Positions 1 through 64,000 of a DNA stretch of 64,000 bases are shown here, piece by piece (the first letter of the stretch is position 1; each line of letters opens with the position of its first letter). Origin of the DNA: Crocinitomicaceae bacterium (GTDB taxonomy: Bacteria; Bacteroidota; Bacteroidia; Flavobacteriales_D; Sanyastnellaceae); contig NZRP01000048.1 in NCBI GenBank assembly GCA_002693775.1, forward strand, positions 1 through 64,000, written 5' to 3'. The translations under genes and the position numbers were made by a program. The notes beneath the pieces were generated by a model. The model saw nothing but the letters and a program-made list of their open reading frames with translations. It was not told where the DNA came from and did not search any database.

Positions 1-151
1 AGTCTAAAGCCCATGGAGGTGTAATTACAGCTTTAACTCCTTTGAGTGAAGTTCTAACAAGCCCACAATAATCCTTAACCCTAAATCCTTCTTCACCGCA
101 GTTTTGAAGCCATGATTGACTATAAAAAGGACTGTTGTTTGAAGGAGTCAT
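1..151 (-). CDS. Unrecognised protein, N-terminal 50 residues only, cut by the window edge
   Basis: An open frame starts with ATG at 151 and runs to the window edge without a stop. Its start overlaps the stop of the TPR gene just upstream in an ATGA arrangement, the usual sign of translational coupling in an operon. The visible 50 residues have no signal peptide or membrane segment. They include two cysteines (residues 18 and 29) and a basic stretch around residues 36-40. I do not recognise the family. Support is the overlap, the open frame and normal-looking codon use, so it remains a moderate call. Confidence 0.5.
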   Translation of the reverse strand, partial: MTPSNNSPFYSQSWLQNCGEEGFRVKDYCGLVRTSLKGVKAVITPPWALD

Positions 152-984
152 CCCCCGATGCTACGTCTTACAGCTTCGAATTCAGGCTCACCTCTGAATA
201 TGTCTTGGCCTAGTGCTAACAATTCTAATGCTGCAGGTCTGTCAATATTAGCAAGCATTTCAACATTGTAAATAATAGCTGAGTGTAGTAATTCTGTTTG
301 GACTTCTCTCAACCCACGACCGCCAAACTCGATAATAAGGTTTCTCGCCTTTTCATATGTCTCTTCAGCTTCCTTCCTAGACTTGAGTCTCTGGAAAACT
401 GCAGCGTACATAAGCATTGATCCAGGATCTTCAGGGTCAATAGTAGTTAGGTACTTGTAGTAGGATTTTGCCTTTGTGTACTTCTCATTATCCATTTCTG
501 TCTCTGCTGCGTTAGATGTTTGAGTCCAAAGGATGTCGAAGTACTCAGTGAAATCGTTGTAGTATTCTAATTCCTTATCCTTCTTTCTGTATTTAGCAGC
601 GTACTTAAGGCTTTCTTTTAAAGCTTTGTTTTTGTCTGCTTCATGCTTCTCTCTTAGTTCGTGGTCGTCACTTAGGTGAATTCCCATATGTGCTTGAGCC
701 ATGTAGATGTATGGAAGTGGAAGCTTTTTAGTCTTCTCGTCCTGTGTGTATCTGATGCACTTGTATAGGATATTCTCATATTTACCGTCTACATACCACA
801 TCAGTAGCTTGTTGTACTCTTCTTGAGAGATAAGTGGTTTTTTGAGTTTTTCTTCGTCGTCCTGTCTTCCTCTTTGGGCTAAAGCGTCAGAAGAGAACAG
901 CATTGAAGCGGCAAATAATAGGCTTAAAAGCCATGATGATCGTTTAGTGATATTTTTCATACTTGCAGTAATTGCAGATTTCAT
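148..984 (-). CDS. Secreted TPR-like protein of unknown function
   Basis: 278 residues. The N-terminus carries a clear Sec signal (KRSSWLLSLLFAASMLFSSDALAQ), so the protein is exported, probably to the periplasm. The mature part is helical and charged and resembles tetratricopeptide repeats (for example KAKSYYKYLTTIDPEDPGSM near residues 170-190, followed by an EAEETYEKA helix). No catalytic motif is visible. A second ATG at 960 (MKNITKRSS) would give a more typical signal peptide, so the start is uncertain between 984 and 960. The gene lies head-to-head with the TonB-dependent receptor and is coupled by ATGA to an unknown downstream gene. Function is not assigned; a scaffold or envelope role is inferred only from export and repeats. 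Confidence 0.75.
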   Translation of the reverse strand: MKSAITASMKNITKRSSWLLSLLFAASMLFSSDALAQRGRQDDEEKLKKPLISQEEYNKLLMWYVDGKYENILYKCIRYTQDEKTKKLPLPYIYMAQAHMGIHLSDDHELREKHEADKNKALKESLKYAAKYRKKDKELEYYNDFTEYFDILWTQTSNAAETEMDNEKYTKAKSYYKYLTTIDPEDPGSMLMYAAVFQRLKSRKEAEETYEKARNLIIEFGGRGLREVQTELLHSAIIYNVEMLANIDRPAALELLALGQDIFRGEPEFEAVRRSIGG

Positions 985-1019
985 GCCGTAATATAATAAT
1001 TTAAGCTTTTACTAGAGTG

Positions 1020-1027
1020 TATATTTG
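1020..1027 (+). promoter_or_regulatory. Candidate -7 promoter box for the TonB-dependent receptor
   Basis: TATATTTG matches the Bacteroidota -7 consensus TAnnTTTG exactly and ends 6 nt before the ATG at 1034. That would place the transcription start at or just before the start codon. I found no convincing -33 element. Confidence 0.5.
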
Positions 1028-1033
1028 TAACCC

Positions 1034-3370
1034 ATGCAAGAAAATAGATTGAGCTTTAGATTTTTATCTATAGCCTTTGCTCTTCTTATTTCCACAACTG
1101 TCCTTTCTCAAGGAACGGTAAAGGGGTTCGTTAGAGCAAAGGCGTCAGGTGAGCCTGTTATGTTCGCTAGTGTTTCATTAGAAGGTACTTCTCACGGTGT
1201 TACAACAGATGTTTCTGGATTCTATTCTTTAAGCCGAATTCCATCAGGAACTTATAACTTAGTTGTATCAAGCATTGAGTACACTAATATTACACAAAAA
1301 GTTGAAGTAAAAGATGATAAAATATTGACTAAAAACTTCTTACTCGAAGATGGTATTGTAGAATTAGGGGGGGCTGAAGTGAATGCAGATAGGGATGAGC
1401 AGCTTAATTCTGTAAGGATGTCAGTAGAGACAATAAGACCAGCAGATTTGAAAAAAATACCAAGCTTTGGAGGGCAGGCAGATATTGTTCAAGCTCTTCA
1501 AGTAATGCCAGGATTTGTATCTACAGGAGACCAAGGTGGTCAACTATACATTAGGGGTGGATCTCCTATTCAGAACAAGGTGTTACTTGATGGAATGATT
1601 ATTTACAATGCTTTCCATAGTATTGGTCTTTTCAGTGTTTTTGACTCTGATGCCTTGTCAAATGCAGATATATACACTGGTGCATTCTCAGCTAAATATG
1701 GCGGGAGGATTTCATCTGTAATGGATATTAGAACCAGAAATGGCAATATGCTTGAGTCTAAAGTGAAAGTGGGGGCTAGCCCATTTGGGGGAAAGGTTCT
1801 AATGGAGGGGCCGCTTAAGAAAATGGTAGATGGAAAGGGTGGAATAAGCTACTTAGTCTCTATGAAGCACAGCTACCTTGAAAGGACTTCACAGGTTCTG
1901 TATCCATATATTGATGGGGGTAGATTGCCATTTGGGTTTACAGATACTTATGCAAAACTAACTTTTGGTGGTGGTGGCTCTAAGCTTAGTTTGTTTGGAT
2001 TTGGATTTAACGATAGAGCAAGCGTACTAGATGGAGATGAGGCTTTTGCTCAATACTCTTGGCGAAATGTTGGCGGTGGTGGAAACTTTACAATTGTTCC
2101 TCCAGGATCGTCAGTGTTAATGAAAGGACACTTTGCTATGAGTTCTTACACTATCAACTTAGAGGAGGGCTCACTTCCTAACAGATATAGTACAGTTGAT
2201 GGTTTTAATTTTGGGTTAGATTTTAAAAAAATCCAAGGAGATAATAATATTGAATATGGCTTAGAGGTCGTAGGTATCGAGACTGATTATAAGACGTTTA
2301 ACTCTATGAGTGTAGGTGTTGAGCAGCAGGATAATACCACAGAGTTTGGTGGATATGTGGATTACACAATAAACAAGGGCGATTTGATCATACAGCCTAG
2401 TTTAAGAATGCAATACTACAGCTCGCTAAGTAAGTTTAGGCCTGAACCTAGGTTTGGGTTAAAATACAAGTACTCTGAGAGATTGAGGTTGAAGCTAGCA
2501 GCAGGAATGTATTCTCAGAATGTGATTTCAGCAAATTCTGATAGGGATGTTGTCAACCTATTCTACGGTTTCTTAACTGGTCCACAGAACTTGCAAGAAA
2601 ATTTTGAGTTACCTAACGGTGAAGAGCGTAGTGTGAATCACTCTCTTCAGACAGCGAATCATTTGATATCTGGCTTTGAGTTTGATATAACTGAAAGGTT
2701 TAATGTCAATGTTGAAGGTTATGTAAAGCACTTTACTCAACTGACTAACACGAACAGAGATAAAATATTTGAGGATAGCGAGGAATATGCGAGCATTCCT
2801 GACCAGTACAAGCTCGATTACATCGTGGAAAGCGGTATTGCTCGTGGTGTTGATGTTGTTTTGAAATACGAAAACAGAGGTACCTACCTATGGATGGTAT
2901 ACGGCTTAGGTGATGTAGATAGATGGGATGGAGCTAATTGGTATGATCCGGTGTTCGACAGAAGGCATAATGTGAACTTTGTTGCTTCTCAGGACTTTGG
3001 AAAGGAACAGCAGTGGAAGTTTAGTTCTAGATGGGCACTAGGGTCAGGTCTTCCTTTTACTCAATCTCAAGGATATTATCAATCTCCGTCAGTAGGTGGT
3101 GGAATTTACTCTGATTACCTTACAGACAATCCTAATACTGTATCAATTCAATATGCTGATTTAAATCAAGGCAGACTGCCTGCATACCACAGATTAGATA
3201 TGAGTGTTAGTAGAACATTCGAAAATGTAGGTAGAGGTGACCTTGAGTTTACTGCTGGTGTAACTAACGTGTATAGCAGAGAAAACGTATTCTATATTAA
3301 TAGGCTTACAGGCCAAAGAAAGAATCAACTTCCTTTCTTGCCTTCACTAGCTATTGATTGGAGCTTCTAA
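1034..3370 (+). CDS. TonB-dependent receptor with N-terminal carboxypeptidase-regulatory-like domain
   Basis: 778 residues. A signal peptide ends about residue 25 (ISTTVLSQ). A CarboxypepD_reg-like beta-sandwich follows at about 27-110 (GTVKGFVRAKASGEPVMFAS). The plug domain spans about 120-230 (LQVMPGFVSTGDQGGQLYIRGG and VLLDGMIIYN), then a long beta-barrel ends in an aromatic residue (IDWSF). It should sit in the outer membrane and import a ligand using TonB/ExbBD energy, but the substrate cannot be read from sequence. No SusD partner is adjacent, so this is not a typical polysaccharide locus. Its last 20 bp overlap the 3' end of recN on the opposite strand. Confidence 0.88.
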   Translation: MQENRLSFRFLSIAFALLISTTVLSQGTVKGFVRAKASGEPVMFASVSLEGTSHGVTTDVSGFYSLSRIPSGTYNLVVSSIEYTNITQKVEVKDDKILTKNFLLEDGIVELGGAEVNADRDEQLNSVRMSVETIRPADLKKIPSFGGQADIVQALQVMPGFVSTGDQGGQLYIRGGSPIQNKVLLDGMIIYNAFHSIGLFSVFDSDALSNADIYTGAFSAKYGGRISSVMDIRTRNGNMLESKVKVGASPFGGKVLMEGPLKKMVDGKGGISYLVSMKHSYLERTSQVLYPYIDGGRLPFGFTDTYAKLTFGGGGSKLSLFGFGFNDRASVLDGDEAFAQYSWRNVGGGGNFTIVPPGSSVLMKGHFAMSSYTINLEEGSLPNRYSTVDGFNFGLDFKKIQGDNNIEYGLEVVGIETDYKTFNSMSVGVEQQDNTTEFGGYVDYTINKGDLIIQPSLRMQYYSSLSKFRPEPRFGLKYKYSERLRLKLAAGMYSQNVISANSDRDVVNLFYGFLTGPQNLQENFELPNGEERSVNHSLQTANHLISGFEFDITERFNVNVEGYVKHFTQLTNTNRDKIFEDSEEYASIPDQYKLDYIVESGIARGVDVVLKYENRGTYLWMVYGLGDVDRWDGANWYDPVFDRRHNVNFVASQDFGKEQQWKFSSRWALGSGLPFTQSQGYYQSPSVGGGIYSDYLTDNPNTVSIQYADLNQGRLPAYHRLDMSVSRTFENVGRGDLEFTAGVTNVYSRENVFYINRLTGQRKNQLPFLPSLAIDWSF

Positions 3371-4994
3371 GCACTCTAGCTTGAGCTCTTGCCTCTTTAG
3401 TAATATTGCTTCCGCTTAGCATTTTAGCTATTGCTTCTATGCTGTGATCTCCTGAAAGGAATTGGGCTTGTGTTTTTGAATCCTTAGAGCTAGTTTCTTT
3501 AGTTACTTCAAGATGAGAATCGCCAAGTGCTGCTACTTGAGCTAAGTGTGTTACTGAAAATACTTGTTGCTTTTTAGACATAGCCTTCATTGAAGTTGCC
3601 ATCCTTGAGGCAACATCGCCACTTACTCCTGTGTCAATTTCATCTAAAACAATTGTTGGTACTGAGTTTTTTGTAGCTACAGCTGCTTTAAAAGCAAGCA
3701 TAACCCTTGATCTTTCACCACCAGACGCTATCTGTGTAAGTGGCTTTTGAGGAGAGCCTGGGTTTGCAGAAAACAATAGTTCAACATCTTCAATACCGTT
3801 TAAGTCAGGAGAATTAGCCTCAGTAAATGTCCAGTCAATTTGTACATCTGGAAGCTTTAAGGGCTTTAGCTCTTGGTGAACAAGCTTTAGCAGCTCCACA
3901 CCGCACTTTTCTCTTGCGGTTTTAAGTGCTTCACCTGCAACCATCATCTTAGCCTTTGTGTCTAAAACTAAATCTTTTGCTTTATCGATAGCACCTTCTA
4001 GGTTGTTTGCACTTTCAATCTTTAGTTGAAGAGATGATTGTAGTCTTATTAATTCCTCGGGAGTGTTCAGTCTGTGCTTGAGTAGTGCTCTTTTTAACCC
4101 ATCGAGTTTTTCTTCAAGAATTGCAGATTTTTCGGAGTCGAAGTAAGTGTTTTCAGAAAGAGAGTTGGCCTCTGAGGCTATATCCTCAATTTCTATTTTG
4201 CAGCTTCTTATTCTTTCTAAAAGTTCTTTTGCGCTAGAGCTGTATGAGCTAATTGACTCAAGAGTTTTTATTACTTCTCCTAAGTTGCTCTGACTAAGGC
4301 TCTCATACACCCAGTTAAACCCAGATGCTAGTTCCGTTGCGTTTTTAAGGGATAGTAATTCTTCTTCTAATTCCTCCCAATTGGTGTTGCTAAGACATAA
4401 TTCATCAAGCTCCACCAGTTGGAATTGCAAGTAATTCACATCTGACTGAGGCTGAGCAGCGATTGATTCTAATTCAGCAAGCTTTCTCTCAGCACTCCTC
4501 CAACCCCCATAAGAGGCTCTGTATGAATCTCTAATCTCAAAATGTAGCCCAAATTTATCAAGATAGTCTAACCTTGTTTCACGCTCTAATAGCGCCCTTG
4601 TTTCATCCTGTCCGTGAAGATCAACTAACAGAGATCCCACTTCCTTGAGAGTACTCACGCTAGTTTGGCTATCATTTATAAATGATTTAGACCTTCCAGA
4701 TGAAGTTACTTCTCTTCTTATGTGTATTAAACATGAAGTTGTGGGTTCTATTTCCCATTCGATGAGTTTAGCGCTAACTTCTTCAGAATGAAATGTAGCG
4801 TCTACAGAGCATACTGTTGATCCATGTCTTACCGAAGAGCTTGTTGCTCTATCTCCAAGAGCAAGTCCTAAAGCTCCTAATAAAATAGATTTCCCAGACC
4901 CTGTTTCGCCAGTAACAACAGTTAGTCCGCCATCAAAATCAAGCTTTAACTCATTGATGAGAGCATAGTTTTTGATGTGAAGTGATTTTAGCAT
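3351..4994 (-). CDS. recN: DNA repair protein RecN
   Basis: 547 residues, the usual length for RecN, an SMC-like ATPase that helps double-strand-break repair. Walker A is GETGSGKS at residues 29-36. The ABC signature is ASGGERSRVMLAFKAA and Walker B is TIVLDEIDTGVSGDVA near the C-terminus. A coiled-coil arm lies between, at roughly residues 150-350. It abuts DUF4835 upstream with no gap (stop at 4995, start at 4994) and ends the bamD-rpoZ-coaBC-DUF4835-recN run, so it is probably cotranscribed. No LexA box was searched for systematically. Confidence 0.95.
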   Translation of the reverse strand: MLKSLHIKNYALINELKLDFDGGLTVVTGETGSGKSILLGALGLALGDRATSSSVRHGSTVCSVDATFHSEEVSAKLIEWEIEPTTSCLIHIRREVTSSGRSKSFINDSQTSVSTLKEVGSLLVDLHGQDETRALLERETRLDYLDKFGLHFEIRDSYRASYGGWRSAERKLAELESIAAQPQSDVNYLQFQLVELDELCLSNTNWEELEEELLSLKNATELASGFNWVYESLSQSNLGEVIKTLESISSYSSSAKELLERIRSCKIEIEDIASEANSLSENTYFDSEKSAILEEKLDGLKRALLKHRLNTPEELIRLQSSLQLKIESANNLEGAIDKAKDLVLDTKAKMMVAGEALKTAREKCGVELLKLVHQELKPLKLPDVQIDWTFTEANSPDLNGIEDVELLFSANPGSPQKPLTQIASGGERSRVMLAFKAAVATKNSVPTIVLDEIDTGVSGDVASRMATSMKAMSKKQQVFSVTHLAQVAALGDSHLEVTKETSSKDSKTQAQFLSGDHSIEAIAKMLSGSNITKEARAQARVLRSSNQ

Positions 4995-5921
4995 TTACAA
5001 TAAAGCTCCGTCGTATTTAGCAATATTACCCGGGTCCATTTGCTTTAGAACAGGAAGAAGTCTAACTCTTTCAGGTTCAGGTGCTGGTTCGAATATTTTG
5101 ATGATTTCATCACTCTTTGCAAGGAAAAATACTTGAAGATTGTAAGATGCAGGTCTGATTCTATTGGTAGATCTCATCTCAACAATAGCATCTCCAATAT
5201 TTAGTCTAGCAGTTTCAACATCACTATAAAGAAGGTCCATGCCTTTTCTGTGGTAGTTGTACATGCAGTATCTGAGAGGGCGGAAAGTTTGGCTTAACAT
5301 GTTTTCAACTAACCAGTATCTGTTCTGCTTCCCTTCACTTGCTCTCCAACCCTTGCCTGAAGCGTTCTGAGCATTTGCTACAATTGTTTGGGCTTTCAGG
5401 TAGTATTCCGTTCCAGCTTCCATGCCAAAGCTGTCATAGTCCATCCCTAAAATCATGTATGCATAGTAGGCAAGAATCGAACTCAAGTTGTCACGGTGCA
5501 TTCCAGTGTTAAAGTTGATTGCAGTGCCATTAACCCAGTTGATTTCAAAATCTCCGTCTATGACAAATAGCATAGGAGTGTTGTAATCAGATGCGTATAC
5601 AGGCCTGTTGCTCTGGACCTGAATAGACCCGCTGAACTGTGTTGCGCTAATAGCATTGGAAATATTGATCTGCATTGTGCACTCAATTCTTTCCTCAAAG
5701 TTGAAGTTATCGTTAGTCCACCTTCTGCCATTCATAAACTCTCTGATTCCATCCTCTAGTGCTTCAAAAACACTTGCCTCCACATTGGCAATTCTAGGAG
5801 CCATTACCTGAACATTACAGTTGAGCTCTTGAGAATGGGCAGTGCTTGAGGTGAAAACCGAGAAAGTAACAGCAAATACTAGTGCTGTAGCGAATGATAG
5901 TCCGTTTCTAAAGTTTGTCAT
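4995..5921 (-). CDS. DUF4835 family secreted protein (possibly the T9SS-linked PorD family)
   Basis: 308 residues with a signal peptide (about 1-30, ending SSTAHSQ). The first mature segment, ELNCNVQVMAPRI, and the ILAYYAYMILGMDYDSF segment are typical of the Bacteroidota DUF4835 family. Its position between coaBC and recN is also typical. The biochemical function is unknown. I recall, without being able to check, that some annotation pipelines call this family PorD and link it to type IX secretion; treat that as a lead only. It overlaps coaBC by 4 bp (ATGA) and abuts recN, so expression is probably coupled to both. Confidence 0.82.
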   Translation of the reverse strand: MTNFRNGLSFATALVFAVTFSVFTSSTAHSQELNCNVQVMAPRIANVEASVFEALEDGIREFMNGRRWTNDNFNFEERIECTMQINISNAISATQFSGSIQVQSNRPVYASDYNTPMLFVIDGDFEINWVNGTAINFNTGMHRDNLSSILAYYAYMILGMDYDSFGMEAGTEYYLKAQTIVANAQNASGKGWRASEGKQNRYWLVENMLSQTFRPLRYCMYNYHRKGMDLLYSDVETARLNIGDAIVEMRSTNRIRPASYNLQVFFLAKSDEIIKIFEPAPEPERVRLLPVLKQMDPGNIAKYDGALL

Positions 5922-7162
5922 TTTATCTGAAAAAGCATTTCAACGAGGTCACGTGCAACCTCTTTCTTAGTCTTTAACTCAAAACTAAGCATTTCAGTAT
6001 CTAAGCCCACTCTTTTTATGACTGTAACTTTATTTGTGTCGTGGTTGAATCCAGCTCCGGGATCTTGAAGAGTGTTGAGGACAACAAAATCAAGATTTTT
6101 CCTTTCTAATTTTCCTTTAGCGCTTTCAATGCCGTTGTCAGTTTCTAGGGCGAACCCCATAAGGGTTTGGCCTGGGGCCTTAGAATCTCCCATAGCCTTC
6201 AGTGTGTCTGGAGTCTTCTCTAGCTCAACAGCATCAGGGAATTCATCCTTGTGCATCTTCTTGTCTGAAGCTTTCATGGGCCTCAAGTCTGCTACTGCTG
6301 CACAAGCTATCCCTGCATCCATCTTAGGCCAAACCTTAATCGTTTCCTCATACAATTCTTCAGCAGTCTCGATATTAATTCTCTCAGCAACTCTGTCTGG
6401 AGTAGGTAAATTTACTGGGCCTGCTATCAAGGTAACATGAGCACCAAGGTCTGCTAATCTGCCAGCAATAGCAAAGCCCATTTTGCCTGTGCTTCTGTTG
6501 CCTATATATCTGACAGCGTCTACGGGTTCTCTTGTAGGTCCTGCAGTGATTACTACTTTTTTACCACTTAGAGGCAGGTTCTCAGAAAAGAAATCTTCAA
6601 CACGCTCAGCAATAATTTCTGGCTCCTCTAATCTTCCTTTTCCTTCCAGTCCGCTAGCAAGAGGTCCTGAAGCTGGTTCAATAATTAAAATGCCTCTATC
6701 GGATAGGGTTTTAAGCGATTGTTGAGTTGCAGGATTAGTGAACATGTCCAAATCCATAGCAGGGGCTATCATTACGGGGCAGCGGGCGCTTAGGAATACA
6801 GCCTGCAATAAGTTGTCGCAAGCACCTGTGACCATTGCGCTCATAGTTGCGGCAGTACAAGGAGCAACCAGGAAAAGGTCGCCCCAAAGACCTAGCTCAA
6901 CATGGTTTGTCCAAGTCCCCTTTTCCACACTCTCAGTAAAGTCAGAGTGAACAGGTTTGTCTACTAAGGTGGCAAGAGTTAAAGGCGTAATGAATTCGGT
7001 AGCAGAAGGGGTCATAACAACTCTAACCTCAGCTCCTCTGCGAGTAAGTTCCCTCGCAAGGAATGCGCTTTTATAAGCGGCAATACTTCCGGTAATACCA
7101 AGCACAATACGGCGACCCAGAAGAGTTCGTGTTTCTTTCTGGTTATCCGGAGAGCCGGTCAT
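5918..7162 (-). CDS. coaBC: Bifunctional phosphopantothenoylcysteine decarboxylase / phosphopantothenate-cysteine ligase
   Basis: 414 residues, full length. It makes 4'-phosphopantetheine from 4'-phosphopantothenate and cysteine in coenzyme A synthesis. The N-terminal flavin-dependent decarboxylase CoaC has GITGSIAAYKS, the catalytic His in NHVELG and the PAMDLDMF substrate-recognition motif. The C-terminal ligase CoaB begins near residue 200 with ITAGPTREPVDAVRYIGNRS. It overlaps the start of DUF4835 by 4 bp and follows rpoZ by 33 bp, consistent with one operon. Confidence 0.95.
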   Translation of the reverse strand: MTGSPDNQKETRTLLGRRIVLGITGSIAAYKSAFLARELTRRGAEVRVVMTPSATEFITPLTLATLVDKPVHSDFTESVEKGTWTNHVELGLWGDLFLVAPCTAATMSAMVTGACDNLLQAVFLSARCPVMIAPAMDLDMFTNPATQQSLKTLSDRGILIIEPASGPLASGLEGKGRLEEPEIIAERVEDFFSENLPLSGKKVVITAGPTREPVDAVRYIGNRSTGKMGFAIAGRLADLGAHVTLIAGPVNLPTPDRVAERINIETAEELYEETIKVWPKMDAGIACAAVADLRPMKASDKKMHKDEFPDAVELEKTPDTLKAMGDSKAPGQTLMGFALETDNGIESAKGKLERKNLDFVVLNTLQDPGAGFNHDTNKVTVIKRVGLDTEMLSFELKTKKEVARDLVEMLFQIK

Positions 7163-7195
7163 AATAAAATAATGTTTCTAGCTGAGCTAGGGGAA

Positions 7196-7534
7196 TTAAG
7201 CTTCTGTAGTAGCTTCTTCCTCTTGTTTGCGTACGTAAATCTGCTCGTCTTCAAGCTCCTTGATAGCAATAGCTTGTGGCTTCGCAAGACGCTCGTAGAA
7301 CTTAGAAATTTCGATTTGCTCACGGTTCTCAAAAACCTCCTCAAGAGTGTCGTTAGGGATAACGAACTCTTCCATCTTAGAGTTAAGCTCTTTCTTGAGA
7401 TCCTGAGATAGTTGATCGCTACGGCGTGATAGAACTACGATAGTTTCGAAAATGTTACCAGTACCTATTTCTTCAAGATTCTTAGTGTTACGAGTAATGG
7501 TATTGCGTTCTGCTTTTACGTTCTTAAAGTTCAT
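7196..7534 (-). CDS. rpoZ: RNA polymerase omega subunit (Rpb6-like, Bacteroidota type)
   Basis: 112 residues. The core around GNIFETIVVLSRRSDQLS and the following helix match the omega/Rpb6 family, whose role is RNA polymerase assembly and stability. In Bacteroidota the sequence diverges from the E. coli form and is often annotated only as an Rpb6-family protein. The adjacent coaBC gene is in the expected place. The C-terminal tail is acidic (KQEEEATTEA). It lies 15 bp downstream of bamD and 33 bp upstream of coaBC on the same strand. Confidence 0.88.
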   Translation of the reverse strand: MNFKNVKAERNTITRNTKNLEEIGTGNIFETIVVLSRRSDQLSQDLKKELNSKMEEFVIPNDTLEEVFENREQIEISKFYERLAKPQAIAIKELEDEQIYVRKQEEEATTEA

Positions 7535-7549
7535 GTTGCTTTAATTGAG

Positions 7550-8368
7550 CTATTGTTCAGTTTCTAGTGTTTCCACAGCTTTCACGCATTGTTCGTAGAT
7601 ATTCTGCGCTTCAGATAGGTACGAACTTTCCGGATAGCGGGATGCAAATGTATGAAAAGCTGCGGTAGCATCGTTAAAACGTTCGATTTTCCTTCGATTT
7701 GTACTTTGAAGGGCGTATTTATAGTAGCTGTCGAGTATTAAAAAGTGCATTTCTTCCCTGTAAGGAGAGTCAGGATAGTCCTTCATTGCGTTCTTCATTG
7801 CAATGGTTGCGCTCTTGTATTGGCCGATTTTATGGAAGATGGCAGCTGATTCGAATGACTTCTTCTCGAGCTTACTTCTGAGTTGATCAATCATTGTTTG
7901 GGATGAATCTCTTAAAGCAGATCCAGGATATCTATCCATGAAAAGTTGAAGTTCTTGGATAGCAGACTTTGTTTCAGTTTGGTCTAGAGACCAGTTTGGA
8001 GAAAGACGGTAGCTACAAATTGCTGCTTTAAATTCAACTTCTTCAACTAACGGGCTGTTAGGGAAAGTTTTTGCGTAGCTATGGAAATAGTAGCGGGCAA
8101 GGTAGAAGTCATTAACGCAAAAGTGTGCCTCAGCATACTTGTATTGAACGTCTTGAGCGCGCTGTGTTCCTCTTGTAAGACCTACCAATTCTTCCAGTAG
8201 GGGCAAGGCTTTGAAGCATTCTGCACTGTCGAGTGAAGCTTGGGCAAATTCCCATTTAAGCTCAGCGTCTGTGCTCTTTAAAACTTTGTTGTAATCAGAG
8301 CAACTGAAGACAGTTGCAGAGACAATGGTAATAATTAATAAGTAAATTTGTAAAGAGGACTTCTGCAT
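7550..8368 (-). CDS. bamD: Outer-membrane protein assembly factor BamD (lipoprotein)
   Basis: 272 residues from the ATG at 8368 (MQKSSLQIYLL). A TTG three codons upstream would lie inside the promoter box, so I reject it. The lipobox is TVFSC followed by S, giving an outer-membrane lipoprotein. The mature part contains tetratricopeptide helices (FAQASLDSAECFKALPLLEE, YLARYYFHSYAKTFPNSPLV, and AFHTFASRYPESSYLSEA near the end), as in BamD/YfiO. It should work with BamA to insert barrels. It heads the minus-strand run with rpoZ, coaBC, DUF4835 and recN. Confidence 0.9.
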   Translation of the reverse strand: MQKSSLQIYLLIITIVSATVFSCSDYNKVLKSTDAELKWEFAQASLDSAECFKALPLLEELVGLTRGTQRAQDVQYKYAEAHFCVNDFYLARYYFHSYAKTFPNSPLVEEVEFKAAICSYRLSPNWSLDQTETKSAIQELQLFMDRYPGSALRDSSQTMIDQLRSKLEKKSFESAAIFHKIGQYKSATIAMKNAMKDYPDSPYREEMHFLILDSYYKYALQSTNRRKIERFNDATAAFHTFASRYPESSYLSEAQNIYEQCVKAVETLETEQ

Positions 8369-8374
8369 CGGGCG

Positions 8375-8382
8375 CAAAGTTA
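8375..8382 (-). promoter_or_regulatory. Candidate -7 promoter box for bamD
   Basis: On the minus strand this reads TAACTTTG, a perfect TAnnTTTG, ending 6 nt before the bamD ATG at 8368. It implies a very short or absent 5' leader and supports the ATG start. Confidence 0.55.
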
Positions 8383-8395
8383 AGGCTCGTTTTGG

Positions 8396-8403
8396 TAGTT
8401 TTG
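8396..8403 (+). promoter_or_regulatory. Candidate -7 promoter box for the oxoamine synthase operon
   Basis: TAGTTTTG matches TAnnTTTG and lies 23 nt before the ATG at 8427. It sits back-to-back with the bamD box in the 58-bp divergent region, so the two promoters share this region. Confidence 0.5.
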
Positions 8404-8426
8404 CGCATTGAATTAAAACCCATTTG

Positions 8427-9671
8427 ATGGATATTTTTGAAAGAATACGTAACGAACGTGGACCTCTAGGTCAGCACGCTCGTGAAAGCCACGGATACTT
8501 TACGTTCCCAAAGCTTGAAGGTGAAATCTCAAACAAGATGACATTCAGAGGAAAGGAAGTTTTAGTGTGGTCTATTAACAATTATTTGGGACTTAGCAAC
8601 CACCCTGAGGTTAGAAAGGTTGATGCTGATGCATCTGCTGAGTGGGGTATGGGCTATCCCATGGGAGCAAGAATGATGTCTGGCCAAACTTCAGAGCACG
8701 AGGCACTTGAAGCTGAGCTTGCAGATTTCATGCAGAAGGAGGATTCATTCTTGTTAAACTTTGGTTACCAAGGATGTCAGTCAGCTATTGAAGCACTTGT
8801 TACACGACACGATGTAATCGTTTATGACAGTGAGTCACATGCTTGCATGGTTGATGGTGTGAGACTACATCAGGGTAAGCGTTTTGTATACCAGCATAAC
8901 GATATGGATAGCTTTGTTAAGCAACTTGATAGAGCTAAGTCCATTATTGATAAAACTGGAGGTGGAATTTTAGTTGTAACAGAGGGAGTGTTTGGAATGG
9001 CCGGTGATCAGGGAAAGCTTAAAGAGATTTGTAAGTACAAAGAAGAGTATGGATTTCGTCTTTTTATTGATGATGCTCACGGATTTGGAACTGTAGGAGA
9101 GAAGGGCATTGGAACAGGAGAGGCGCAAGGCGTACAAGACCAAATCGATGTTTACTTTGGAACATTTGCAAAATCAATGGCAACTATTGGAGCCTTTGTT
9201 GCAGGTGACGAGGATGTAATCGATTTCCTTAGATATAACATGCGTTCACAGACATTTGCTAAGTCTCTGCCAATGCCTATCGTAGTTGGAGCTAGAAAGC
9301 GTCTTCAGATGTTACGTGATTCTAAGGAGCACAAGGATAATCTTTGGAAAATAGCTACTTCACTTCAAGAGGGTTTGAAGGATGCTGGATTCGATATAGG
9401 AGATACAAACTCTTGTGTAACACCAGTTTTCTTGAAGGGTGGACTAGGTGAGGCTACAAACCTTACTGTTGATCTTAGAGAGAATCACGGAATCTTCTGT
9501 TCTATTGTTGTTTACCCTGTAGTTCCTAAGGAGACAATTATGTTGAGACTTATTCCTACAGCTGTACACACTTTAGAAGATGTAGAGTACACAATTAAGA
9601 CTTTCTCTAGCGTTCAAGCGAAACTTGACGCCGGTGAATACAAGAGCGATAAAATCGCTTCTTGGGGTTAA
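8427..9671 (+). CDS. Alpha-oxoamine synthase (serine palmitoyltransferase / cysteate acyltransferase / KBL-type)
   Basis: 414 residues from the ATG at 8427. This PLP-dependent enzyme joins an amino acid to an acyl-CoA or acyl-ACP with loss of CO2. Visible motifs are NNYLGLSNHPEV, the PLP-binding DDAHGFGTVG, and the Schiff-base lysine in FGTFAKSMATIGAFVAG. In Bacteroidota such proteins include serine palmitoyltransferase (sphingolipids) and the cysteate acyltransferase of sulfonolipid synthesis, as well as glycine C-acetyltransferase. Sequence alone does not choose among them. The downstream MsbA-like exporter favours a lipid role. It is 10 bp from truA and 5' in the operon. Confidence 0.85.
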   Translation: MDIFERIRNERGPLGQHARESHGYFTFPKLEGEISNKMTFRGKEVLVWSINNYLGLSNHPEVRKVDADASAEWGMGYPMGARMMSGQTSEHEALEAELADFMQKEDSFLLNFGYQGCQSAIEALVTRHDVIVYDSESHACMVDGVRLHQGKRFVYQHNDMDSFVKQLDRAKSIIDKTGGGILVVTEGVFGMAGDQGKLKEICKYKEEYGFRLFIDDAHGFGTVGEKGIGTGEAQGVQDQIDVYFGTFAKSMATIGAFVAGDEDVIDFLRYNMRSQTFAKSLPMPIVVGARKRLQMLRDSKEHKDNLWKIATSLQEGLKDAGFDIGDTNSCVTPVFLKGGLGEATNLTVDLRENHGIFCSIVVYPVVPKETIMLRLIPTAVHTLEDVEYTIKTFSSVQAKLDAGEYKSDKIASWG

Positions 9672-9681
9672 ATTGTGCGCT

Positions 9682-10464
9682 ATGCGCGTATTCATTGAGT
9701 TAGCCTACGACGGCACTAATTATCACGGTTGGCAACGTCAGCCTGAGGCTATTACCGTTCAGCAAGTTCTCGAAGAAGCGTTAGAGAAACTTTGTGGCGA
9801 TAAGTGTCCCGTGCTGGGGTGCGGGAGGACGGATTCTGGGGTTCACGCGTCATATTTTGTGGCGCACGCTGATTTTCCAGTGGCCGTCAATGCTAGGTTT
9901 GACTCCCTCGAGCAATTAGCGTTTAAGCTGAACGGAATCCTGAACGATGACGTAGCCGTGTTTTCTATACAGGAGGTCGATGATAAGGCTCATGCTAGAT
10001 TTGATGCTTTAGAGAGGTCGTATACTTACTGGATTCATACAGAGAAGGACCCGTTTCTTGCTGGGTTGTCGGCAAGGGTGTTTGGTGGACTCGATGTGGA
10101 TGCTATGCAGGAGGCTGCTGACAAGCTTGTTTTTAATGGTGATTTTGCGGCCTTTTGTAAAACAGGATCTGATGTGAAAACGACAATTTGTGATGTGAGA
10201 ATGGTGGAGATTACAAGGTTGGGTCACAGAATTAAAATTGTCATAGAAGCTGATAGGTACCTGAGAAATATGGTGAGGGCAATAGTTGGCACTCTGACTC
10301 AAGTAGGAAAGGGGAAGATGACGCAAGATCAGTTTAAGGACGTTATTGCTTCATGTGATAGGTCTCAGGCGGGTAAGTCTGCTCCAGCATGTGGCTTGTA
10401 TTTAGCACGAGTGGATTATTCTGAAGAGACTTTTACTCCTATAGCTTTGCCTAAAGAACATTAA
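9682..10464 (+). CDS. truA: tRNA pseudouridine(38-40) synthase TruA
   Basis: 260 residues from the ATG at 9682 (MRVFIELAYDGTNYHGWQRQ), which matches the family N-terminus. The frame is open further upstream into the preceding gene, but that extension has no family support. The catalytic aspartate is D51 in GCGRTDSGVHA. The C-terminal domain includes DRYLRNMVRAIVGTL. It isomerises uridines 38-40 in the tRNA anticodon arm. The 5' third looks richer in GC than its neighbours. It sits between the oxoamine synthase and an ABC exporter, with 1 bp separating it from the latter. Confidence 0.95.
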   Translation: MRVFIELAYDGTNYHGWQRQPEAITVQQVLEEALEKLCGDKCPVLGCGRTDSGVHASYFVAHADFPVAVNARFDSLEQLAFKLNGILNDDVAVFSIQEVDDKAHARFDALERSYTYWIHTEKDPFLAGLSARVFGGLDVDAMQEAADKLVFNGDFAAFCKTGSDVKTTICDVRMVEITRLGHRIKIVIEADRYLRNMVRAIVGTLTQVGKGKMTQDQFKDVIASCDRSQAGKSAPACGLYLARVDYSEETFTPIALPKEH

Positions 10465-10465
10465 T

Positions 10466-12208
10466 ATGAGCTCTAGTAAAAAGACATTAAAGCTGATTAT
10501 TGCTCAAGTCGAGCCATATAGGCTCAAGTTCATAATTACTGGAGTTCTGATTGTGGTTCTTTCTTCTTTGGTTTGGGTTAGGCCTGCACTATTGAGAAGA
10601 GCAGTTGACGTAGAAATAGCAAATAAGGATTACTATGGATTATTGACTGTTTTCGCGGTAATCATCTTGTTTTTGATAGTCGAATCCTTCTTGAGGTACA
10701 GGGTGACTTATTTAGCTAACTGGGTAGCCCAAAGCGTTTCCCTCGACCTCCGCTCTAAGCTCTTTAAGCACATAGTAAGCTTTAAGTTAAGATTCTTCGA
10801 CAAGACTCCTGTTGGACAGCTAGTTACAAGGCTTGTAAGCGATATTGATGGGATAGCAAATGTCTTTTCAAACGGGCTACTTAATGCAATTGGGGATATC
10901 CTTACCCTGCTTGTGGTTCTTGTGACAATGTTCATCATTGATGCAAAGCTTACCTTCATAGTGATCTTGCCCATTCCAGTTCTCCTTTTTGCTTCGAGGA
11001 TTTTTCAAAAGCACATTAAAAAAGCATTCTCAAACGTGAGAAATCAGGTAAGCAAAATGAATGAGTTTGTTCAGGAGCATGTTACAGGAATGCATATTGT
11101 TCAGGCGTTTGGCAGGGAACAGGTTGAAAGTGACAAGTTCGCTGAGATAAACTATCAGCATAAGAAGGCAAATATTGATTCTATAATGGCTTTCAGCATT
11201 TTCTTCCCAGTTGTGGAGATGCTTAGTGCTACTAGCGTGGCGTTGCTGCTTTGGCTTGGAATAGGCGGTGTGGCTGAAGAACGTCTAACTCTAGGGGTTG
11301 TACTTCAATTCATACTATATGTTTTCATGCTGTACAGGCCCATTAGACAGTTAGCAGATAGATTTAATGTCCTTCAAATGGGTGTGGTGAATGCAGATAG
11401 GGTTTTTAAGCTTCTTTCAATTGATGAGAGTATAACTGATGAGGGAACGGTTGATATTGGTGATGTGAAGGGATTGATTGAATTTGAAGATGTTTGGTTT
11501 TCATATGATGGAAGTGAGGAGAACTGGGTTTTAAAAGGACTAAATCTCACGATTGAACCAGGTACAACTGTTGGGTTTGTTGGTTCTACTGGTGCTGGTA
11601 AAAGTACAATAATCAATCTGCTTTCAAGATTCTACGAGTTTTCTAAAGGTTCGATTAAAATAGATGGGGTTGATATAAGAGAGATTCCTCTTGATCTATT
11701 AAGACAAAACATAGGCGTTGTTTCTCAGGATGTATTCCTTCTGTCTGACACACTTAGAGCAAATGTAACCTTGCACGATGAGAGCATTTCTGATGAGCAG
11801 GTACACAAGGCGGCAGAGGCTGTAGGAGCTGCAGATTTCATTTCTAATTACTCAGATGGATTAGATCTGCAGGTGAGAGAAAGAGGGGCTATGCTTAGTG
11901 TAGGCCAAAGACAACTCATCGCCTTCATGCGAGCCTATGTGTCTTCTCCTAGTATCCTTATTTTAGACGAAGCTACTTCGTCAATTGATTCTGAGTCAGA
12001 ACTTTTGATTCAAGAAGCTACTAAGAGAATCACTGAAGGAAGGACGTCATTAGTTGTTGCTCATAGATTGAGCACTATTAAAAACGCCGATAGAATTTTT
12101 GTAATTGAAAATGGGAGAGTAGCAGAATCAGGTACTCACGTGGAGCTTATAGAGCTAGGTGGAGTTTATAAAGAGCTTACCACTGCTCGCTCTTCCGATA
12201 GCCAGTAG
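10466..12208 (+). CDS. ABC transporter, fused permease and ATPase (MsbA/lipid-exporter type)
   Basis: 580 residues. An N-terminal type-1 exporter membrane domain of six predicted helices covers about residues 15-310. The nucleotide-binding domain covers about 340-575, with Walker A GSTGAGKSTI, Q-loop region VVSQDVFLLSD, signature LSVGQRQLIAF, Walker B ILILDEATSSID and H-loop VVAHRLSTI. The signature reads LSVGQ rather than the canonical LSGGQ, a common variant. Homologues flip or export lipids or drugs. Adjacency to a lipid-type oxoamine synthase suggests a lipid, by inference. Its 3' end overlaps paaI by 32 bp on the opposite strand. Confidence 0.88.
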   Translation: MSSSKKTLKLIIAQVEPYRLKFIITGVLIVVLSSLVWVRPALLRRAVDVEIANKDYYGLLTVFAVIILFLIVESFLRYRVTYLANWVAQSVSLDLRSKLFKHIVSFKLRFFDKTPVGQLVTRLVSDIDGIANVFSNGLLNAIGDILTLLVVLVTMFIIDAKLTFIVILPIPVLLFASRIFQKHIKKAFSNVRNQVSKMNEFVQEHVTGMHIVQAFGREQVESDKFAEINYQHKKANIDSIMAFSIFFPVVEMLSATSVALLLWLGIGGVAEERLTLGVVLQFILYVFMLYRPIRQLADRFNVLQMGVVNADRVFKLLSIDESITDEGTVDIGDVKGLIEFEDVWFSYDGSEENWVLKGLNLTIEPGTTVGFVGSTGAGKSTIINLLSRFYEFSKGSIKIDGVDIREIPLDLLRQNIGVVSQDVFLLSDTLRANVTLHDESISDEQVHKAAEAVGAADFISNYSDGLDLQVRERGAMLSVGQRQLIAFMRAYVSSPSILILDEATSSIDSESELLIQEATKRITEGRTSLVVAHRLSTIKNADRIFVIENGRVAESGTHVELIELGGVYKELTTARSSDSQ

Positions 12209-12584
12209 CTTGTAGGTCTGCTACTTTAACTCCTTCTTGGTTAGTCACAACCGCGTCAACATTGACAATCTTGTGTTTTAAGTCGGTAACTGTAGCTACT
12301 GCAGTAATTGTATCGCCAACAAAAACAGGGTGAAGGTGCCTTATGCTAGTTGAAAGACTAACGGCATGCCTTCCGTGGGCATTTGCTGCAAAAGCAATAG
12401 CTGAATCAGCAAGTGAAAATGTAATTCCTCCGTGCACAATGCTAAATCCGTTAGCCATTTCTTTTCTAGCCACCATTTTTAAAGAGCAAGAACCCTCTGA
12501 GCTTTCAACAACTTCAGCTTTAAGCCAACGAGTCATCTCATCGCCATCAAGCATTTTCTGTACAACTGGGTGAATCTTACTCAT
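12177..12584 (-). CDS. paaI: PaaI-type hotdog-fold acyl-CoA thioesterase
   Basis: 135 residues with the hotdog-fold PaaI signature GFSIVHGGITFSLADSAIAFAAN, in which the conserved HGG and the downstream Asp are catalytic in the family. PaaI hydrolyses ring-hydroxylated or dead-end phenylacetyl-CoA intermediates and so releases trapped CoA. It abuts the paaD stop and is the last gene of the minus-strand paa group, as often seen. Its 3' end overlaps the ABC exporter convergently. Confidence 0.9.
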   Translation of the reverse strand: MSKIHPVVQKMLDGDEMTRWLKAEVVESSEGSCSLKMVARKEMANGFSIVHGGITFSLADSAIAFAANAHGRHAVSLSTSIRHLHPVFVGDTITAVATVTDLKHKIVNVDAVVTNQEGVKVADLQATGYRKSEQW

Positions 12585-13085
12585 CTATATGCATTTGAAG
12601 TGTTCAAAAGGCTCCATGCAATCTAAACATGTAAATGAAGCTTTACAAGCTGTTGACCCAAAAGCGCTTACCATTTTAGTGTTTTTAGACTTACAAAGAG
12701 GGCAGGGGACCACCTTTCCGTCTCCAGTAAGAAACGCCCTATCATGGCTTTCTCCAATGGGCGGTGAAATACCGTTTTCAGTCATCTTCAATCTAGTTTC
12801 CTCGCTTATCCAATCAGTAGTCCATGCAGGTCTCAAGGAAATTTCAACTTCAGCGTTAGGGTCCACAACTCTTGCAGCCTTTAAGCTGTCCTTAGAAATA
12901 ATATCAGTCGCTGGACAGCCTGAATATGTTGGAGTCAGGACAATTACAGTATGCCCATCTTTCAGATAAATATCTCTCAGCATGCCCATTTCACCTATAG
13001 TAAGAAATGGCAATTCTGGGTCCATAACATCCTGCAATTGTCTTTTTACGGCCCTAACTAAGCTATGTTTCTCTGACGATGACAT
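12585..13085 (-). CDS. paaD: Phenylacetyl-CoA epoxidase subunit PaaD (PaaJ-type, Fe-S maturation)
   Basis: 166 residues from the ATG at 13085 (MSSSEKHSLVRAVKR). This start follows the paaC stop by one base, whereas an upstream start in the same frame would overlap paaC by 50 bp. The N-terminal DUF59/MIP18-like domain has DPELPFLTIGEMGMLRDI and TPTYSGCPATD. The C-terminus has a Cys cluster (CPLCKSKNT, CKASFTCLDC) that probably binds metal. PaaD is thought to help mature the iron centres of the PaaABCE complex. The order paaA-B-C-D-I is collinear. Confidence 0.93.
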   Translation of the reverse strand: MSSSEKHSLVRAVKRQLQDVMDPELPFLTIGEMGMLRDIYLKDGHTVIVLTPTYSGCPATDIISKDSLKAARVVDPNAEVEISLRPAWTTDWISEETRLKMTENGISPPIGESHDRAFLTGDGKVVPCPLCKSKNTKMVSAFGSTACKASFTCLDCMEPFEHFKCI

Positions 13086-13086
13086 T

Positions 13087-13845
13087 TTACCAGGTAGTGC
13101 CAGGGTATGTTCTAGGCAATACCTGCATTTCTTCAAGCATTACAGCAAGATGCGGTGTATGCTCACCTTGCCTTCCGCCTATTTCCATATTTGGATTTGA
13201 AGGAATAGTTAGAGTTGCTTCACTTATAACTTCCCCAACTCTTTTAGCCCAAACTTGTTTCAATTCGCTAAGTTCTGGCAGTAGCCCAGCTTCGATTGAA
13301 GCCCTGTCAAAATCATCTACGGCAAACATCTCATGAGTATACTTCCAAAGATTATCGAGTGAACCTTGAATTTTATCATGGCTTTCAGCTGTCCCATCTC
13401 CCAAACGCTTAATCCACTTACTGCTGTAATATGCATGGTATCTTATCTCCTTAACAGCTTTAGCTGCAATAGCAGCAACGTACTCGTTCACAGTTTGTGA
13501 TGATAGGTGTTCTGCTCTAAGAAGTGAAAAGTAATCAAATAAAAATTGCCTACAGATAGTATCCCCAAAGTGTCCGTTAGGCTGCTCTAATAACAGTAAA
13601 TTTCTAAACTCCCCAGCATCTCTGTGATATGCTAAGTCGTCGTCACTTTTAACAGGATCAAATAATTCCCCAGCTAGCTTAAGATAATTTTGGGCTCTCC
13701 CCAGCAAATCCAAAGCAATATTGGTCAGAGCTATATCTTCTTCGAGAATAGGGGCGTGGCCACACCATTCAGCAAGCCTCTGAGCTAAGATAAGGCTATC
13801 ATCACCAAGTCTAATTAAAGTCTCTCTAAATTGAATATTAGTCAA
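13087..13845 (-). CDS. paaC: Phenylacetyl-CoA epoxidase structural subunit PaaC
   Basis: 252 residues, the normal length. It has a ferritin-like helical fold with LIRLGDDSLILAQRLAEWCG near the N-terminus, NIALDLLGRAQNYL, and KAVKEIRYHAYYSSKWIKRL. PaaC is the inactive paralogue that pairs with PaaA to form the core of the 1,2-phenylacetyl-CoA monooxygenase. It is 10 bp downstream of paaB and one base from the paaD ATG. It is probably expressed only with the rest of the cluster. Confidence 0.95.
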   Translation of the reverse strand: MTNIQFRETLIRLGDDSLILAQRLAEWCGHAPILEEDIALTNIALDLLGRAQNYLKLAGELFDPVKSDDDLAYHRDAGEFRNLLLLEQPNGHFGDTICRQFLFDYFSLLRAEHLSSQTVNEYVAAIAAKAVKEIRYHAYYSSKWIKRLGDGTAESHDKIQGSLDNLWKYTHEMFAVDDFDRASIEAGLLPELSELKQVWAKRVGEVISEATLTIPSNPNMEIGGRQGEHTPHLAVMLEEMQVLPRTYPGTTW

Positions 13846-13855
13846 ACCTACTGCT

Positions 13856-14149
13856 TTACATATGGTTTACTTCGTCCGGAAGATCGAAGAAAGTTGGATG
13901 TCTGTATACCTTATCGTTAGCCGGATCATATAGAGCTTCAGAGTCATCTGGTGAGCTCGCTGTAATTTCTTCAGCAGGTACAACCCAAATGCTTACACCC
14001 TCCTGTCTTCTTGTGTAAACATCACGTGCATTACCTATTGCCATTTCAGCATCTGCTGCATGCAAAGAGCCAACGTGTCTATGCCCCAAGCCTTGTCTGC
14101 TTCTGATAAACACCTCCCATAAAGGCCAATTATTTTTCTTCTCGCTCAT
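13856..14149 (-). CDS. paaB: Phenylacetyl-CoA epoxidase subunit PaaB
   Basis: 97 residues. It matches PaaB through WPLWEVFIRSRQGLGHRHVG followed by ADAEMAIGNARDVYTRRQEG. PaaB is a small non-catalytic subunit that bridges PaaAC heterodimers and may serve electron transfer from PaaE. It begins 2 bp after the paaA stop. Length and order are normal for the family. Confidence 0.95.
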   Translation of the reverse strand: MSEKKNNWPLWEVFIRSRQGLGHRHVGSLHAADAEMAIGNARDVYTRRQEGVSIWVVPAEEITASSPDDSEALYDPANDKVYRHPTFFDLPDEVNHM

Positions 14150-14151
14150 TT

Positions 14152-15078
14152 TTAATGTTTTTCAGCATAAGCCATTGCCGCTTTTCTTACCCATTCTCCA
14201 TCATCGTGAGCTTTATTTCTAGCTTCAAGTCTTTCCTCGTTACAAGGGCCGTTTCCAGCGATTACCTCGTAGAATTCATCCCAATTAATTTCGCCAAAAT
14301 CATATCCACCCTTTTTCTCATTCCATTTTAAGTCTGGATCAGGTATTTTTAAGCCTATAAGCTCAGCTTGTGGAACAGTCATATCTACCATTCTTTGGCG
14401 TAGCTCATCGTTAGAAAATCTCTTAATATTCCAACTCATGCTCTGTGCGCTGTGCTTGCTGTCCTTATCGCTTGGACCAAACATCATTAGCGACGGCCAC
14501 CACCATCTATTTAGAGCATCTTGAGCCATGTCTCTCTGCTCTTTCGTTCCCTTCATAAGCTCCATCATAATTGTGTAGCCCTGTCTTTGGTGAAAACTTT
14601 CTTCCTTGCAAACCCTTACCATTGCTCTTGCATATGGTCCGTAAGAACATCTGCAAAGTGGTACCTGATTCATAATTGCAGCTCCGTCTACAAGCCATCC
14701 AATCGCACCAATATCAGCCCAAGTTTTAGATGGGTAGTTGAAAATGCTTGAATACTTAGCTTTTCCGCTTAATAAATCAGCAACTAGGTCGTCTCTTTCT
14801 ACACCTAAAGTCTCACACGCAGAGTATAGGTAAAGTCCGTGACCAGCCTCATCCTGAACCTTGGCAAGAAGAATTGCCTTTCTTTTCAAGCTAGGAGCTC
14901 TAGTTATCCATGCTCCCTCTGGAAGCATACCAATAATCTCACTGTGTGCGTGCTGAGAGATTTGGCGCACAAGAGTCTTTCTGTATGCGTCTGGCATCCA
15001 GTCTTTTGGCTCGATTTTTTTATCGTCAGCCACATATGCGTTGAACTGCTTGGTTAACTGCTCTTGAGAGACTACCAT
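14152..15078 (-). CDS. paaA: Phenylacetyl-CoA epoxidase catalytic subunit PaaA (di-iron oxygenase)
   Basis: 308 residues, full length. It forms the 1,2-epoxide of phenylacetyl-CoA with O2 and electrons from PaaE. Di-iron ligands are visible in [20 protein letters not shown] (Glu-x2-His) and in a second helix, [13 protein letters not shown] (Glu-x3-His). The N-terminal helix [18 protein letters not shown] is also characteristic. It is the first gene of the minus-strand group and follows a perfect TAnnTTTG box at 15102-15109. The start at 15078 is the first ATG after that box. Confidence 0.96.
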
Positions 15079-15101
15079 TTGATTTATTTTAATTTAGACT
15101 T

Positions 15102-15109
15102 CAAAGATA
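15102..15109 (-). promoter_or_regulatory. Candidate -7 promoter box for paaABCD-paaI
   Basis: The minus strand reads TATCTTTG, an exact TAnnTTTG, 23 nt before the paaA ATG. It lies within the 55-bp divergent paaA/paaE spacer. I saw no clear inverted repeat that would mark a PaaR-type operator. Confidence 0.5.
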
Positions 15110-15121
15110 ATGCGGGTGTTC

Positions 15122-15129
15122 TAACTTCG
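15122..15129 (+). promoter_or_regulatory. Candidate -7 promoter box for paaE (leaderless spacing)
   Basis: TAACTTCG has one mismatch to TAnnTTTG and ends exactly 4 nt before the paaE ATG at 15134. The spacing matches several other genes in the window and would put transcription start at the ATG. Confidence 0.35.
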
Positions 15130-15133
15130 CGTC

Positions 15134-16198
15134 ATGTCAAAATTTCAATCATTAAAAGTTGTTGAGATAATCAAGGAAACTGCTGATTGCGTTTCACTTG
15201 TTTTAGAACCCATTTCTGGTGGAGATTTCTCATTCGTAGCTGGTCAGTATCTAACTCTAAAAGCAATGATAAAAGAGGAAGAGGTGAGGCGAAGCTATTC
15301 ACTCAGCACTGCGCCAGCAGATGGAGTGTTAAGAGTTGCAGTTAAGGAAGTGCCTGGAGGATTATTCAGCACCTATGCAAATAGAGAGCTGAAGGTGGGC
15401 GATGTGATTGAAAGTTTGCCGCCTGATGGCAGGTTTAAGGTTGATGAGACTGCCACAAATCATTTGGCTTTTGCAGCAGGGTCTGGTATCACGCCTATTT
15501 TAAGCCAAATCAAGCACGTTCTCTCATCGTCTGACGATTCTAAATTCGCTTTATTCTACGTTAATAAGGAGACAGCATCGATTATCTACAAGGATGAACT
15601 TTTAGAGTTAAAGGATAGATATCTAGATAGGTTCCAGCTTTTCCACCTTTTAACTCGTGAACCTTTAGATACAGAGCTGTTTGCAGGTCGGTTAGATAAG
15701 GCTAGATCTAAAAGAATTTTCCAAGAAGTATTGAACCCAACAACTTTTGATGTGGCATATTTATGTGGTCCTGAGGCAATGATTATAGATTGCAAAGAAT
15801 CGTTAGTCGAGGCTGGTATGCAGGAGTCTCAGGTAAAGTTTGAGCTATTTACTGCATCAACTAATGTTATAATTAAAAACAAAGTAGATTCTGCGGACTC
15901 ATCCTCATCAGATGAGGTTGATGTATTTGTCGTGCTAGATGGTTTAACTACTAAGCTCAAGGTTAAAAAAGACGGTAAATCAATTTTAGACGCAGCATTA
16001 GATGCAGGTTTAGATGCACCGTTTTCTTGCCAGGGTGGAGTGTGTTGTTCTTGTCGTTGTAAAATGGACAAGGGAACGGCTTCAATGGATATAAACTACG
16101 CTTTAGAAGAAGATGAAGTTAAAAACGGCTTCGTTCTTTCATGCCAAGCCCATCCATCGGGCGACGGGCCATGGGTTGCTGATTTCGACCAGCAATAA
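15134..16198 (+). CDS. paaE: Phenylacetyl-CoA epoxidase reductase PaaE
   Basis: 354 residues. The N-terminal FAD domain has RRSYSLSTAP (RxYS motif), followed by an NAD(P)-binding domain (AAGSGITPILSQIKH) and a C-terminal plant-type [2Fe-2S] domain. The cluster ligands are C299, C304, C307 and C337 in C-x4-C-x2-C-x29-C spacing. It passes electrons from NAD(P)H to PaaA. Unusually it is transcribed away from paaABCD instead of following paaD, from the shared 55-bp spacer. It ends 5 bp from the 3' end of the ABC-F gene. Confidence 0.93.
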   Translation: MSKFQSLKVVEIIKETADCVSLVLEPISGGDFSFVAGQYLTLKAMIKEEEVRRSYSLSTAPADGVLRVAVKEVPGGLFSTYANRELKVGDVIESLPPDGRFKVDETATNHLAFAAGSGITPILSQIKHVLSSSDDSKFALFYVNKETASIIYKDELLELKDRYLDRFQLFHLLTREPLDTELFAGRLDKARSKRIFQEVLNPTTFDVAYLCGPEAMIIDCKESLVEAGMQESQVKFELFTASTNVIIKNKVDSADSSSSDEVDVFVVLDGLTTKLKVKKDGKSILDAALDAGLDAPFSCQGGVCCSCRCKMDKGTASMDINYALEEDEVKNGFVLSCQAHPSGDGPWVADFDQQ

Positions 16199-16203
16199 TT
16201 TTA

Positions 16204-18072
16204 TTATTCAGCTCTTTCAGCTAGCTCAAGCCAACGCATCTCAGCTTCCTCAAGCTGCTTTGCAACTTGGCCTAGTTCTTTACCTACTTTGATAAGTTCT
16301 TTGTGTGAAGGACCGTTTTCTAGTATAGCTGAAAGTTCTTCTCTGCGCTTTTCTAGCTCTTCAATCTGGCGTTCGAGCTGTTCAAATTCAAATTTCTCAT
16401 TGTAAGAAAGTCTAGCCGAATAATCGCCTTTTATTTCTTTAGGCTTTGCCTTAGGTTTATGAGTTTTAACAGTTTTAGCTTCCTTCACTGCAAGCCTGTA
16501 CTGAGTATAGTTGCCGGGGTAATCTTTAATTTCTCCGTTTTCCTTTTCTCCTACCACCCAAACATGCTCCACGATCTTGTCCATAAAATATCTGTCGTGA
16601 CTTACAACAACAAGGCATCCCTTAAAATCCATCAGGAATTCTTCTAGCACAGCCAATGTGAAAATGTCTAGGTCATTTGTAGGCTCATCGAGAATTAAAA
16701 AGTTTGGGTTGCACATAAGAATTCTCAATAAGTGCAACCTCTTTTTTTCTCCTCCACTAAGCACCTTGATAAACTGATTATGCATGCTCCTTGGAAACAA
16801 GAACCTTTCTAAAAGTCCTGCAGCAGTTAGCTTAGCCCCGCCTTTTAAAGGGATAAAATCAGCAATATCTCTAACAGCATCAATAACTTTCCAGTCCTCA
16901 TTGAAATCACAACCCAATTGATGATAATGTCCCCAAACCACAGTTTCTCCCACTACAACTTTACCCGTACTAGGAGCATTGTTTTGAAGAATGATGTTTA
17001 ACAGGCTTGTTTTACCTGACCCATTATTCCCAACAATTCCAAGTCTTTCACCTGGCTTAAAGTGATGAGTGAGCCTATTAAAAAGAACTTTGTCTCCTTG
17101 TTTGTAGCTAACATTGTGCATTTCCACAATTTTTCCTCCTAATCTCTCAGGAATAACACTAATGTGCATAGGATCTTCATTCAGCCTCTTTTTCGCCTCC
17201 TTCTTTATTTCATAAAACCTCTCAATTCTGCTTTTACTCTTGCCTGTCCTCGCTGAAGGAGTTGATCTCATCCAGGCAAGCTCGCGCTTAAATGCCTTTT
17301 TTGCTTTATCCTGAACCGCAAGAGCATTCTTCTTCCTTGCATCGCGATTTTGTAGATAGTAGCTGAAATTTCCCTTGTATAGATAAAGGCTTTGATTATC
17401 CAGTTCAAGAATATCACTACACACGTTTTCCAAGAAGTATCTATCGTGTGTAATCATTAATACTGTGAAGTTAGTAGATGCTAATTGTTTTTCAAGCCAC
17501 GCTATCATCTCTAAATCCAAGTGGTTTGTAGGCTCGTCCAAGAATAATAAGTCCGGAGATTCTAACAAAACTTGGGCTAGAGCAGCTCTTCTTTTCTCGC
17601 CACCGCTTAAAGTTCCAATAGTTCTACTCAAATCGTTAAGGTTCAACTTTCCTAAGATTTCCCTTGCTCTAGCCTCGTAATTCCAGGCATTTGTCCTGTC
17701 CATAGCATCTGTAGAAGATTGTAAGACGTCTCCGTCTAATCCTTCAGATAATACCTTGTCGTAATTCCTTAAAGCTACAACAGCAGGAGAGTCGCCTATA
17801 TATAGGGTGTCTAGAAGAGTAGACTGGGGGTCTAAGTCAGCTTCCTGACGCAAATAAGACCATGTAATGCCTGAAGAAAACGTTATATCACCTTGATCAG
17901 CAGGCTCTACATCGCATAAAGCCCTCATAAGCGTACTCTTACCTGAGCCGTTTTTAGCAACAATTGCAACCCTCTGGCCTGCACTTAATCCAAACGTAAG
18001 TCCCTTAAAAAGCAGTTTTTCACCATATCTCTTGGTTAGACCTTCTACCGATAATACGTTCTTTTTTGCCAT
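16204..18072 (-). CDS. ABC-F family ATPase, Uup-like
   Basis: 622 residues from the ATG at 18072 (MAKKNVLSVEGLTKRYGEKL). A longer frame upstream has no family support. There are two ATP-binding cassettes and no membrane domain: AKNGSGKSTLM, LSGGEKRRAALAQ and LLFLDEPTNHLDLE in the first; GNNGSGKTSLL, LSGGEKKRLHLL and FLILDEPTNDLDI in the second. The C-terminal coiled coil (about 560-620, FEQLERQIEELEKRREEL) is typical of Uup. ABC-F proteins act on ribosomes or, for Uup, on DNA and ribosome-linked processes. The gene is monocistronic and convergent with paaE. Confidence 0.9.
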   Translation of the reverse strand: MAKKNVLSVEGLTKRYGEKLLFKGLTFGLSAGQRVAIVAKNGSGKSTLMRALCDVEPADQGDITFSSGITWSYLRQEADLDPQSTLLDTLYIGDSPAVVALRNYDKVLSEGLDGDVLQSSTDAMDRTNAWNYEARAREILGKLNLNDLSRTIGTLSGGEKRRAALAQVLLESPDLLFLDEPTNHLDLEMIAWLEKQLASTNFTVLMITHDRYFLENVCSDILELDNQSLYLYKGNFSYYLQNRDARKKNALAVQDKAKKAFKRELAWMRSTPSARTGKSKSRIERFYEIKKEAKKRLNEDPMHISVIPERLGGKIVEMHNVSYKQGDKVLFNRLTHHFKPGERLGIVGNNGSGKTSLLNIILQNNAPSTGKVVVGETVVWGHYHQLGCDFNEDWKVIDAVRDIADFIPLKGGAKLTAAGLLERFLFPRSMHNQFIKVLSGGEKKRLHLLRILMCNPNFLILDEPTNDLDIFTLAVLEEFLMDFKGCLVVVSHDRYFMDKIVEHVWVVGEKENGEIKDYPGNYTQYRLAVKEAKTVKTHKPKAKPKEIKGDYSARLSYNEKFEFEQLERQIEELEKRREELSAILENGPSHKELIKVGKELGQVAKQLEEAEMRWLELAERAE

Positions 18073-18081
18073 AATTAAGTA

Positions 18082-18089
18082 CAAATATA
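18082..18089 (-). promoter_or_regulatory. Candidate -7 promoter box for the ABC-F gene
   Basis: The minus strand reads TATATTTG, a perfect TAnnTTTG, ending 9 nt before the ATG at 18072. It supports that start over the upstream alternative at 18147. Confidence 0.5.
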
Positions 18090-18171
18090 GGGCCCAGTTA
18101 TTCGTGAAAATGCTAATAAACATTGAGTATTCAAAGGATTTCCACATTTATACGTTAGAAGGTTTTAAAAT

Positions 18172-18200
18172 CGTCTATTAATGACAAAGTTTAATAGACG
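18172..18200. repeat. Perfect 9-bp inverted repeat upstream of the first small outer-membrane protein gene
   Basis: CGTCTATTA (18172-18180) and TAATAGACG (18192-18200) are perfect inverted copies with an 11-bp spacer. The repeat ends 31 bp before the ATG at 18232. It could be an operator or an RNA hairpin. It is not repeated upstream of the paralogue at 18986. Confidence 0.5.
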
Positions 18201-18231
18201 GATATTAGCCCAAACCTAAAAACTTGGTTCT

Positions 18232-18687
18232 ATGAAAAAATTATTTATTTTATGTGTATGTGCTGGATTAGCATGTACTTTGTCTGCTCAAATGACTCTG
18301 TCTAAGGGCGAAATGGTTGCAGGAGTTACTTATAATTCTGCATATGCTAACGAAACCATCACTGATGATCTTGCATTCACTGTTGGTTATGCTGTTTCTG
18401 ATGAGTTCACTATTATGGCTACAAGAGACGAAAACACTGAAGGAGAAGATGCATCAATTAATCTTGGTGTACGTTATTTCTACAACGGTTTTTACGGTCA
18501 GCTAAATATGATCGATGTTCAAGACGCAACAGCTGATGATGAAGATGCAACAATGAGTGTTGGTAAAATGTTCGCTCTTGATTGGGTTGATGGATTATAC
18601 TTAGATCCTAGTATTACTATTTCTGGACTTGGGTCTGATAATGATACTGATACATCATTTGGTATGACTCTTGGAATGCGTTTCTAA
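18232..18687 (+). CDS. Small outer-membrane beta-barrel-like protein, paralogue 1
   Basis: 151 residues. The signal peptide ends LACTLSAQ. The mature part is rich in Gly, Asp and alternating strands (LAFTVGYAVSDEFTIMATR, INLGVRYFYNGFYGQLNM) and ends GMTLGMRF. The terminal aromatic residue fits an outer-membrane barrel of about eight strands, though I cannot name a family. It is paralogous to the protein at 18986-19429: similar length, signal peptide, GYAVxDE/DD segment, YFYNGF/YFKNGF segment and VGKM motif. A terminator follows, so it is probably monocistronic. Function is unknown. Confidence 0.75.
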   Translation: MKKLFILCVCAGLACTLSAQMTLSKGEMVAGVTYNSAYANETITDDLAFTVGYAVSDEFTIMATRDENTEGEDASINLGVRYFYNGFYGQLNMIDVQDATADDEDATMSVGKMFALDWVDGLYLDPSITISGLGSDNDTDTSFGMTLGMRF

Positions 18688-18708
18688 GAATTAGTTGATT
18701 ACAAAATT

Positions 18709-18736
18709 AAAAGGGTCGCTATATGCGGCCCTTTTT
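18709..18736 (+). terminator. Rho-independent terminator
   Basis: AAGGGTCGC (18711-18719) pairs with GCGGCCCTT (18725-18733) through one G-U wobble, with a short loop and a following T tract. It lies 22 bp after the stop of the first small barrel gene. Confidence 0.85.
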
Positions 18737-18985
18737 GATTCTAAACACTTTATAATCTAAATAGTATAGGTATTTATATAAACTAAGTACACTTTGTTCT
18801 TATCCATACTGGTTTAAAAACAATAAAAATACTATTTCTTATCAACTTATGTAAATGCATTAAGTGTCAGTAAAAACTGGTATTTCAGAGGATATTCACA
18901 ATTTTTCGTGAATACCTAATAAAAAGTTATTTGTGTGAGACTCTTTTCCTGTCGGATATTCGCCCCAACCTTAAAACTTGGTTCT
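18737..18985. other. Non-coding spacer between the two small barrel genes
   Basis: About 250 bp, strongly AT-rich, with no credible gene. It holds a 7-bp inverted repeat, TATTCAC at 18893-18899 and GTGAATA at 18908-18914, extendable by two G-C pairs past a bulged A. It also holds a 33-nt block (18953-18985) that is 30/33 identical to the block just upstream of the first paralogue (18199-18231). It presumably carries the promoter of the second paralogue, but no exact TAnnTTTG is present at the expected place. Confidence 0.6.
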
Positions 18986-19429
18986 ATGAAAAAATTATTT
19001 ACACTTTGTGCGTCTGCTCTATTAGCATTCACACTTTCTGCTCAAGTTGAGCAAGCTGAAGGATCTTGGTACCTAGGTACTGGTGATGCTACTAATCTTT
19101 TAAACCTTTTCTCTGATAACGGAATCGGTATGAGCGCTACTATTGGGTACGCTGTACAAGATGATCTTATCGTAGGAGGTACTGTTTCATCTGACTCTGG
19201 TGAAAACGTTTACGATCTTGATGTTACTTACTTCAAGAATGGATTCGGTTTCGGTGTGTCCCTAGACAACGCTATGGAGGCTAACGATGAGGAGCGTACT
19301 GTTGGGTTTAATGTAGGTAAGATGGTTATGGTAGGTTCAATTAGCGATAAGCTATTTGTTTACCCAAACATAGCTATTGACAGTGATCAGAACATGGAGT
19401 CTGGAATATCTTTCGGATTTAAATTCTAA
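18986..19429 (+). CDS. Small outer-membrane beta-barrel-like protein, paralogue 2
   Basis: 147 residues from the ATG at 18986 (MKKLFTLCASALLAFTLSAQ), a clear signal peptide. A longer upstream frame would run through the conserved leader and is rejected. The mature protein has Gly/Asp-rich strands (IGMSATIGYAVQDDLIVGG, YDLDVTYFKNGFGFGVSL) and ends GFKF, fitting an outer-membrane barrel. The first 16 coding bases and 30 of the 33 bases upstream match paralogue 1. Codon use looks biased to preferred codons, which suggests high expression. A strong terminator follows. Function is unknown. Confidence 0.75.
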   Translation: MKKLFTLCASALLAFTLSAQVEQAEGSWYLGTGDATNLLNLFSDNGIGMSATIGYAVQDDLIVGGTVSSDSGENVYDLDVTYFKNGFGFGVSLDNAMEANDEERTVGFNVGKMVMVGSISDKLFVYPNIAIDSDQNMESGISFGFKF

Positions 19430-19448
19430 GAGATATTTATCTTATTTG

Positions 19449-19474
19449 AAAGGGCTACCTTCGGGTAGCCCTTT
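19449..19474 (+). terminator. Rho-independent terminator with a UUCG tetraloop
   Basis: A perfect 11-bp stem AAAGGGCTACC / GGTAGCCCTTT encloses TTCG and is followed by a T-rich tail. The start of the acetyltransferase lies only 22 bp beyond. Confidence 0.93.
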
Positions 19475-19484
19475 TTATTTGCCT

Positions 19485-19492
19485 TATGTTTG
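19485..19492 (+). promoter_or_regulatory. Candidate -7 promoter box for the GNAT gene (leaderless spacing)
   Basis: TATGTTTG is a perfect TAnnTTTG ending 4 nt before the ATG at 19497. It lies right after the terminator tail and implies a leaderless transcript for the acetyltransferase. Confidence 0.5.
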
Positions 19493-19496
19493 GATG

Positions 19497-19964
19497 ATGG
19501 ACGTGAAATTTAAAGTTCTTGAATGGGATAAGCTTACAAGAGACCAGCTGCATGCTTGTATAAAACTTAGGATAGATGTATTTGTTGTTGAGCAAAACTG
19601 TCCATACCCAGATCTTGATGGTAAAGATTTAGATAGTATTCATGTGTTTGTTGATGAAATTGATAGTGAATTTTCTAATGGGAGCTATACTGACGCTTAT
19701 TTGAGAATATGTAAGCCTGGAGTTAGCTATGATGAACCAAGTATTGGTAGAGTTGCTACCTCAGAGAGATCTAGAGGAACTGGATTAGGAGTAAAGCTTA
19801 TGGAAAAAGGCATAGAAGTCTGTGAAGATCTATGGCCTGGAATAGGAATTAGAATATCTGCTCAGAAATATCTAGTTAAATTTTACAGAGATTTAGGGTT
19901 CGAAATATGCAGTGAACCTTATTTAGAGGATGATATTCCTCATGTACAGATGTACAGGAAGTAA
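19497..19964 (+). CDS. GNAT N-acetyltransferase, ElaA-like
   Basis: 155 residues from the second of two adjacent ATGs (19494, 19497). It carries the ElaA-family signature LRIDVFVVEQNCPYPDLDGKD. The acetyl-CoA loop region is IGRVATSERSRGTGLGVKLM (Q/RxxGxG/A-like) and the C-terminal part is ISAQKYLVKFYRDLGFEICS. The acceptor substrate of ElaA-type enzymes is unclear. An upstream extension would pass through the terminator hairpin and the previous gene, so it is rejected. Its stop abuts the pyrG stop, convergently. Confidence 0.88.
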   Translation: MDVKFKVLEWDKLTRDQLHACIKLRIDVFVVEQNCPYPDLDGKDLDSIHVFVDEIDSEFSNGSYTDAYLRICKPGVSYDEPSIGRVATSERSRGTGLGVKLMEKGIEVCEDLWPGIGIRISAQKYLVKFYRDLGFEICSEPYLEDDIPHVQMYRK

Positions 19965-21662
<1,698 letters not shown>

Positions 21663-21668
21663 CTAAAA

Positions 21669-22763
21669 TCACTTCTGTTCCATGCTTTCAGTCAAAGCAT
21701 CTACAACCTTATGTCCAGATAAAAACTCATTAGCTATTATCCTCAATAAAGTGTATCCAGGAACTGCTAAAATCATGCCTGTTACCCCTCCAATAACACT
21801 TGCCATGCTAATGATAATGAATATTTCTAAGGGATGAGCTTTTACTCTATTTGAGAATAAAAATGGTTGAGTTAAGAAGTTATCGACAAGCTGGGTTATT
21901 AGATAAACAAGGAATGCAAGACCAACATGCGGTAGCAAATCACTAGCTCCACCTTCAAAAGTTGTGACAACGATTAGGAGACCAATTGTAGCTCCAACAA
22001 GAGGGCCTATGTATGGAATCAAATTAAGAATACCAGCAATTACTCCTAGTATCAATGCGTTTTGCACGCCAACAATAGCTAATCCTGAACTTACCATAAT
22101 TGTAACAATTGCTATTTGAACTATTAATCCGCTGAAATAACGTGTTAAAAGTCTCGAAGAGCTCTCCATTATGTTTTTGATATGATCAACTTGAGAGTCT
22201 GGAGTAAGAGCAAGAATTATTCTGTAAAAAAGATTAGCATCCTTCAAAAAGAAAAATGTCATGAAAAGTATAGAAAAGCCAGCAATAAATGCGGATCCTA
22301 TACCCATAAACAGTCCGCCAAATAAGTTAGAAAAACTACTAAATTCAACAATTTTACTTGTTTCTGTAATCAACAGCGAAGAGAGTGAGCTATGTCCAAT
22401 ATCTAAGTGTTTTATAATTTTATCAACCGCACCTACCCATCCTTTTAAATTTCCAGCGAGTGACTGCGTGTCAATTTTAGCTAACGCTTCAGCTTGGCTA
22501 GCAATTAGAGGTCCTAGCATTGCTAAAAGCAATCCACCTGTAATTAAAAACGTAAAAAGTGCTACTAAAGCCCCAATTGCTGAAGGAAGTTTTCCCCCTT
22601 TTATTTTAATTCTCGAAACCAAATTAACAATGGGTCTTCCTGCGAAACTTAGTCCAACGGAAATAAGTATATATCCAATTAAATCACGAAAAATAAATAC
22701 GCAGTAAACACTTAATAGTACTAGTAATACAGATAGAGCCTTTTTAAAGATTGAATCCTTCAT
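21669..22763 (-). CDS. AI-2E family transporter (PF01594-type permease)
   Basis: 364 residues with about seven or eight hydrophobic helices. The family pattern is visible: an N-terminal pair of helices, then a hydrophilic stretch (about 85-150), then AIVGVQNALILGVIAGILNLIPYIGPLVGATIG, which contains the characteristic N-x-I-P-Y-x-G-P loop, and LVYLITQLVDNFLTQPFLF. The family is named for AI-2 export, but members also include Na+/H+ antiporters, so the substrate is open. It is divergent from the MntR-like regulator, sharing a 62-bp spacer with a palindrome. Confidence 0.88.
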   Translation of the reverse strand: MKDSIFKKALSVLLVLLSVYCVFIFRDLIGYILISVGLSFAGRPIVNLVSRIKIKGGKLPSAIGALVALFTFLITGGLLLAMLGPLIASQAEALAKIDTQSLAGNLKGWVGAVDKIIKHLDIGHSSLSSLLITETSKIVEFSSFSNLFGGLFMGIGSAFIAGFSILFMTFFFLKDANLFYRIILALTPDSQVDHIKNIMESSSRLLTRYFSGLIVQIAIVTIMVSSGLAIVGVQNALILGVIAGILNLIPYIGPLVGATIGLLIVVTTFEGGASDLLPHVGLAFLVYLITQLVDNFLTQPFLFSNRVKAHPLEIFIIISMASVIGGVTGMILAVPGYTLLRIIANEFLSGHKVVDALTESMEQK

Positions 22764-22780
22764 GATGACAATTTAATAAA

Positions 22781-22794
22781 TTAGGCATGACTAA
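22781..22794. promoter_or_regulatory. Candidate MntR/DtxR-family operator
   Basis: TTAGGCATGACTAA is a 14-bp palindrome with 12 of 14 positions symmetric; only the fifth and tenth break it. Its TTAGG/CTAA arms resemble DtxR-family boxes. It lies about 33 bp upstream of the predicted transcription start of the regulator gene, so it would cover the -33 region. Autoregulation is inferred. Confidence 0.5.
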
Positions 22795-22808
22795 AACGCG
22801 CACTTAGC

Positions 22809-22816
22809 TAATTTTG
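22809..22816 (+). promoter_or_regulatory. Candidate -7 promoter box for the metal regulator-transporter operon
   Basis: TAATTTTG is a perfect TAnnTTTG ending 9 nt before the ATG at 22826. Together with the palindrome at 22781-22794 it forms a plausible repressible promoter. Confidence 0.5.
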
Positions 22817-22825
22817 TCCACTATC

Positions 22826-23509
22826 ATGAAGTTGTCAGAAAAATCTAGAAGCAGGCAGGATTACTTAAAGGCAATCTTATCTCTTGAACTTAATGGAGCA
22901 AAAGTCAGCACAACTTCTATTTCTGAAAAGCTTAAAACCAAGCCTGCTTCAGTAACTGGAATGTTTAAAGTTTTATCTGATTTGGGTTTAATCGAATACA
23001 TCCCGTACAGAGGGGCTGAGCTCACAAAGCCTGGTAGAACAGAAGCTATTTCTTTAATGAGGAAGCATAGGCTGTGGGAAACATTTATGGTTGAAAACCT
23101 AGGGTTTAAATGGGATGAAGTGCATGAGATTGCTGAACAATTAGAGCACATTGAATCAAAAGAACTAATTGATAAGCTTGATGCATATATGGGATATCCA
23201 TCATTTGACCCGCATGGAGATCCTATTCCTGATGCGGATGGCAATCTATGTGATAGAAGAAAATTAGTGCAGGTTAATATGCTTAAACAAGGAGATACAG
23301 CTAGCGTTCAGGGTGTACTTGGAAGTAGCGATACTTTTCTGAGACACTTAGGAGATTTGGGAATAAGGTTGGGACTTGTTTTTACTGTTATGAGAGTCTT
23401 TGAATTTGATGGAAGTATTCAAGTAGAATTTGAAGATGAAGATTGGAATATGAAGGAAATGACTTGGTCTAAAAAATTAGTGGAACAACTACTAGCTGAA
23501 TTAAAATAA
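22826..23509 (+). CDS. MntR/DtxR-family metal-dependent transcriptional regulator
   Basis: 227 residues from the ATG at 22826; a TTG four codons upstream lies in the promoter box. A winged-helix domain (about 8-75, SISEKLKTKPASVTGMFKVL) is followed by the metal-binding dimerisation domain and a FeoA/SH3-like C-terminus. Residues D12, H81, E104, E107 and H108 align with the MntR ligands D8, H77, E99, E102 and H103. Glu stands where DtxR has its cysteine, which favours Mn over Fe sensing. Where MntR has E11 this protein has K15. Its stop abuts the ZIP gene, so the pair is one operon. Confidence 0.9.
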   Translation: MKLSEKSRSRQDYLKAILSLELNGAKVSTTSISEKLKTKPASVTGMFKVLSDLGLIEYIPYRGAELTKPGRTEAISLMRKHRLWETFMVENLGFKWDEVHEIAEQLEHIESKELIDKLDAYMGYPSFDPHGDPIPDADGNLCDRRKLVQVNMLKQGDTASVQGVLGSSDTFLRHLGDLGIRLGLVFTVMRVFEFDGSIQVEFEDEDWNMKEMTWSKKLVEQLLAELK

Positions 23510-24370
23510 ATGGAAGGTTTTTATGATTGGTTTATCCTGCAAAGTGCTCCATTGCAGGCATTGATAGCGGGAATGTTTACTTGGGGTATGACTGCTCTAG
23601 GTTCAGGCTTAGTATTCTTCTTCAATTCTTCCAATAGAAAGGTTTTAGACTGTGCTTTAGGATTTACAGGGGGGGTGATGATAGCCGCAAGTTTTTGGTC
23701 TTTATTATCTCCTGCAATAGAGTATGTAGAATTACAAAATGAGTTAGGACACAGCACTATGCCGACTTATTTGCCTCCAGCAATTGGGTTTTTCTTGGGT
23801 GCCTGTTTCCTATTCATTTTAGACAAGATTATTCCTCACCTTCACTTATTTGCAAAACGTGAAGACGCAGAGGGAATAACAACAAATTGGAGGAAGACGA
23901 TCTTACTTGTACTTGCAATAGTTCTTCACAACATTCCTGAGGGACTAGCTGTTGGTGTAGCCTTTGGAGCTTTAGCTAACCCAGAATTGCTTGGGATGGA
24001 TGGGCATTCAGTTTTTACCATTGGATCAGCTATTGCTCTTGCTATAGGTATTGGAATCCAAAATTTTCCTGAAGGATTCTCTGTTTCTATGCCTGTTAGA
24101 AGAATGGGGAAAAGCAAGTGGAAGTCATGGCAATGGGGCCAATTATCAGCCATTGTAGAGCCTGTATTTGCTGTAATAGGTGCATTAATTGTAATGACTA
24201 TTCTACCTCTTCTTCCATATGCTCTAGCCTTCGCAGCAGGAGCTATGATCTTTATTGTAGTTGAGGAAGTGATACCTGAGAGCCAGAGTGGAGGAAATAC
24301 TGACCTTGCGACAATGGGTCTAATTGCTGGTTTTATTGTAATGATGACCCTTGATGTGGGCCTAGGCTAA
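23510..24370 (+). CDS. ZIP family metal transporter (GufA/ZupT-like)
   Basis: 286 residues with about eight transmembrane segments. The signature metal-site helices are present: VLHNIPEGLAVGVAFGA and GIGIQNFPEGFSVSMP. ZIP proteins move divalent metals such as Zn, Mn and Fe into the cytoplasm. Its start codon follows directly on the stop of the MntR-like regulator, so the two are translated from one message and the metal is probably one sensed by the regulator. Mn is the best guess from the regulator's ligands. Confidence 0.92.
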   Translation: MEGFYDWFILQSAPLQALIAGMFTWGMTALGSGLVFFFNSSNRKVLDCALGFTGGVMIAASFWSLLSPAIEYVELQNELGHSTMPTYLPPAIGFFLGACFLFILDKIIPHLHLFAKREDAEGITTNWRKTILLVLAIVLHNIPEGLAVGVAFGALANPELLGMDGHSVFTIGSAIALAIGIGIQNFPEGFSVSMPVRRMGKSKWKSWQWGQLSAIVEPVFAVIGALIVMTILPLLPYALAFAAGAMIFIVVEEVIPESQSGGNTDLATMGLIAGFIVMMTLDVGLG

Positions 24371-24389
24371 TACAAGACTTAATGTTGCT

Positions 24390-25739
24390 TTAAAAGGGTA
24401 GTTTAGCTCCGCCAAACCTGCCTGAGCTCATTAGAAGTACACAGCTATTAGAAGTTTGAATAAGATTGAGTCTTTCCTCTAATTCTACTACGCAGGTAAT
24501 TACTTCGATATCTTTACGATTAAAGGCAAGTTTCACTTCTTCTGGCGAAATAGCAGGTAATTTTTTATGCTTAACGACAGCAGGGTCAAAGTAAACTATA
24601 GCGCTAGTCACGCTATTCATACTATCCTTGTACTGAGGCAGGAAGTCCTTATTTAGACTAGAAAACGTATGTAGTTCAAATACAGCCGTTACATCTCTAT
24701 TTGGAAAAGATCCAACAACACCTGCTTGAGTAGCTTTTAATTTAGACGGTGCGTGAGCAAAGTCTCTAAAAGCTATGAAGTCTTTTTTTTCAGTAGAAAT
24801 TTCGAGTCTTCTAGCTGCCCCTGTAAAACTGACGATGTTTGCGTCAAATTCAGCAGAGTAAATTCCAATTACGTTACAGATAGCTCTTGCACCACTGAGG
24901 TTTTGGTAGTTATGAGCTCCTACTAGTTTGGTTGCAACTGTTGTGCCATCAGAATACGATATGAGAGTTTTGTTATCTCCAGGAACACTTATAGGAGTCG
25001 TGTATCCTATAAACTCAATGTCTTCTCTAATATCTGAGAATTCCCTGATTAATTGAGTTAGTTTTTCGTCCTCACTACAATAAACCACGGTTCCACTTTC
25101 TTCAATAGTACCAATGAATTCTCGGAAAGTGTTTAGGTAACTTTCTTCAGTTGGAAATACATTAATATGATCCCAAGCTATACCTGTGAGTATTGCAACA
25201 TGTGGCTTGTAATGAAGAAACTTAGATCTTCTGTCAATAGGAGAGCTTAGGTATTCGTCTCCTTCAATTACAGCGTATTCATTTTCATTACTAAGCTCAA
25301 GCATCCTGTTAAATCCCTCCAGTTGTGCTCCAACCATGTAATCAGTCTTTAAGCCTGATTTACTCATCGAATGAAGCAGCATAGAAGTGATAGTAGTCTT
25401 ACCGTGTGAACCACCAACAACTATTCTCTTTTTATTCTTTGTTGAATTGTATAAAAATTCAGGATATGATTGGATCTTTATACCTAGCTCTTGAGCCCTT
25501 TTCAGTTCTGGGTTATCAAGTCTTGCATGCATTCCCAGGATGATAACATCAATATCTTCAGTTATCCGAGTCTCATCCCATCCTTCACTTTCTGGTAACA
25601 ACCCTGCTTTTTTCAATCTACCTCTACTTGGCTCGAATATTTGGTCGTCAGAACCGCTTACCTTGTGTCCAATGTGTTTTAATGCTAAAGCAAAATTGTG
25701 CATGGCACTCCCGCCTATTGCTATTAGGTGAATTCGCAT
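24390..25739 (-). CDS. mpl: Mur ligase family protein, Mpl-type (murein tripeptide ligase)
   Basis: 449 residues. The N-terminal Rossmann domain begins MRIHLIAIGGSAMHNFALAL. The ATP loop is GGSHGKTTITSMLLHSM, then EGDEYLSSPIDRRSKFLHY and FRDFAHAPSKLKATQ follow. These match Mpl, which attaches recycled L-Ala-gamma-D-Glu-meso-DAP to UDP-MurNAc in peptidoglycan recycling. UDP-MurNAc:L-alanine ligase (MurC) is related, but the second residue block fits Mpl better. It is 1 bp from aroA and ends the long minus-strand run. Confidence 0.85.
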   Translation of the reverse strand: MRIHLIAIGGSAMHNFALALKHIGHKVSGSDDQIFEPSRGRLKKAGLLPESEGWDETRITEDIDVIILGMHARLDNPELKRAQELGIKIQSYPEFLYNSTKNKKRIVVGGSHGKTTITSMLLHSMSKSGLKTDYMVGAQLEGFNRMLELSNENEYAVIEGDEYLSSPIDRRSKFLHYKPHVAILTGIAWDHINVFPTEESYLNTFREFIGTIEESGTVVYCSEDEKLTQLIREFSDIREDIEFIGYTTPISVPGDNKTLISYSDGTTVATKLVGAHNYQNLSGARAICNVIGIYSAEFDANIVSFTGAARRLEISTEKKDFIAFRDFAHAPSKLKATQAGVVGSFPNRDVTAVFELHTFSSLNKDFLPQYKDSMNSVTSAIVYFDPAVVKHKKLPAISPEEVKLAFNRKDIEVITCVVELEERLNLIQTSNSCVLLMSSGRFGGAKLPF

Positions 25740-25740
25740 C

Positions 25741-27024
25741 CTATAAATTTACTGAACTTATGTTGCATCCAATAGATTCCAAATCATCAAAAAATGCAGG
25801 GTAGCTTTTAGCTACACATTCAACATTTTCAATTTCAATTGGCGCTCCTGCAGCTCCTAAAATAGCTGCAGCCATCACAATCCTGTGATCACCATGAGGA
25901 TTGATTCTACATGGCTTAACCTTCGATGGTGAAATTTTCATAATATCTCCATCAATTTCAACCTTAACTCCAGCTTTGCTAAATTCACTTAATATCACCT
26001 CAGCTCTATTGCTTTCTTTTGATATAAGTCTATTTGCGCCTTTTAATGTGCATGGTTTCTTGCTAAAAGCAGCGAGTGCAGCAAGAGGAGGGAAGAGGTC
26101 GGGTGAGTGAGTTAAATCTAAACTGAACCCCCTAGGTTTCTTTTTTGAAATGCTTATGCCATCATTTGTTCCAAGGAGCTGATATCCTGCAAATAGAAGG
26201 GCTCCTTTTATTGCAGAATCTGACTGTGTGTACTTACCTCTTAATCCTGTGACCTCTAAATTAGGTCTGCCACAAAGAGCTCCAAGAGTGAGTAGTACAG
26301 CTCCAGCACTCCAATCTCCATCTACAGTTGTTTCAATACCGTAATGACATTGATTAGCTGGAATTTGAAACACATCCATGTCCTCATTTTCTTCATGCAC
26401 AAACTCTAAGCCAATATTTCTCATAACCTCAAGAGTCATCTCTACATAAGGTCTAGACTTTAAATCTTTTACTCGAATAGTTGAATCATTATCAGCAAAT
26501 GGTAGAGATAACAAAAGACCAGTCAATGACTGAGAACTTAAACCACCATCTAAATTGATCGCCCCCCCTTTAAGGCACCCATTAATTTTAAGAGGTGCGC
26601 TAGAATTGTTTTCGGTTACAGATATATCTAAGTCCTCTAGGCAGCTTATGAGATCTGTGAGAGGCCTTTTAAGAAGACTGCCCTCTGCTGTGACAGTAAG
26701 ATCTTTTCCTGATAGAGCTGCAATGGGAGTAAAGAGCCTAATGCTCAGGCCAGATTCTCCTGCGTTTAATTCACCCTCTCTGGGACAAGGAATTCCTAAT
26801 GGTGTTGGAGTGATTATTACTTCGTTGGATCCTAGCTCTATTTCTGCTCCAAGGTCTGCAGCAAGTCCTAGAGCGTGAGTGCAATCATCACATTCACTAA
26901 TATTTAGAAGTTTTGATGGTGTGTTTGCTAGAAGAGATGCAGCAATTAATCTAATGCTTAAGCTCTTAGAGCTGGGCACTTGGACACTTCCGTTTAATAT
27001 GCTGGGGCTAACCTTTAGAATCAT
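25741..27024 (-). CDS. aroA: 3-phosphoshikimate 1-carboxyvinyltransferase (EPSP synthase)
   Basis: 427 residues. It catalyses the sixth step of the shikimate pathway, adding phosphoenolpyruvate to shikimate 3-phosphate. Visible motifs are VQVPSSKSLSIRLIAASLLA near the start, NAGESGLSIRLFTPIAAL, the SSQSLTGLLLSLPFA segment, and the C-terminal HGDHRIVMAAAILGA. It overlaps the end of menG by 4 bp. aroC, which takes its product, is also in this window but far away at 57.9-59.0 kb. Confidence 0.95.
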   Translation of the reverse strand: MILKVSPSILNGSVQVPSSKSLSIRLIAASLLANTPSKLLNISECDDCTHALGLAADLGAEIELGSNEVIITPTPLGIPCPREGELNAGESGLSIRLFTPIAALSGKDLTVTAEGSLLKRPLTDLISCLEDLDISVTENNSSAPLKINGCLKGGAINLDGGLSSQSLTGLLLSLPFADNDSTIRVKDLKSRPYVEMTLEVMRNIGLEFVHEENEDMDVFQIPANQCHYGIETTVDGDWSAGAVLLTLGALCGRPNLEVTGLRGKYTQSDSAIKGALLFAGYQLLGTNDGISISKKKPRGFSLDLTHSPDLFPPLAALAAFSKKPCTLKGANRLISKESNRAEVILSEFSKAGVKVEIDGDIMKISPSKVKPCRINPHGDHRIVMAAAILGAAGAPIEIENVECVAKSYPAFFDDLESIGCNISSVNL

Positions 27025-27770
27025 GCCTTTTTATAGCCCAAATAAATACTAGCTATACCACCCGTTAACTTTCTCTGCTTCAAATTCTCAAACCCAGCAG
27101 TTTGCATTTTAGCAAGAAAACCCTCGCCCTCAGGAAAGGCCGTAACACTCTCTGGAAGGTAAGTGTATGCTGATGAATCCTTAGATAAAAGGTTTCCAAT
27201 TGTAGGCATTATGTATTTGAAGTAAAACCCAAACAATTGCTTAACAGGGAATGCTTTGGGCTTAGAAAATTCTAAAATCAAGGTTACTGCACCAGGCTTT
27301 AGAACCCTATGCATTTCACTTAATCCCTTGTCTAGATTTTCAAAGTTTCTTACACCAAACGCTACCGTATAAGCGTCAAATGTTCCATCCTTAAATGGAA
27401 GATTTTCAGAATCACCCTGCTCAAGCTTGATCTTATCTTCGTACCCCCTTGCTTTTATTTTCCCCTTTCCAAACTCAAGCATACCAGCACTGAGGTCAAC
27501 CCCAGTAACTTTTGCATCTACTCCCATGCGTATGATCTCAATTGCAAAATCAGCTGTTCCTGTTGCCATATCAAGCACTGTTTGAGGCTTCAGTTTACGT
27601 AGAATTCTAACACATTTCTTTCTCCATAAAACATCTATTCCCATAGAAAAAAAGTGATTGAGAAAATCATATCTGTGAGCTATGTTGTCGAACATACGTT
27701 CAACTTGCTTCTTTTTTGACTCATTCTCTGGTTGAGTATAAGGCGTGACTTTAGTTCCCATATTATCCAA
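27021..27770 (-). CDS. menG: Demethylmenaquinone methyltransferase (UbiE/MenG)
   Basis: 249 residues. It is a class-I SAM methyltransferase: VLDMATGTADFAIEI (motif I), VTGVDLSAGMLEFGKGK and the UbiE signature FGVRNFENLDKGLSEMHRVLKPG. FDNIAHRYDFLNHFFSMGID near the N-terminus is also diagnostic. Bacteroidota generally use menaquinone, so the substrate is most likely demethylmenaquinone. It overlaps trkH upstream by 8 bp and aroA downstream by 4 bp. Confidence 0.95.
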   Translation of the reverse strand: MDNMGTKVTPYTQPENESKKKQVERMFDNIAHRYDFLNHFFSMGIDVLWRKKCVRILRKLKPQTVLDMATGTADFAIEIIRMGVDAKVTGVDLSAGMLEFGKGKIKARGYEDKIKLEQGDSENLPFKDGTFDAYTVAFGVRNFENLDKGLSEMHRVLKPGAVTLILEFSKPKAFPVKQLFGFYFKYIMPTIGNLLSKDSSAYTYLPESVTAFPEGEGFLAKMQTAGFENLKQRKLTGGIASIYLGYKKA

Positions 27771-29589
27771 TCATTGTATGCCCTTCAGGATATTTGAAGT
27801 GCGTTTCTATAGATCTGCCTCCCAGGGCAAATGCAACTGTTAATGTTCCAACTCTACCTATAAACATTGAAATAGAGATGATAATTTTTCCAGCAGTACT
27901 TAGTTCTGGAGTAACTCCTGTACTAAGCCCTACTGTACCCATTGCGCTAATCTGCTCAAATACAAGATCGAGAAAGCTAATGGTACCATTTTCAAGTAAA
28001 CTACCCTCGCTAATGGTTAGCAAGAACAAAAAGAATGCGTTACCAACTATGAAGAACATTAATACGCTATACGCTCTTGATCTAAGTGTAGGGCTGATGG
28101 TTCTCTTAAATAGGTGAACGTGATCTAATCCTCTTACGGTGCGCCAAACATCACTCAATACCACAGATAAAGTAGAGGTTTTAATACCTCCGCCAGTTGA
28201 CGAGGAAGATGCTCCAATGAACATTAAAATTATAAGTAGAAATAGCATTGGAACTCCAACAGAACTTATGTCAACAGTGTTGAAACCAGAAGTTCTAGTG
28301 ACACTTTGGAATACTGAGGTTGTGAATTTGCCCCATAAGTCCATTCCTGATAATGCACCGTTCCATTCAATTGTAGCAAAGGAAACTGTTCCAATAGCAA
28401 CAAGTATAAGTGAGAAGTAAAGAGCAATTTTAGTGGCAAAGCCAAGCCCTTTCCAAGGAGCTTTTTTACGTTCTCTTAATTTCTCTAGGCTGAATAAGTC
28501 AAATAGAGCCACCATTCCTAAAGCCCCAACAAAGACTAGTATTGTAATAATCCAGTGTACTAACCAATTGCTTGCTACGGCTTCGAAGGCAAGTCCGTCA
28601 GTAAATAGCGTTATTCCTGCATTGTTAAATGCAGAAATACTGTGGAATAGAGATGAGAATATTCGTTCTCCAGTACTTGTAAATTCTAAGTTATTACTCC
28701 ATGAAAAGGCTAGTGCTATTGCTCCAATGATTTCAATCGACATGCACCAAATAAAGACCCTGCTTAATGTGTTTTTACCGCTTAGGTAGCTGTCTTTGTT
28801 GACGAAGTCTTCTATCACGTCGTGCTGTCGTACACTCACGCCAAATCGAGCGGCTAAAGAAAGGAATGAAGCGAAGGCGATAACGTTTAATCCTCCTAGC
28901 TGAATTAGTAGCAGAAGTACGATTTGGCCTTTAAAAGTAAAAAAAGTCATTGTGTCTTCTACCATAAGGCCTGTGACGCAAGTTGCAGAAGTAGAAGTGA
29001 ATAGCGCATCAATAGCCTTCATCCCATTGCCAGAGGTAGTCATCTCAGGCATCATTAGTAGAAGGGTTCCTACAGTTGTGATTCCTAAGAAACTCAGGAT
29101 AAATATTACTGCTGGATGCATCTTAATCCTAGGTAGTACAGCCCCCTTCCTCATCAGTTCGGCAATTACAACTATTGCAAAGTAGAATTGAATGAATAGA
29201 GTAGAAAAGTCAGTATAAGAGTCAAAACCCAGCTTAATGAGAAGTGGTTCCAGTAGGAAAGAGCCAACGAACAGATCGCAAATGCCTTCAATTACCAATA
29301 ATGCCATCACGACTCCTTCAAACCAATTTTCTTTAAGAAAGGTGGAAGGATGGAAGTCGTATATTAGCCTAGCTATGTATTGAATTACATAGAAAACAAA
29401 ACTGAATTTGATAAAGCTTAGTAGGCCGTAAGAAGATTCTTCTGTCTGTGGGAACCCATAGTAGATGGCGAGAACAACAAGTGCTGAGACAGATATAAAG
29501 AGATTTAGAACTCTAAGTATTTTAAGATTTCTATCCTTCGATTCATAGAGGCTTAGGTTTACTCTTTCTCTAACTTCTCTAAGTGTCAT
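27763..29589 (-). CDS. trkH: TrkH/KtrB-family potassium uptake membrane subunit
   Basis: 608 residues. Four short P-loop repeats typical of the family are visible, for example TSTSATCVTGLMVEDT, HSISAFNNAGITLFTDG, SVTRTSGFNTVDIS and ISAMGTVGLSTGVTPELS. An N-terminal extension of about 150 residues holds extra helices. It conducts K+ across the inner membrane and normally needs a TrkA/KtrA-type regulatory subunit, which is not adjacent. It overlaps the heptose kinase by 4 bp and menG by 8 bp, so translation is probably coupled. Confidence 0.92.
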   Translation of the reverse strand: MTLREVRERVNLSLYESKDRNLKILRVLNLFISVSALVVLAIYYGFPQTEESSYGLLSFIKFSFVFYVIQYIARLIYDFHPSTFLKENWFEGVVMALLVIEGICDLFVGSFLLEPLLIKLGFDSYTDFSTLFIQFYFAIVVIAELMRKGAVLPRIKMHPAVIFILSFLGITTVGTLLLMMPEMTTSGNGMKAIDALFTSTSATCVTGLMVEDTMTFFTFKGQIVLLLLIQLGGLNVIAFASFLSLAARFGVSVRQHDVIEDFVNKDSYLSGKNTLSRVFIWCMSIEIIGAIALAFSWSNNLEFTSTGERIFSSLFHSISAFNNAGITLFTDGLAFEAVASNWLVHWIITILVFVGALGMVALFDLFSLEKLRERKKAPWKGLGFATKIALYFSLILVAIGTVSFATIEWNGALSGMDLWGKFTTSVFQSVTRTSGFNTVDISSVGVPMLFLLIILMFIGASSSSTGGGIKTSTLSVVLSDVWRTVRGLDHVHLFKRTISPTLRSRAYSVLMFFIVGNAFFLFLLTISEGSLLENGTISFLDLVFEQISAMGTVGLSTGVTPELSTAGKIIISISMFIGRVGTLTVAFALGGRSIETHFKYPEGHTMIG

Positions 29590-30566
29590 GATAGGAACTC
29601 TTTAGAAAGAGAATCAAGATTAATTGTTACTACTCCACTTTGTTCAACTACTAGTCCGCCTGCAATGTTTGATACTTTTGCTATATCGTTTAGGCTAGCA
29701 CCTGCAGCTAGCATAAGTGAAGCGGTTGCAATAACAGTGTCTCCAGCACCGCTGACATCTATAACTTCTCTGTTGATTCCCTTTTCGTGTAGGTGTGAAG
29801 TGTTGCTAGATGGTGAGTGAAGCCACATGCCATTAGATCCAAGAGTAGTAAGGCTGATTGTTGGATTGAGTTGAGAGTGAAGTTTTTCAACTGCACTATT
29901 TAAACCTTGTAAATTATCAGGGTTAATTTCTGTTTCCAGACCCTCTTTGAGTTCTTTAAGGTTAGGCTTGAATAATGTTGCATTCTTATAAAAGTGGAAG
30001 TTTATAAGCTTAGGGTCCACAGTTATTGGAATGTTTAATTCGTTTGCATTAGTAATAATGAACTCAGCAAGATTTTTACTCATGACGCCCTTGTCGTAAT
30101 CTTCAATGATGATTACGTCTATCTCTCCGCATTGAAGTTGATTAGAGATTTGGACTTTGAGGTTATTAAGGCTTGAGTCAGAAATAGGGTTAGTAGTTTC
30201 TTCATCAATCCGAAGCAAATGCTCATGACCTTTTATAATTCTAGTTTTTACTGTAGTTGTACGAGCGTGCTCTTCAATTACAGCATCAGAATTAATCCCC
30301 TTTTTCTGAAGAAGTTTAAGTAGGTATTTCCCGCTTATGTCATTTCCTATCACTGAAGCAAGTCTGACTTTAGCTCCCAAAGAAAGTATGTTTCTTGCAA
30401 CGTTGCCGGCTCCTCCAATACGGGAGTCTTTGCCAGTTTTATTTAGAACCGGGACAGGGGCTTCAGGGCTTTGTCTTCCAACATTGCCCCATAGGTATGT
30501 ATCAATCATAACATCCCCCACCACAAGAGCGGTGAGGTTAGAAAAGCGATTGAGTACGTTGTTCAT
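29586..30566 (-). CDS. PfkB-family heptose 7-phosphate kinase (HldE N-domain / RfaE1-like)
   Basis: 326 residues. Motifs include VVGDVMIDTYLWGNVGRQSPEAP, RIGGAGNVARNILSLGA and the catalytic DVSGAGDTVIATASLML. These match the kinase half of HldE, which phosphorylates D-glycero-D-manno-heptose 7-phosphate at C1 for the lipopolysaccharide inner core. The adenylyltransferase half (HldE C-domain) is missing, so it must be encoded elsewhere or the substrate differs. It overlaps its neighbours on both sides by 4 bp. Other PfkB sugar kinases are the main alternative. Confidence 0.85.
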   Translation of the reverse strand: MNNVLNRFSNLTALVVGDVMIDTYLWGNVGRQSPEAPVPVLNKTGKDSRIGGAGNVARNILSLGAKVRLASVIGNDISGKYLLKLLQKKGINSDAVIEEHARTTTVKTRIIKGHEHLLRIDEETTNPISDSSLNNLKVQISNQLQCGEIDVIIIEDYDKGVMSKNLAEFIITNANELNIPITVDPKLINFHFYKNATLFKPNLKELKEGLETEINPDNLQGLNSAVEKLHSQLNPTISLTTLGSNGMWLHSPSSNTSHLHEKGINREVIDVSGAGDTVIATASLMLAAGASLNDIAKVSNIAGGLVVEQSGVVTINLDSLSKEFLS

Positions 30567-31762
30567 ATAGCCAATTTACTCACGGCTTCTCTAATTCTGC
30601 GAGCGGCTTCACTTAGAATTTCATCAGAGGCAGCATAACTAAGTCTAATGCATTCTGGTGTGCCAAATGCAGAACCGCTTACAGTAGCAACGTGAGCTTC
30701 CTCGATTAGGAACATGGCTACATCGTCAGAATTGTTGAGAGTTTTACCGTTGAATGATTTACCAAACAATCCACTTATATCCGGGAAAAGGTAGAAGGCA
30801 CCCATGGGCTGGTTAAGCTTGATGCCAGGAATGCCTGAAAGGTCGTTAAGCATTTGATTGCGTCTTCTAAGAAATGCCTCGAGCATTTCATTAGCTATGC
30901 TAGGATCTGAGGCTACCGCTTCGGCGGCAGCGGCCTGGGAAATTGAGCAAGGTGCTGAAGTGATTTGGCCTTGGATTTTGTTGCAAGCAGTTGCGATCCA
31001 CTTTGGAGCACCGATGTAACCTAGACGCCATCCTGTCATCGCAAATCCCTTTGAAACGCCATTTACCGTTACAACTCTATCCATCATACCAGGTATGCCA
31101 GCAAGGCTAGCGTGCTTAGGAGTGAAGTTGATTAGCTCGTAAATCTCATCGCTTATAGTGATGATGTTGTCGTGCTTCAGGAGAACCTCAGCAATAGCCT
31201 CAGTTTCTTCAAGATTATAAACGGAACCAGATGGGTTGCAAGGCGATGAATAAATCACCATGCGAGTTTTTTTATTGATAGCAGATGCTAATGCTTTAGG
31301 CTTGATTTTGTAGTCGTTCTCAATGCTAGTTGGAAGTACAATAGGTACGCCTTTTGCAAGCTTAACGATCTCAGCATAACTAACCCAGTATGGCGCAGGT
31401 AGTATTACTTCATCGCCAGGGTTTACAAGAGAAAGTACTATGTTAGCGATACTTTGCTTAGCTCCGTTGCTAACTACGATTTGGTCAGGGGTATAATCCA
31501 GCCCATTATCTCTTTTAAATTTTTTAGAAATAGCCTCTCGAACACTCACTGTTCCTGCAACAGGAGTATAGTGAGTGTCGTTAGCATTTATAGCATCTAT
31601 TCCCGCTTGCTTTAGTGGTTCAGGAGTGTCGAAATCTGGTTCTCCCAGTGAAAGAGAGATAATGTCAATTCCTTTAGCCTTTAACTCGCGAGCCATTTTA
31701 GCCATGGCGATAGTTGCTGATTCAGATAGGCTGTTTAGAAGGTCAGAAGTTCGATTGTTCAT
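30563..31762 (-). CDS. Class I PLP-dependent aminotransferase (aspartate aminotransferase type)
   Basis: 399 residues. The PLP lysine is in VNGVSKGFAMTGWRLGYIGA, with IYSSPCNPSGSVYNLEE (substrate Asn region), ISDEIYELINF and the C-terminal IRLSYAASDE arginine. It belongs to the aspartate/prephenate aminotransferase subgroup (AspC of the Thermus type). It would exchange amino groups between aspartate and 2-oxoglutarate; aromatic or prephenate specificity is possible given aroA nearby. It overlaps the heptose kinase by 4 bp and lies 15 bp after the Na+/solute symporter. Confidence 0.9.
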   Translation of the reverse strand: MNNRTSDLLNSLSESATIAMAKMARELKAKGIDIISLSLGEPDFDTPEPLKQAGIDAINANDTHYTPVAGTVSVREAISKKFKRDNGLDYTPDQIVVSNGAKQSIANIVLSLVNPGDEVILPAPYWVSYAEIVKLAKGVPIVLPTSIENDYKIKPKALASAINKKTRMVIYSSPCNPSGSVYNLEETEAIAEVLLKHDNIITISDEIYELINFTPKHASLAGIPGMMDRVVTVNGVSKGFAMTGWRLGYIGAPKWIATACNKIQGQITSAPCSISQAAAAEAVASDPSIANEMLEAFLRRRNQMLNDLSGIPGIKLNQPMGAFYLFPDISGLFGKSFNGKTLNNSDDVAMFLIEEAHVATVSGSAFGTPECIRLSYAASDEILSEAARRIREAVSKLAI

Positions 31763-31777
31763 GCCTTTGATTAGATG

Positions 31778-33277
31778 CTAGTTTTTAGGATTAAATTTCG
31801 CCTTCAAAGGTACTTCGTTAATCGAGATAATTGATAGTCCTAGAGCAGTTATTATTCCATTAACTGGCAATAGGGCAAACCCAAAACTGAACCCATAAAA
31901 GTGGTCAAGGCATCTCTCTAAAATATAGCATATTACAGGAGCAGTAATTGCGACAATTGGAATGAATTTATCTGAAGCTTTCTCTTTTGAGAATATCCCG
32001 TAGAAAAACAACCCTAATAGTGGGCCGTAAGTGTAGTTCGCAGCAGTGAAAAGAGCAGCTACTGCACTTTGGTCGTTTATAGCTCTAAAGAGCATTATTA
32101 CTACAAGTAGAACTAAAGCAACTAAAACGTGAACTCTTCCTCTAATTTTTAATGCTTTTTTTTCTTCCATTTTCTCTATGCCTATTATATCAACACAGAT
32201 AGAAGTCGTCAGGGATGTCATTGCTGAGTCTGCAGAGCTAAATGCTGAAGCTAAAAGCCCAACTAGGAAAACACCTCCCATCCAAATTCCTAGTGAACCA
32301 TCAAGTGCAAACATTGGGTAAATCTTATCTGTAGTAATTGGTAGTATCAAACTTATTTGTTCAATCGGTCCATGTAAGCAGAAAAGTGCTCCTAACGAGA
32401 GGAAAATGATATTGACAAAGAAGAGGATGAAAGCAAAGGATCCCATGTTCTTTTGGGCTGATTTAAGATCCTTACAAGCAAGGTTCTTCTGCATCATATC
32501 TTGATCTAAACCGGTCATTGCAATGCATAGGAAAACGCCAGCTAAGAAATGTTTTACAAAGTGATGCGGAGCTTTCCAATTTTCAAATTCAAATATCTGA
32601 GTCCTTCCACTAGACTTAACAAGTTCTGGTATGCCCCCAATTGAAACGCCCTGAGATTCAGCGATAGCATATACAGTGAGAATTACAGCAGCAAGCATGC
32701 AAGCGGTTTGGATTGTATCAGTCCAAATCACAGTAGCCATCCCTCCCTTTTTAGTGTAGAAGTATATAATTGTTAGAACTGTAAACACTGTGAGAGCAAA
32801 TGCCCAAGTTGGAGATTTTCCTTCAAATATTGGGTCTAAGAATGCCATTTCTACAACAAGAGCGACCAGGAAAAGCCTGAAAGAAGCTCCTATGGTTCTA
32901 CTCAGAAGGAAAAACGAAGCTCCTGTTTTATATGCATTGTTGCCAAACCTTTTTTCCAGATAAGTGTAAATACTAGTCAGCCCTAGCTTGTAATAAAGGG
33001 GTAGTAGAAACAACATAATGAAAATGTATCCAGTGCAGAATCCCATCATCATTTGTAGATAGTGCCAGTTTTTTTCTACCACTTCACCTGGTACTGAAAT
33101 AAAGGTGACACCGCTAAGTGTTGCACCTATCATTCCAAATGCAACTATGTACCACGGAGCAGCCTTTCCTGCCAGATAGAAATCACTACTCTTACTCTTT
33201 CCTCCTGTGAAATATGCTATTATAAAAAGCATACTCACATATGCCAAAGCAATAAGTAGAAATGATATTGGTGTCAT
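31778..33277 (-). CDS. Sodium:solute symporter (SSS family)
   Basis: 499 residues from the ATG at 33277 (MTPISFLLIALAYVSMLF). An upstream ATG at 33316 would overlap recR, and the promoter box at 33282-33289 also argues against it. About 13 transmembrane helices are visible. Family motifs include SSDFYLAGKAAPWYIVAFGM, GATLSGVTFISVPGEV and LLASAFSSADSAMTSLTTS. It imports an unidentified solute with Na+. It is divergent from recR over only 30 bp and heads the long minus-strand run. Confidence 0.9.
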   Translation of the reverse strand: MTPISFLLIALAYVSMLFIIAYFTGGKSKSSDFYLAGKAAPWYIVAFGMIGATLSGVTFISVPGEVVEKNWHYLQMMMGFCTGYIFIMLFLLPLYYKLGLTSIYTYLEKRFGNNAYKTGASFFLLSRTIGASFRLFLVALVVEMAFLDPIFEGKSPTWAFALTVFTVLTIIYFYTKKGGMATVIWTDTIQTACMLAAVILTVYAIAESQGVSIGGIPELVKSSGRTQIFEFENWKAPHHFVKHFLAGVFLCIAMTGLDQDMMQKNLACKDLKSAQKNMGSFAFILFFVNIIFLSLGALFCLHGPIEQISLILPITTDKIYPMFALDGSLGIWMGGVFLVGLLASAFSSADSAMTSLTTSICVDIIGIEKMEEKKALKIRGRVHVLVALVLLVVIMLFRAINDQSAVAALFTAANYTYGPLLGLFFYGIFSKEKASDKFIPIVAITAPVICYILERCLDHFYGFSFGFALLPVNGIITALGLSIISINEVPLKAKFNPKN

Positions 33278-33281
33278 AGCC

Positions 33282-33289
33282 CAAATGTA
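33282..33289 (-). promoter_or_regulatory. Candidate -7 promoter box for the SSS symporter (leaderless spacing)
   Basis: The minus strand reads TACATTTG, a perfect TAnnTTTG, ending exactly 4 nt before the ATG at 33277. The implied transcript begins at the start codon. Confidence 0.5.
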
Positions 33290-33295
33290 AGGTAC

Positions 33296-33303
33296 TATAT
33301 TTA
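33296..33303 (+). promoter_or_regulatory. Candidate -7 promoter box for recR (leaderless spacing)
   Basis: TATATTTA has one mismatch at the last base of TAnnTTTG and ends exactly 4 nt before the recR GTG at 33308. It is divergent from the symporter box within the same 30-bp spacer. Confidence 0.4.
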
Positions 33304-33307
33304 CGCT

Positions 33308-33931
33308 GTGCATCAACTTCCATCACGTTTAATAGAAGCAGCAGTAGACCAAATTGCCTCTTTGCCAGGAATTGGCAGAAGGACGGCTTTAAGGTTAGCA
33401 CTTAGCCTGTTAAGGCGTGATCCAGAGAGAGCACATCAACTAGCTGAATCAATAGTTTCCATGGTTGATGGTGTGACGCCTTGTTCTAAGTGTCACAACC
33501 TGAGCGAGGACATTCTTTGCAGTATTTGTAATACACCATCTAGAGACGAATCGGTTATTTGTGTAGTTGAGGATATTAGGGACTTACTTGCAATAGAAAG
33601 CCTAGGTAATTTCAAAGGATTATACCACGTACTTGGTGGAGTCATTAGCCCCATGGAAGGAATAGGCCCATCTGACATCTACTTGCAGTCACTTATAGAT
33701 AGGGTTGATTCTATTGAATGCGAAGAAGGTAAGAGGGTGGAAGTGATTTTTGCCCTACCTGCGACAATGGAAGGAGAAACAACTTCATTTTACTTATTTA
33801 AGAAGCTAAAGGATAAAAACATTATTGTAACCTCATTAGCTAGAGGTGTTGCAGTGGGCGAATCTCTACAATACGCTGATGAAGCAACTCTTTCAAGATC
33901 ACTAGAAAATAGAACTATCTATGAAGCTTAG
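33308..33931 (+). CDS. recR: Recombination mediator RecR
   Basis: 207 residues, starting at a GTG. The family N-terminus (IASLPGIGRRTALRLALSLL) requires a start here, and no ATG is available. The zinc finger is CSKCHNLSEDILCSIC, followed by the Toprim domain (VICVVEDIRDLLAIE, GGVISPMEGIGPSDI). RecR works with RecO, and often RecF, to load RecA at gaps. The last 11 bp overlap the next glycosyltransferase gene, so the two are cotranscribed. Confidence 0.95.
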   Translation: MHQLPSRLIEAAVDQIASLPGIGRRTALRLALSLLRRDPERAHQLAESIVSMVDGVTPCSKCHNLSEDILCSICNTPSRDESVICVVEDIRDLLAIESLGNFKGLYHVLGGVISPMEGIGPSDIYLQSLIDRVDSIECEEGKRVEVIFALPATMEGETTSFYLFKKLKDKNIIVTSLARGVAVGESLQYADEATLSRSLENRTIYEA

Positions 33932-35822
33932 TGTTATCATAGTTAGTTATAACGTTGAGGGATTTCTCACCCAATGTTTAGTCTCTGTCGAAAGAGCAAT
34001 AGCTCAGGCTAAGGCCCTTGGATCAGGAGATGTTGAGGTGTTTGTAGTTGATAACAATTCCGTTGATGGTACATGTAAAATTGTCAAGGACAAATTCCCT
34101 TGGGTTAAGCTGATAGAAAACAAAGACAACACTGGTTTTTCAGTTGCAAATAACCAGGCAATAGTACTTTCTAAAGGAGAGTATGTCCTGCTACTTAATC
34201 CCGATACAGTTGTTTCTGAAGACACATTTATTTCTTGCATAGAGTATTCTGATAAACATCCTAATCTAGGAGGTCTGGGCGTACCTATGTACGATGGCAG
34301 AGGCACTTATCTACCTGAAAGCAAGAGAGGAATTCCTACACCATTTGCATCGCTATCTAGAATGTCAGGGATGTACAAACTAGCTCCTAAGTCTGAAAAG
34401 CTAAATTCATATTACGCTGGTCATATATCTAAGGATGAAAATGCTGAGATTGAGATTTTAAGTGGGGCATTTATGTGGATGAGAGCTTCCGCAATAGATA
34501 AAGTAGGAATGCTTGATGAGACCTTCTTTATGTATGGCGAAGATATTGATCTTAGTTGGAGAATTATAAAGGGAGGTTATGAGAATCACTATTTTGCTGA
34601 AACCCAAATCATTCACTACAAAGGAGAGAGTACTAAAAAGGGAAGTCTTAATTATGTCTCTGTATTCTACAAAGCCATGCTGATTTTTGCTGCAAAGCAT
34701 TTTGAGGGTGGGCAGGCGTGGATATATAACATGGTCATTCGCCTAGCTATTTATGCTAGAGCAACACTATCAATAGTTAGAAGAATAGCAGAAAAACTAC
34801 TATTACCTTCAGCAGAGTGGCTGGCATTGTTTGGCTCCCTATTACTAATTCTAAAATATTACTCAGAATATTCAGGGATAGATTACAATTGGGACTTGGC
34901 AACAATCTCACTTGGGTCTTATTCCTCTGTGTTTATTGTAGTTTTATGGCTGTTTGGAGGTTATGACAGACCCTGGGTTCCCAGAAGAGTAATGAAGGGA
35001 ATAGCTGCAGGAACTATCATTTTAATTGCAGTATATGGACTTCTTCCGGAGTCTATCAGGTTTTCTAGGGCTATTCTTCTGCTAGGAGCTATTTCATTTT
35101 TCTTCATTGTGGCCATAGGCCGAATCATATTTGGCCAATGGCGGCTTGGTAAAAGAGTTTCTAACAGATTGCTTGTTGCTTCGCCTGCTGAAGCTGATTC
35201 AATCTGTTCTCTTTTAAATACTCTAGAACCTCAGTCTAAATCACCTCAGCATAAGACTTCCATCCTCGATCCAAGTAATGTCACTTCGCTATCAGAATTT
35301 ACTAGGATTCATAATATTGGAGAAGTTATTTTCAGCGGTCGAGATGTTACCGCTAACGCTATTATATCATCTCTCGCATCCATTTCCTCTCTTCAAATCG
35401 TTTGTCGCATAGCATGGACGGATGATGGTTCAGTAATGGGGTCAGGCGGTCCAGGACCCGATCCGGTAACCGAACTTGACGGAGCGATTTACAGCCCCTC
35501 AGCCAGAAGATCGAAGCGCCTTTTAGATATTGCACTTTCATTATTATTAATTGTTCTTTCACCACTACTCTTTATTTCCGCCAGATTTAAGTGGGTGAAA
35601 AACGCATTTTCTGTCCTTCTAGGCTTCAAAACTTGGGTTGGCATCAATATTCCGGGGATAAATCAAGAAGCTTTTTCAAAGCCATTTGTTATCTTAGCGG
35701 TTGATTCTGATGATATTAGGGTGCGCGAAAGACTAAGTTTATCCTACGCAAGACAATACCACCCTTTTGAAGACTTGAAGCTTGTCTTGAACTCACTACT
35801 TTTGCAAAACGAAAACAGATAG
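33921..35822 (+). CDS. Multidomain GT2 glycosyltransferase fused to a degenerate initiating-sugar-transferase-like module
   Basis: 633 residues. A GT2 domain occupies about 1-260 (VSYNVEGFL, VVDNNSVDGT, LLNPDT, and FMYGEDIDLSWRI in the acceptor region). Four hydrophobic helices lie at about 295-410. A Rossmann-like region follows (about 410-510: RLLVASPAEADSICSLLNTL, IGEVIFSGRDVTANAI), resembling the CoA-binding-like domain of WbaP/WcaJ polyprenyl-phosphate sugar transferases. The C-terminus has RSKRLLDIALSLLLIVLSPL and LLGFKTWVGIN, like those enzymes, but I cannot find their conserved catalytic core. It probably builds a surface glycan; the last module may be non-catalytic. Confidence 0.78.
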   Translation: MKLSVIIVSYNVEGFLTQCLVSVERAIAQAKALGSGDVEVFVVDNNSVDGTCKIVKDKFPWVKLIENKDNTGFSVANNQAIVLSKGEYVLLLNPDTVVSEDTFISCIEYSDKHPNLGGLGVPMYDGRGTYLPESKRGIPTPFASLSRMSGMYKLAPKSEKLNSYYAGHISKDENAEIEILSGAFMWMRASAIDKVGMLDETFFMYGEDIDLSWRIIKGGYENHYFAETQIIHYKGESTKKGSLNYVSVFYKAMLIFAAKHFEGGQAWIYNMVIRLAIYARATLSIVRRIAEKLLLPSAEWLALFGSLLLILKYYSEYSGIDYNWDLATISLGSYSSVFIVVLWLFGGYDRPWVPRRVMKGIAAGTIILIAVYGLLPESIRFSRAILLLGAISFFFIVAIGRIIFGQWRLGKRVSNRLLVASPAEADSICSLLNTLEPQSKSPQHKTSILDPSNVTSLSEFTRIHNIGEVIFSGRDVTANAIISSLASISSLQIVCRIAWTDDGSVMGSGGPGPDPVTELDGAIYSPSARRSKRLLDIALSLLLIVLSPLLFISARFKWVKNAFSVLLGFKTWVGINIPGINQEAFSKPFVILAVDSDDIRVRERLSLSYARQYHPFEDLKLVLNSLLLQNENR

Positions 35823-35823
35823 T

Positions 35824-37203
35824 ATGGCAGTCATCGAAATTCTACTTCCAAAAATGGGTGAAAGTGTAGCAGAGGCTACAATTACTAATCTCCTTGTTGA
35901 GCCTGGTTCAAATGTTGAATCTGATGAAGCAATTGTTGAAATCGCTACTGATAAAGTAGATAGTGAGGTTCCAGCCCCAGAGGATGGAGTTCTTGTTGAG
36001 TGGCTGATTGCAGAAGGAGATGTGGTTCCAGTAGGAGCACCTATTGCGAAATACGAAGTAGGAGATTATGTAGGAGATGATGTAGGAGATGATGTAGGAG
36101 ATTCTGTTCTATCCCCAGAAGCCGATGAAATTCCAACACCTGCGACACCAGAACCTACTCCGGAAGTTGTTGCTGCAGTTTCTGCACCACTTGATTCAGT
36201 CCCAGATAGAAATGGTCCATCAGGCAGATTTTACTCGCCTCTTGTAAGAAGTATTGCTACTAAAGAGGGAATTAGCATGGAAGAGCTTGAGTCAATTACT
36301 GGTTCAGGATCAGAGGGTAGAGTGACTAAAAAAGATATTCTAGCATATGTTGCCAGCAGAGGTTCTGCTCCAGCACCAACTGCTGCAGCTCCTACTTCAG
36401 CTCCAGCACCTGCTAAGCCAGCTGCTCCTACATATAACGTAAGTGCTTCGTCTCACGAGCCACACCCTGCATTTAAGTCAGTTACAGGTGGGTATGACAT
36501 CGTAGAGATGGATAGGATGAGAAAGCTTATTTCTAAGCACATGGTGGACTCTGTTCACACATCGCCACACGTTACTTCATTTGTTGAGGCTGACGTAACC
36601 GCTATGGTTCAGTGGAGAAATAAGAATAAGAATACATTCTTTGAGAAGTACGGCGAGAAGTTGACATTTACGCCAATTTTTGCTGAGGCTATTATTAAGG
36701 CTATTGGTGATTTCCCTGGAGTAAATGCTAGTATAGACGGTGATAACATCGTTATGCATAAGGCTATACACTTAGGAATGGCTGCAGCTCTTCCAGATGG
36801 AAACCTAATTGTTCCTGTAATTAAACACGCTGACCAATACAACCTTCAAGGACTTGCTCGCCAAGTAAATAATCTTGCAACAAGTGCTAGACAGGGTAAA
36901 TTGGGGCCAGATGATATTTCTGGTGGAACGTATACTATGAGTAATGTTGGAACGTTTGGAAATGTGATGGGAACACCAATTATCAATCAGCCACAAGTTG
37001 GAATTATTGCATTGGGAGCTATTAGAAAGCGTCCAGCAGTAATTGAAACTCCAGAAGGAGATGTGATTGGAATTAGACACATGATGTTCTTATCTCATAG
37101 CTATGATCATAGAGTAGTAGATGGAATGTTAGGTGGTAGCTTTGTTAGAAGGGTAGGAGACTACCTTGAGAGCTTTTCAATTGACAGACCACTAGAGGGA
37201 TAA
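35824..37203 (+). CDS. 2-oxo acid dehydrogenase dihydrolipoamide acyltransferase (E2)
   Basis: 459 residues. The lipoyl domain is at about 2-78 with the modified lysine K44 in ATDKVDSEV. The peripheral E1/E3-binding domain is at about 135-175 (FYSPLVRSIATKEGISMEEL). A Pro/Ala-rich linker precedes the catalytic domain, which ends with SHSYDHRVVDG. It could be the branched-chain, pyruvate or 2-oxoglutarate E2; the branched-chain type is my preferred reading from the VRSIAKE-like binding domain. E1 and E3 genes are not adjacent. The linker holds a fourfold 12-bp tandem repeat. Confidence 0.88.
   Translation: MAVIEILLPKMGESVAEATITNLLVEPGSNVESDEAIVEIATDKVDSEVPAPEDGVLVEWLIAEGDVVPVGAPIAKYEVGDYVGDDVGDDVGDSVLSPEADEIPTPATPEPTPEVVAAVSAPLDSVPDRNGPSGRFYSPLVRSIATKEGISMEELESITGSGSEGRVTKKDILAYVASRGSAPAPTAAAPTSAPAPAKPAAPTYNVSASSHEPHPAFKSVTGGYDIVEMDRMRKLISKHMVDSVHTSPHVTSFVEADVTAMVQWRNKNKNTFFEKYGEKLTFTPIFAEAIIKAIGDFPGVNASIDGDNIVMHKAIHLGMAAALPDGNLIVPVIKHADQYNLQGLARQVNNLATSARQGKLGPDDISGGTYTMSNVGTFGNVMGTPIINQPQVGIIALGAIRKRPAVIETPEGDVIGIRHMMFLSHSYDHRVVDGMLGGSFVRRVGDYLESFSIDRPLEG
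36058..36105 (+). repeat. Fourfold 12-bp tandem repeat inside the E2 linker
   Basis: Four in-frame copies of GTAGGAGATnnT encode VGDY, VGDD, VGDD and VGDS between the lipoyl domain and the binding domain. Units two and three are identical; the others differ by one or two bases. Copy number could vary between strains without breaking the frame. Confidence 0.9.
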
Positions 37204-37217
37204 TAAAATCAAAGAGT

Positions 37218-38069
37218 ATGGGTTTAGAAGAAGGATTAAAGAAACTGAAGCTTAAACGCCCACTCGTAATATTTGATTTAGAGACTACCGGTACTCAGGT
37301 AGGTGTAGATAGGATTGTAGAAATAGCGATGATAAAGGTGAGTCCAGATGGCTCAGTTATCAGAAAGCCTGAAAAGTCAGGGCCAGAAAATAGAATTCTA
37401 GTAAATCCTGAAATGCCTATTCCTGTTGAGGCTAGCCTTATTCATGGAGTTTATGATAAGGATGTGGAAGGGAAATACACCTTTGGCCAAATCGCTCCAG
37501 GACTAGTTAAGTTTTTACACAATTGCGACTTAGGCGGATTCAATTCTAACAGATTTGATGTACCTATGCTTGCCGATGAGTTTCTTAGGGTTGGGATTGA
37601 TTTTGGGCTAGAAGGAAGAAATCTAATAGATGTCCAAAACATCTTCCATAAAATGGAGCAGAGGACTCTTAAAGCAGCTTATAAATTTTATTGTGATAAG
37701 GAGTTAGAGGGTGCACATGAGGCTTATCCAGATACTGCTGCTACTTTAGAGATTTTAGTTGAGCAGTTGGATAAATACAATGACCAAACTATTTCTGATA
37801 GTCATGGAGCCACTGTAGGCCCTGTTCCTCAGGATATGGATAAATTGCATGAATTCTGTCAAAGGACTAAGAATGCTGATTTAGCAGGGCGTTTAGTGTA
37901 TAATGATGAGGGTGAGGTGGTGTTTAATTTTGGGAAGTACAGAGGTGTTTCTGTAAAGAAGCTCTTAGAGACTGACCCTGGATATTATGGTTGGATGATG
38001 AATGGCGATTTTCCGAGGTATACGCTCAGAGTGCTTAAGCAAATTAAGGAAGGCACTTTTAATCAATGA
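37218..38069 (+). CDS. DnaQ-like 3'-5' exonuclease with ExoX-like C-terminal domain
   Basis: 283 residues. The DEDDh nuclease domain has VIFDLETTGTQVGVDRIVEIA (Exo I), LGGFNSNRFDVPMLADEF (Exo II) and AHEAYPDTAATLEIL (Exo III, with His and Asp). The C-terminal 55 residues (VFNFGKYRGVSVKKLLETDP then YYGWMM) match the ExoX/DUF3820-type domain. A role in DNA repair or RNA turnover is possible; it is not the polymerase III proofreading subunit by context. Its ATGA end overlaps the downstream GT4 by 4 bp. Confidence 0.88.
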   Translation: MGLEEGLKKLKLKRPLVIFDLETTGTQVGVDRIVEIAMIKVSPDGSVIRKPEKSGPENRILVNPEMPIPVEASLIHGVYDKDVEGKYTFGQIAPGLVKFLHNCDLGGFNSNRFDVPMLADEFLRVGIDFGLEGRNLIDVQNIFHKMEQRTLKAAYKFYCDKELEGAHEAYPDTAATLEILVEQLDKYNDQTISDSHGATVGPVPQDMDKLHEFCQRTKNADLAGRLVYNDEGEVVFNFGKYRGVSVKKLLETDPGYYGWMMNGDFPRYTLRVLKQIKEGTFNQ

Positions 38070-39196
38070 GAATAGCGGTTTTAGTATCTAACGATTTGTC
38101 CTTCGATCAGAGGGTTAAAAAGACGTGTAGGGTACTTGAGGCAGCTGGTCATGAGGTTTTATTGGTTGGTCGAGAGATGCCAGAGTCTGTGCCATATGAA
38201 GGTCCGGGGACTGCAACAAGGTTGAAGCTGAAAAACAAAAGTGGAGTTAGGTTTTATGCTGAGCTTCAAAGAGTGCTGATAAAGTGGTTGAAGGGAGTGG
38301 ATGTTGATGCGATTTGGGCTAACGATTTAGATACCTTGCTTCCTGCTGTTGTTGTTGGGAAAAAGAAGGGGATAAGGGTAGTTTATGATTCCCACGAATT
38401 CTTTACTGAGGCAGCAGGGCTGACTGATGCACCTTTGAAAAGGTGGGTTTGGCTAATGATTGAAAAGTACACTGTTCCCAAGGTTGGATCTATGATTACA
38501 GTAAACTCTTCAATTGCTGAAAATTACAGATGTAGATACGGCGTACACGTAGATGTTCTAAGGAACATGCCAGAGCTTAACGATATCCCTGAAGTTGAGC
38601 ATAGGACGCCTTTTGAGCAGTATGGAGTGCCTACTGATAAGCCCATTTTACTATTGCAAGGAGCGTTTATGGATAGGGACAGGGGGACTAAGGAGGCTGT
38701 AGACTCAATGGAGTTTATAGATGATGCTACACTTGTTCTTGTTGGAGCTGGCATAGAGTGGGAGGAAAGCAAAGAAAGGCTTGATGATCCAAGGTGGAAG
38801 GGTAGACTTTTCTGCATTCCAAAACTGCCATATGAAGAGCTGAAAAAACTAACTGCATCAGCCGATATAGGTCTAAGTTTGGATAAGGCATCGCACATAA
38901 ACTACCAGCTCAGTTTGCCTAATAAACTTTTTGATTTCCTCCACGTAGGGCTACCCATTGTTGCAAGCCCCATGGTTGAAGTAGTGAAGATTATCAATCA
39001 ATACATGGTGGGTGTTGTGGTTGAAAAAGTTGAGCCAAATCACATCGCTTCAGCAGTAAAAAAGATGTTGGAAAAGCCCAAGTCGGTCTGGCTTAAAGCC
39101 TGCATGAATGCTAGAGAAAACCTTCACTGGGGAGCAGATTCTCATGTGATAATTGAGCAGTTGGAGAAGGCTTCATATCAGCCTTGGGTTAAGTAA
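38066..39196 (+). CDS. GT4-family glycosyltransferase
   Basis: 376 residues with a GT-B fold. The N-terminal domain has VSNDLSFDQRVKKTCRVLEAAGHEV, typical of Bacteroidota GT4 enzymes, then VVYDSHEFFTEAAGL. The C-terminal half has the nucleotide-sugar site region YEELKKLTASADIGLSLDKA and SLPNKLFDFLHVGLPIVASP, although the usual E-x7-E motif is poorly conserved. It presumably transfers a sugar to a lipid- or glycan-linked acceptor. It overlaps the exonuclease by 4 bp and meets the GT2 gene end-to-end. Confidence 0.88.
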   Translation: MRIAVLVSNDLSFDQRVKKTCRVLEAAGHEVLLVGREMPESVPYEGPGTATRLKLKNKSGVRFYAELQRVLIKWLKGVDVDAIWANDLDTLLPAVVVGKKKGIRVVYDSHEFFTEAAGLTDAPLKRWVWLMIEKYTVPKVGSMITVNSSIAENYRCRYGVHVDVLRNMPELNDIPEVEHRTPFEQYGVPTDKPILLLQGAFMDRDRGTKEAVDSMEFIDDATLVLVGAGIEWEESKERLDDPRWKGRLFCIPKLPYEELKKLTASADIGLSLDKASHINYQLSLPNKLFDFLHVGLPIVASPMVEVVKIINQYMVGVVVEKVEPNHIASAVKKMLEKPKSVWLKACMNARENLHWGADSHVIIEQLEKASYQPWVK

Positions 39197-39197
39197 T

Positions 39198-39950
39198 CTA
39201 CTTGCTCCTAAAAGCAGCAAATTTCTTCCAGAGGTATTTCCCCCTTGTTGTAAATTCTTGAGCAATTGTTAGAGCACTAAGGCCAAACACATTTCGCTTC
39301 ATCATCCTCTCCTCAGCATAGAGTCTCCTATTGAAGTTTCTACTTACGCCTCCAGCTTCAACCTCAGCAATAAGAGTATTGTGACAAATGCATTTGGCGC
39401 TCTCCATGTAGAGCTTCAAGTTCAGGTGATAATCAGCAAGAACTCTAAACCTGATGTCGTAACCTAACTTCTTAACACTGCTTTTCCTGTAAACGACCCC
39501 CTGATGATGCATGGTATTCCTCCACTTCAAACTCTCACCCCAAACAGGCTTGTAAAACTCCGGAACCCCAGGCTCCCTTGGCGGTAAAAGCCTAACGTTA
39601 AAAGCGTGAAGATCGCTCTCAGTATCCATTTTCACAGTTGCTAAAACCTCGTCAACTGCCCCATCCACAGGCATGTCACCAGTCCCTACAAACCAACACC
39701 ACGAACCCGAAGCAATCTCAAGGCCTTTATTCATAGAATCGTAAACCCCACGGTCAGGCGCACTTATAACCTTTGCAAACAACCTCTGATTCTCGAGCAG
39801 CCACCCCTTCGATCCGTCCGTCGAGTCACCATCGACCACTATCAGCTCCACCTCACTACACCCGGCAAACACATCGGCTGTCCTCTTAAGCCCGGCAAGC
39901 TGATTAAACGACGGAACTATAACGCTAAGTATTGGCAAATTCGACACCAC
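39198..39950 (-). CDS. GT2-family glycosyltransferase
   Basis: 250 residues with a GT-A fold. Motifs are SVIVPSFNQLAGLKRT, LIVVDGDSTDGSKGWL and SMNKGLEIASGSWCWFVGTGD, in which GTGD stands at the DxD position, followed by WRNTMHHQGVVYRKSSV. The donor and acceptor are unknown, but this subgroup is common in O-antigen or exopolysaccharide loci. The 5' part of the gene is noticeably GC-rich for this window (rows near 39.8 kb reach 58%). It is 8 bp downstream of the FtsE-like ATPase and convergent with the GT4. Confidence 0.88.
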   Translation of the reverse strand: MVSNLPILSVIVPSFNQLAGLKRTADVFAGCSEVELIVVDGDSTDGSKGWLLENQRLFAKVISAPDRGVYDSMNKGLEIASGSWCWFVGTGDMPVDGAVDEVLATVKMDTESDLHAFNVRLLPPREPGVPEFYKPVWGESLKWRNTMHHQGVVYRKSSVKKLGYDIRFRVLADYHLNLKLYMESAKCICHNTLIAEVEAGGVSRNFNRRLYAEERMMKRNVFGLSALTIAQEFTTRGKYLWKKFAAFRSK

Positions 39951-39958
39951 CCTAGATT

Positions 39959-40633
39959 TTAAGCAATTTCCACAATCTCAGCGTTCTTACATCTTAGCTT
40001 CTTCCCCGGAAAATCAGCCATACTCAGATGATCGTGCGTTGCCATAATCACGGAACACCCAGTTGCCGTAAGCCCATGCAGCAACTTTAAAATGTTTGTC
40101 GTCGTCTCAGGATCCAAATTCCCAGTAGGCTCATCAGCCAGCAGCAAACTTGGCGAATTCAACAACCCCCTAGCGATGGCAACTCTCTGCTGTTCACCCC
40201 CACTGAGCTCGTGCGGGAACTTATACCCCTTATTATCGAGCTCTACTCTAGCGAGCACTTCGTCTATCCTTTTAGAAATCAAGTCCTTCCTCGACCACCC
40301 AGTCGCCCTAAGTGCAAACTCTAAATTCCCAGTGACTGTCCTATCGGTTAGTAGTCCAAAATCCTGAAACACTATCCCCAGCTTCCTCCTCAATTCGTGA
40401 ACGTTTTTCCTAGTAACTGTACTAAGGTCCACTCCGCAAACTGTTGCATGACCGCTAGCAATAGGTAGGTCGCCATAAAGAGCTCTAAGTAAGCTGGATT
40501 TACCGCTACCTGTTTTACCTATCAGATATATAAATTCCCCACAGCCTAAACTTAAGCTAACATTATTTAGAACAATGTGTTCAGCTTGGTTAATGCAAAC
40601 GTTTTCAATTGATAGAAGAGGGGAGTTTTCCAT
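39959..40633 (-). CDS. ftsE: Cell-division-type ABC ATPase, FtsE-like
   Basis: 224 residues, one ABC domain: Walker A GKTGSGKSSLL, Q-loop GIVFQDFGLL, signature LSGGEQQRVAIARG, Walker B LLLADEPTGNLDPE and H-loop MATHDH. The arrangement and length fit FtsE, which with FtsX controls septal peptidoglycan hydrolysis. Other small ABC ATPases such as LolD are possible. FtsX is not adjacent. The region up to about 40.4 kb is GC-rich compared with its surroundings. It lies 6 bp downstream of the M16 pair. Confidence 0.85.
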   Translation of the reverse strand: MENSPLLSIENVCINQAEHIVLNNVSLSLGCGEFIYLIGKTGSGKSSLLRALYGDLPIASGHATVCGVDLSTVTRKNVHELRRKLGIVFQDFGLLTDRTVTGNLEFALRATGWSRKDLISKRIDEVLARVELDNKGYKFPHELSGGEQQRVAIARGLLNSPSLLLADEPTGNLDPETTTNILKLLHGLTATGCSVIMATHDHLSMADFPGKKLRCKNAEIVEIA

Positions 40634-40639
40634 TTTTCT

Positions 40640-42694
40640 TTATTCTATAGTTGAATTTAATTCAACAGAGCTAATTCTGAAATTCATTGACTGAGGACCT
40701 GATGTAACCTTCACTTCAAGTGGGAATAAAATCCCATCGCCCAAATCAATGTACTTATTGTATTCAGTAGAAGAATTGAGATTTTTACTCATTGATAACA
40801 ATCCTGATTCTACACTGAAATAGTAAGATTCGCTAATGCTATCATCCTCATTAGTGTACTTGATCACGTGGTACTCAACACCATTGATGTTTTCAATTCC
40901 TAAAAGATCCGCATTCAATCCATAATCGTCACTGTTGTTAAGGAAAACAGGGCTAAGTTCTGTCCATTGAGCAACTATTAAATCAGCTCCCTCAAGCTTT
41001 TCTTCTGGCCCCATTTGAGATATGCTTGCTCCTTCTGGAGTTACTGTTGAAGTCATGATAACTTGACCAGACATGCTAATGTTTTTCATTGACTTCTTAT
41101 TCTTCTTAGAGTAGCTAGTTTTCTCTTCAAAGCCCAGAGTCATAGCACCTCCAATCTCAACTGATCCTTTTTTAACAATAGACTTAAGCTTAGAAATTTT
41201 TTTTAAACCTCCACAGGCATTGTAGTGATTAGCAACAACAGACTCACCTGTTACTCCTTCTGAGACATCTCTTCTCTCAATCAACTGCTTTCCATATGCG
41301 TCAAATAGCTCAACCTGTCCAGTGTGAGAAAATCCTTTTAAAGATTCGATAATTTCTGGAGAGCCAACACAAGTAATATATAGCTGGTCAGGACGTAGAT
41401 ACTTCTTAGCTACGCGCTGAACGTCCTCAATTGTTACCATGCTTAACTCCTCTAAATAAGTTGCGTAGTAATCCGCCGGAAGTCCATATTTTTCAATGTT
41501 AAGCGCAAATCTTGCTACTGTACTAGGATTTTCTAAACTTCTAGCAAAAGACCCCGTCATATAGCTCTTAGTCATAGCAAGAGTAGAACTATCAACGGGC
41601 TCATTTGTCATTCTTCTAATCTCTATTAAGAACTCAGTTACAGCGCTATCAGTCACCTCATTTCTTACATCTGCATAAGCGACAAAATTTCCAACAATAG
41701 GGTCAGTGCTTAAAGAAGACCTTGCTCCATAAGTGAAGGCTTTGTCCTCTCTTAGGTTTTGCATTAGTCGTCCTGAAAAAGCTCCACCACCAAGTATGCT
41801 ATTCATAACGCTAACAGTTATAGCATCCTCTGATCCAGGTCTAAGATTTACAATATGAGTAAGTTTTAATAGGCTTTGTACAGATCCATCTAGTGGAGCT
41901 AGACATACTTTATTTCCTTGAGGTAAAGCAGGTGTTTCCCATCTGTGGTAAGGAATATCACTCTTCTCCCAAGATCCAAACCACTTTTCAGCCTGCGCCA
42001 TAGCATTGTCAAAAGTGATATTTCCAACAATAACTAAGTAAGTAGAGTTTGGGCGGAAGTAAGTGTTGTGATGATTAATGAAATCTTCTCTCGTTATTGC
42101 CTCAATGCTTTCAGCTGTAGTCACCTCACCATATGGGTGGTTAGAACCGTATAAAAGCGTACGTGTGAGATTGCTAGAAATATCATTAGGTGATGTTTCA
42201 GACGCAGCTAGACCAGAAATCATTTGAGTCTTCAGCTTGTTTAGTTCAGCTTCAGGGAATGATGGGTTAAATAGCACATCTGACATTAATTCTAGTAGAG
42301 CATCACTGTGCTTAGTAAGAGATGAACCGCTGAAGTAGTTAGAACTCGCGTAGATAGAACCTCCAATAAAATCAATTGCCTCGTCTAGCTCAGCCTTAGA
42401 CTTAGAAACAGTTCCAGACTTCATCAAGTCGCCAAACATTCCTAAAATTCCCACCTTATCACCTTCAAACACTGGAGTATGCTCAAAGTCAAGACTCCAA
42501 GAAACTTGAGGTATCCTGTGATTTTCTACAACAATTACAGTCAGTCCATTTTCTAATTTACTTACTGTAGACTCACCTAATTCAATAATAGGAGCAGGAC
42601 CAGCAGCAGGTGCTGAGCTTCTGTCAATTTGTGCTACAAGAGCAATCGGAGCAGCTGCTATTAAAAGAGCAATAGCTTTAAACGTTGCTTTCAT
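40640..42694 (-). CDS. M16-family peptidase-like protein, catalytically degenerate, with extra C-terminal domain
   Basis: 684 residues with a signal peptide ending IALVAQ. The N-terminal M16 domain has GILGMFGDLMKSGT where active members have the HxxEH zinc motif, so the site is lost. The second M16 domain keeps the Arg/Tyr substrate-binding segment (SGRLMQNLREDKAFTYGARS). After about residue 490 a C-terminal region of roughly 190 residues (YHVIKYTNEDDSISESYYFS) looks like a LolA/lipoprotein-type beta domain. It probably pairs with the active 440-residue M16 protein encoded 5 bp upstream, as in two-subunit M16B enzymes. Confidence 0.85.
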   Translation of the reverse strand: MKATFKAIALLIAAAPIALVAQIDRSSAPAAGPAPIIELGESTVSKLENGLTVIVVENHRIPQVSWSLDFEHTPVFEGDKVGILGMFGDLMKSGTVSKSKAELDEAIDFIGGSIYASSNYFSGSSLTKHSDALLELMSDVLFNPSFPEAELNKLKTQMISGLAASETSPNDISSNLTRTLLYGSNHPYGEVTTAESIEAITREDFINHHNTYFRPNSTYLVIVGNITFDNAMAQAEKWFGSWEKSDIPYHRWETPALPQGNKVCLAPLDGSVQSLLKLTHIVNLRPGSEDAITVSVMNSILGGGAFSGRLMQNLREDKAFTYGARSSLSTDPIVGNFVAYADVRNEVTDSAVTEFLIEIRRMTNEPVDSSTLAMTKSYMTGSFARSLENPSTVARFALNIEKYGLPADYYATYLEELSMVTIEDVQRVAKKYLRPDQLYITCVGSPEIIESLKGFSHTGQVELFDAYGKQLIERRDVSEGVTGESVVANHYNACGGLKKISKLKSIVKKGSVEIGGAMTLGFEEKTSYSKKNKKSMKNISMSGQVIMTSTVTPEGASISQMGPEEKLEGADLIVAQWTELSPVFLNNSDDYGLNADLLGIENINGVEYHVIKYTNEDDSISESYYFSVESGLLSMSKNLNSSTEYNKYIDLGDGILFPLEVKVTSGPQSMNFRISSVELNSTIE

Positions 42695-42699
42695 AGTAA

Positions 42700-44022
42700 T
42701 TATTTTTCGTCGTTGTGTTTAAAGTAAATAGTAACTCTTGAACTTGAGTCGTAGTATGTGTTTGCCGCTCTCTTGATGTCCTCAGCTGTTATGCTTAAGT
42801 ATCTATCAATTTCTGTGTTAATCAGATTGGCATCGCCAAAGTATGTATGGTAGTTAGCAAGTGATTCCGCAATGCCAGCCATTGAAGAATTTCTCGTTAC
42901 AAACCCAGCCTCAATGCTGTTCTTAAGTTTTTGTAGCTCTCTTTCTGAGATCAGTTCATTCTTAAGCTTATCAACTTCCTCATTCATAGCAGCCTCAACA
43001 TCCTCTGGATTTACTCCCATGTTTACCATTGCAAAACCTAGTGTTAGTCCTGGATCTTCTAGCCCAAAGCTGAACGCACCGCAGTATAATGCTAGCTGTT
43101 TTTCATCAACAATCACCTTATTCAATCTGCTAGATTCACCACCGCTAAGAACCTGGTTAAGCATGTCCACTGCGTAGTAGTCTGGTGTTCCTTGAGCAGG
43201 AATAGGGTAGGCCTGAACTACAAGAGGAAGTCTGTCCTTTCCATATACAGTTAGCTTTTTCTCTTCAATTCTTTTAGCTTCTATGACTGACGGTCTAGGA
43301 ATTTCATTTGTCCCTTTAGGGATGTCGCTGAAATATGCTTCAATCAGCTTTTTAGCCTCAGATATGTCCAAATCTCCAGCAATACTCAATGTAGCATTAT
43401 TTGGAACGTAGAAAGTCTCATAGAAATTCATAAAGTCTCCATGGTCTGCTGCATCAAGATGCTCCATTGATCCAATAGGAGTCCACTTGTATGGGTGCTC
43501 TTCATAGCAAGCCTCCATTGTTTTCTCAAGAAGGTTTCCATATGGTTGATTATCCACCCTCATTCTCTTCTCCTCCTTTACAACTTCATTCTGAGTGTCA
43601 ATGCCTATCTGCTGAATCTTTGCGTGAAGCATTCTCTCAGATTCTAGCCAAAGACCCAATTCAAGCTGGTTTGAAGGAAGTAGTTCGTAGTAAAACGTTC
43701 TGTCTTGAGTAGTGTTTGCATTCAATACACCACCAGAATTCTCTACATATTTATCGAACTCACCGCGCTCAATATTTTCCGAACCCTCAAAAAGCAGGTG
43801 CTCGAAAAAGTGGGCCATTCCAGTTCTCGATGGGTCCTCATTTTTAGAGCCAACGTGGTACATAACAGTTACAGCAACAATTGGAGTGCTGTGATCCTCG
43901 TGAAGAATCACGTGCAGACCGTTGTCGAGGTCGTATTCTGTAAATTCGATTTGGTTTGCAGTTTGGCCTAAAACATAAGTAAATAGTGCAAAAGCGCCGC
44001 AGAAGCTCATAAGACGTTTCAT
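42700..44022 (-). CDS. M16-family zinc metallopeptidase (active subunit)
   Basis: 440 residues from the ATG at 44022 (MKRLMSFCGAFALFTYVLGQ), a good signal peptide; the ATG at 44052 would add an unlikely polar leader. The inverted zinc motif HFFEH is intact in MAHFFEHLLFEGSENIERGE, and the downstream glutamate is in the EVVKEEKRMRVDNQPYG region. The second domain starts near residue 230. It should cleave peptides in the periplasm. The catalytically degenerate partner is encoded 5 bp downstream. Confidence 0.92.
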   Translation of the reverse strand: MKRLMSFCGAFALFTYVLGQTANQIEFTEYDLDNGLHVILHEDHSTPIVAVTVMYHVGSKNEDPSRTGMAHFFEHLLFEGSENIERGEFDKYVENSGGVLNANTTQDRTFYYELLPSNQLELGLWLESERMLHAKIQQIGIDTQNEVVKEEKRMRVDNQPYGNLLEKTMEACYEEHPYKWTPIGSMEHLDAADHGDFMNFYETFYVPNNATLSIAGDLDISEAKKLIEAYFSDIPKGTNEIPRPSVIEAKRIEEKKLTVYGKDRLPLVVQAYPIPAQGTPDYYAVDMLNQVLSGGESSRLNKVIVDEKQLALYCGAFSFGLEDPGLTLGFAMVNMGVNPEDVEAAMNEEVDKLKNELISERELQKLKNSIEAGFVTRNSSMAGIAESLANYHTYFGDANLINTEIDRYLSITAEDIKRAANTYYDSSSRVTIYFKHNDEK

Positions 44023-44042
44023 ATTTCTATACCATGGATAAT

Positions 44043-44071
44043 GGAGGTACAAGTTAAACCTCCTAGAGGTA
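44043..44071. promoter_or_regulatory. Three-arm GAGGT repeat cluster in the M16/hutH divergent spacer
   Basis: GAGGTA occurs at 44044-44049 and again at 44066-44071, 22 bp apart or about two helical turns. An inverted ACCTC copy lies between them at 44058-44062. The first and middle copies form GGAGGT/ACCTCC arms; the middle and last form ACCTC-CTA-GAGGT. It may be an operator for hutH or for the peptidase genes. Confidence 0.35.
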
Positions 44072-44077
44072 TCTTTA
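44070..44077 (+). promoter_or_regulatory. Candidate -7 promoter box for hutH (leaderless spacing)
   Basis: TATCTTTA has one mismatch at the last base of TAnnTTTG and ends exactly 4 nt before the ATG at 44082. It overlaps the end of the GAGGT repeat cluster. Confidence 0.4.
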
Positions 44078-44081
44078 TCGA

Positions 44082-45602
44082 ATGAATGAGGATAATTCTA
44101 TGATGATAGATTCTGAGTGGTGGAAACTTGAGGATGTCTATAAAAAGTTAAAGGGGAAGCCTGTAGCTCAGATGGATGAGAAGGTGGTGGCAAGGGTGAA
44201 GAAATGCAATGATTATTTGCTAGATAGGATAGCTACAAAGGGTGATACTCTTTATGGTGTGAATACTGGGTTTGGGTCGCTATCAAACACTAAAATTGAT
44301 GATGATCAGTTGAGCGATTTGCAAAGGCGTATTCTGATTTCTCACGCATGCGGAGTGGGTGAGGAGGTGCCTTCAGAGATTGTAAGGTCTATGATGCTTC
44401 TTAAGGCTAAAGCGCTAGGGCAAGGGCACTCAGCTGTATCTCTTTCAACTATTCAGCGTATTATGGACATGCTTCACGAGGATGTTATTCCAGTTGTGCC
44501 TCGTCATGGATCGTTGGGTGCTTCTGGAGATTTGGCCCCTCTTTCTCACATGGTGATTCCTCTTATAGGAGAGGGTGATGTAAGAATTAAAGGTGGTGAA
44601 CCAGTTCATTCTAGCGATATGTTAGACCAAATGGGGTGGGAGCCACTCATCCTTGGTCCCAAGGAAGGTCTAGCCCTTATCAACGGAACTCAGCTTATGC
44701 TAGGTTACGGAGTAATGGCGCTTGATAGGATTAAGAGCATCATGTCTTGGGCTGATGCCATAGGATCTATGTCTCTAGAATCATGTAACGGACTTGCTTC
44801 ACCTTTTGACGATGACATTCATAGAATAAGAAATCAAGAGGGCGCAAGAGAAGTTGCCAAATCTGTAAGGAATTGGTTAAAAGGTTCTGAGCGTATGCAG
44901 GTGCCTAGAGACTATGTTCAGGATCCTTATTCTTTCCGCTGTATCCCACAGGTTCACGGTGCATCACGAGATGTTGTTCTTTCAGCAGTTGAGCTTTTTG
45001 AAAATGAAGTAAACGCTGTAACTGACAATCCACTTGTGTTCCCAGATTCAGATAAGGTTGTTTCAGGAGGTAACTTCCATGGTCAACCTTTAGCTTTAGC
45101 TCTTGATAGATTAGCCCTAGCGACACACGAAATAGCCTCTATTTCTGAAAGAAGGATATTCAAGTTAATGGGAGGTACTCGCGGACTACCAGCATTCCTT
45201 GCTGAAAACCCTGGTCTTAACTCAGGCTTTATGATTGCTCAATACACTGCAGCAAGCCTTGTATCTCTCAATAAGCAACTCGTAACCCCAAGTTCTGCAG
45301 ACAACGCAGATAGCTCAAATGGCCAAGAAGACCACGTTAGCATGGGAGCAAATGCTGCTATCAAGCTTTGGGATGTAGTTAACCACGCTGAGCAAGTTAT
45401 CGCAATTGAAGCCCTCGCCGCGGCCCAAGCATCTGATCTTCAAGAAGCCCCAGCGATGTCACCTAGACTTGCCTCACTTAAAGAAAGCTTAAGAAATACT
45501 GCTCCATACATTTCAGAGGACGTTTACATGAAACCCTTGCTTGACAAGGCTCTAGAGTGGATAAGACACAATAATCCAGAAGATATCTCTCCATGCCGCT
45601 AG
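44082..45602 (+). CDS. hutH: Histidine ammonia-lyase
   Basis: 506 residues. It removes ammonia from L-histidine to give urocanate. The MIO cofactor forms from A147-S148-G149 in GSLGASGDLAPLSH. The selectivity pair is SH in LISHACGVGEE, as in histidine enzymes and unlike the FL or HL of phenylalanine or tyrosine lyases. The C-terminal half (NGQEDHVSMGANAAIK) is well conserved. It is not clustered with the other hut genes. It overlaps the membrane methyltransferase downstream by 10 bp. Confidence 0.93.
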   Translation: MNEDNSMMIDSEWWKLEDVYKKLKGKPVAQMDEKVVARVKKCNDYLLDRIATKGDTLYGVNTGFGSLSNTKIDDDQLSDLQRRILISHACGVGEEVPSEIVRSMMLLKAKALGQGHSAVSLSTIQRIMDMLHEDVIPVVPRHGSLGASGDLAPLSHMVIPLIGEGDVRIKGGEPVHSSDMLDQMGWEPLILGPKEGLALINGTQLMLGYGVMALDRIKSIMSWADAIGSMSLESCNGLASPFDDDIHRIRNQEGAREVAKSVRNWLKGSERMQVPRDYVQDPYSFRCIPQVHGASRDVVLSAVELFENEVNAVTDNPLVFPDSDKVVSGGNFHGQPLALALDRLALATHEIASISERRIFKLMGGTRGLPAFLAENPGLNSGFMIAQYTAASLVSLNKQLVTPSSADNADSSNGQEDHVSMGANAAIKLWDVVNHAEQVIAIEALAAAQASDLQEAPAMSPRLASLKESLRNTAPYISEDVYMKPLLDKALEWIRHNNPEDISPCR

Positions 45603-46342
45603 TTGAAGATTTGGAGAAGAGAGGAGCCTGGTTGTTTAGATGGCGCTCTTTCCTTCCGCTGGTAATCGTTCCCTTTGCCCTCGCAGTAGCATATTTCGAC
45701 GACAATTTGCCAGAATTTACTGATGTTAAATGGATTGCTATTTGTGCTAGCATCAGTCTTTTTGGCCAAATCATCCGCGCCCTCACCATAGGTTACGTTC
45801 CTAAGGGCACATCTGGCAGGAATACATCAGAGGGACAAGTAGCAATCACACTCAATACAAAGGGCATGTATAGCCTTGTTCGTCACCCACTTTACTTGGG
45901 TAACTACTTTATGTGGTTAGGGATAATGTTATACTCTGGTTCTTATGAGTTTGCAGTGATAATTACTGTAGCGTTTTGGATTTACTACACACTTATTGCC
46001 ATGACAGAAGAGAGGTATTTAATAGGTCAGTTTAAAGACGAGTATTTTTCATGGGCAGAAGGAGTGCCTGCCTTTGTTCCTAAGAAATTAAAATGGACAC
46101 ATCCAGGTGTTTTCTTTTCTATGAAGAATGTGATTAAAAGAGAATACAATGGTGTGTTTGCTGTGTTTGTGTCATTTGCCGTTCTTGATTTGGCACATAA
46201 CTACAGGGAGCAACATATTCTAGATATGTCAGATCATATGCAGTTTGCTCTGACGATAAGCTCAGTTTGTTTTCTTGTTCTTAGAACCATTAAAAAGAGA
46301 ACTAAGTGGCTAGATGTCGCTGGTAGAGAGTACGTTAAGTAG
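45593..46342 (+). CDS. Membrane methyltransferase of the isoprenylcysteine carboxyl methyltransferase / phospholipid methyltransferase superfamily
   Basis: 249 residues with about five hydrophobic helices. The family core is GMYSLVRHPLYLGNYFMWLGI, followed by AMTEERYLIGQFKDEYFSWAEGVPAFVP. The RHPxYxGN and EExxL motifs bind SAM. Bacterial members methylate phospholipids or other small membrane substrates; the substrate here is unknown. It overlaps hutH by 10 bp, so it is cotranscribed with it, although no biochemical link is obvious. Confidence 0.82.
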   Translation: MPLVEDLEKRGAWLFRWRSFLPLVIVPFALAVAYFDDNLPEFTDVKWIAICASISLFGQIIRALTIGYVPKGTSGRNTSEGQVAITLNTKGMYSLVRHPLYLGNYFMWLGIMLYSGSYEFAVIITVAFWIYYTLIAMTEERYLIGQFKDEYFSWAEGVPAFVPKKLKWTHPGVFFSMKNVIKREYNGVFAVFVSFAVLDLAHNYREQHILDMSDHMQFALTISSVCFLVLRTIKKRTKWLDVAGREYVK

Positions 46343-46361
46343 TACTCTAGGTTGCTATTAT

Positions 46362-49167
<2,806 letters not shown>

Positions 49168-49195
49168 TCAAGTAAATCGGAGAAAATTAGAGTAA

Positions 49196-49228
49196 GTAAA
49201 AAGTGCGTTTTTTCCACAAAAAACGCAC
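49196..49228 (-). terminator. Rho-independent terminator of the barrel gene
   Basis: A perfect 11-bp stem GTGCGTTTTTT / AAAAAACGCAC (49203-49213 and 49218-49228) has a 4-nt loop and on the minus strand is followed by TTTTTACT. It ends the transcript of the barrel gene that stops at 49259, ahead of gyrB. Confidence 0.88.
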
Positions 49229-49258
49229 GTAATACACAATGTTTGTATACTAGGGGAA

Positions 49259-50998
49259 TTAGAAGGCGTAACTGGCTCCTAATAGTGCTTGAGTGCCTTG
49301 AACTCTATAGCCTGTCCAATGTCTGTAATTTGAACCAGTTAAGTTGCTGGTAGAGATCCAAATGGCTGTCCTTTGGCTATACCTGTATTCGAAGTTTAGG
49401 TTTAAGTCCAAATAGCCAGGAAGTTTTACGCTGTATCTTCCATCTTCTAGCATAGTAAAACTACCCTCGTCTAATGGAGCTACGTTTGAGACTCCCATTC
49501 TTTCGCCAACAACTGTTGTAGTTGACTTCAAAGTGAATCGCTCTAAGAAGGTGTATTTAATATCTAAACTAGCTGTATATCCAGGAAGATTCCATGCTTC
49601 TGCTTGTTGCTTGTGATCGTACTTAAAGACAGTAGCATTACATCTTAAGTCAAGTTTTTCACTTAGACTTAGGTTTACATCACCACCAAATGACTTGACA
49701 TTAAGCGTATCGTTGAATGTTGTAAATCGTGAACCTTCATTAAGCTCAATATCATTTATGAAGTACATGTAATCATCGAATGATACAGTACTTACAAACA
49801 TATTAAAGCTAAGAGCGTCTGTAAGTGTTCCTCTCATCCCTAGATTAACATCCCTCTTTCTAGAAGTTGTTCTTAACTCATTATCGAGTTCAGCATGGTA
49901 GAAGGGATTTTGTTCAAGAGTAGTTTGAAGTCTATTTTGGGCTAGCCCTCCATCTATACTTAAATAAGGAACAAATATGTCTCTTAGCAATCTAATGCTC
50001 AATTCTGCTTGAGGGTAGAAGTAGAAAGAATTGCCATCGCCTAATCTGCTCTGAGAGTCTGCATCAATCCAAAGACCTGCGCCTAGTTTAGCCGTAAGTG
50101 GACCTTTGTAAGTTGTAATCGAAGGTTCTAATCCCACAATTGCAGCGTCAATTCTAGTAGAATTAGGGTTTACGGCTCCCAGAGTAAGCCTATCTATGCT
50201 ATAATTACCTTTTACTGCGATTTTGTCTCCATTAGAAAATTTCTTAAACTCAAATCTTCCATTGAAATTGTTTTCGACGGTTCCATTTCCATCTATAAGT
50301 TGAATCCAATTGAAGTCAGCTTCGTGGTTTATGTATAAGGAGTCTCTGTGGTGTGATTTGAGGCCTAAAGAGGCGCCATAGCTGGTGTAGTTTGTTCTTA
50401 TGCCTAAAGTTGTGTCAGGAGCTAAAGAGTCTGCTAGTGGTGAGCCGTAGTAAACAATAGAATTATTTCCTAAATGTGCACTTAGGTCTACTTTTTCCTT
50501 TCCTAAAAACTTACTAGACCAAAGACTAAGTTCACTATCTTTAAATCTTTCATCTACTAATTTGTTTGGCACATCTGTTGCAAAATGGGAGGCCGCTACT
50601 CCCCAAGTCCCTTCTCTTGATCTAAGATCAGTTAGGCTGATATCCAAAAATGGAGTGTTGTAAACACCGTAACCTGCTCTTGCATAACCTCTGTATAGTC
50701 TAGCAAGAGGGGCGTCTACCTTTAATCTTACAGGCTCAACTTTAGTCCAACTTGGAACTACGTTCATTCTCTTCGAAAGAAGCTTGTACGAGAAATTTTT
50801 TTTGCCACCATCCAAACGTCTAGGTTCAGGCCAGCTTTGAAGCTTAATGGCATCCTTAACAACCATTTCTCGTTCCCCAACAAAGGTTACATCCATTGAA
50901 AGAGTATCCGTCTCTTGTGCGAGTAGATCTGAAGTTGGGAATAAAGCAAGTGTTGCTAAACAGGCCCCAAGTATTTTAATATTCTTATTGATCATCAC
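49259..50998 (-). CDS. Outer-membrane beta-barrel protein, TonB-receptor-like but without a plug
   Basis: 579 residues. The signal peptide is at about 1-27 (ACLATLALFPTSDLLAQ). I see no plug or carboxypeptidase-like domain; instead a short linker leads to long runs of alternating strands (ARLYRGYARAGYGVYNTPFLDI, YSQRTAIWISTSNLTGSNYRHW). It ends QALLGASYAF with a C-terminal Phe. It resembles the barrel half of TonB-dependent receptors, to which such proteins are often assigned. Its start overlaps the TPR gene by 14 bp, so the two probably act together. Confidence 0.75.
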   Translation of the reverse strand: MMINKNIKILGACLATLALFPTSDLLAQETDTLSMDVTFVGEREMVVKDAIKLQSWPEPRRLDGGKKNFSYKLLSKRMNVVPSWTKVEPVRLKVDAPLARLYRGYARAGYGVYNTPFLDISLTDLRSREGTWGVAASHFATDVPNKLVDERFKDSELSLWSSKFLGKEKVDLSAHLGNNSIVYYGSPLADSLAPDTTLGIRTNYTSYGASLGLKSHHRDSLYINHEADFNWIQLIDGNGTVENNFNGRFEFKKFSNGDKIAVKGNYSIDRLTLGAVNPNSTRIDAAIVGLEPSITTYKGPLTAKLGAGLWIDADSQSRLGDGNSFYFYPQAELSIRLLRDIFVPYLSIDGGLAQNRLQTTLEQNPFYHAELDNELRTTSRKRDVNLGMRGTLTDALSFNMFVSTVSFDDYMYFINDIELNEGSRFTTFNDTLNVKSFGGDVNLSLSEKLDLRCNATVFKYDHKQQAEAWNLPGYTASLDIKYTFLERFTLKSTTTVVGERMGVSNVAPLDEGSFTMLEDGRYSVKLPGYLDLNLNFEYRYSQRTAIWISTSNLTGSNYRHWTGYRVQGTQALLGASYAF

Positions 50999-53900
50999 CT
51001 TGTTGCTCTTCTTGGTTGTTATCCTGGTTGATTTCTAATTCTTCGATGTCAAGCATTAAATCTGAACAAGCATCCTGTACCCATTCTTCTTGCACATTTT
51101 CAATAATGCTTTCTGCTGTAGCTCTAGCTTGGAATAGGTCTTCCATGCCTATGTAGCTTTTAACTAGAAGTAAAAAGCCCTTGTGTTTCCATTCTGTGTA
51201 GTTAGCAAATTCGCCAACAAGAGTAAAGATACTTTGCTCAGCTTCAGTGAATTGAGCTCTGTCGAATTGGATTTGGGCTACCATATATTGAGACTCAGCG
51301 CCCACTGCACCGCCGTATTCAACAGTAGACTTGAAGAATGTTAGGGCGTTGTCATATGATGCTTTGTCGTAGTTGATTCTTCCAAGCCAAAGTGCAGCAG
51401 TCCTCTTAATAGATTCCGGTGTCTCCTCGTCGTTATATACTTCGTTTGCGTATTCAAACGCTAGGTCAGGCTGGTCGAGTAGATAGTAGCAGCGCATTGA
51501 GCCAATTGAGGCTTCAAGGCTGTTTGGTTTAATAGTCGCTACTTCTGATAGTGCTCTGTAATGACCTAGAGCACGAGGGTAGTCGCCTTCGTTCCATGAC
51601 AGCGTAGCTGCTCCTAATGCTGAAGCTTCCGTGAATTCTGAAGGAGGGAGGTTTAGTACTTTCTCGTAAGAAAGTAAAGCTCCCGAATTGTCGCCAGCAT
51701 CACTTAGGCAAGCTGCCATGTAGAAATGTGCTTCCCCAAGGTGGTTGCCGTTTTCGTATTGTCTTAGGTATTCTTCAAGTCTTGGTAGAGCATGTGAGTA
51801 TTCACCCTCAATAGCTAAGTTGACTGCCGCTTTGAATAGGCGTTCTTCAATTTCAGTACCCGTCAGTCTAACAGCTGGAGGTAGATTATTTAAAAGACCG
51901 CGTTCAATAAGAAGTGGTTCAACGATGTTGTAGGCGTCCGAAGCTACAGGATCGTTGCCATATGATGTTCGGATTTGGTCCCAAATAGTAAGAACCTCCT
52001 CAGGGTTGTTTTGCTTAATTCCAATTAGGCATAAGTCAACTAAAGCATCCTTAGTGCGAGAATTTCTTGGATGCTCGTTTAGTAGCTCTTCTATTCGTCT
52101 CTTAGCATCGTCCAAGTTATTTAGTTCAATTTGAGTTCTTGCGCTTTCGTAAAGTGCATCTACTACAAATCTGCTTTTAGGAAACTCTGCAAGTAACCGA
52201 TCAAGATCGGATAATTGAGACTCAAGATTTCCATCGAGATCGCTAAGTCTGAAAGCCATTCCTCTTTGGAATAGGATGTAGTCAATTTTTCCAGCATCCC
52301 TGTCTAAGCATCTATTGTAGTAGTTGACCGCTCTATTGAATTCTTTCTTTGCGTAGAAGCAATCTGCTGTTCTAAGTTCAGCATCATTGAATCTTCTAGC
52401 ATCGTCATTTGGGTATGCTTCTATGTATGAGCGAAAAGCTGATAGAGCATCCAAGTACATCTTTCTTTTGAAAAGTGAGTAACCTCTAGCGTAATCAGTA
52501 GATGGGTAGTATTCACTTAAATAACCTCCTGGTGCTCTAGAGAATTCCGAGTAAGATTTAGTTGCGCTCTCGTAGTCCTTAAGGGCAAAGAATGACTCAC
52601 CTTCCCAGTAGTGAGATTCAGCGGCTAGTTTAGCGTCAATAGGGTAGGTGCGCACCCTCGTGAAGTAAGAAATAGCCTGTCTGTATTTTCCGGCTTGGTA
52701 AAGCTCAACGCCTCTGTTGTATGAGAGTAATTGGTAAGAGCTCTGAACTGTAGGGTCCTTGTCTTGGATTTGGTCTAGAGCCTCTAATGCTCGGTCGTAA
52801 TCTCTACTAGTTAAGTAAACTTCAAGTAGAAATCTGTATGCTTCGTCGTGTCTAACAGAGTTAGGGTACTTTTCGATGTAGGTAGTAAACGCAGTAATTG
52901 CATCGTCAAATGGATTGTAAGATAATTCGAAGGCTAGCTTCGCGTAGCTGAACAGTGCATCCTCCATGATTTCCAAATCGTAATCATGTGATGCAGCTCT
53001 TCCGAAGGCGTTACGGGCCTTGTCTTTTTGGCCTAGCTGAATGTAACAATCAGCCATGTGGTATGTTGCGTTTTGGGCTAACTCATTATCCTCTCTAGCA
53101 GTAAGAGCTAGGCAGTCTAATGAAGCTCTCCATTGCCCCATCCTGTATCTTGTATAGCCAACTTGGTAAGCAAACTCAGCTTTACGACCAGGTCCTCGAG
53201 TTCCCTTCCAAGCTACTTCTAGATATGGAGAAGCAGCCGTGAATTCTTGGGATTTATAGAAAGCATCGCCCACAAGACGAGCAATCTCAGTTCTCATGTC
53301 CTCATCTAATCCGCTTTCGTTTTCAAGTAGATTAGATCCATATTTTTTAAGCTTAGAAAAATGCTCGGTTGCGTGTAAGGTTTGTGCTATGTATACAGGC
53401 ACAATGTCCTTGAAATCTGAGTGGTTAGCTATAGATTCAAATCCTTCTAAAGCAACTTGGGGTTTGTTGTTAATGTATGCAATATGGCTGAAGTAATAGG
53501 TTGCATGTTCGTTAAAATCACCAGGCTTCTTCATCACTTCAAATAAATCATACCTCGCCTTTTCGTACTCTTCAATTTCAAATAGACTATGCCCTCTTTT
53601 AAACCTTAACTCCCTCTGCGCATCCTTCGGAAGCTTTCTCAGGTTGACATTGGTAAAAGCTTCGGCAGCTTTTTTAAAGTGTCTTCTCTTGTAGTGATGA
53701 TCTGCAATTGCCCAAAGCGCGTCCTGCACATACACTGATTCAGGATATGACTCAATGAATCCGTCTATTCTGAATTCTGCATCCTTGTGATACAGATTAA
53801 GTGCACACAATGAAGCTAAATATTCAGCTTCAACGTGTCTATCAGAATTCACATCTGAAGATGCAGAGATGTAATCTTCCAAGACATTCATTGCAAGGGC

Positions 53901-54065
53901 GTATTGCTTCTTTTCATATGCGTCCTTTGCTTTATCCCAAATCCTTTCAGTCCCATCCATTTCAACAGTTAGTTGAGCAATTGAAATTATTGGTGCTGTA
54001 TAAAAGGCTGCAGTAAGTGCTAGTATTCTTGCTATTTTAGGCATGTTGAGGTATTTGCGCTCCAT
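50985..54065 (-). CDS. Large secreted tetratricopeptide-repeat protein
   Basis: 1026 residues with a signal-like N-terminus (AFYTAPIISIAQ) and no lipobox. From about residue 35 to the end there are some 20-25 TPR-like helix pairs, for example AKDAYEKKQYALAMNVLEDY, KAAEAFTNVNLRKLPKDAQR and SYDNALTFFKSTVEYGGAVG. The extreme C-terminus is Glu/Asn/Gln-rich (LEINQDNNQEEQQGDDQ). TPR arrays are protein-binding scaffolds. Its tight linkage with the barrel downstream suggests a periplasmic partner of that barrel. The ATG at 54044 is an alternative start; the box TATTTTCG at 54072-54079 (minus) ends 6 nt before 54065 and fits the longer form. Confidence 0.85.
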   Translation of the reverse strand: MERKYLNMPKIARILALTAAFYTAPIISIAQLTVEMDGTERIWDKAKDAYEKKQYALAMNVLEDYISASSDVNSDRHVEAEYLASLCALNLYHKDAEFRIDGFIESYPESVYVQDALWAIADHHYKRRHFKKAAEAFTNVNLRKLPKDAQRELRFKRGHSLFEIEEYEKARYDLFEVMKKPGDFNEHATYYFSHIAYINNKPQVALEGFESIANHSDFKDIVPVYIAQTLHATEHFSKLKKYGSNLLENESGLDEDMRTEIARLVGDAFYKSQEFTAASPYLEVAWKGTRGPGRKAEFAYQVGYTRYRMGQWRASLDCLALTAREDNELAQNATYHMADCYIQLGQKDKARNAFGRAASHDYDLEIMEDALFSYAKLAFELSYNPFDDAITAFTTYIEKYPNSVRHDEAYRFLLEVYLTSRDYDRALEALDQIQDKDPTVQSSYQLLSYNRGVELYQAGKYRQAISYFTRVRTYPIDAKLAAESHYWEGESFFALKDYESATKSYSEFSRAPGGYLSEYYPSTDYARGYSLFKRKMYLDALSAFRSYIEAYPNDDARRFNDAELRTADCFYAKKEFNRAVNYYNRCLDRDAGKIDYILFQRGMAFRLSDLDGNLESQLSDLDRLLAEFPKSRFVVDALYESARTQIELNNLDDAKRRIEELLNEHPRNSRTKDALVDLCLIGIKQNNPEEVLTIWDQIRTSYGNDPVASDAYNIVEPLLIERGLLNNLPPAVRLTGTEIEERLFKAAVNLAIEGEYSHALPRLEEYLRQYENGNHLGEAHFYMAACLSDAGDNSGALLSYEKVLNLPPSEFTEASALGAATLSWNEGDYPRALGHYRALSEVATIKPNSLEASIGSMRCYYLLDQPDLAFEYANEVYNDEETPESIKRTAALWLGRINYDKASYDNALTFFKSTVEYGGAVGAESQYMVAQIQFDRAQFTEAEQSIFTLVGEFANYTEWKHKGFLLLVKSYIGMEDLFQARATAESIIENVQEEWVQDACSDLMLDIEELEINQDNNQEEQQGDDQ

Positions 54066-54151
54066 ATCTTACGAAAATACCTTGATAATAGAGCGGTTTT
54101 TTTTAGTCTCTGACTATGTTCTCAACGCTCTCTTGTGTGTGAATCGTACAA

Positions 54152-56176
54152 TTACTTCTTAACTGTAAACTCAGTCCTTCTATTGATTGCTCTGCCCTCA
54201 GCTGTCGAATTATCTGACTTAGGTCTCTGCTGGCCAAATCCTTTAGCATGTATCCTTTCAGAATCAACTCCCTTAGCAATTAAATAGTCAGCTACCACTC
54301 GTGCTCTTCTATTACTCAAGTCCAAATTCTTCTCAGCAGGCCCCACATCATCAGTGTGTCCTTCTATATCTACATCAAACCTTGGGTTATCAATAAGGTA
54401 TTCAGCGAACGCAACTAATACAATCTTTGCAGCTGAACTCATTTCGGTTGAATTGGTTGCAAACTGAACATCCCGTAATTCAAATGCGCTCTCATCAGAA
54501 TCTTTGTGAGCTCTCAGTTTAATCTCAGGTTGTGGGTCTCCTGTTGGAACTTCACCGGCCTGGTGAACTACCATAGCTTCAAAAGCTACATTTTTTCCCT
54601 CTACTTTTAAAAGAACATCATCAGCTATTGAAGTGTTGATAATAGCAGCGAATGAACCATCATCTCTATTTAGCTCAATTTCCTTAGCTTCCTTGCTCTT
54701 TACATAGTTGAGTGTAATTCTGACATTCTCATCCGGTGGAGTGGGATCTACTACTCCGTGAATCACTTTTACTGCATCTGGTCTTAATTCCTCAGGTAAA
54801 GGAAACTTCATAATATCAAGGCCTTTAGTTCCACTTCTTCTACTTGCGAAATACGCTTCATTTCCAGAAGCAGAAACAACAAGCCCATGTTCGTCCCCGC
54901 TTGTATTTAACGGCGTCCCCATGTTGATAGGACGACTCCAGTTGCCACTTGTGTCGCGTCTAGTAACATACAAATCGTACCCTCCGCCACTTGGTTTTCT
55001 ATTACTTGAAAAATATAGTGTCTTTCCATCAGGGTGTAAAAAAGGTGCCTTCTCTCCAGCGTCTGTAGAAATAGGATGAGGAAGCATCTCAGCTTCACCC
55101 CAATTACCTAAATCATCCTTTCTACTCACATAAATATCCATAGTGGGATTGCCATTAGAGTCTGCAGTAGAGGTAGCTCTAGCTGATGCAAAAAACAATT
55201 CCATTCCATCAGAGCTTAGTGCGGGTTGCGATTCCCACCCAAGCACAGTATTAATCTCAGGCCCAAGTAGTTCCAGGTCTTCCCAATAATAGAAAAAATC
55301 ACCCTTCTCATCTTTTCCGTCTACATTGTAAGTCGTGTAAAACAAGTCAATGTTCTGCTTATTTTTGGGGTGTGGATTTGTTGCTGCAATTATTAAGATT
55401 CTGTTGTCTATCGATAAGCTAACTCCTCCGTAATTATCTCCTTCATTAAAAGGGTATTCTAAGCTAACTCCTTCATCGAATGGGATATTTGAACCGCTTC
55501 TTTTAGCCCAAACAAGTTCTTCAACCCTCTTGCTTATAACATCTCCTCGTGCTTTAATTCTTTTAGCTCTTGTGAAAAATAATATACTGCCGTCAGGCGA
55601 TAATGCAGGGAGGTACTCATCATTCGTAAGAGATGTTAGCGGGAGTGGAGCGGGATTGTATTTGCCCTTATTTGCATAAAACTCCAGCTCAAATTGTAGC
55701 TGGGGAATTAATGATTCTACCTCGTCTCTTTTTCTACTGATGCTAGGTTTAACATCAGTCTTTGTCTTAGTCAGAAAGATGCTGAATTGGTCAAAAGCCT
55801 CTTGTATTTCTGCTTCCATATATGCAAGTGCGCCTAGCCTGTAGTACGCTTCAGCATTGTGGTCTGCGCATAATTCCATCCATTTATTGGTTGCTTGTCT
55901 ACACTCAGTTATGTGTTCAGTGTTCTTTTTAGAAAGTCTAAATAATTGCTTTGAAAGCTCGCTATAAGCAGAGCTGTAATCCTCTTGTATTTCTACAGCT
56001 TCTCTGAGGTATTTAACTCTGTCTTCAGTGGTGATTTTCTTCCTTGATTCGGTAGATTTTTCGAAAAGTTTAAGTGCCTTTGAGCTTAAATCTTGGGGTT
56101 GGGGGCAAGGGGTTTGTGCTGATAGCTGTAGGCTATTCAGCGCTAAAAGAAAGAAAACTCCCCATGACTTCATCAC
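54152..56176 (-). CDS. PorE-like envelope protein: TPR, PD40 propeller, carboxypeptidase-like and OmpA domains
   Basis: 674 residues with a signal peptide (to about LQLSAQ). An N-terminal TPR region (about 25-150) is followed by a PD40/WD40-like propeller (about 180-460) with repeated LSPDGSILFFTRA, LSSDGMELFFASARA and HPDGKTLYFSSNRK. A short carboxypeptidase-regulatory-like domain comes next (about 465-540) and an OmpA peptidoglycan-binding domain (about 560-674: IEGHTDDVGPAEKNLDLSNR). This order matches PorE, the peptidoglycan-linked protein of the type IX secretion system. No T9SS core gene is adjacent, so PorE itself is not proven. It overlaps the symporter gene by 4 bp. Confidence 0.85.
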   Translation of the reverse strand: MMKSWGVFFLLALNSLQLSAQTPCPQPQDLSSKALKLFEKSTESRKKITTEDRVKYLREAVEIQEDYSSAYSELSKQLFRLSKKNTEHITECRQATNKWMELCADHNAEAYYRLGALAYMEAEIQEAFDQFSIFLTKTKTDVKPSISRKRDEVESLIPQLQFELEFYANKGKYNPAPLPLTSLTNDEYLPALSPDGSILFFTRAKRIKARGDVISKRVEELVWAKRSGSNIPFDEGVSLEYPFNEGDNYGGVSLSIDNRILIIAATNPHPKNKQNIDLFYTTYNVDGKDEKGDFFYYWEDLELLGPEINTVLGWESQPALSSDGMELFFASARATSTADSNGNPTMDIYVSRKDDLGNWGEAEMLPHPISTDAGEKAPFLHPDGKTLYFSSNRKPSGGGYDLYVTRRDTSGNWSRPINMGTPLNTSGDEHGLVVSASGNEAYFASRRSGTKGLDIMKFPLPEELRPDAVKVIHGVVDPTPPDENVRITLNYVKSKEAKEIELNRDDGSFAAIINTSIADDVLLKVEGKNVAFEAMVVHQAGEVPTGDPQPEIKLRAHKDSDESAFELRDVQFATNSTEMSSAAKIVLVAFAEYLIDNPRFDVDIEGHTDDVGPAEKNLDLSNRRARVVADYLIAKGVDSERIHAKGFGQQRPKSDNSTAEGRAINRRTEFTVKK

Positions 56177-57879
56177 TCCTCTAATTCTCCTTCGCTAGCT
56201 GCTACTAAAGTGCTAACAGCACCATCTCCTGTAACATTAACAACTGTCCTAAACATATCTAGAATTCTATCAACAGGAATAATGAGTGCAATCCAAGCCT
56301 CGTTAAGTCCCACACTTTCAAGAACCATGACCATTAAGACAAGGCCCGCACTAGGGATAGCTGCAGCTCCAATGCTTGCAAGACTAGCAGTAGCAACAAT
56401 TATAAGCTGTTGAGTGAAAGTTAAATCTACCATGTGCAACTGTGCCATTGCTACAACGGCAACTGCTTGGTAGAGGCTAGTTCCATCCATGTTTACTGTT
56501 GCTCCAATTGGAAGCACAAAGCTTGTTGTTCTCTCTGAAACTCCAATTTTATTCTCCACACAGTCCATAGTTACCGGAAGCGTTGCAACTGATGAAGAGG
56601 TTGATAATGCAGTTATTTGAGCATTCTTCATTCCATTCATAAACTTCATGTACGTCATGCTCTTTACTAGCCTTGAAACAAGAAGTGGGTAAATGATAAA
56701 GATTAAAATCAATAATCCCAGGAGCACTGCACCAGAATAATGAAGAAGGAAAATAAACAAATCTTTGAGTTTATTAGAACAAGCAAATTTTATAAGTTCA
56801 TCTCCTTTTTCCACCGTTAACAATGATTCAACATAAACTTTCTCAATTGTCGCTGAAACAGGAGATTTTATAACGTATTCTGTTTTTGCAACTTCTAAAA
56901 TAATCATAGGATCACCCATACTTACGGTGTCTCCAGACTCTACAAGAATGTTTTGTACTTTGCCTTGATTTGGTGTGGTAATTGGATCAGGACATGAATC
57001 GCCTGCAACATCTACAACTTGTCCCGCCATTAATGCAAAAACAAAGAATGGCATAGCTTTCATGATGACCTTGATCATATTTACAAAGACATCATTGAGG
57101 CCGTCAATCAAATTATAAACTGCAGTAAATTTTTCACGAGGTAGCTTCAAAAGTATTATTCCAAAAAAGATTCCAAAGAAAATTATCTGTAACATCTCTG
57201 CGCTAGTAAGTGCTTTGAATATGTTTGATGGAAATACGTCTACTAAAGGCTGGAGAGGCCCTTCTTCTTTAGTCTTTGCGGCTTGGTCTAGTATTTTTTC
57301 CCCTTTTCTTTTATCAACGAGCTTGGACTTTTCCTCATGTGTTAAGGTTCCCTCTTTTTCTTTTTCTTCTAATTGAGTTTCTTTTTCTTTCTTGCCTTTG
57401 ATTTTCTCTACTATCGTTGCGTTAGCTGGATCGCAAGAGTAGCATAGGTTGTCGAGGTCTTTAACTTCCTTTCCATATTTGTTAGCCTCTGTCTTCCAGA
57501 GTTCGTAATCTATTCGATATTCTAACCTTACATCTTCAGATGGTTGTTTTCCAGGGTTCCATACATTTACTATCAGTAACCCCAGTGATACAGCGCAAAC
57601 TGTAGTGAGTAAATACATTCCTAATGTCTTCCAGCCCAACTTTCCTAGTTTGGTTATATCGCCCAAGCTAGCTACTCCAACAATAATTGAGAATAGAACA
57701 AGTGGTACGGCAATTAGTTTAAGAAGATTGATGAAGATTTTACCAAAAGGATTTATCCAATCAGTCACAAAATCCTGAAACCCAAATATTACAGCTGCTG
57801 TCGCAAATAATGCTCCAGCTACCAGTCCAATAATTACCTGCCAATGCAGAGCTAGTCTGTTTTTCTTTTCTGATGACAT
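56173..57879 (-). CDS. SDF (dicarboxylate/amino acid:cation) symporter with an inserted biotinyl/lipoyl-like domain
   Basis: 568 residues against about 420 for bacterial GltP-type symporters. The core is intact: TM1-3 (about 10-108), TM4 (about 225-247), TM5 (about 262-292), TM6 (about 375-402), HP1 with STSSS (426-430), NMDGT (463-467) and the TM8 motif with D537, D541, R544 and N548. Two insertions stand out. One, 111-210, is highly charged (KGKKEKETQLEEKEKEG) with C146 and C149. The other, about 294-368, has a biotinyl/lipoyl-like core (IILEVAKTEYVIKSP) with K332 at the modifiable position, flanked by C296 and C367. By SDF topology both face outward. Substrate is unknown. Confidence 0.85.
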   Translation of the reverse strand: MSSEKKNRLALHWQVIIGLVAGALFATAAVIFGFQDFVTDWINPFGKIFINLLKLIAVPLVLFSIIVGVASLGDITKLGKLGWKTLGMYLLTTVCAVSLGLLIVNVWNPGKQPSEDVRLEYRIDYELWKTEANKYGKEVKDLDNLCYSCDPANATIVEKIKGKKEKETQLEEKEKEGTLTHEEKSKLVDKRKGEKILDQAAKTKEEGPLQPLVDVFPSNIFKALTSAEMLQIIFFGIFFGIILLKLPREKFTAVYNLIDGLNDVFVNMIKVIMKAMPFFVFALMAGQVVDVAGDSCPDPITTPNQGKVQNILVESGDTVSMGDPMIILEVAKTEYVIKSPVSATIEKVYVESLLTVEKGDELIKFACSNKLKDLFIFLLHYSGAVLLGLLILIFIIYPLLVSRLVKSMTYMKFMNGMKNAQITALSTSSSVATLPVTMDCVENKIGVSERTTSFVLPIGATVNMDGTSLYQAVAVVAMAQLHMVDLTFTQQLIIVATASLASIGAAAIPSAGLVLMVMVLESVGLNEAWIALIIPVDRILDMFRTVVNVTGDGAVSTLVAASEGELEE

Positions 57880-57881
57880 CT

Positions 57882-58976
57882 TTAAAGTTTTGCGGTTTTA
57901 TTCCTCAGATGGTGATCAGCTAGTACCATAGCAACCATTGCTTCTACAATTGGTACTGCTCTTGGAAGAACACAAGGGTCGTGCCTTCCAACACCATCTA
58001 GTATAATGCTGTTCCCATCTAAGTCAACTGAGGTTTGGGATTTCATGATTGTAGAAGTGGGTTTAAAAGCAACTCTAATTACGATGTCCTCGCCGTTGGA
58101 GATGCCACCTTGAATTCCTCCACTTCTATTTGTTTCTGTCTTTATTTCTCCGCCAACTGTGTGAAAGTTGTCGTTGTGCTCTGAACCTTTTTGAAGAGTT
58201 CCACTAAGTCCAGATCCAATCTCAATTGCTTTAGCAGCTGGAATGCTCATTAAAGCGCCTGCAAGATCAGAATTAAGCTTATCGAATACTGGTTCTCCTA
58301 ACCCAACTTCAACATTTCTTGCAACTACGACAATTGCTCCTCCTACTGAATCGCCCTCTTCTTTTATGTTGTTTATTCTTTGCTCCATCCTGTTTGAAAC
58401 CTCAGGGATGGGGCATCTTACGATGCTTGCGTCTACTTCGCTTCTTGAGTAAAACTTAGGAGCTGATGGGATTGAAATATCGTGAACACGCTCAACATAT
58501 GCGCTGATTTCTGTAGAAGAGGTAGACTTGATTAATTCCTTGCAAAAAGCTCCTCCTACTACCCTTGATGCTGTTTCTCTAGCAGATGCTCTTCCGCCTC
58601 CTCTGTGATCTCTAATTCCGTATTTGCTAGAATATGTGTAATCAGCATGCGATGGCCTGTAAGTGTCCTCAAGATGAGTGTAGTCGCTACTTTTTTTATC
58701 GCTGTTGGCAATTTGGAATCCTATTGGAGTTCCTAAAGTGATAGTCTCTCCGTTTTTTTCAATCAATCCAGAAAGAAATTTCACGTTATCGCTTTCTTTT
58801 CTAGGCGTTGTAATTGAGGAAGATCCGGGTCGACGTCTTGAGAGATCCTCTTGAATACGCTCTAAATCAACGACTAAGCCTGCTGGGAGTCCGTCGATTA
58901 TCCCTCCAATTGAATCGCCATGCGACTCGCCAAAAGTCATTAATTTAAAGTGCTTACCAAATGAGTTGCCTGCCAT
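57882..58976 (-). CDS. aroC: Chorismate synthase
   Basis: 364 residues from the ATG at 58976 ([20 protein letters not shown]); an upstream TTG in frame is rejected. It forms chorismate from EPSP using reduced FMN. Signatures are [47 protein letters not shown], and near the C-terminus [16 protein letters not shown] and [13 protein letters not shown]. It is divergent from hutI over 26 bp that contain a palindrome. It is 2 bp from the symporter gene downstream, so the two are probably cotranscribed. Confidence 0.96.
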
Positions 58977-58979
58977 AAC

Positions 58980-58999
58980 CTGCAAGGTATAACTTGCAG
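58980..58999. promoter_or_regulatory. Perfect 7-bp inverted repeat in the aroC/hutI divergent promoter
   Basis: CTGCAAG at 58980-58986 and CTTGCAG at 58993-58999 are exact inverted copies around a GTATAA spacer. They fill most of the 26-bp region between the aroC and hutI starts, so a dimeric repressor bound here would block both promoters. An RNA hairpin is a less likely alternative. Confidence 0.5.
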
Positions 59000-59002
59000 C
59001 CT

Positions 59003-60262
59003 ATGCAATCACTCTTAAAAGACATCAAAGGATTAGTTGGAGCGTATAAAAAAGCTCCTCGATTTGTGGCAGGTGAAGAAATGAAGCAGTTTCCTGTTTT
59101 AGAAAACGCCTGGCTGTTATTTGAAAACGGAGTAATAACGGACTTTGGGACTATGGATGATTGCCCTGAAGTCAATGTTGAAACTGTTGATGTAGTTGAT
59201 TGCACAGGAAGATATGTTCTTCCTTCATGGTGTGACAGCCATACCCACCTAGTTTATGCAAATGACAGAGCAGGGGAGTTCCTCGATAGACTGAGAGGTT
59301 TGTCATACGCAGAAATTGCAGCGAAAGGAGGTGGGATATTGAATTCTGCCCGCGCCCTTCGCGAAATGTCAGAAGAAGAACTTCTGGAAAAATCTGTTTC
59401 TAGACTACAAAGCGTAATTGCATCTGGGGTAGGAGCATTAGAGATAAAATCAGGCTACGGCTTGAGTAAAGATGGGGAGGAGAAGATGTTAAGGGTGATA
59501 TCGAGGCTAAAAGACATTAGCCCTATTCCAATTAAAGCAACTTTCCTTGGGTGTCACGCTGTGCCAGAAGACTTTAGTTCTGCCACTGAATACACTGAGT
59601 TTGTTGTAGGCCAAATGTTACCTGACTTCGTAGAAAAAGGCCTCGTTGATTATGTTGATGCTTTTTGTGAAACAGGTTATTTCTCTGTGGAAGACACTTC
59701 AGCTTTAGTTGATGCCTCCAATGAATTAGGTGTGAAGTCTAAAATACATGTAAATCAGTTCACTACGCTTGGTGGAGTGGAGTTGTGTGTTAATAAAAAT
59801 GTACTTAGTGTCGACCACCTAGAAGTGATTAGTGAGGATGATATTGAAGCTCTTAAAAGAGGGATGAATAGTGACTTGCCCACATTCCCAGTTGCCCTGC
59901 CTATTTGCTCTCATTTCTTAGGAATACCGTATACAGAATCTAGAAGGTTGGTAGACGAAGGATTGCCTCTTGTTATAGCTACAGATCATAACCCTGGCAC
60001 TGCTCCTTCTGGAGATATGCTAGAGGCGGTAAGACTTGGGTCAATTAAAATGGGGTTAGAGCCCATAGAAGCAATTGCTGCAGGAACATTAAATGGAGCG
60101 TCTGCAATGGAATTAGATAGTGAGGTTGGATCTATTACCCCTGGGAAACGTGCTAATTTCCTGATTACTAAAGAGATTTTTGGATTAGAAGTAATTCCAT
60201 ACAGGCTTAATGATGCAGTTGTTGATAAGGTGTATGTTAATGGTGATTGTTGGGTTGGGTAA
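59003..60262 (+). CDS. hutI: Imidazolonepropionase
   Basis: 419 residues from the ATG at 59003 (MQSLLKDIKGLVGAYKKAPR); a TTG at 58994 lies inside the palindrome and is rejected. It opens the imidazolone ring to give N-formimino-L-glutamate in histidine degradation. Metal ligands are in WCDSHTHLVYAND (HxH), FLGCHAVP, IHVNQF and ATDHNPGTAPSGD, as in the amidohydrolase family. It is followed 46 bp later by ftcD. hutU, which makes its substrate, is not in this window. Confidence 0.95.
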   Translation: MQSLLKDIKGLVGAYKKAPRFVAGEEMKQFPVLENAWLLFENGVITDFGTMDDCPEVNVETVDVVDCTGRYVLPSWCDSHTHLVYANDRAGEFLDRLRGLSYAEIAAKGGGILNSARALREMSEEELLEKSVSRLQSVIASGVGALEIKSGYGLSKDGEEKMLRVISRLKDISPIPIKATFLGCHAVPEDFSSATEYTEFVVGQMLPDFVEKGLVDYVDAFCETGYFSVEDTSALVDASNELGVKSKIHVNQFTTLGGVELCVNKNVLSVDHLEVISEDDIEALKRGMNSDLPTFPVALPICSHFLGIPYTESRRLVDEGLPLVIATDHNPGTAPSGDMLEAVRLGSIKMGLEPIEAIAAGTLNGASAMELDSEVGSITPGKRANFLITKEIFGLEVIPYRLNDAVVDKVYVNGDCWVG

Positions 60263-60279
60263 ATGCTGATTTGATTAGG

Positions 60280-60287
60280 TATTTTTG
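60280..60287 (+). promoter_or_regulatory. Candidate -7 promoter box for ftcD
   Basis: TATTTTTG matches TAnnTTTG and ends 21 nt before the ftcD ATG at 60309. It suggests ftcD can also be transcribed separately from hutI. Confidence 0.4.
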
Positions 60288-60308
60288 GGCTAGTGAAAAA
60301 TCACAGCC

Positions 60309-62000
60309 ATGCAAAGACTTATTGAATGTGTACCAAATATCTCTGAGGGTAGACGCCCTGAGATAATAGATGCTGTTACTTCAGTTGTTGAAACTGTTGA
60401 GGGGTGTAGACTCCTTGATGTAGACCCAGGTAAAAGCACAAATAGAACCGTAATTACCTTCGTGGGACCGCCTGAAACTATTGGTGAAGCTGCATTTAGA
60501 GTAATTAAAAAAGCTTCAGAGCTTATAGATATGTCTAAGCACTCAGGTGAGCACCCTAGAATGGGTGCAACTGATGTTTGTCCATTTGTACCTGTAGCTG
60601 GAGTTTCAATGGAAGATTGCGTTGAAGTTGCTAGAGCTCTCGGTAAAAGAGTAGGTGAGGAATTGAATATTCCTGGGTATTTCTACGAGAGTGCTGCTAT
60701 CAGACCTGAAAGAAAGAATCTTGCTGTTTGTAGAAAAGGTGAATATGAGGGGCTTGCTAAGTTGGGTACTGAAGATGGTGCTCCAGATTTTGGCCCAAAA
60801 GAATTCAATGATCATGCAAAGAAGACTGGTGCTACAGCAATTGGAGCAAGAGATTTCCTGATTGCATATAACATTAACTTAAACTCTACTTCTTCGAGGA
60901 GAGCTAATGCAATTGCGTTTGACATTAGAGAAGCTGGTAGAATTATGAGGGAAGGAGGGAAGATCTCTGGAAAGGTGTTGAAGGATGAAAACGGTGAGCC
61001 ACTAAGGCAGCCAGGAACTCTTAAGGCTGTTAAGGGTATAGGATGGTATATAGAAGAATATGGTATTGCTCAGTTATCTTTAAACCTAACAGACATTAAT
61101 GTTACGCCTACACATATAGCATTTGATGAGGCATGTGAAAAAGCTAGATTAAGAGGAGTTAGAGTTACAGGCTCAGAGCTTGTAGGGCTAGTTCCGCTAA
61201 AAGTGATGACTGATGCAGCTGATTACTTTTTAGCAAAGCAACAAAGGTCTACTGGTATAAGCGAGTCTGAAAAAATTAAGATTGCTGTAAAATCATTAGG
61301 ACTTGATGATCTGTGTGAGTTTAAACCAGAAGAAAGGGTTATTGAATATCTAATTAGAGAAAAGGGAATGTATCCTCTATTAGAAAAGAATTTAAAAGCT
61401 TTTGCTGAGGAGACTTCATCTGAATCACCTGCTCCTGGTGGTGGTTCTATTTCTGCTTATGCTGGTGCATTGGGAGCAGCTTTATCTACTATGGTTGCAA
61501 ATCTTAGTGCCAATAAAAGAGGATGGGATGATAGGTGGGAAGAGTTTAGTGGATATGCAGATAGAGCTATTGCACTACAGACTAAATTACTAGCTTTAGT
61601 TGATGCGGATACTGCTGCATTTAATGGTATCATGGACGCTTATGGCATGCCTAGGGGGTCTGATTCTCAAAAGGCGTCAAGATCAGAGGCAATTCAGGCC
61701 GCTACTAAACATGCTATAGATATTCCAATGGAAGTAGCTGAAATTTCATACGAGGCAATGGAGGTTGCTGAGTCTATGGCTCAGATAGGTAACCCCAATT
61801 CCATCACAGACGCAGGTGTAGGGGCTATGTGTTTAAGAACTGCAGTTATGGGTGCAGTATTGAATGCTAGAGTTAATGCTGGCGACCTTGAGGATAAGGA
61901 ATATGTTGAAAGAACATTAAAGAGATGCGAAGAGTTGGTGAATCAAGCACAAGCTAAGGAAGCGTCTGTTCTTTCTAGAGTAGATGAAATTTTAAAGTAA
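60309..62000 (+). CDS. ftcD: Bifunctional glutamate formimidoyltransferase / formiminotetrahydrofolate cyclodeaminase
   Basis: 563 residues. The transferase part occupies about 1-300 (LIECVPNISEGRRPEIIDAV, HSGEHPRMGATDVCPFVPV, AYNINLNST). The cyclodeaminase domain (FTCD_C, about 360-560: SESPAPGGGSISAYAGALGA) follows. It moves the formimino group from formiminoglutamate to tetrahydrofolate and then releases ammonia to form 5,10-methenyl-THF, the last steps of this form of histidine degradation. In many bacteria the two halves are separate or only one is present, so the fusion, as in mammals, is worth noting; it is also common in Bacteroidota. Confidence 0.95.
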   Translation: MQRLIECVPNISEGRRPEIIDAVTSVVETVEGCRLLDVDPGKSTNRTVITFVGPPETIGEAAFRVIKKASELIDMSKHSGEHPRMGATDVCPFVPVAGVSMEDCVEVARALGKRVGEELNIPGYFYESAAIRPERKNLAVCRKGEYEGLAKLGTEDGAPDFGPKEFNDHAKKTGATAIGARDFLIAYNINLNSTSSRRANAIAFDIREAGRIMREGGKISGKVLKDENGEPLRQPGTLKAVKGIGWYIEEYGIAQLSLNLTDINVTPTHIAFDEACEKARLRGVRVTGSELVGLVPLKVMTDAADYFLAKQQRSTGISESEKIKIAVKSLGLDDLCEFKPEERVIEYLIREKGMYPLLEKNLKAFAEETSSESPAPGGGSISAYAGALGAALSTMVANLSANKRGWDDRWEEFSGYADRAIALQTKLLALVDADTAAFNGIMDAYGMPRGSDSQKASRSEAIQAATKHAIDIPMEVAEISYEAMEVAESMAQIGNPNSITDAGVGAMCLRTAVMGAVLNARVNAGDLEDKEYVERTLKRCEELVNQAQAKEASVLSRVDEILK

Positions 62001-62021
62001 CTTATTTAAAATAAAGACATC

Positions 62022-62053
62022 AAAAAAGCCGGCCAATTGTAGCCAGCTTTTTT
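62022..62053. terminator. Bidirectional terminator between ftcD and rplS
   Basis: AAAAAAGCCGGCC and TAGCCAGCTTTTTT form a long stem with A and T tracts on both sides. On the minus strand the two imperfect pairs become G-U wobbles, so termination of rplS is probably stronger than that of ftcD. Confidence 0.85.
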
Positions 62054-62073
62054 GATTGTAATGCTTAGGGTTA

Positions 62074-62433
62074 TTAAGCCTTAGAAGCAGTACGACGCTC
62101 CTTAATACGAGCAGACTTACCAGTAAGTTCGCGTAAGTAGAAGATACGAGCTCTTCTAACAGAACCTCGCTTGTTAACAGTTATACTATCAATGTTAGGC
62201 ATATTGATAGGGAAGATTCTCTCAACACCAATGCCGCTTGAAATCTTGCGAATTGTGAAAGTTTCAGTTGCTCCTGATCCACGACGTTGTAATACAACAC
62301 CTTGGAATGATTGAAGACGCTCCTTTGCTCCCTCCTTAATTTTCACAGTAACAGTTATTGTGTCACCTGCGCCAAACTCTGGCCACTCACGTGATTTAAC
62401 TAGTTTGTTTGTTATTTCCTTAATGCGCTCCAT
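62074..62433 (-). CDS. rplS: 50S ribosomal protein L19
   Basis: 119 residues. The family signature is [35 protein letters not shown] at about 21-55, and the C-terminus has [11 protein letters not shown]19 sits at the 30S-50S interface. It lies 81 bp downstream of trmD with a small hairpin in the spacer, and its transcript is ended by a strong stem-loop at 62022-62053. In many bacteria rplS follows trmD, as here, without rimM or rpsP adjacent. Confidence 0.96.
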
Positions 62434-62514
62434 ACTATAAATCTTTAACCCGACTAATTTCGGGGTGCAATATTACGAATAAAACGAATGTATTCCGCAG
62501 AAAATTTTACTTTA
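62434..62514 (-). ncRNA. Possible structured 5' leader of rplS
   Basis: The 81-bp trmD-rplS spacer on the minus strand contains a stem CCCGA/TCGGG (62460-62464 with 62449-62453) with a 6-nt loop, 15 nt before the ATG. A one-mismatch box TACATTCG lies upstream of it. Leader candidates upstream of L19 have been proposed in Flavobacteria, so autoregulation is possible. A covariance search is needed. Confidence 0.25.
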
Positions 62515-63189
62515 TCAATCAAAAAGGTCTGGCCTGCGTTCTTTTGTCCTTTTTAAAGCTTCGTCTTCTTCCCACTTACGGATTTTTTCATGATTACCGC
62601 TAAGTAGAACTTCTGGCACTTTCCAGCCATTATATTCAGCGGGTCTAGTGTAGACTGGGGGAGCTAATAATCCATCTTGGAATGAGTCGGTAAGTGCACT
62701 CATTTCATCTCCAATCACACCAGGAACAAGACGAACAAGGGCATCGGTTAAAACGGCAGCAGCTAATTCTCCGCCGCTTAGAACATAATCTCCAATTGAT
62801 ATTTCCATTGTGATAATATGATCTCTTAACCTTTGGTCTATTCCTTTGTAGTGACCGCAAATCATCATGATGTTTCCACAAAGTGATAGTTGATTTACAC
62901 GACCTTGGTTAAGTCTTTTACCGTCGGGAGTTAAAAAGATTACTTCATCGTACTCTCTTTCGCTTTGGAGTTTTGTGATTGCATCGTGAAGAGGTTGCAT
63001 TGCGAGTACCATTCCTGCAGCCCCGCCAAAAGGAGTGTCATCAACCTTTTTATGTTTGTCTTTAGAAAACTCTCGAATATCGTGAAGGTGAACTTCCACG
63101 AGATTTTTTTCAATTCCCCTTTTAACTATAGATTCTGAAAAGGGGCCTTGTAAAAGGCCAGGTAAAACGGTTAGGATATCTATTCTCAC
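62515..63189 (-). CDS. trmD: tRNA (guanine(37)-N1)-methyltransferase
   Basis: 224 residues, starting at a GTG (MRIDILTVLPGLLQGPFSES). TrmD is a SPOUT enzyme with a deep trefoil knot that forms m1G37 to prevent frameshifting. Motifs are KVDDTPFGGAAGMVLAMQPL, MMICGHYKGIDQRLRDHI and the knot segment EISIGDYVLSGGELAAAVLTD. A perfect TAnnTTTG lies exactly 4 nt upstream of the GTG, suggesting a leaderless message. It is the likely first gene of a trmD-rplS unit. Confidence 0.96.
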   Translation of the reverse strand: MRIDILTVLPGLLQGPFSESIVKRGIEKNLVEVHLHDIREFSKDKHKKVDDTPFGGAAGMVLAMQPLHDAITKLQSEREYDEVIFLTPDGKRLNQGRVNQLSLCGNIMMICGHYKGIDQRLRDHIITMEISIGDYVLSGGELAAAVLTDALVRLVPGVIGDEMSALTDSFQDGLLAPPVYTRPAEYNGWKVPEVLLSGNHEKIRKWEEDEALKRTKERRPDLFD

Positions 63190-63193
63190 AGTG

Positions 63194-63201
63194 CAAATGT
63201 A
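63194..63201 (-). promoter_or_regulatory. Candidate -7 promoter box for trmD (leaderless spacing)
   Basis: The minus strand reads TACATTTG, a perfect TAnnTTTG, ending exactly 4 nt before the trmD GTG at 63189. It directly follows the T tract of the upstream terminator. Confidence 0.5.
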
Positions 63202-63202
63202 A

Positions 63203-63237
63203 AAAACCCCGGACTACGCATTGGTAGACCAGGGTTT
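63203..63237 (-). terminator. Rho-independent terminator of the S46 peptidase gene
   Basis: On the minus strand AAACCCTGGTCTAC pairs with GTAGTCCGGGGTTT around a 6-nt loop, with one G-U wobble and one mismatch, then a T tract. It lies about 30 bp after the peptidase stop. Confidence 0.85.
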
Positions 63238-63268
63238 AAAGAATTGTGTAGTTTAATTTCTTCTAAGA

Positions 63269-64000
63269 TTAATTCTTAGAGTAGATTAAATCTAGTTCAT
63301 CAATGATGTTTGTAGCGCCTGCGAATTTATCTACGATCCAAAGAACGTATCTGATATCTACAGAAATAGTTCTTTGTAGTTCAGGTTCAAACGCAATGTC
63401 GCCACTCATAGCTTCCCAGTTTCCATCAAAAGCAAGTCCAATTAGGTCACCATTTCCATTCATTACTGGTGATCCAGAGTTACCGCCAGTAATATCTGTA
63501 CCATGGATAAAGCAAACAACTAACTCACCGCTCTCATCAGCATATTGACCAAAGTCTTTTGCTTTAATAAGCTTTTCAAGTTTCTCTGGTACAATAAACT
63601 CTGGGTTAGTGTTGTCCTTCTTTTGAAGAATTCCATTTGCTGTAGTGATGTAATCATAGTGAACAGCATCTGCAGCAGAGTAATCACCTACAGGTCCATA
63701 AGTAAGACGCATAGTTGAGTTAGCGTCTGGGTAGAATGCTTTATCTGGTTGCATCTCACGAAGACCTCTTACAAATAGTCTGTATCCTCTGTCGAATTTG
63801 TCTTGAGAAGGATTGTCGAAAGAAGCAAAGTAAGAATCTAAAATACTCATTGCAGCTTGTACGGCAAGATCGTCGTAAAGGCTAGGAGTAGACGAGCCTG
63901 TAGTTCCTTTTGGAAGGCTAATTCCAACTTTAGGTGCTTCTTCAGCAGTAGCAGTAGCATTGTTGATGAAATCTCTAGTAAGATCCTCATTTACAAGAAT
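63269..64000 (-). CDS. S46 family dipeptidyl-peptidase, C-terminal part (DPP7-like), cut by the window edge
   Basis: 243 C-terminal residues; the frame is open to base 64000, so the rest lies outside. The nucleophile is the first Ser of the motif TGGNSGSPVMNGNGDLIGLA, a trypsin-like GNSGSP. The segment AFDGNWEAMSGDI follows. The S46 family of periplasmic enzymes releases dipeptides from the N-terminus and is prominent in Bacteroidota. Eighteen residues after the serine is Gly, the position where DPP7 has Gly and DPP11 has Arg, so hydrophobic-P1 specificity is likely. A terminator follows the stop. Confidence 0.9.
   Translation of the reverse strand: MLVNEDLTRDFINNATATAEEAPKVGISLPKGTTGSSTPSLYDDLAVQAAMSILDSYFASFDNPSQDKFDRGYRLFVRGLREMQPDKAFYPDANSTMRLTYGPVGDYSAADAVHYDYITTANGILQKKDNTNPEFIVPEKLEKLIKAKDFGQYADESGELVVCFIHGTDITGGNSGSPVMNGNGDLIGLAFDGNWEAMSGDIAFEPELQRTISVDIRYVLWIVDKFAGATNIIDELDLIYSKN

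Follow-up and report, generated by a model that had tools for sequence, protein, structure and literature searches.

Two tandem outer-membrane protein genes in a 64,000-nt stretch of Crocinitomicaceae DNA (the window) are preceded by a nearly identical 33-nt block. This block is a real conserved element, and most likely one of an ordinary kind, a promoter core followed by a short leader. It probably forms the downstream half of a conserved promoter together with a short mRNA leader, and the contrast with the coding parts is probably explained by a barrel that evolves fast and is sometimes replaced. The block is conserved and specific to its locus, the spacing between an upstream dyad, a box in the block and the ATG is nearly fixed, and the leaders follow orthology. 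A first-pass annotation of the window had offered a shared promoter, a regulator site, an alternative sigma factor, RNA-based control or gene conversion as explanations. That interpretation is partly supported; it missed barrel replacement, which is seen in relatives, further accounts for the difference in conservation between leader and coding sequence, and is a more interesting part of the result than the promoter-leader element.

The Outer-Membrane Gene Pair and Its Leader Block

The blocks at 18199-18231 and 18953-18985 are identical at 30 of 33 positions without gaps, and the first 16 coding bases after both ATGs agree at all 16, both as first reported. As a control, the 33 nt before the ATG were compared in 48,205 pairs drawn from 311 other genes sampled in this genome; the highest identity was 26/33, reached by one pair, followed by 24/33 and 21/33 with one pair each. 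The 16 coding bases alone are less special, since the same sample held one pair with 16/16 and one with 15/16. A 22-nt core with at most three mismatches was found twice, while 0.01 occurrences were expected in shuffled windows. The suggested search for further copies was run on the bacterium's own assembly (1.87 Mb, 92% complete), and the 33-mer with up to three mismatches returned two places, both of which are the reported ones.

Two minor features were also noted. Two other genes of the genome, L075 near 3635 and L084 near 16048, have 26 of 33 upstream bases in common, with a TTACAGGTCTTAA core. A perfect 9-bp inverted repeat, GTCTATTAA-N9-TTAATAGAC, at 18173-18199 ends at the first base of block 1; it is absent from copy 2 and from the orthologue G3a, and may be due to chance.

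Judged by their sequences, both proteins look like small outer-membrane barrels. They resemble the OmpX/OmpA-like barrels of Pfam family OMP_b-brl (PF13505) in the signal peptide, the approximately 125-130 mature residues and the C-terminal F, and the eight strands predicted for gene 2 are another likeness to OmpX/OmpA-like barrels. They differ in scoring below the cutoff of Pfam, as gene 2 reached 18.8 bits against a gathering cutoff of 28.7 and gene 1 gave no match. The earlier description as small barrels therefore holds in outline, with the eight strands of gene 2 in its favor and Pfam support below cutoff (gene 2) or none (gene 1). Matches to OMP_b-brl were found in 5 of 18 relatives at E ≤ 0.1, the best at 0.0019. 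AlphaFold2 predicted a signal helix and eight strands for gene 2 with a mean pLDDT of 75. A sequence comparison with the PDB gave no clear relative (best E 0.12), and the fold match by Foldseek was weak (best E 1.3e-3, TM 0.42), with many lipocalins among the matches.

The gene order is ABC-F ATPase (ettA-like, reverse), outer-membrane genes 1 and 2, GNAT acetyltransferase and pyrG (reverse), where the neighbors were named by reading their translations. The same order with the same tandem pair is present in the relative L009 (Crocinitomicaceae MAG, SP201). In G002, two outer-membrane copies lie near contig ends (L026 and L032, contigs 33 and 125); one adjoins the ABC-F gene and the other adjoins GNAT and pyrG, and they could be a tandem pair split by the assembly.

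Table 1. Features of the two gene copies and their upstream regions, in positions of the window.
Feature	Position	Strand	Remarks
Outer-membrane barrel paralogue 1 (151 aa)	18232..18687	+	Orthologue G3a, mature protein 90% identical
Outer-membrane barrel paralogue 2 (147 aa)	18986..19429	+	Orthologue G3b, mature protein 59% identical
Terminator-like hairpin and T run after gene 1	18710..18736	+	Seen by eye; absent from the list of the terminator scan
Terminator-like site after gene 2, 12-bp stem and T run	19448..19475	+	Found by scan
Dyad, copy 1 (regulator-like site), TCCACA-N6-CGTTAG	18141..18158	+	10/12 to TTMACA-N6-YGTKRA; centre 82 nt before ATG
Dyad, copy 2, TTCACA-N6-CGTGAA	18895..18912	+	12/12 matches; centre 82 nt before ATG
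Proposed -7 box, copy 1 (GATATTAG), left half of block	18201..18208	+	51 nt from dyad centre; 4/6 to TAnnTTTG
Proposed -7 box, copy 2 (GATATTCG)	18955..18962	+	From dyad spacing and comparison with TAnnTTTG
Proposed 5'UTR, copy 1, AACC-N9-GGTT-CT	18213..18231	+	Predicted start, 4 nt after box; MFE -1.7 kcal/mol
Proposed 5'UTR, copy 2, AACC-N9-GGTT-CT	18967..18985	+	As copy 1; predicted start
Rival promoter box P1, copy 1 (TATTAATG)	18176..18183	+	4/6 to TAnnTTTG; lies 25 nt before the block's own box

Age of the Duplication

The two copies of the window are called w1 and w2, and G3a and G3b are their orthologues in one relative. The coding parts were said to diverge strongly, which is confirmed by an identity of 28% between the mature proteins of w1 and w2; the corresponding values are 90% for w1/G3a and 59% for w2/G3b. 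The leaders sort in the same manner. At positions 9 and 14 of the block, w1 and G3a both have A, A, where w2 and G3b have C, C, and the arms of the dyad likewise pair w1 with G3a and w2 with G3b. Since leaders and proteins both group by orthology, the duplication most likely predates the divergence of the two species, and both leaders appear to have been retained side by side. Purifying selection would have preserved the block in both tandem copies since before that split.

Gene conversion would also keep both 5' ends alike, and it fits a tandem pair only some 750 nt apart in which identity drops after base 16 of the gene. It is, however, highly improbable, as block positions 9 and 14 follow orthology, the arms of the dyad do likewise, and relatives with one detected copy retain a similar leader. 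The proposal of gene conversion at the 5' end is thus unsupported.

Distribution of the Block

A profile search for the outer-membrane protein identified 11 copies in 8 of 14 genomes of the genus. A covariance model of the leader recovered the same 11 copies at 44-60 bits; because the model was built from these copies, their match is given by construction, and the informative part is the score gap. No other leader match above 19.1 bits was obtained in the 14 genus genomes among the candidates scored, at most 150 per genome. Among the sites scored in these genomes, the block is found before one family of outer-membrane genes only, and the conservation of the block in related genomes, part of the check proposed at first, is strong. 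Six genus genomes gave no match to the outer-membrane protein, and G006 is the only readable loss among them: its ABC-F and GNAT genes are about 70 nt apart (L137, 2380-2480), and the outer-membrane gene and the leader are both missing. The other five are unreadable, four having no ABC-F match at E ≤ 1e-60 and G013 having an ABC-F gene without its start in the locus.

A 27-mer with three mismatches matched in 3 of 100 genomes, the bacterium's own included and G079 being another. The covariance model, when applied to 114 genomes of the family, gave a match at E ≤ 0.1 in 15, of which 8 are leaders of outer-membrane genes. Eight extra places were found in family genomes, the best at 23.5 bits (E 0.02), and in four of these (L064, L068, L069 and L070) boxes resembling CG[GC]ATATT were seen by eye before other reading frames. 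These boxes gave the first idea that the left half of the block is a -7 box; as the places were picked by the search itself, they are a lead only. The idea of a regulon that shares the block was rejected, with two 33-mer places in the own genome and no further strong match of the covariance model in the genus or in the 114 family genomes.

Promoter Architecture

All 11 genus copies carry a dyad, TTMACA-N6-YGTKRA, centred 82-84 nt upstream of the start codon. Taken individually, it reaches significance (p ≤ 0.03, 300 shuffles) in nine of them; the exceptions are w1 (p = 0.097) and G3a, and the w1 dyad stands at the position common to all 11. Family relatives outside the genus contributed 22 new loci, three of which did not enter the dyad count: G132 (no start), G143 (Ns upstream) and G052 (short upstream). 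G125, G120 and G115 gave matches in the family search but no locus. In the 19 usable upstream regions, the best dyad was at 83 in nine (one tied) and elsewhere in ten, including four at 80, and the mean dyad score at 83 was 7.6 compared with 4.2 overall (sd 0.75). Neither ABC-F nor pyrG was matched in the loci of three of the nine (G122, G129 and G124), so that the dyad seems tied to the gene and not to the neighborhood.

A regulon test showed that the dyad is not enriched across the genome, as the motif gave 110 matches at up to one mismatch and its reversed control gave 173. Of the three exact matches that this genome contains, one (L115, 1501-1518) lies, by eye, about 88 nt before the ATG of a reading frame. 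To our knowledge, the half-site TTAACA/TGTTRA fits no factor that could be named. In class I activator promoters, CRP is positioned at about -61.5, and the 18-bp dyad described here is alike in being centred approximately 63 nt before the predicted start. The regulator site suggested earlier is supported as a regulator-like dyad at a constant distance, but one that lies about 50 nt upstream of the block and not inside it.

Nine of the 11 genus copies have the box at +51 from the dyad centre, in the form GATATTnn or CATATTTn, and in the remaining two, G4 and G2c125, it is shifted by one to +50 or +52. In the family upstream regions with the dyad at 83, nnnnTTTG is present at +51 in six of nine, and it is not exactly there in G122, G129 and G124. 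The arrangement in the genus is a box, 4-5 nt, AAC, 15-17 further nt and the ATG. The box matches TAnnTTTG at 3-5 of 6 positions in the 11 genus copies and at 4-5 of 6 in seven orthologues from genus g3. In the sampled upstream regions, exact TAnnTTTG is enriched at a distance of about 12-50 nt from the start codon; a de novo motif search (EM, 125 upstream regions) returned no recognizable promoter motif.

The primary-sigma promoters of Bacteroidota are described as having TTTG at -33 and TAnnTTTG at -7 (PMC6847099, PMC9723704). The same sources report that T-12 and T-6 of the -7 element are nearly invariant in F. johnsoniae, that a distance of 4-5 nt between the -7 element and the start marks probable promoters in this species (PMC6847099), and that F. 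psychrophilum has a median 5'UTR of 24 (PMC9723704). The present arrangement is alike in that the box lies 4-5 nt before the predicted start and the 5'UTR is short. It differs in its GATATT-like box, which shows two usual departures from the consensus (T-12 is wanting in 11/11 genus copies and T-6 in 8/11), and in the conserved dyad at about -63 of the predicted start.

Taken together, the spacing of dyad, box and ATG and the 4-5 nt rule of F. johnsoniae suggest that the left half of the block is a -7 box and that the right half is the entire 5'UTR. The dyad would act as the site of a regulator, and it would be followed after about 50 nt by the weak -7 box (GATATTAG/GATATTCG). Transcription would start 4 nt after this box at AACC, and the putative 5'UTR of about 19 nt would extend from there to the ATG. 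A shared promoter, one of the original suggestions, is the best reading, although it is drawn from sequence and a rival box is present upstream. With this reading, the unexplained likeness of the two blocks becomes a promoter map that can be put to the test, in a lineage that is known here from MAGs.

Alternative Readings of the Block

The rival box, P1, is a TAnnTTTG-like sequence 25 nt upstream of GATATT; if it were the promoter, the whole block would be a transcribed 5'UTR element. The P1 form TATATTTG is perfect in G3b and G1 and matches at 5/6 in G5 and G9, and the mean match of P1 in the genus copies (4.0/6) is on a par with that of the box in the block (3.8/6). However, the match falls to 1-3/6 in G3a, G4 and G2c125 (1 in G3a, 2 in G4), although all three keep the block, and the dyad-to-box distance that links the genus with genus g3 favors the block's own box. 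P1 is considered unlikely. The departure of the block's own box from TAnnTTTG at usually invariant positions could mean that an alternative sigma factor reads the block, and other motifs (SM4-6) are known in F. psychrophilum (PMC9723704). Against this, the orthologues of genus g3 carry TTTG at the matching distance (TTGATTTG, TTGCTTTG), so that an activator acting on a weak primary-sigma box is enough, and a dedicated regulon was not seen in the own genome or in the 14 genus genomes. The alternative sigma factor once suggested is thus not needed, and it is improbable despite the unusual box.

The right half of the block may also have a role as RNA, in that the AACC...GGTT stem at the 5' end of the mRNA would protect the message or tune its translation. 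A stem of 4-5 bp at the very 5' end is predicted in 10 of 11 5'UTRs; the inner pair becomes T-A and A-T in G5 and G9 provided that the stem is allowed to slip by one base, and two of seven g3 leaders (G138 and G137) could, by eye, form GAAC/GTTC. These stems are weak, though (-1.0 to -1.7 kcal/mol), G4 does not fold, and the other five g3 leaders appear by eye to have no stem. No compensatory change or covariation was found on the MAFFT alignment, and the window gave 0 Rfam matches at gathering score. A leader hairpin is possible, and RNA-based control, as first proposed, is weakly supported by the stem and not by covariation; a control element of this kind is unlikely. The preferred reading of the block remains a promoter core with a short leader.

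Replacement of the Barrel in Relatives

The leader is 84-97% identical in pairs whose mature proteins are only 24-43% identical (w1/G2c125, w1/G2, w2/G1 and G1/G2). Genomes with the same locus, one per species, were compared in the ABC-F protein, the leader and the mature barrel. The identities were 98%, 97% and 43% for G2/G1, 97%, 100% and 59% for G034/G133, and 97%, 88% and 66% for G138/G137; G034/G015 is a reverse case with 83%, 70% and 94%. On the DNA level, the identity of G2 and G1 is 94-96% along the ABC-F gene. It is 83% in the dyad region and 68% in the spacer, rises to 97% over leader and signal peptide, drops to 42% in mid-barrel and returns to 87% directly behind the stop, where the contig of G2 ends. 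The GNAT gene was compared on DNA in G1/G11 and is 91% identical. No such hole in the barrel was found in G2/G11 (barrel 95%) or in G5/G9 (79%, like the flanks).

The tree of mature barrels places G1 among other genera (clade support 96/95), and a single genus clade was rejected (AU p 0.002); the conflict is only just significant when the long rows are left out (AU p 0.046). In the ABC-F tree, which was made by a quick method, the genus is one clade and G1 stands beside G2 and G11. The mosaic identity and the tree conflict together show that barrels have been replaced inside the gene in some relatives. High identity in the flanks, low identity in the middle and tree conflict form a pattern that reads as allele swapping in these relatives. 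The mature barrel evolves fast and, in some lineages, is replaced within the gene, and promoter, leader, signal peptide and the sequence behind the stop codon are left in place. For the pair in the window, the 41 nt that immediately precede the block are 54% identical between w1 and w2; this DNA is old as well, and ordinary long divergence may suffice there. The divergence of the window's own pair may thus be ordinary and old.

Mosaic or swapped outer-membrane alleles are known from neisserial porins and Opa. The present case is alike in having conserved ends and an exchanged middle of a surface protein; it differs in that almost all of the mature protein is exchanged and that the exchange is observed between genera. 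The literature searches turned up no account of the leader, nor of barrel exchange in this family, which is not proof of absence from print. It is conceivable, and proposed here only tentatively, that the block, the signal peptide and the post-stop stretch act as a fixed frame. Incoming or tandem copies would recombine in the DNA of the leader and signal peptide and at the 3' end. In this way the cell would present a different barrel on its surface, under pressure from phages or grazers, with promoter, regulation and export signal unchanged. If this were true, tandem pairs such as that of the window would be intermediates. What matters more generally is that the barrel of a small outer-membrane protein is replaced from genus to genus while its location on the chromosome stays fixed, and if phages drive the replacement, the locus would be a natural marker for contact between host and virus in these bacteria. 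A small lipoprotein-like reading frame that is absent from the window (SCSSSTLIQ / GCSSSTMIQ) lies near the outer-membrane gene, on the GNAT side, in L024 (G009) and L027 (G004).

Follow-up and report, generated by a model that had tools for sequence, protein, structure and literature searches.

The SDF symporter encoded on the minus strand at 56173-57879 of the window (the whole stretch of 64,000 nucleotides analysed here, from a Crocinitomicaceae bacterium) carries a biotinyl-type domain in the loop between its transmembrane helices TM5 and TM6. We propose that this domain is an exapted, unmodified module seated in the hinge loop of the transporter, perhaps closed by a disulfide, that alters the elevator movement or offers a contact surface. 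We give this account as a whole a probability of about 0.6; any specific effect of the insert on the elevator is a guess.

The open reading frame translates into a 568-residue protein of the DAACS/SLC1 type. The SDF profile PF00375 spans its whole core (E 5.4e-110, 368.5 bits), and the protein aligns with GltPh, GltTk and an ancestral aspartate transporter. From solved SDF transporters we placed TM5, part of the scaffold domain, at about residues 265-289 (57013-57087, minus strand) and TM6, part of the transport domain, at about residues 374-400 (56680-56760, minus strand), both with approximate boundaries. The substrate- and ion-site motifs of HP1, TM7 and TM8 are intact: STSSS, NMDGT and the set D541/R544/T545/N548/D552. 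Residues S428-S430, N463-T467, D541, R544, T545, N548 and D552 are invariant across the homologue alignment, and they are also aligned to solved transporters. As all of these motifs are kept, we take the protein to be an active acidic amino acid or dicarboxylate transporter, whose uptake would be coupled to Na+ or H+. It shares the transporter core, the HP1/TM7/HP2/TM8 motifs and the order of transmembrane helices with GltPh, GltTk, GltP, DctA and the EAATs. The TM3-TM4 loop (57244-57558, residues about 108-212) counts 105 residues where most homologues have about 80, an excess of about 25; it is highly charged and contains a CYSC motif, and a protein from a sister genus, L007, has the same loop length and cysteines.

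The SDF/DAACS/SLC1 homologues that we examined have an ECL3, the link between TM5 and TM6, of only a few residues, whereas the window symporter has a 75-residue domain there. Its TM5-TM6 loop counts 79 residues, against 7 in all 63 aligned homologues, which come from Bacteroidota. The alignment and the junction DNA delimit the inserted segment to residues 295-369 (56773-56997, minus strand), standing where relatives have three residues (DLG in L007), for a net gain of 72 amino acids; the reading frame is open across both junctions. Within the segment, the biotinyl-type domain proper covers residues 300-366 (56782-56982, minus strand), as judged from Pfam, from a BCCP of the same genome and from the 1.3S subunit of transcarboxylase. 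The sequence-only reading had described residues 303-365 (56785-56973, minus strand) as a "biotinyl/lipoyl" domain inserted between TM5 and TM6. The frame, coordinates and residues are as it gave them; the comparisons with NCBIfam, PDB and the homologues now narrow the type to biotinyl and widen the insert to 295-369.

The Pfam profile PF00364 (Biotin_lipoyl) matches residues 298-364 with an E-value of 5.4e-11 and 42.6 bits, well above its cut-off of 22.1. The best NCBIfam matches of the insert are models of BCCP, pyruvate carboxylase and oxaloacetate decarboxylase; lipoyl and membrane-fusion models match the insert alone more weakly than those of biotin carriers. Among the sequences of solved structure in PDB, the 1.3S biotin carrier of transcarboxylase comes closest, with a gap-free alignment of 66 residues. 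These matches together indicate a true domain and no chance resemblance. Its best profiles are those of biotin carriers and its motif reads AKT, not of the DKA type, so that the domain is, judging by its sequence, biotinyl rather than lipoyl. The insert also bears the pseudo-two-fold repeat that a barrel-sandwich should show, with 10 of 29 positions identical, a value reached by none of 20,000 shuffles (mean 2.0). We dropped the idea that it is unusually self-symmetric, since such a count is typical for BCCPs (mean 9.05 identical). The structure models were too poor to speak for or against the fold: AlphaFold, run on the full protein (with a 12-row alignment) and on the insert alone, gave a pLDDT of 23-41 in the insert region, and the membrane part was also poor, with a mean of 53. 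A PDB fold search with this low-confidence full model returned only SDF transporters among the matches listed.

The conserved residues that the insert has lost fall in two motifs. A set of 35 BCCPs shows conservation of 97% or more at 16 of the aligned positions; the insert keeps ten of them (P303, G306, G316, V319, L328, E329, K332, E334, E357 and K358) and loses six (M304, P305, A330, M331, M333 and N335), each of which belongs either to the PMPG turn or to the AMKMEN hairpin that accepts biotin. The turn, with its methionine and proline invariant in the 35 BCCPs, has become PNQG (residues 303-306; 56962-56973, minus strand). The hairpin, E-A-M-K-M-E-N in BCCPs, reads EVAKTEY (residues 329-335; 56875-56895, minus strand), AMKMEN being replaced by VAKTEY, while proline, glycine, lysine and glutamates stay. 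K332 (56884-56886) does align with the acceptor lysine of the 35 BCCPs, as had been proposed from the sequence, within a motif that is otherwise lost: of the functional pattern, with (A/V)MKM changed to VAKT and PMPG to PNQG, the lysine alone is kept. E. coli BirA fails to biotinylate a BCCP whose motif reads AMKS (PMC3048393), although some carriers use other motifs, such as ALKV in Aquifex (PMC3048393). The lost motif and the external position of the loop argue for an unmodified structural module, in which K332 would bear neither biotin nor lipoate.

Could K332 nevertheless carry a cofactor? BirA in the cytoplasm, or else a lipoate ligase, would then act before export, and the cofactor would matter outside the membrane. 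The lysine is there, the genome encodes a BirA-type ligase, and E. coli can export BCCP domains that have already received biotin (PMC3418276). Yet the AMKMEN motif is without both methionines, the alanine and the asparagine, and PMPG without MP; even an AMKS motif is not accepted by BirA of E. coli (PMC3048393). Membrane insertion is, moreover, normally co-translational, and we know of no carboxylase partner outside the cytoplasm. We regard continued modification as very improbable.

The descent of the insert from a BCCP is secure as far as sequence comparison goes. In a search of 395 genomes of the phylum, its best relative was a 161-residue BCCP that the same genome encodes on a different contig (58.2 bits), with the next-best match in other genomes of the sample at 44.5 bits at most; the two sequences are 54% identical over 76 residues. 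A longer query brought the BCCPs of two other genomes of the genus close (58.6 and 56.8 bits, against 60 bits for that of the same genome). A phylogeny of 60 domains places the insert within the clade of the genus's BCCPs (support 88/87), at the end of a long branch (1.8 changes per site). AU tests leave other placements open because there are so few alignment columns, with p 0.39 for a position just outside the genus BCCP clade and p 0.30 for a quite different one. A donor from the same genus is likely. At the left junction, 11 bases, GCAGGCGATTC (56996-57006; in frame, AGDS), are identical to the BCCP gene of the same genome. They may hint at the mode of insertion, or the identity may be a coincidence, as AGD is native to the symporter.

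Between the insert and this BCCP, we estimated a dN of 0.36 and a dS of about 1.6, the latter nearly saturated, which makes the selection estimate rough. Even if most replacements and half of the silent change had fallen on the insert's branch, the ratio would be near 0.4. As dN is well below dS, the protein sequence of the insert appears to be under selection. It has evidently been kept for long as a protein domain, freed from the demands of carboxylation and of recognition by the ligase.

This bears directly on the main rival to our account, namely that the insert is a nearly neutral passenger: a self-folding domain without a role in a tolerant surface loop, leaving transport unharmed. A single genome carries the insert and its acceptor residues have drifted, both as a passenger would have it; as is generally known of biotinyl domains, their adjoining ends would also let one sit in a loop with little strain. 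Against it, the rate of replacement is well under the synonymous one, and the frame is open and the core kept despite saturated silent sites; two new cysteines, besides, flank the insert. Selection for mere foldability would be expected to leave the same pattern. On balance, we consider the passenger rather unlikely.

The insert-bearing symporter is known from one genome. A query comprising the insert and both its flanks found no second carrier at any rank from the genus (14 genomes) through the family (114) and order (399) to the class (395); these sets overlap, and those of the order, class and phylum are samples. A junction query had no match in plasmids. SDF homologues sharing the insertion, which the sequence-only reading had suggested looking for, did not turn up in the searched genomes, and all 63 aligned proteins have the 7-residue loop. 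The insert alone, searched against the 395 genomes of the phylum, matched open frames whose length was in most cases that of a BCCP and in a few that of a pyruvate carboxylase; no SDF protein was recognised in the part of these matches that was opened. An open frame of 457 residues (L116), which looked like a possible second fusion, turned out to be a BCCP behind an open frame. Neither the BCCP nor the symporter had a match in scans of viral contigs, and in open-access papers we found no description of such an SDF-biotinyl fusion. Genome G012 (85% complete), the nearest by BCCP, was a candidate second carrier; neither aroC, nor the symporter, nor a close ompA was found in its assembly. In G008 and G010, the symporter genes are of the genus type and interrupted by contig ends.

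The symporter itself has a different history from its neighbours. Without the insert, it groups with the sister genus and not with its own (100/100), and placement in its own genus is rejected by the AU test (p 1.5e-14). The two flanking genes (54152-56176 and 57882-58985), aroC and an OmpA-like gene (ompA), are nearest to their own genus, in which the order aroC-symporter-ompA is identical. The simplest reading is that the symporter was replaced in place by a copy from a sister-genus relative, which then received a BCCP domain of the type native to the host; alternatively, differential loss of old symporter copies could lead to the same grouping. In the sister-genus genome (L007/G061; L007 2913-3991; L164, L165), the aroC frame is split into two overlapping pieces, likely a frameshift or a sequencing error.

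An error of assembly or binning that fused two genes would also explain an insertion unseen elsewhere, in a genome of 63 contigs and in a symporter whose type differs from that of the genus. However, the insert and the genome's own BCCP share just 54% identity, with saturated silent divergence, and consequently a misjoin of the sequences examined cannot yield it. The frame is open over both junctions, and both neighbouring genes, aroC and ompA, match the type of the genus. We find an artefact hardly credible.

In SLC1 structures, the scaffold consists of TM1-2 and TM4-5, and the transport domain of TM3, TM6-8 and the hairpins HP1 and HP2 (PMC6800002; PMC7329351). ECL3 is extracellular in the SLC1 family and joins the scaffold to the transport domain (PMC6800002), agreeing with the earlier assignment of the TM5-TM6 loop to the outside of the cytoplasm. 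It reshapes during the transport cycle of SLC1A5 (PMC6800002); with the elevator movement, a short helix of ECL3 merges into TM6 in the inward state (PMC6800002; PMC7329351). By homology, the window symporter should share this topology, with the insert on the extracytoplasmic side. Its TM6-HP1 segment is rich in positive charge, as expected on the cytoplasmic side.

Two cysteines flank the insert and are specific to it, as the alignment bears out. Cys296 (56992-56994, minus strand), at the N-terminal base, is leucine or isoleucine in the nearest homologues, and cysteine is not among the commonest residues of the column; Cys367 (56779-56781, minus strand), at the C-terminal base, lies within the insertion and is hence absent from all 63 homologues. 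Both are candidate disulfide partners, though a C296-C367 bond is a guess from the two cysteines. In a biotinyl domain the two termini meet on the side away from the acceptor hairpin, so the insert would most naturally be pictured with a disulfide closing its base and the hairpin directed outward.

In our preferred account, this gene codes for an elevator-type, cation-coupled symporter whose substrates are acidic amino acids or dicarboxylates. The sequence shows that ECL3 received an in-frame copy of the biotinyl domain from the C-terminus of a carboxylase BCCP, and that this domain lost the AMKM and PMPG motifs while retaining the signature of the fold. We infer that it adopts a barrel-sandwich fold outside the inner membrane, with its two ends kept close, perhaps by C296-C367, and the former biotin hairpin away from the membrane. 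Transport being kept, such a rigid module would alter the hinge between the moving and fixed domains, offer a periplasmic contact surface, or both. A stronger version makes the carrier domain a working part of the elevator, which, stapled by the disulfide in the hinge, sets the rate or gating or couples transport to a periplasmic partner or the redox state; this we think rather unlikely.

A rigid extracytoplasmic module, as in membrane-fusion proteins, was also the earlier suggestion. It remains the best fit, but the likeness to those proteins extends to the fold alone, the ancestry being that of BCCP. The barrel-sandwich domains of HlyD and CusB have the fold predicted for the insert and are used unmodified outside the cytoplasm, as we propose for the insert, which differs from them in its ancestry, in its weak profile matches, and in having neither hairpin nor adaptor architecture; HlyD_D23 scores 12.6 bits (20.1 for the insert alone) against a cut-off of 30. 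The insert might still bind a periplasmic partner in their manner, docking the symporter to another envelope complex. The weak matches to HlyD_D23, Biotin_lipoyl_2 and RND_mfp would suit this, as would Tyr335, Tyr349 and Leu353/354, which are new with respect to BCCP and presumably exposed. However, such matches follow from the shared fold and no candidate partner gene was identified, which makes docking of this kind improbable.

With the biotin carriers of acyl-CoA and pyruvate carboxylases and the 1.3S transcarboxylase subunit, the insert shares ancestry, the position of the lysine and an ungapped alignment to 1.3S; unlike them, it is without AMKM and PMPG and stands within a membrane transporter, extracytoplasmic by homology. 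Biotin-acceptor domains engineered into lactose permease, or used as topology reporters in MalF, indicate that a carrier domain in a transporter loop can be tolerated. Those are made in the laboratory and biotinylated when cytoplasmic, whereas the insert in the window is natural and has lost its acceptor motif.

The locus thus offers a natural experiment in domain insertion: relatives that lack the insert, its likely donor and the resulting protein are all legible in sequence. A carrier domain from the cytoplasm appears to have moved to a transporter's hinge on the extracytoplasmic side, having lost its modification motif but kept the signature of its fold. If the symporter is active, ECL3 of the SLC1 type accepts a whole domain and would be a site for engineered switches or labels, and the protein would provide a direct test of the constraints that the hinge places on the elevator cycle.
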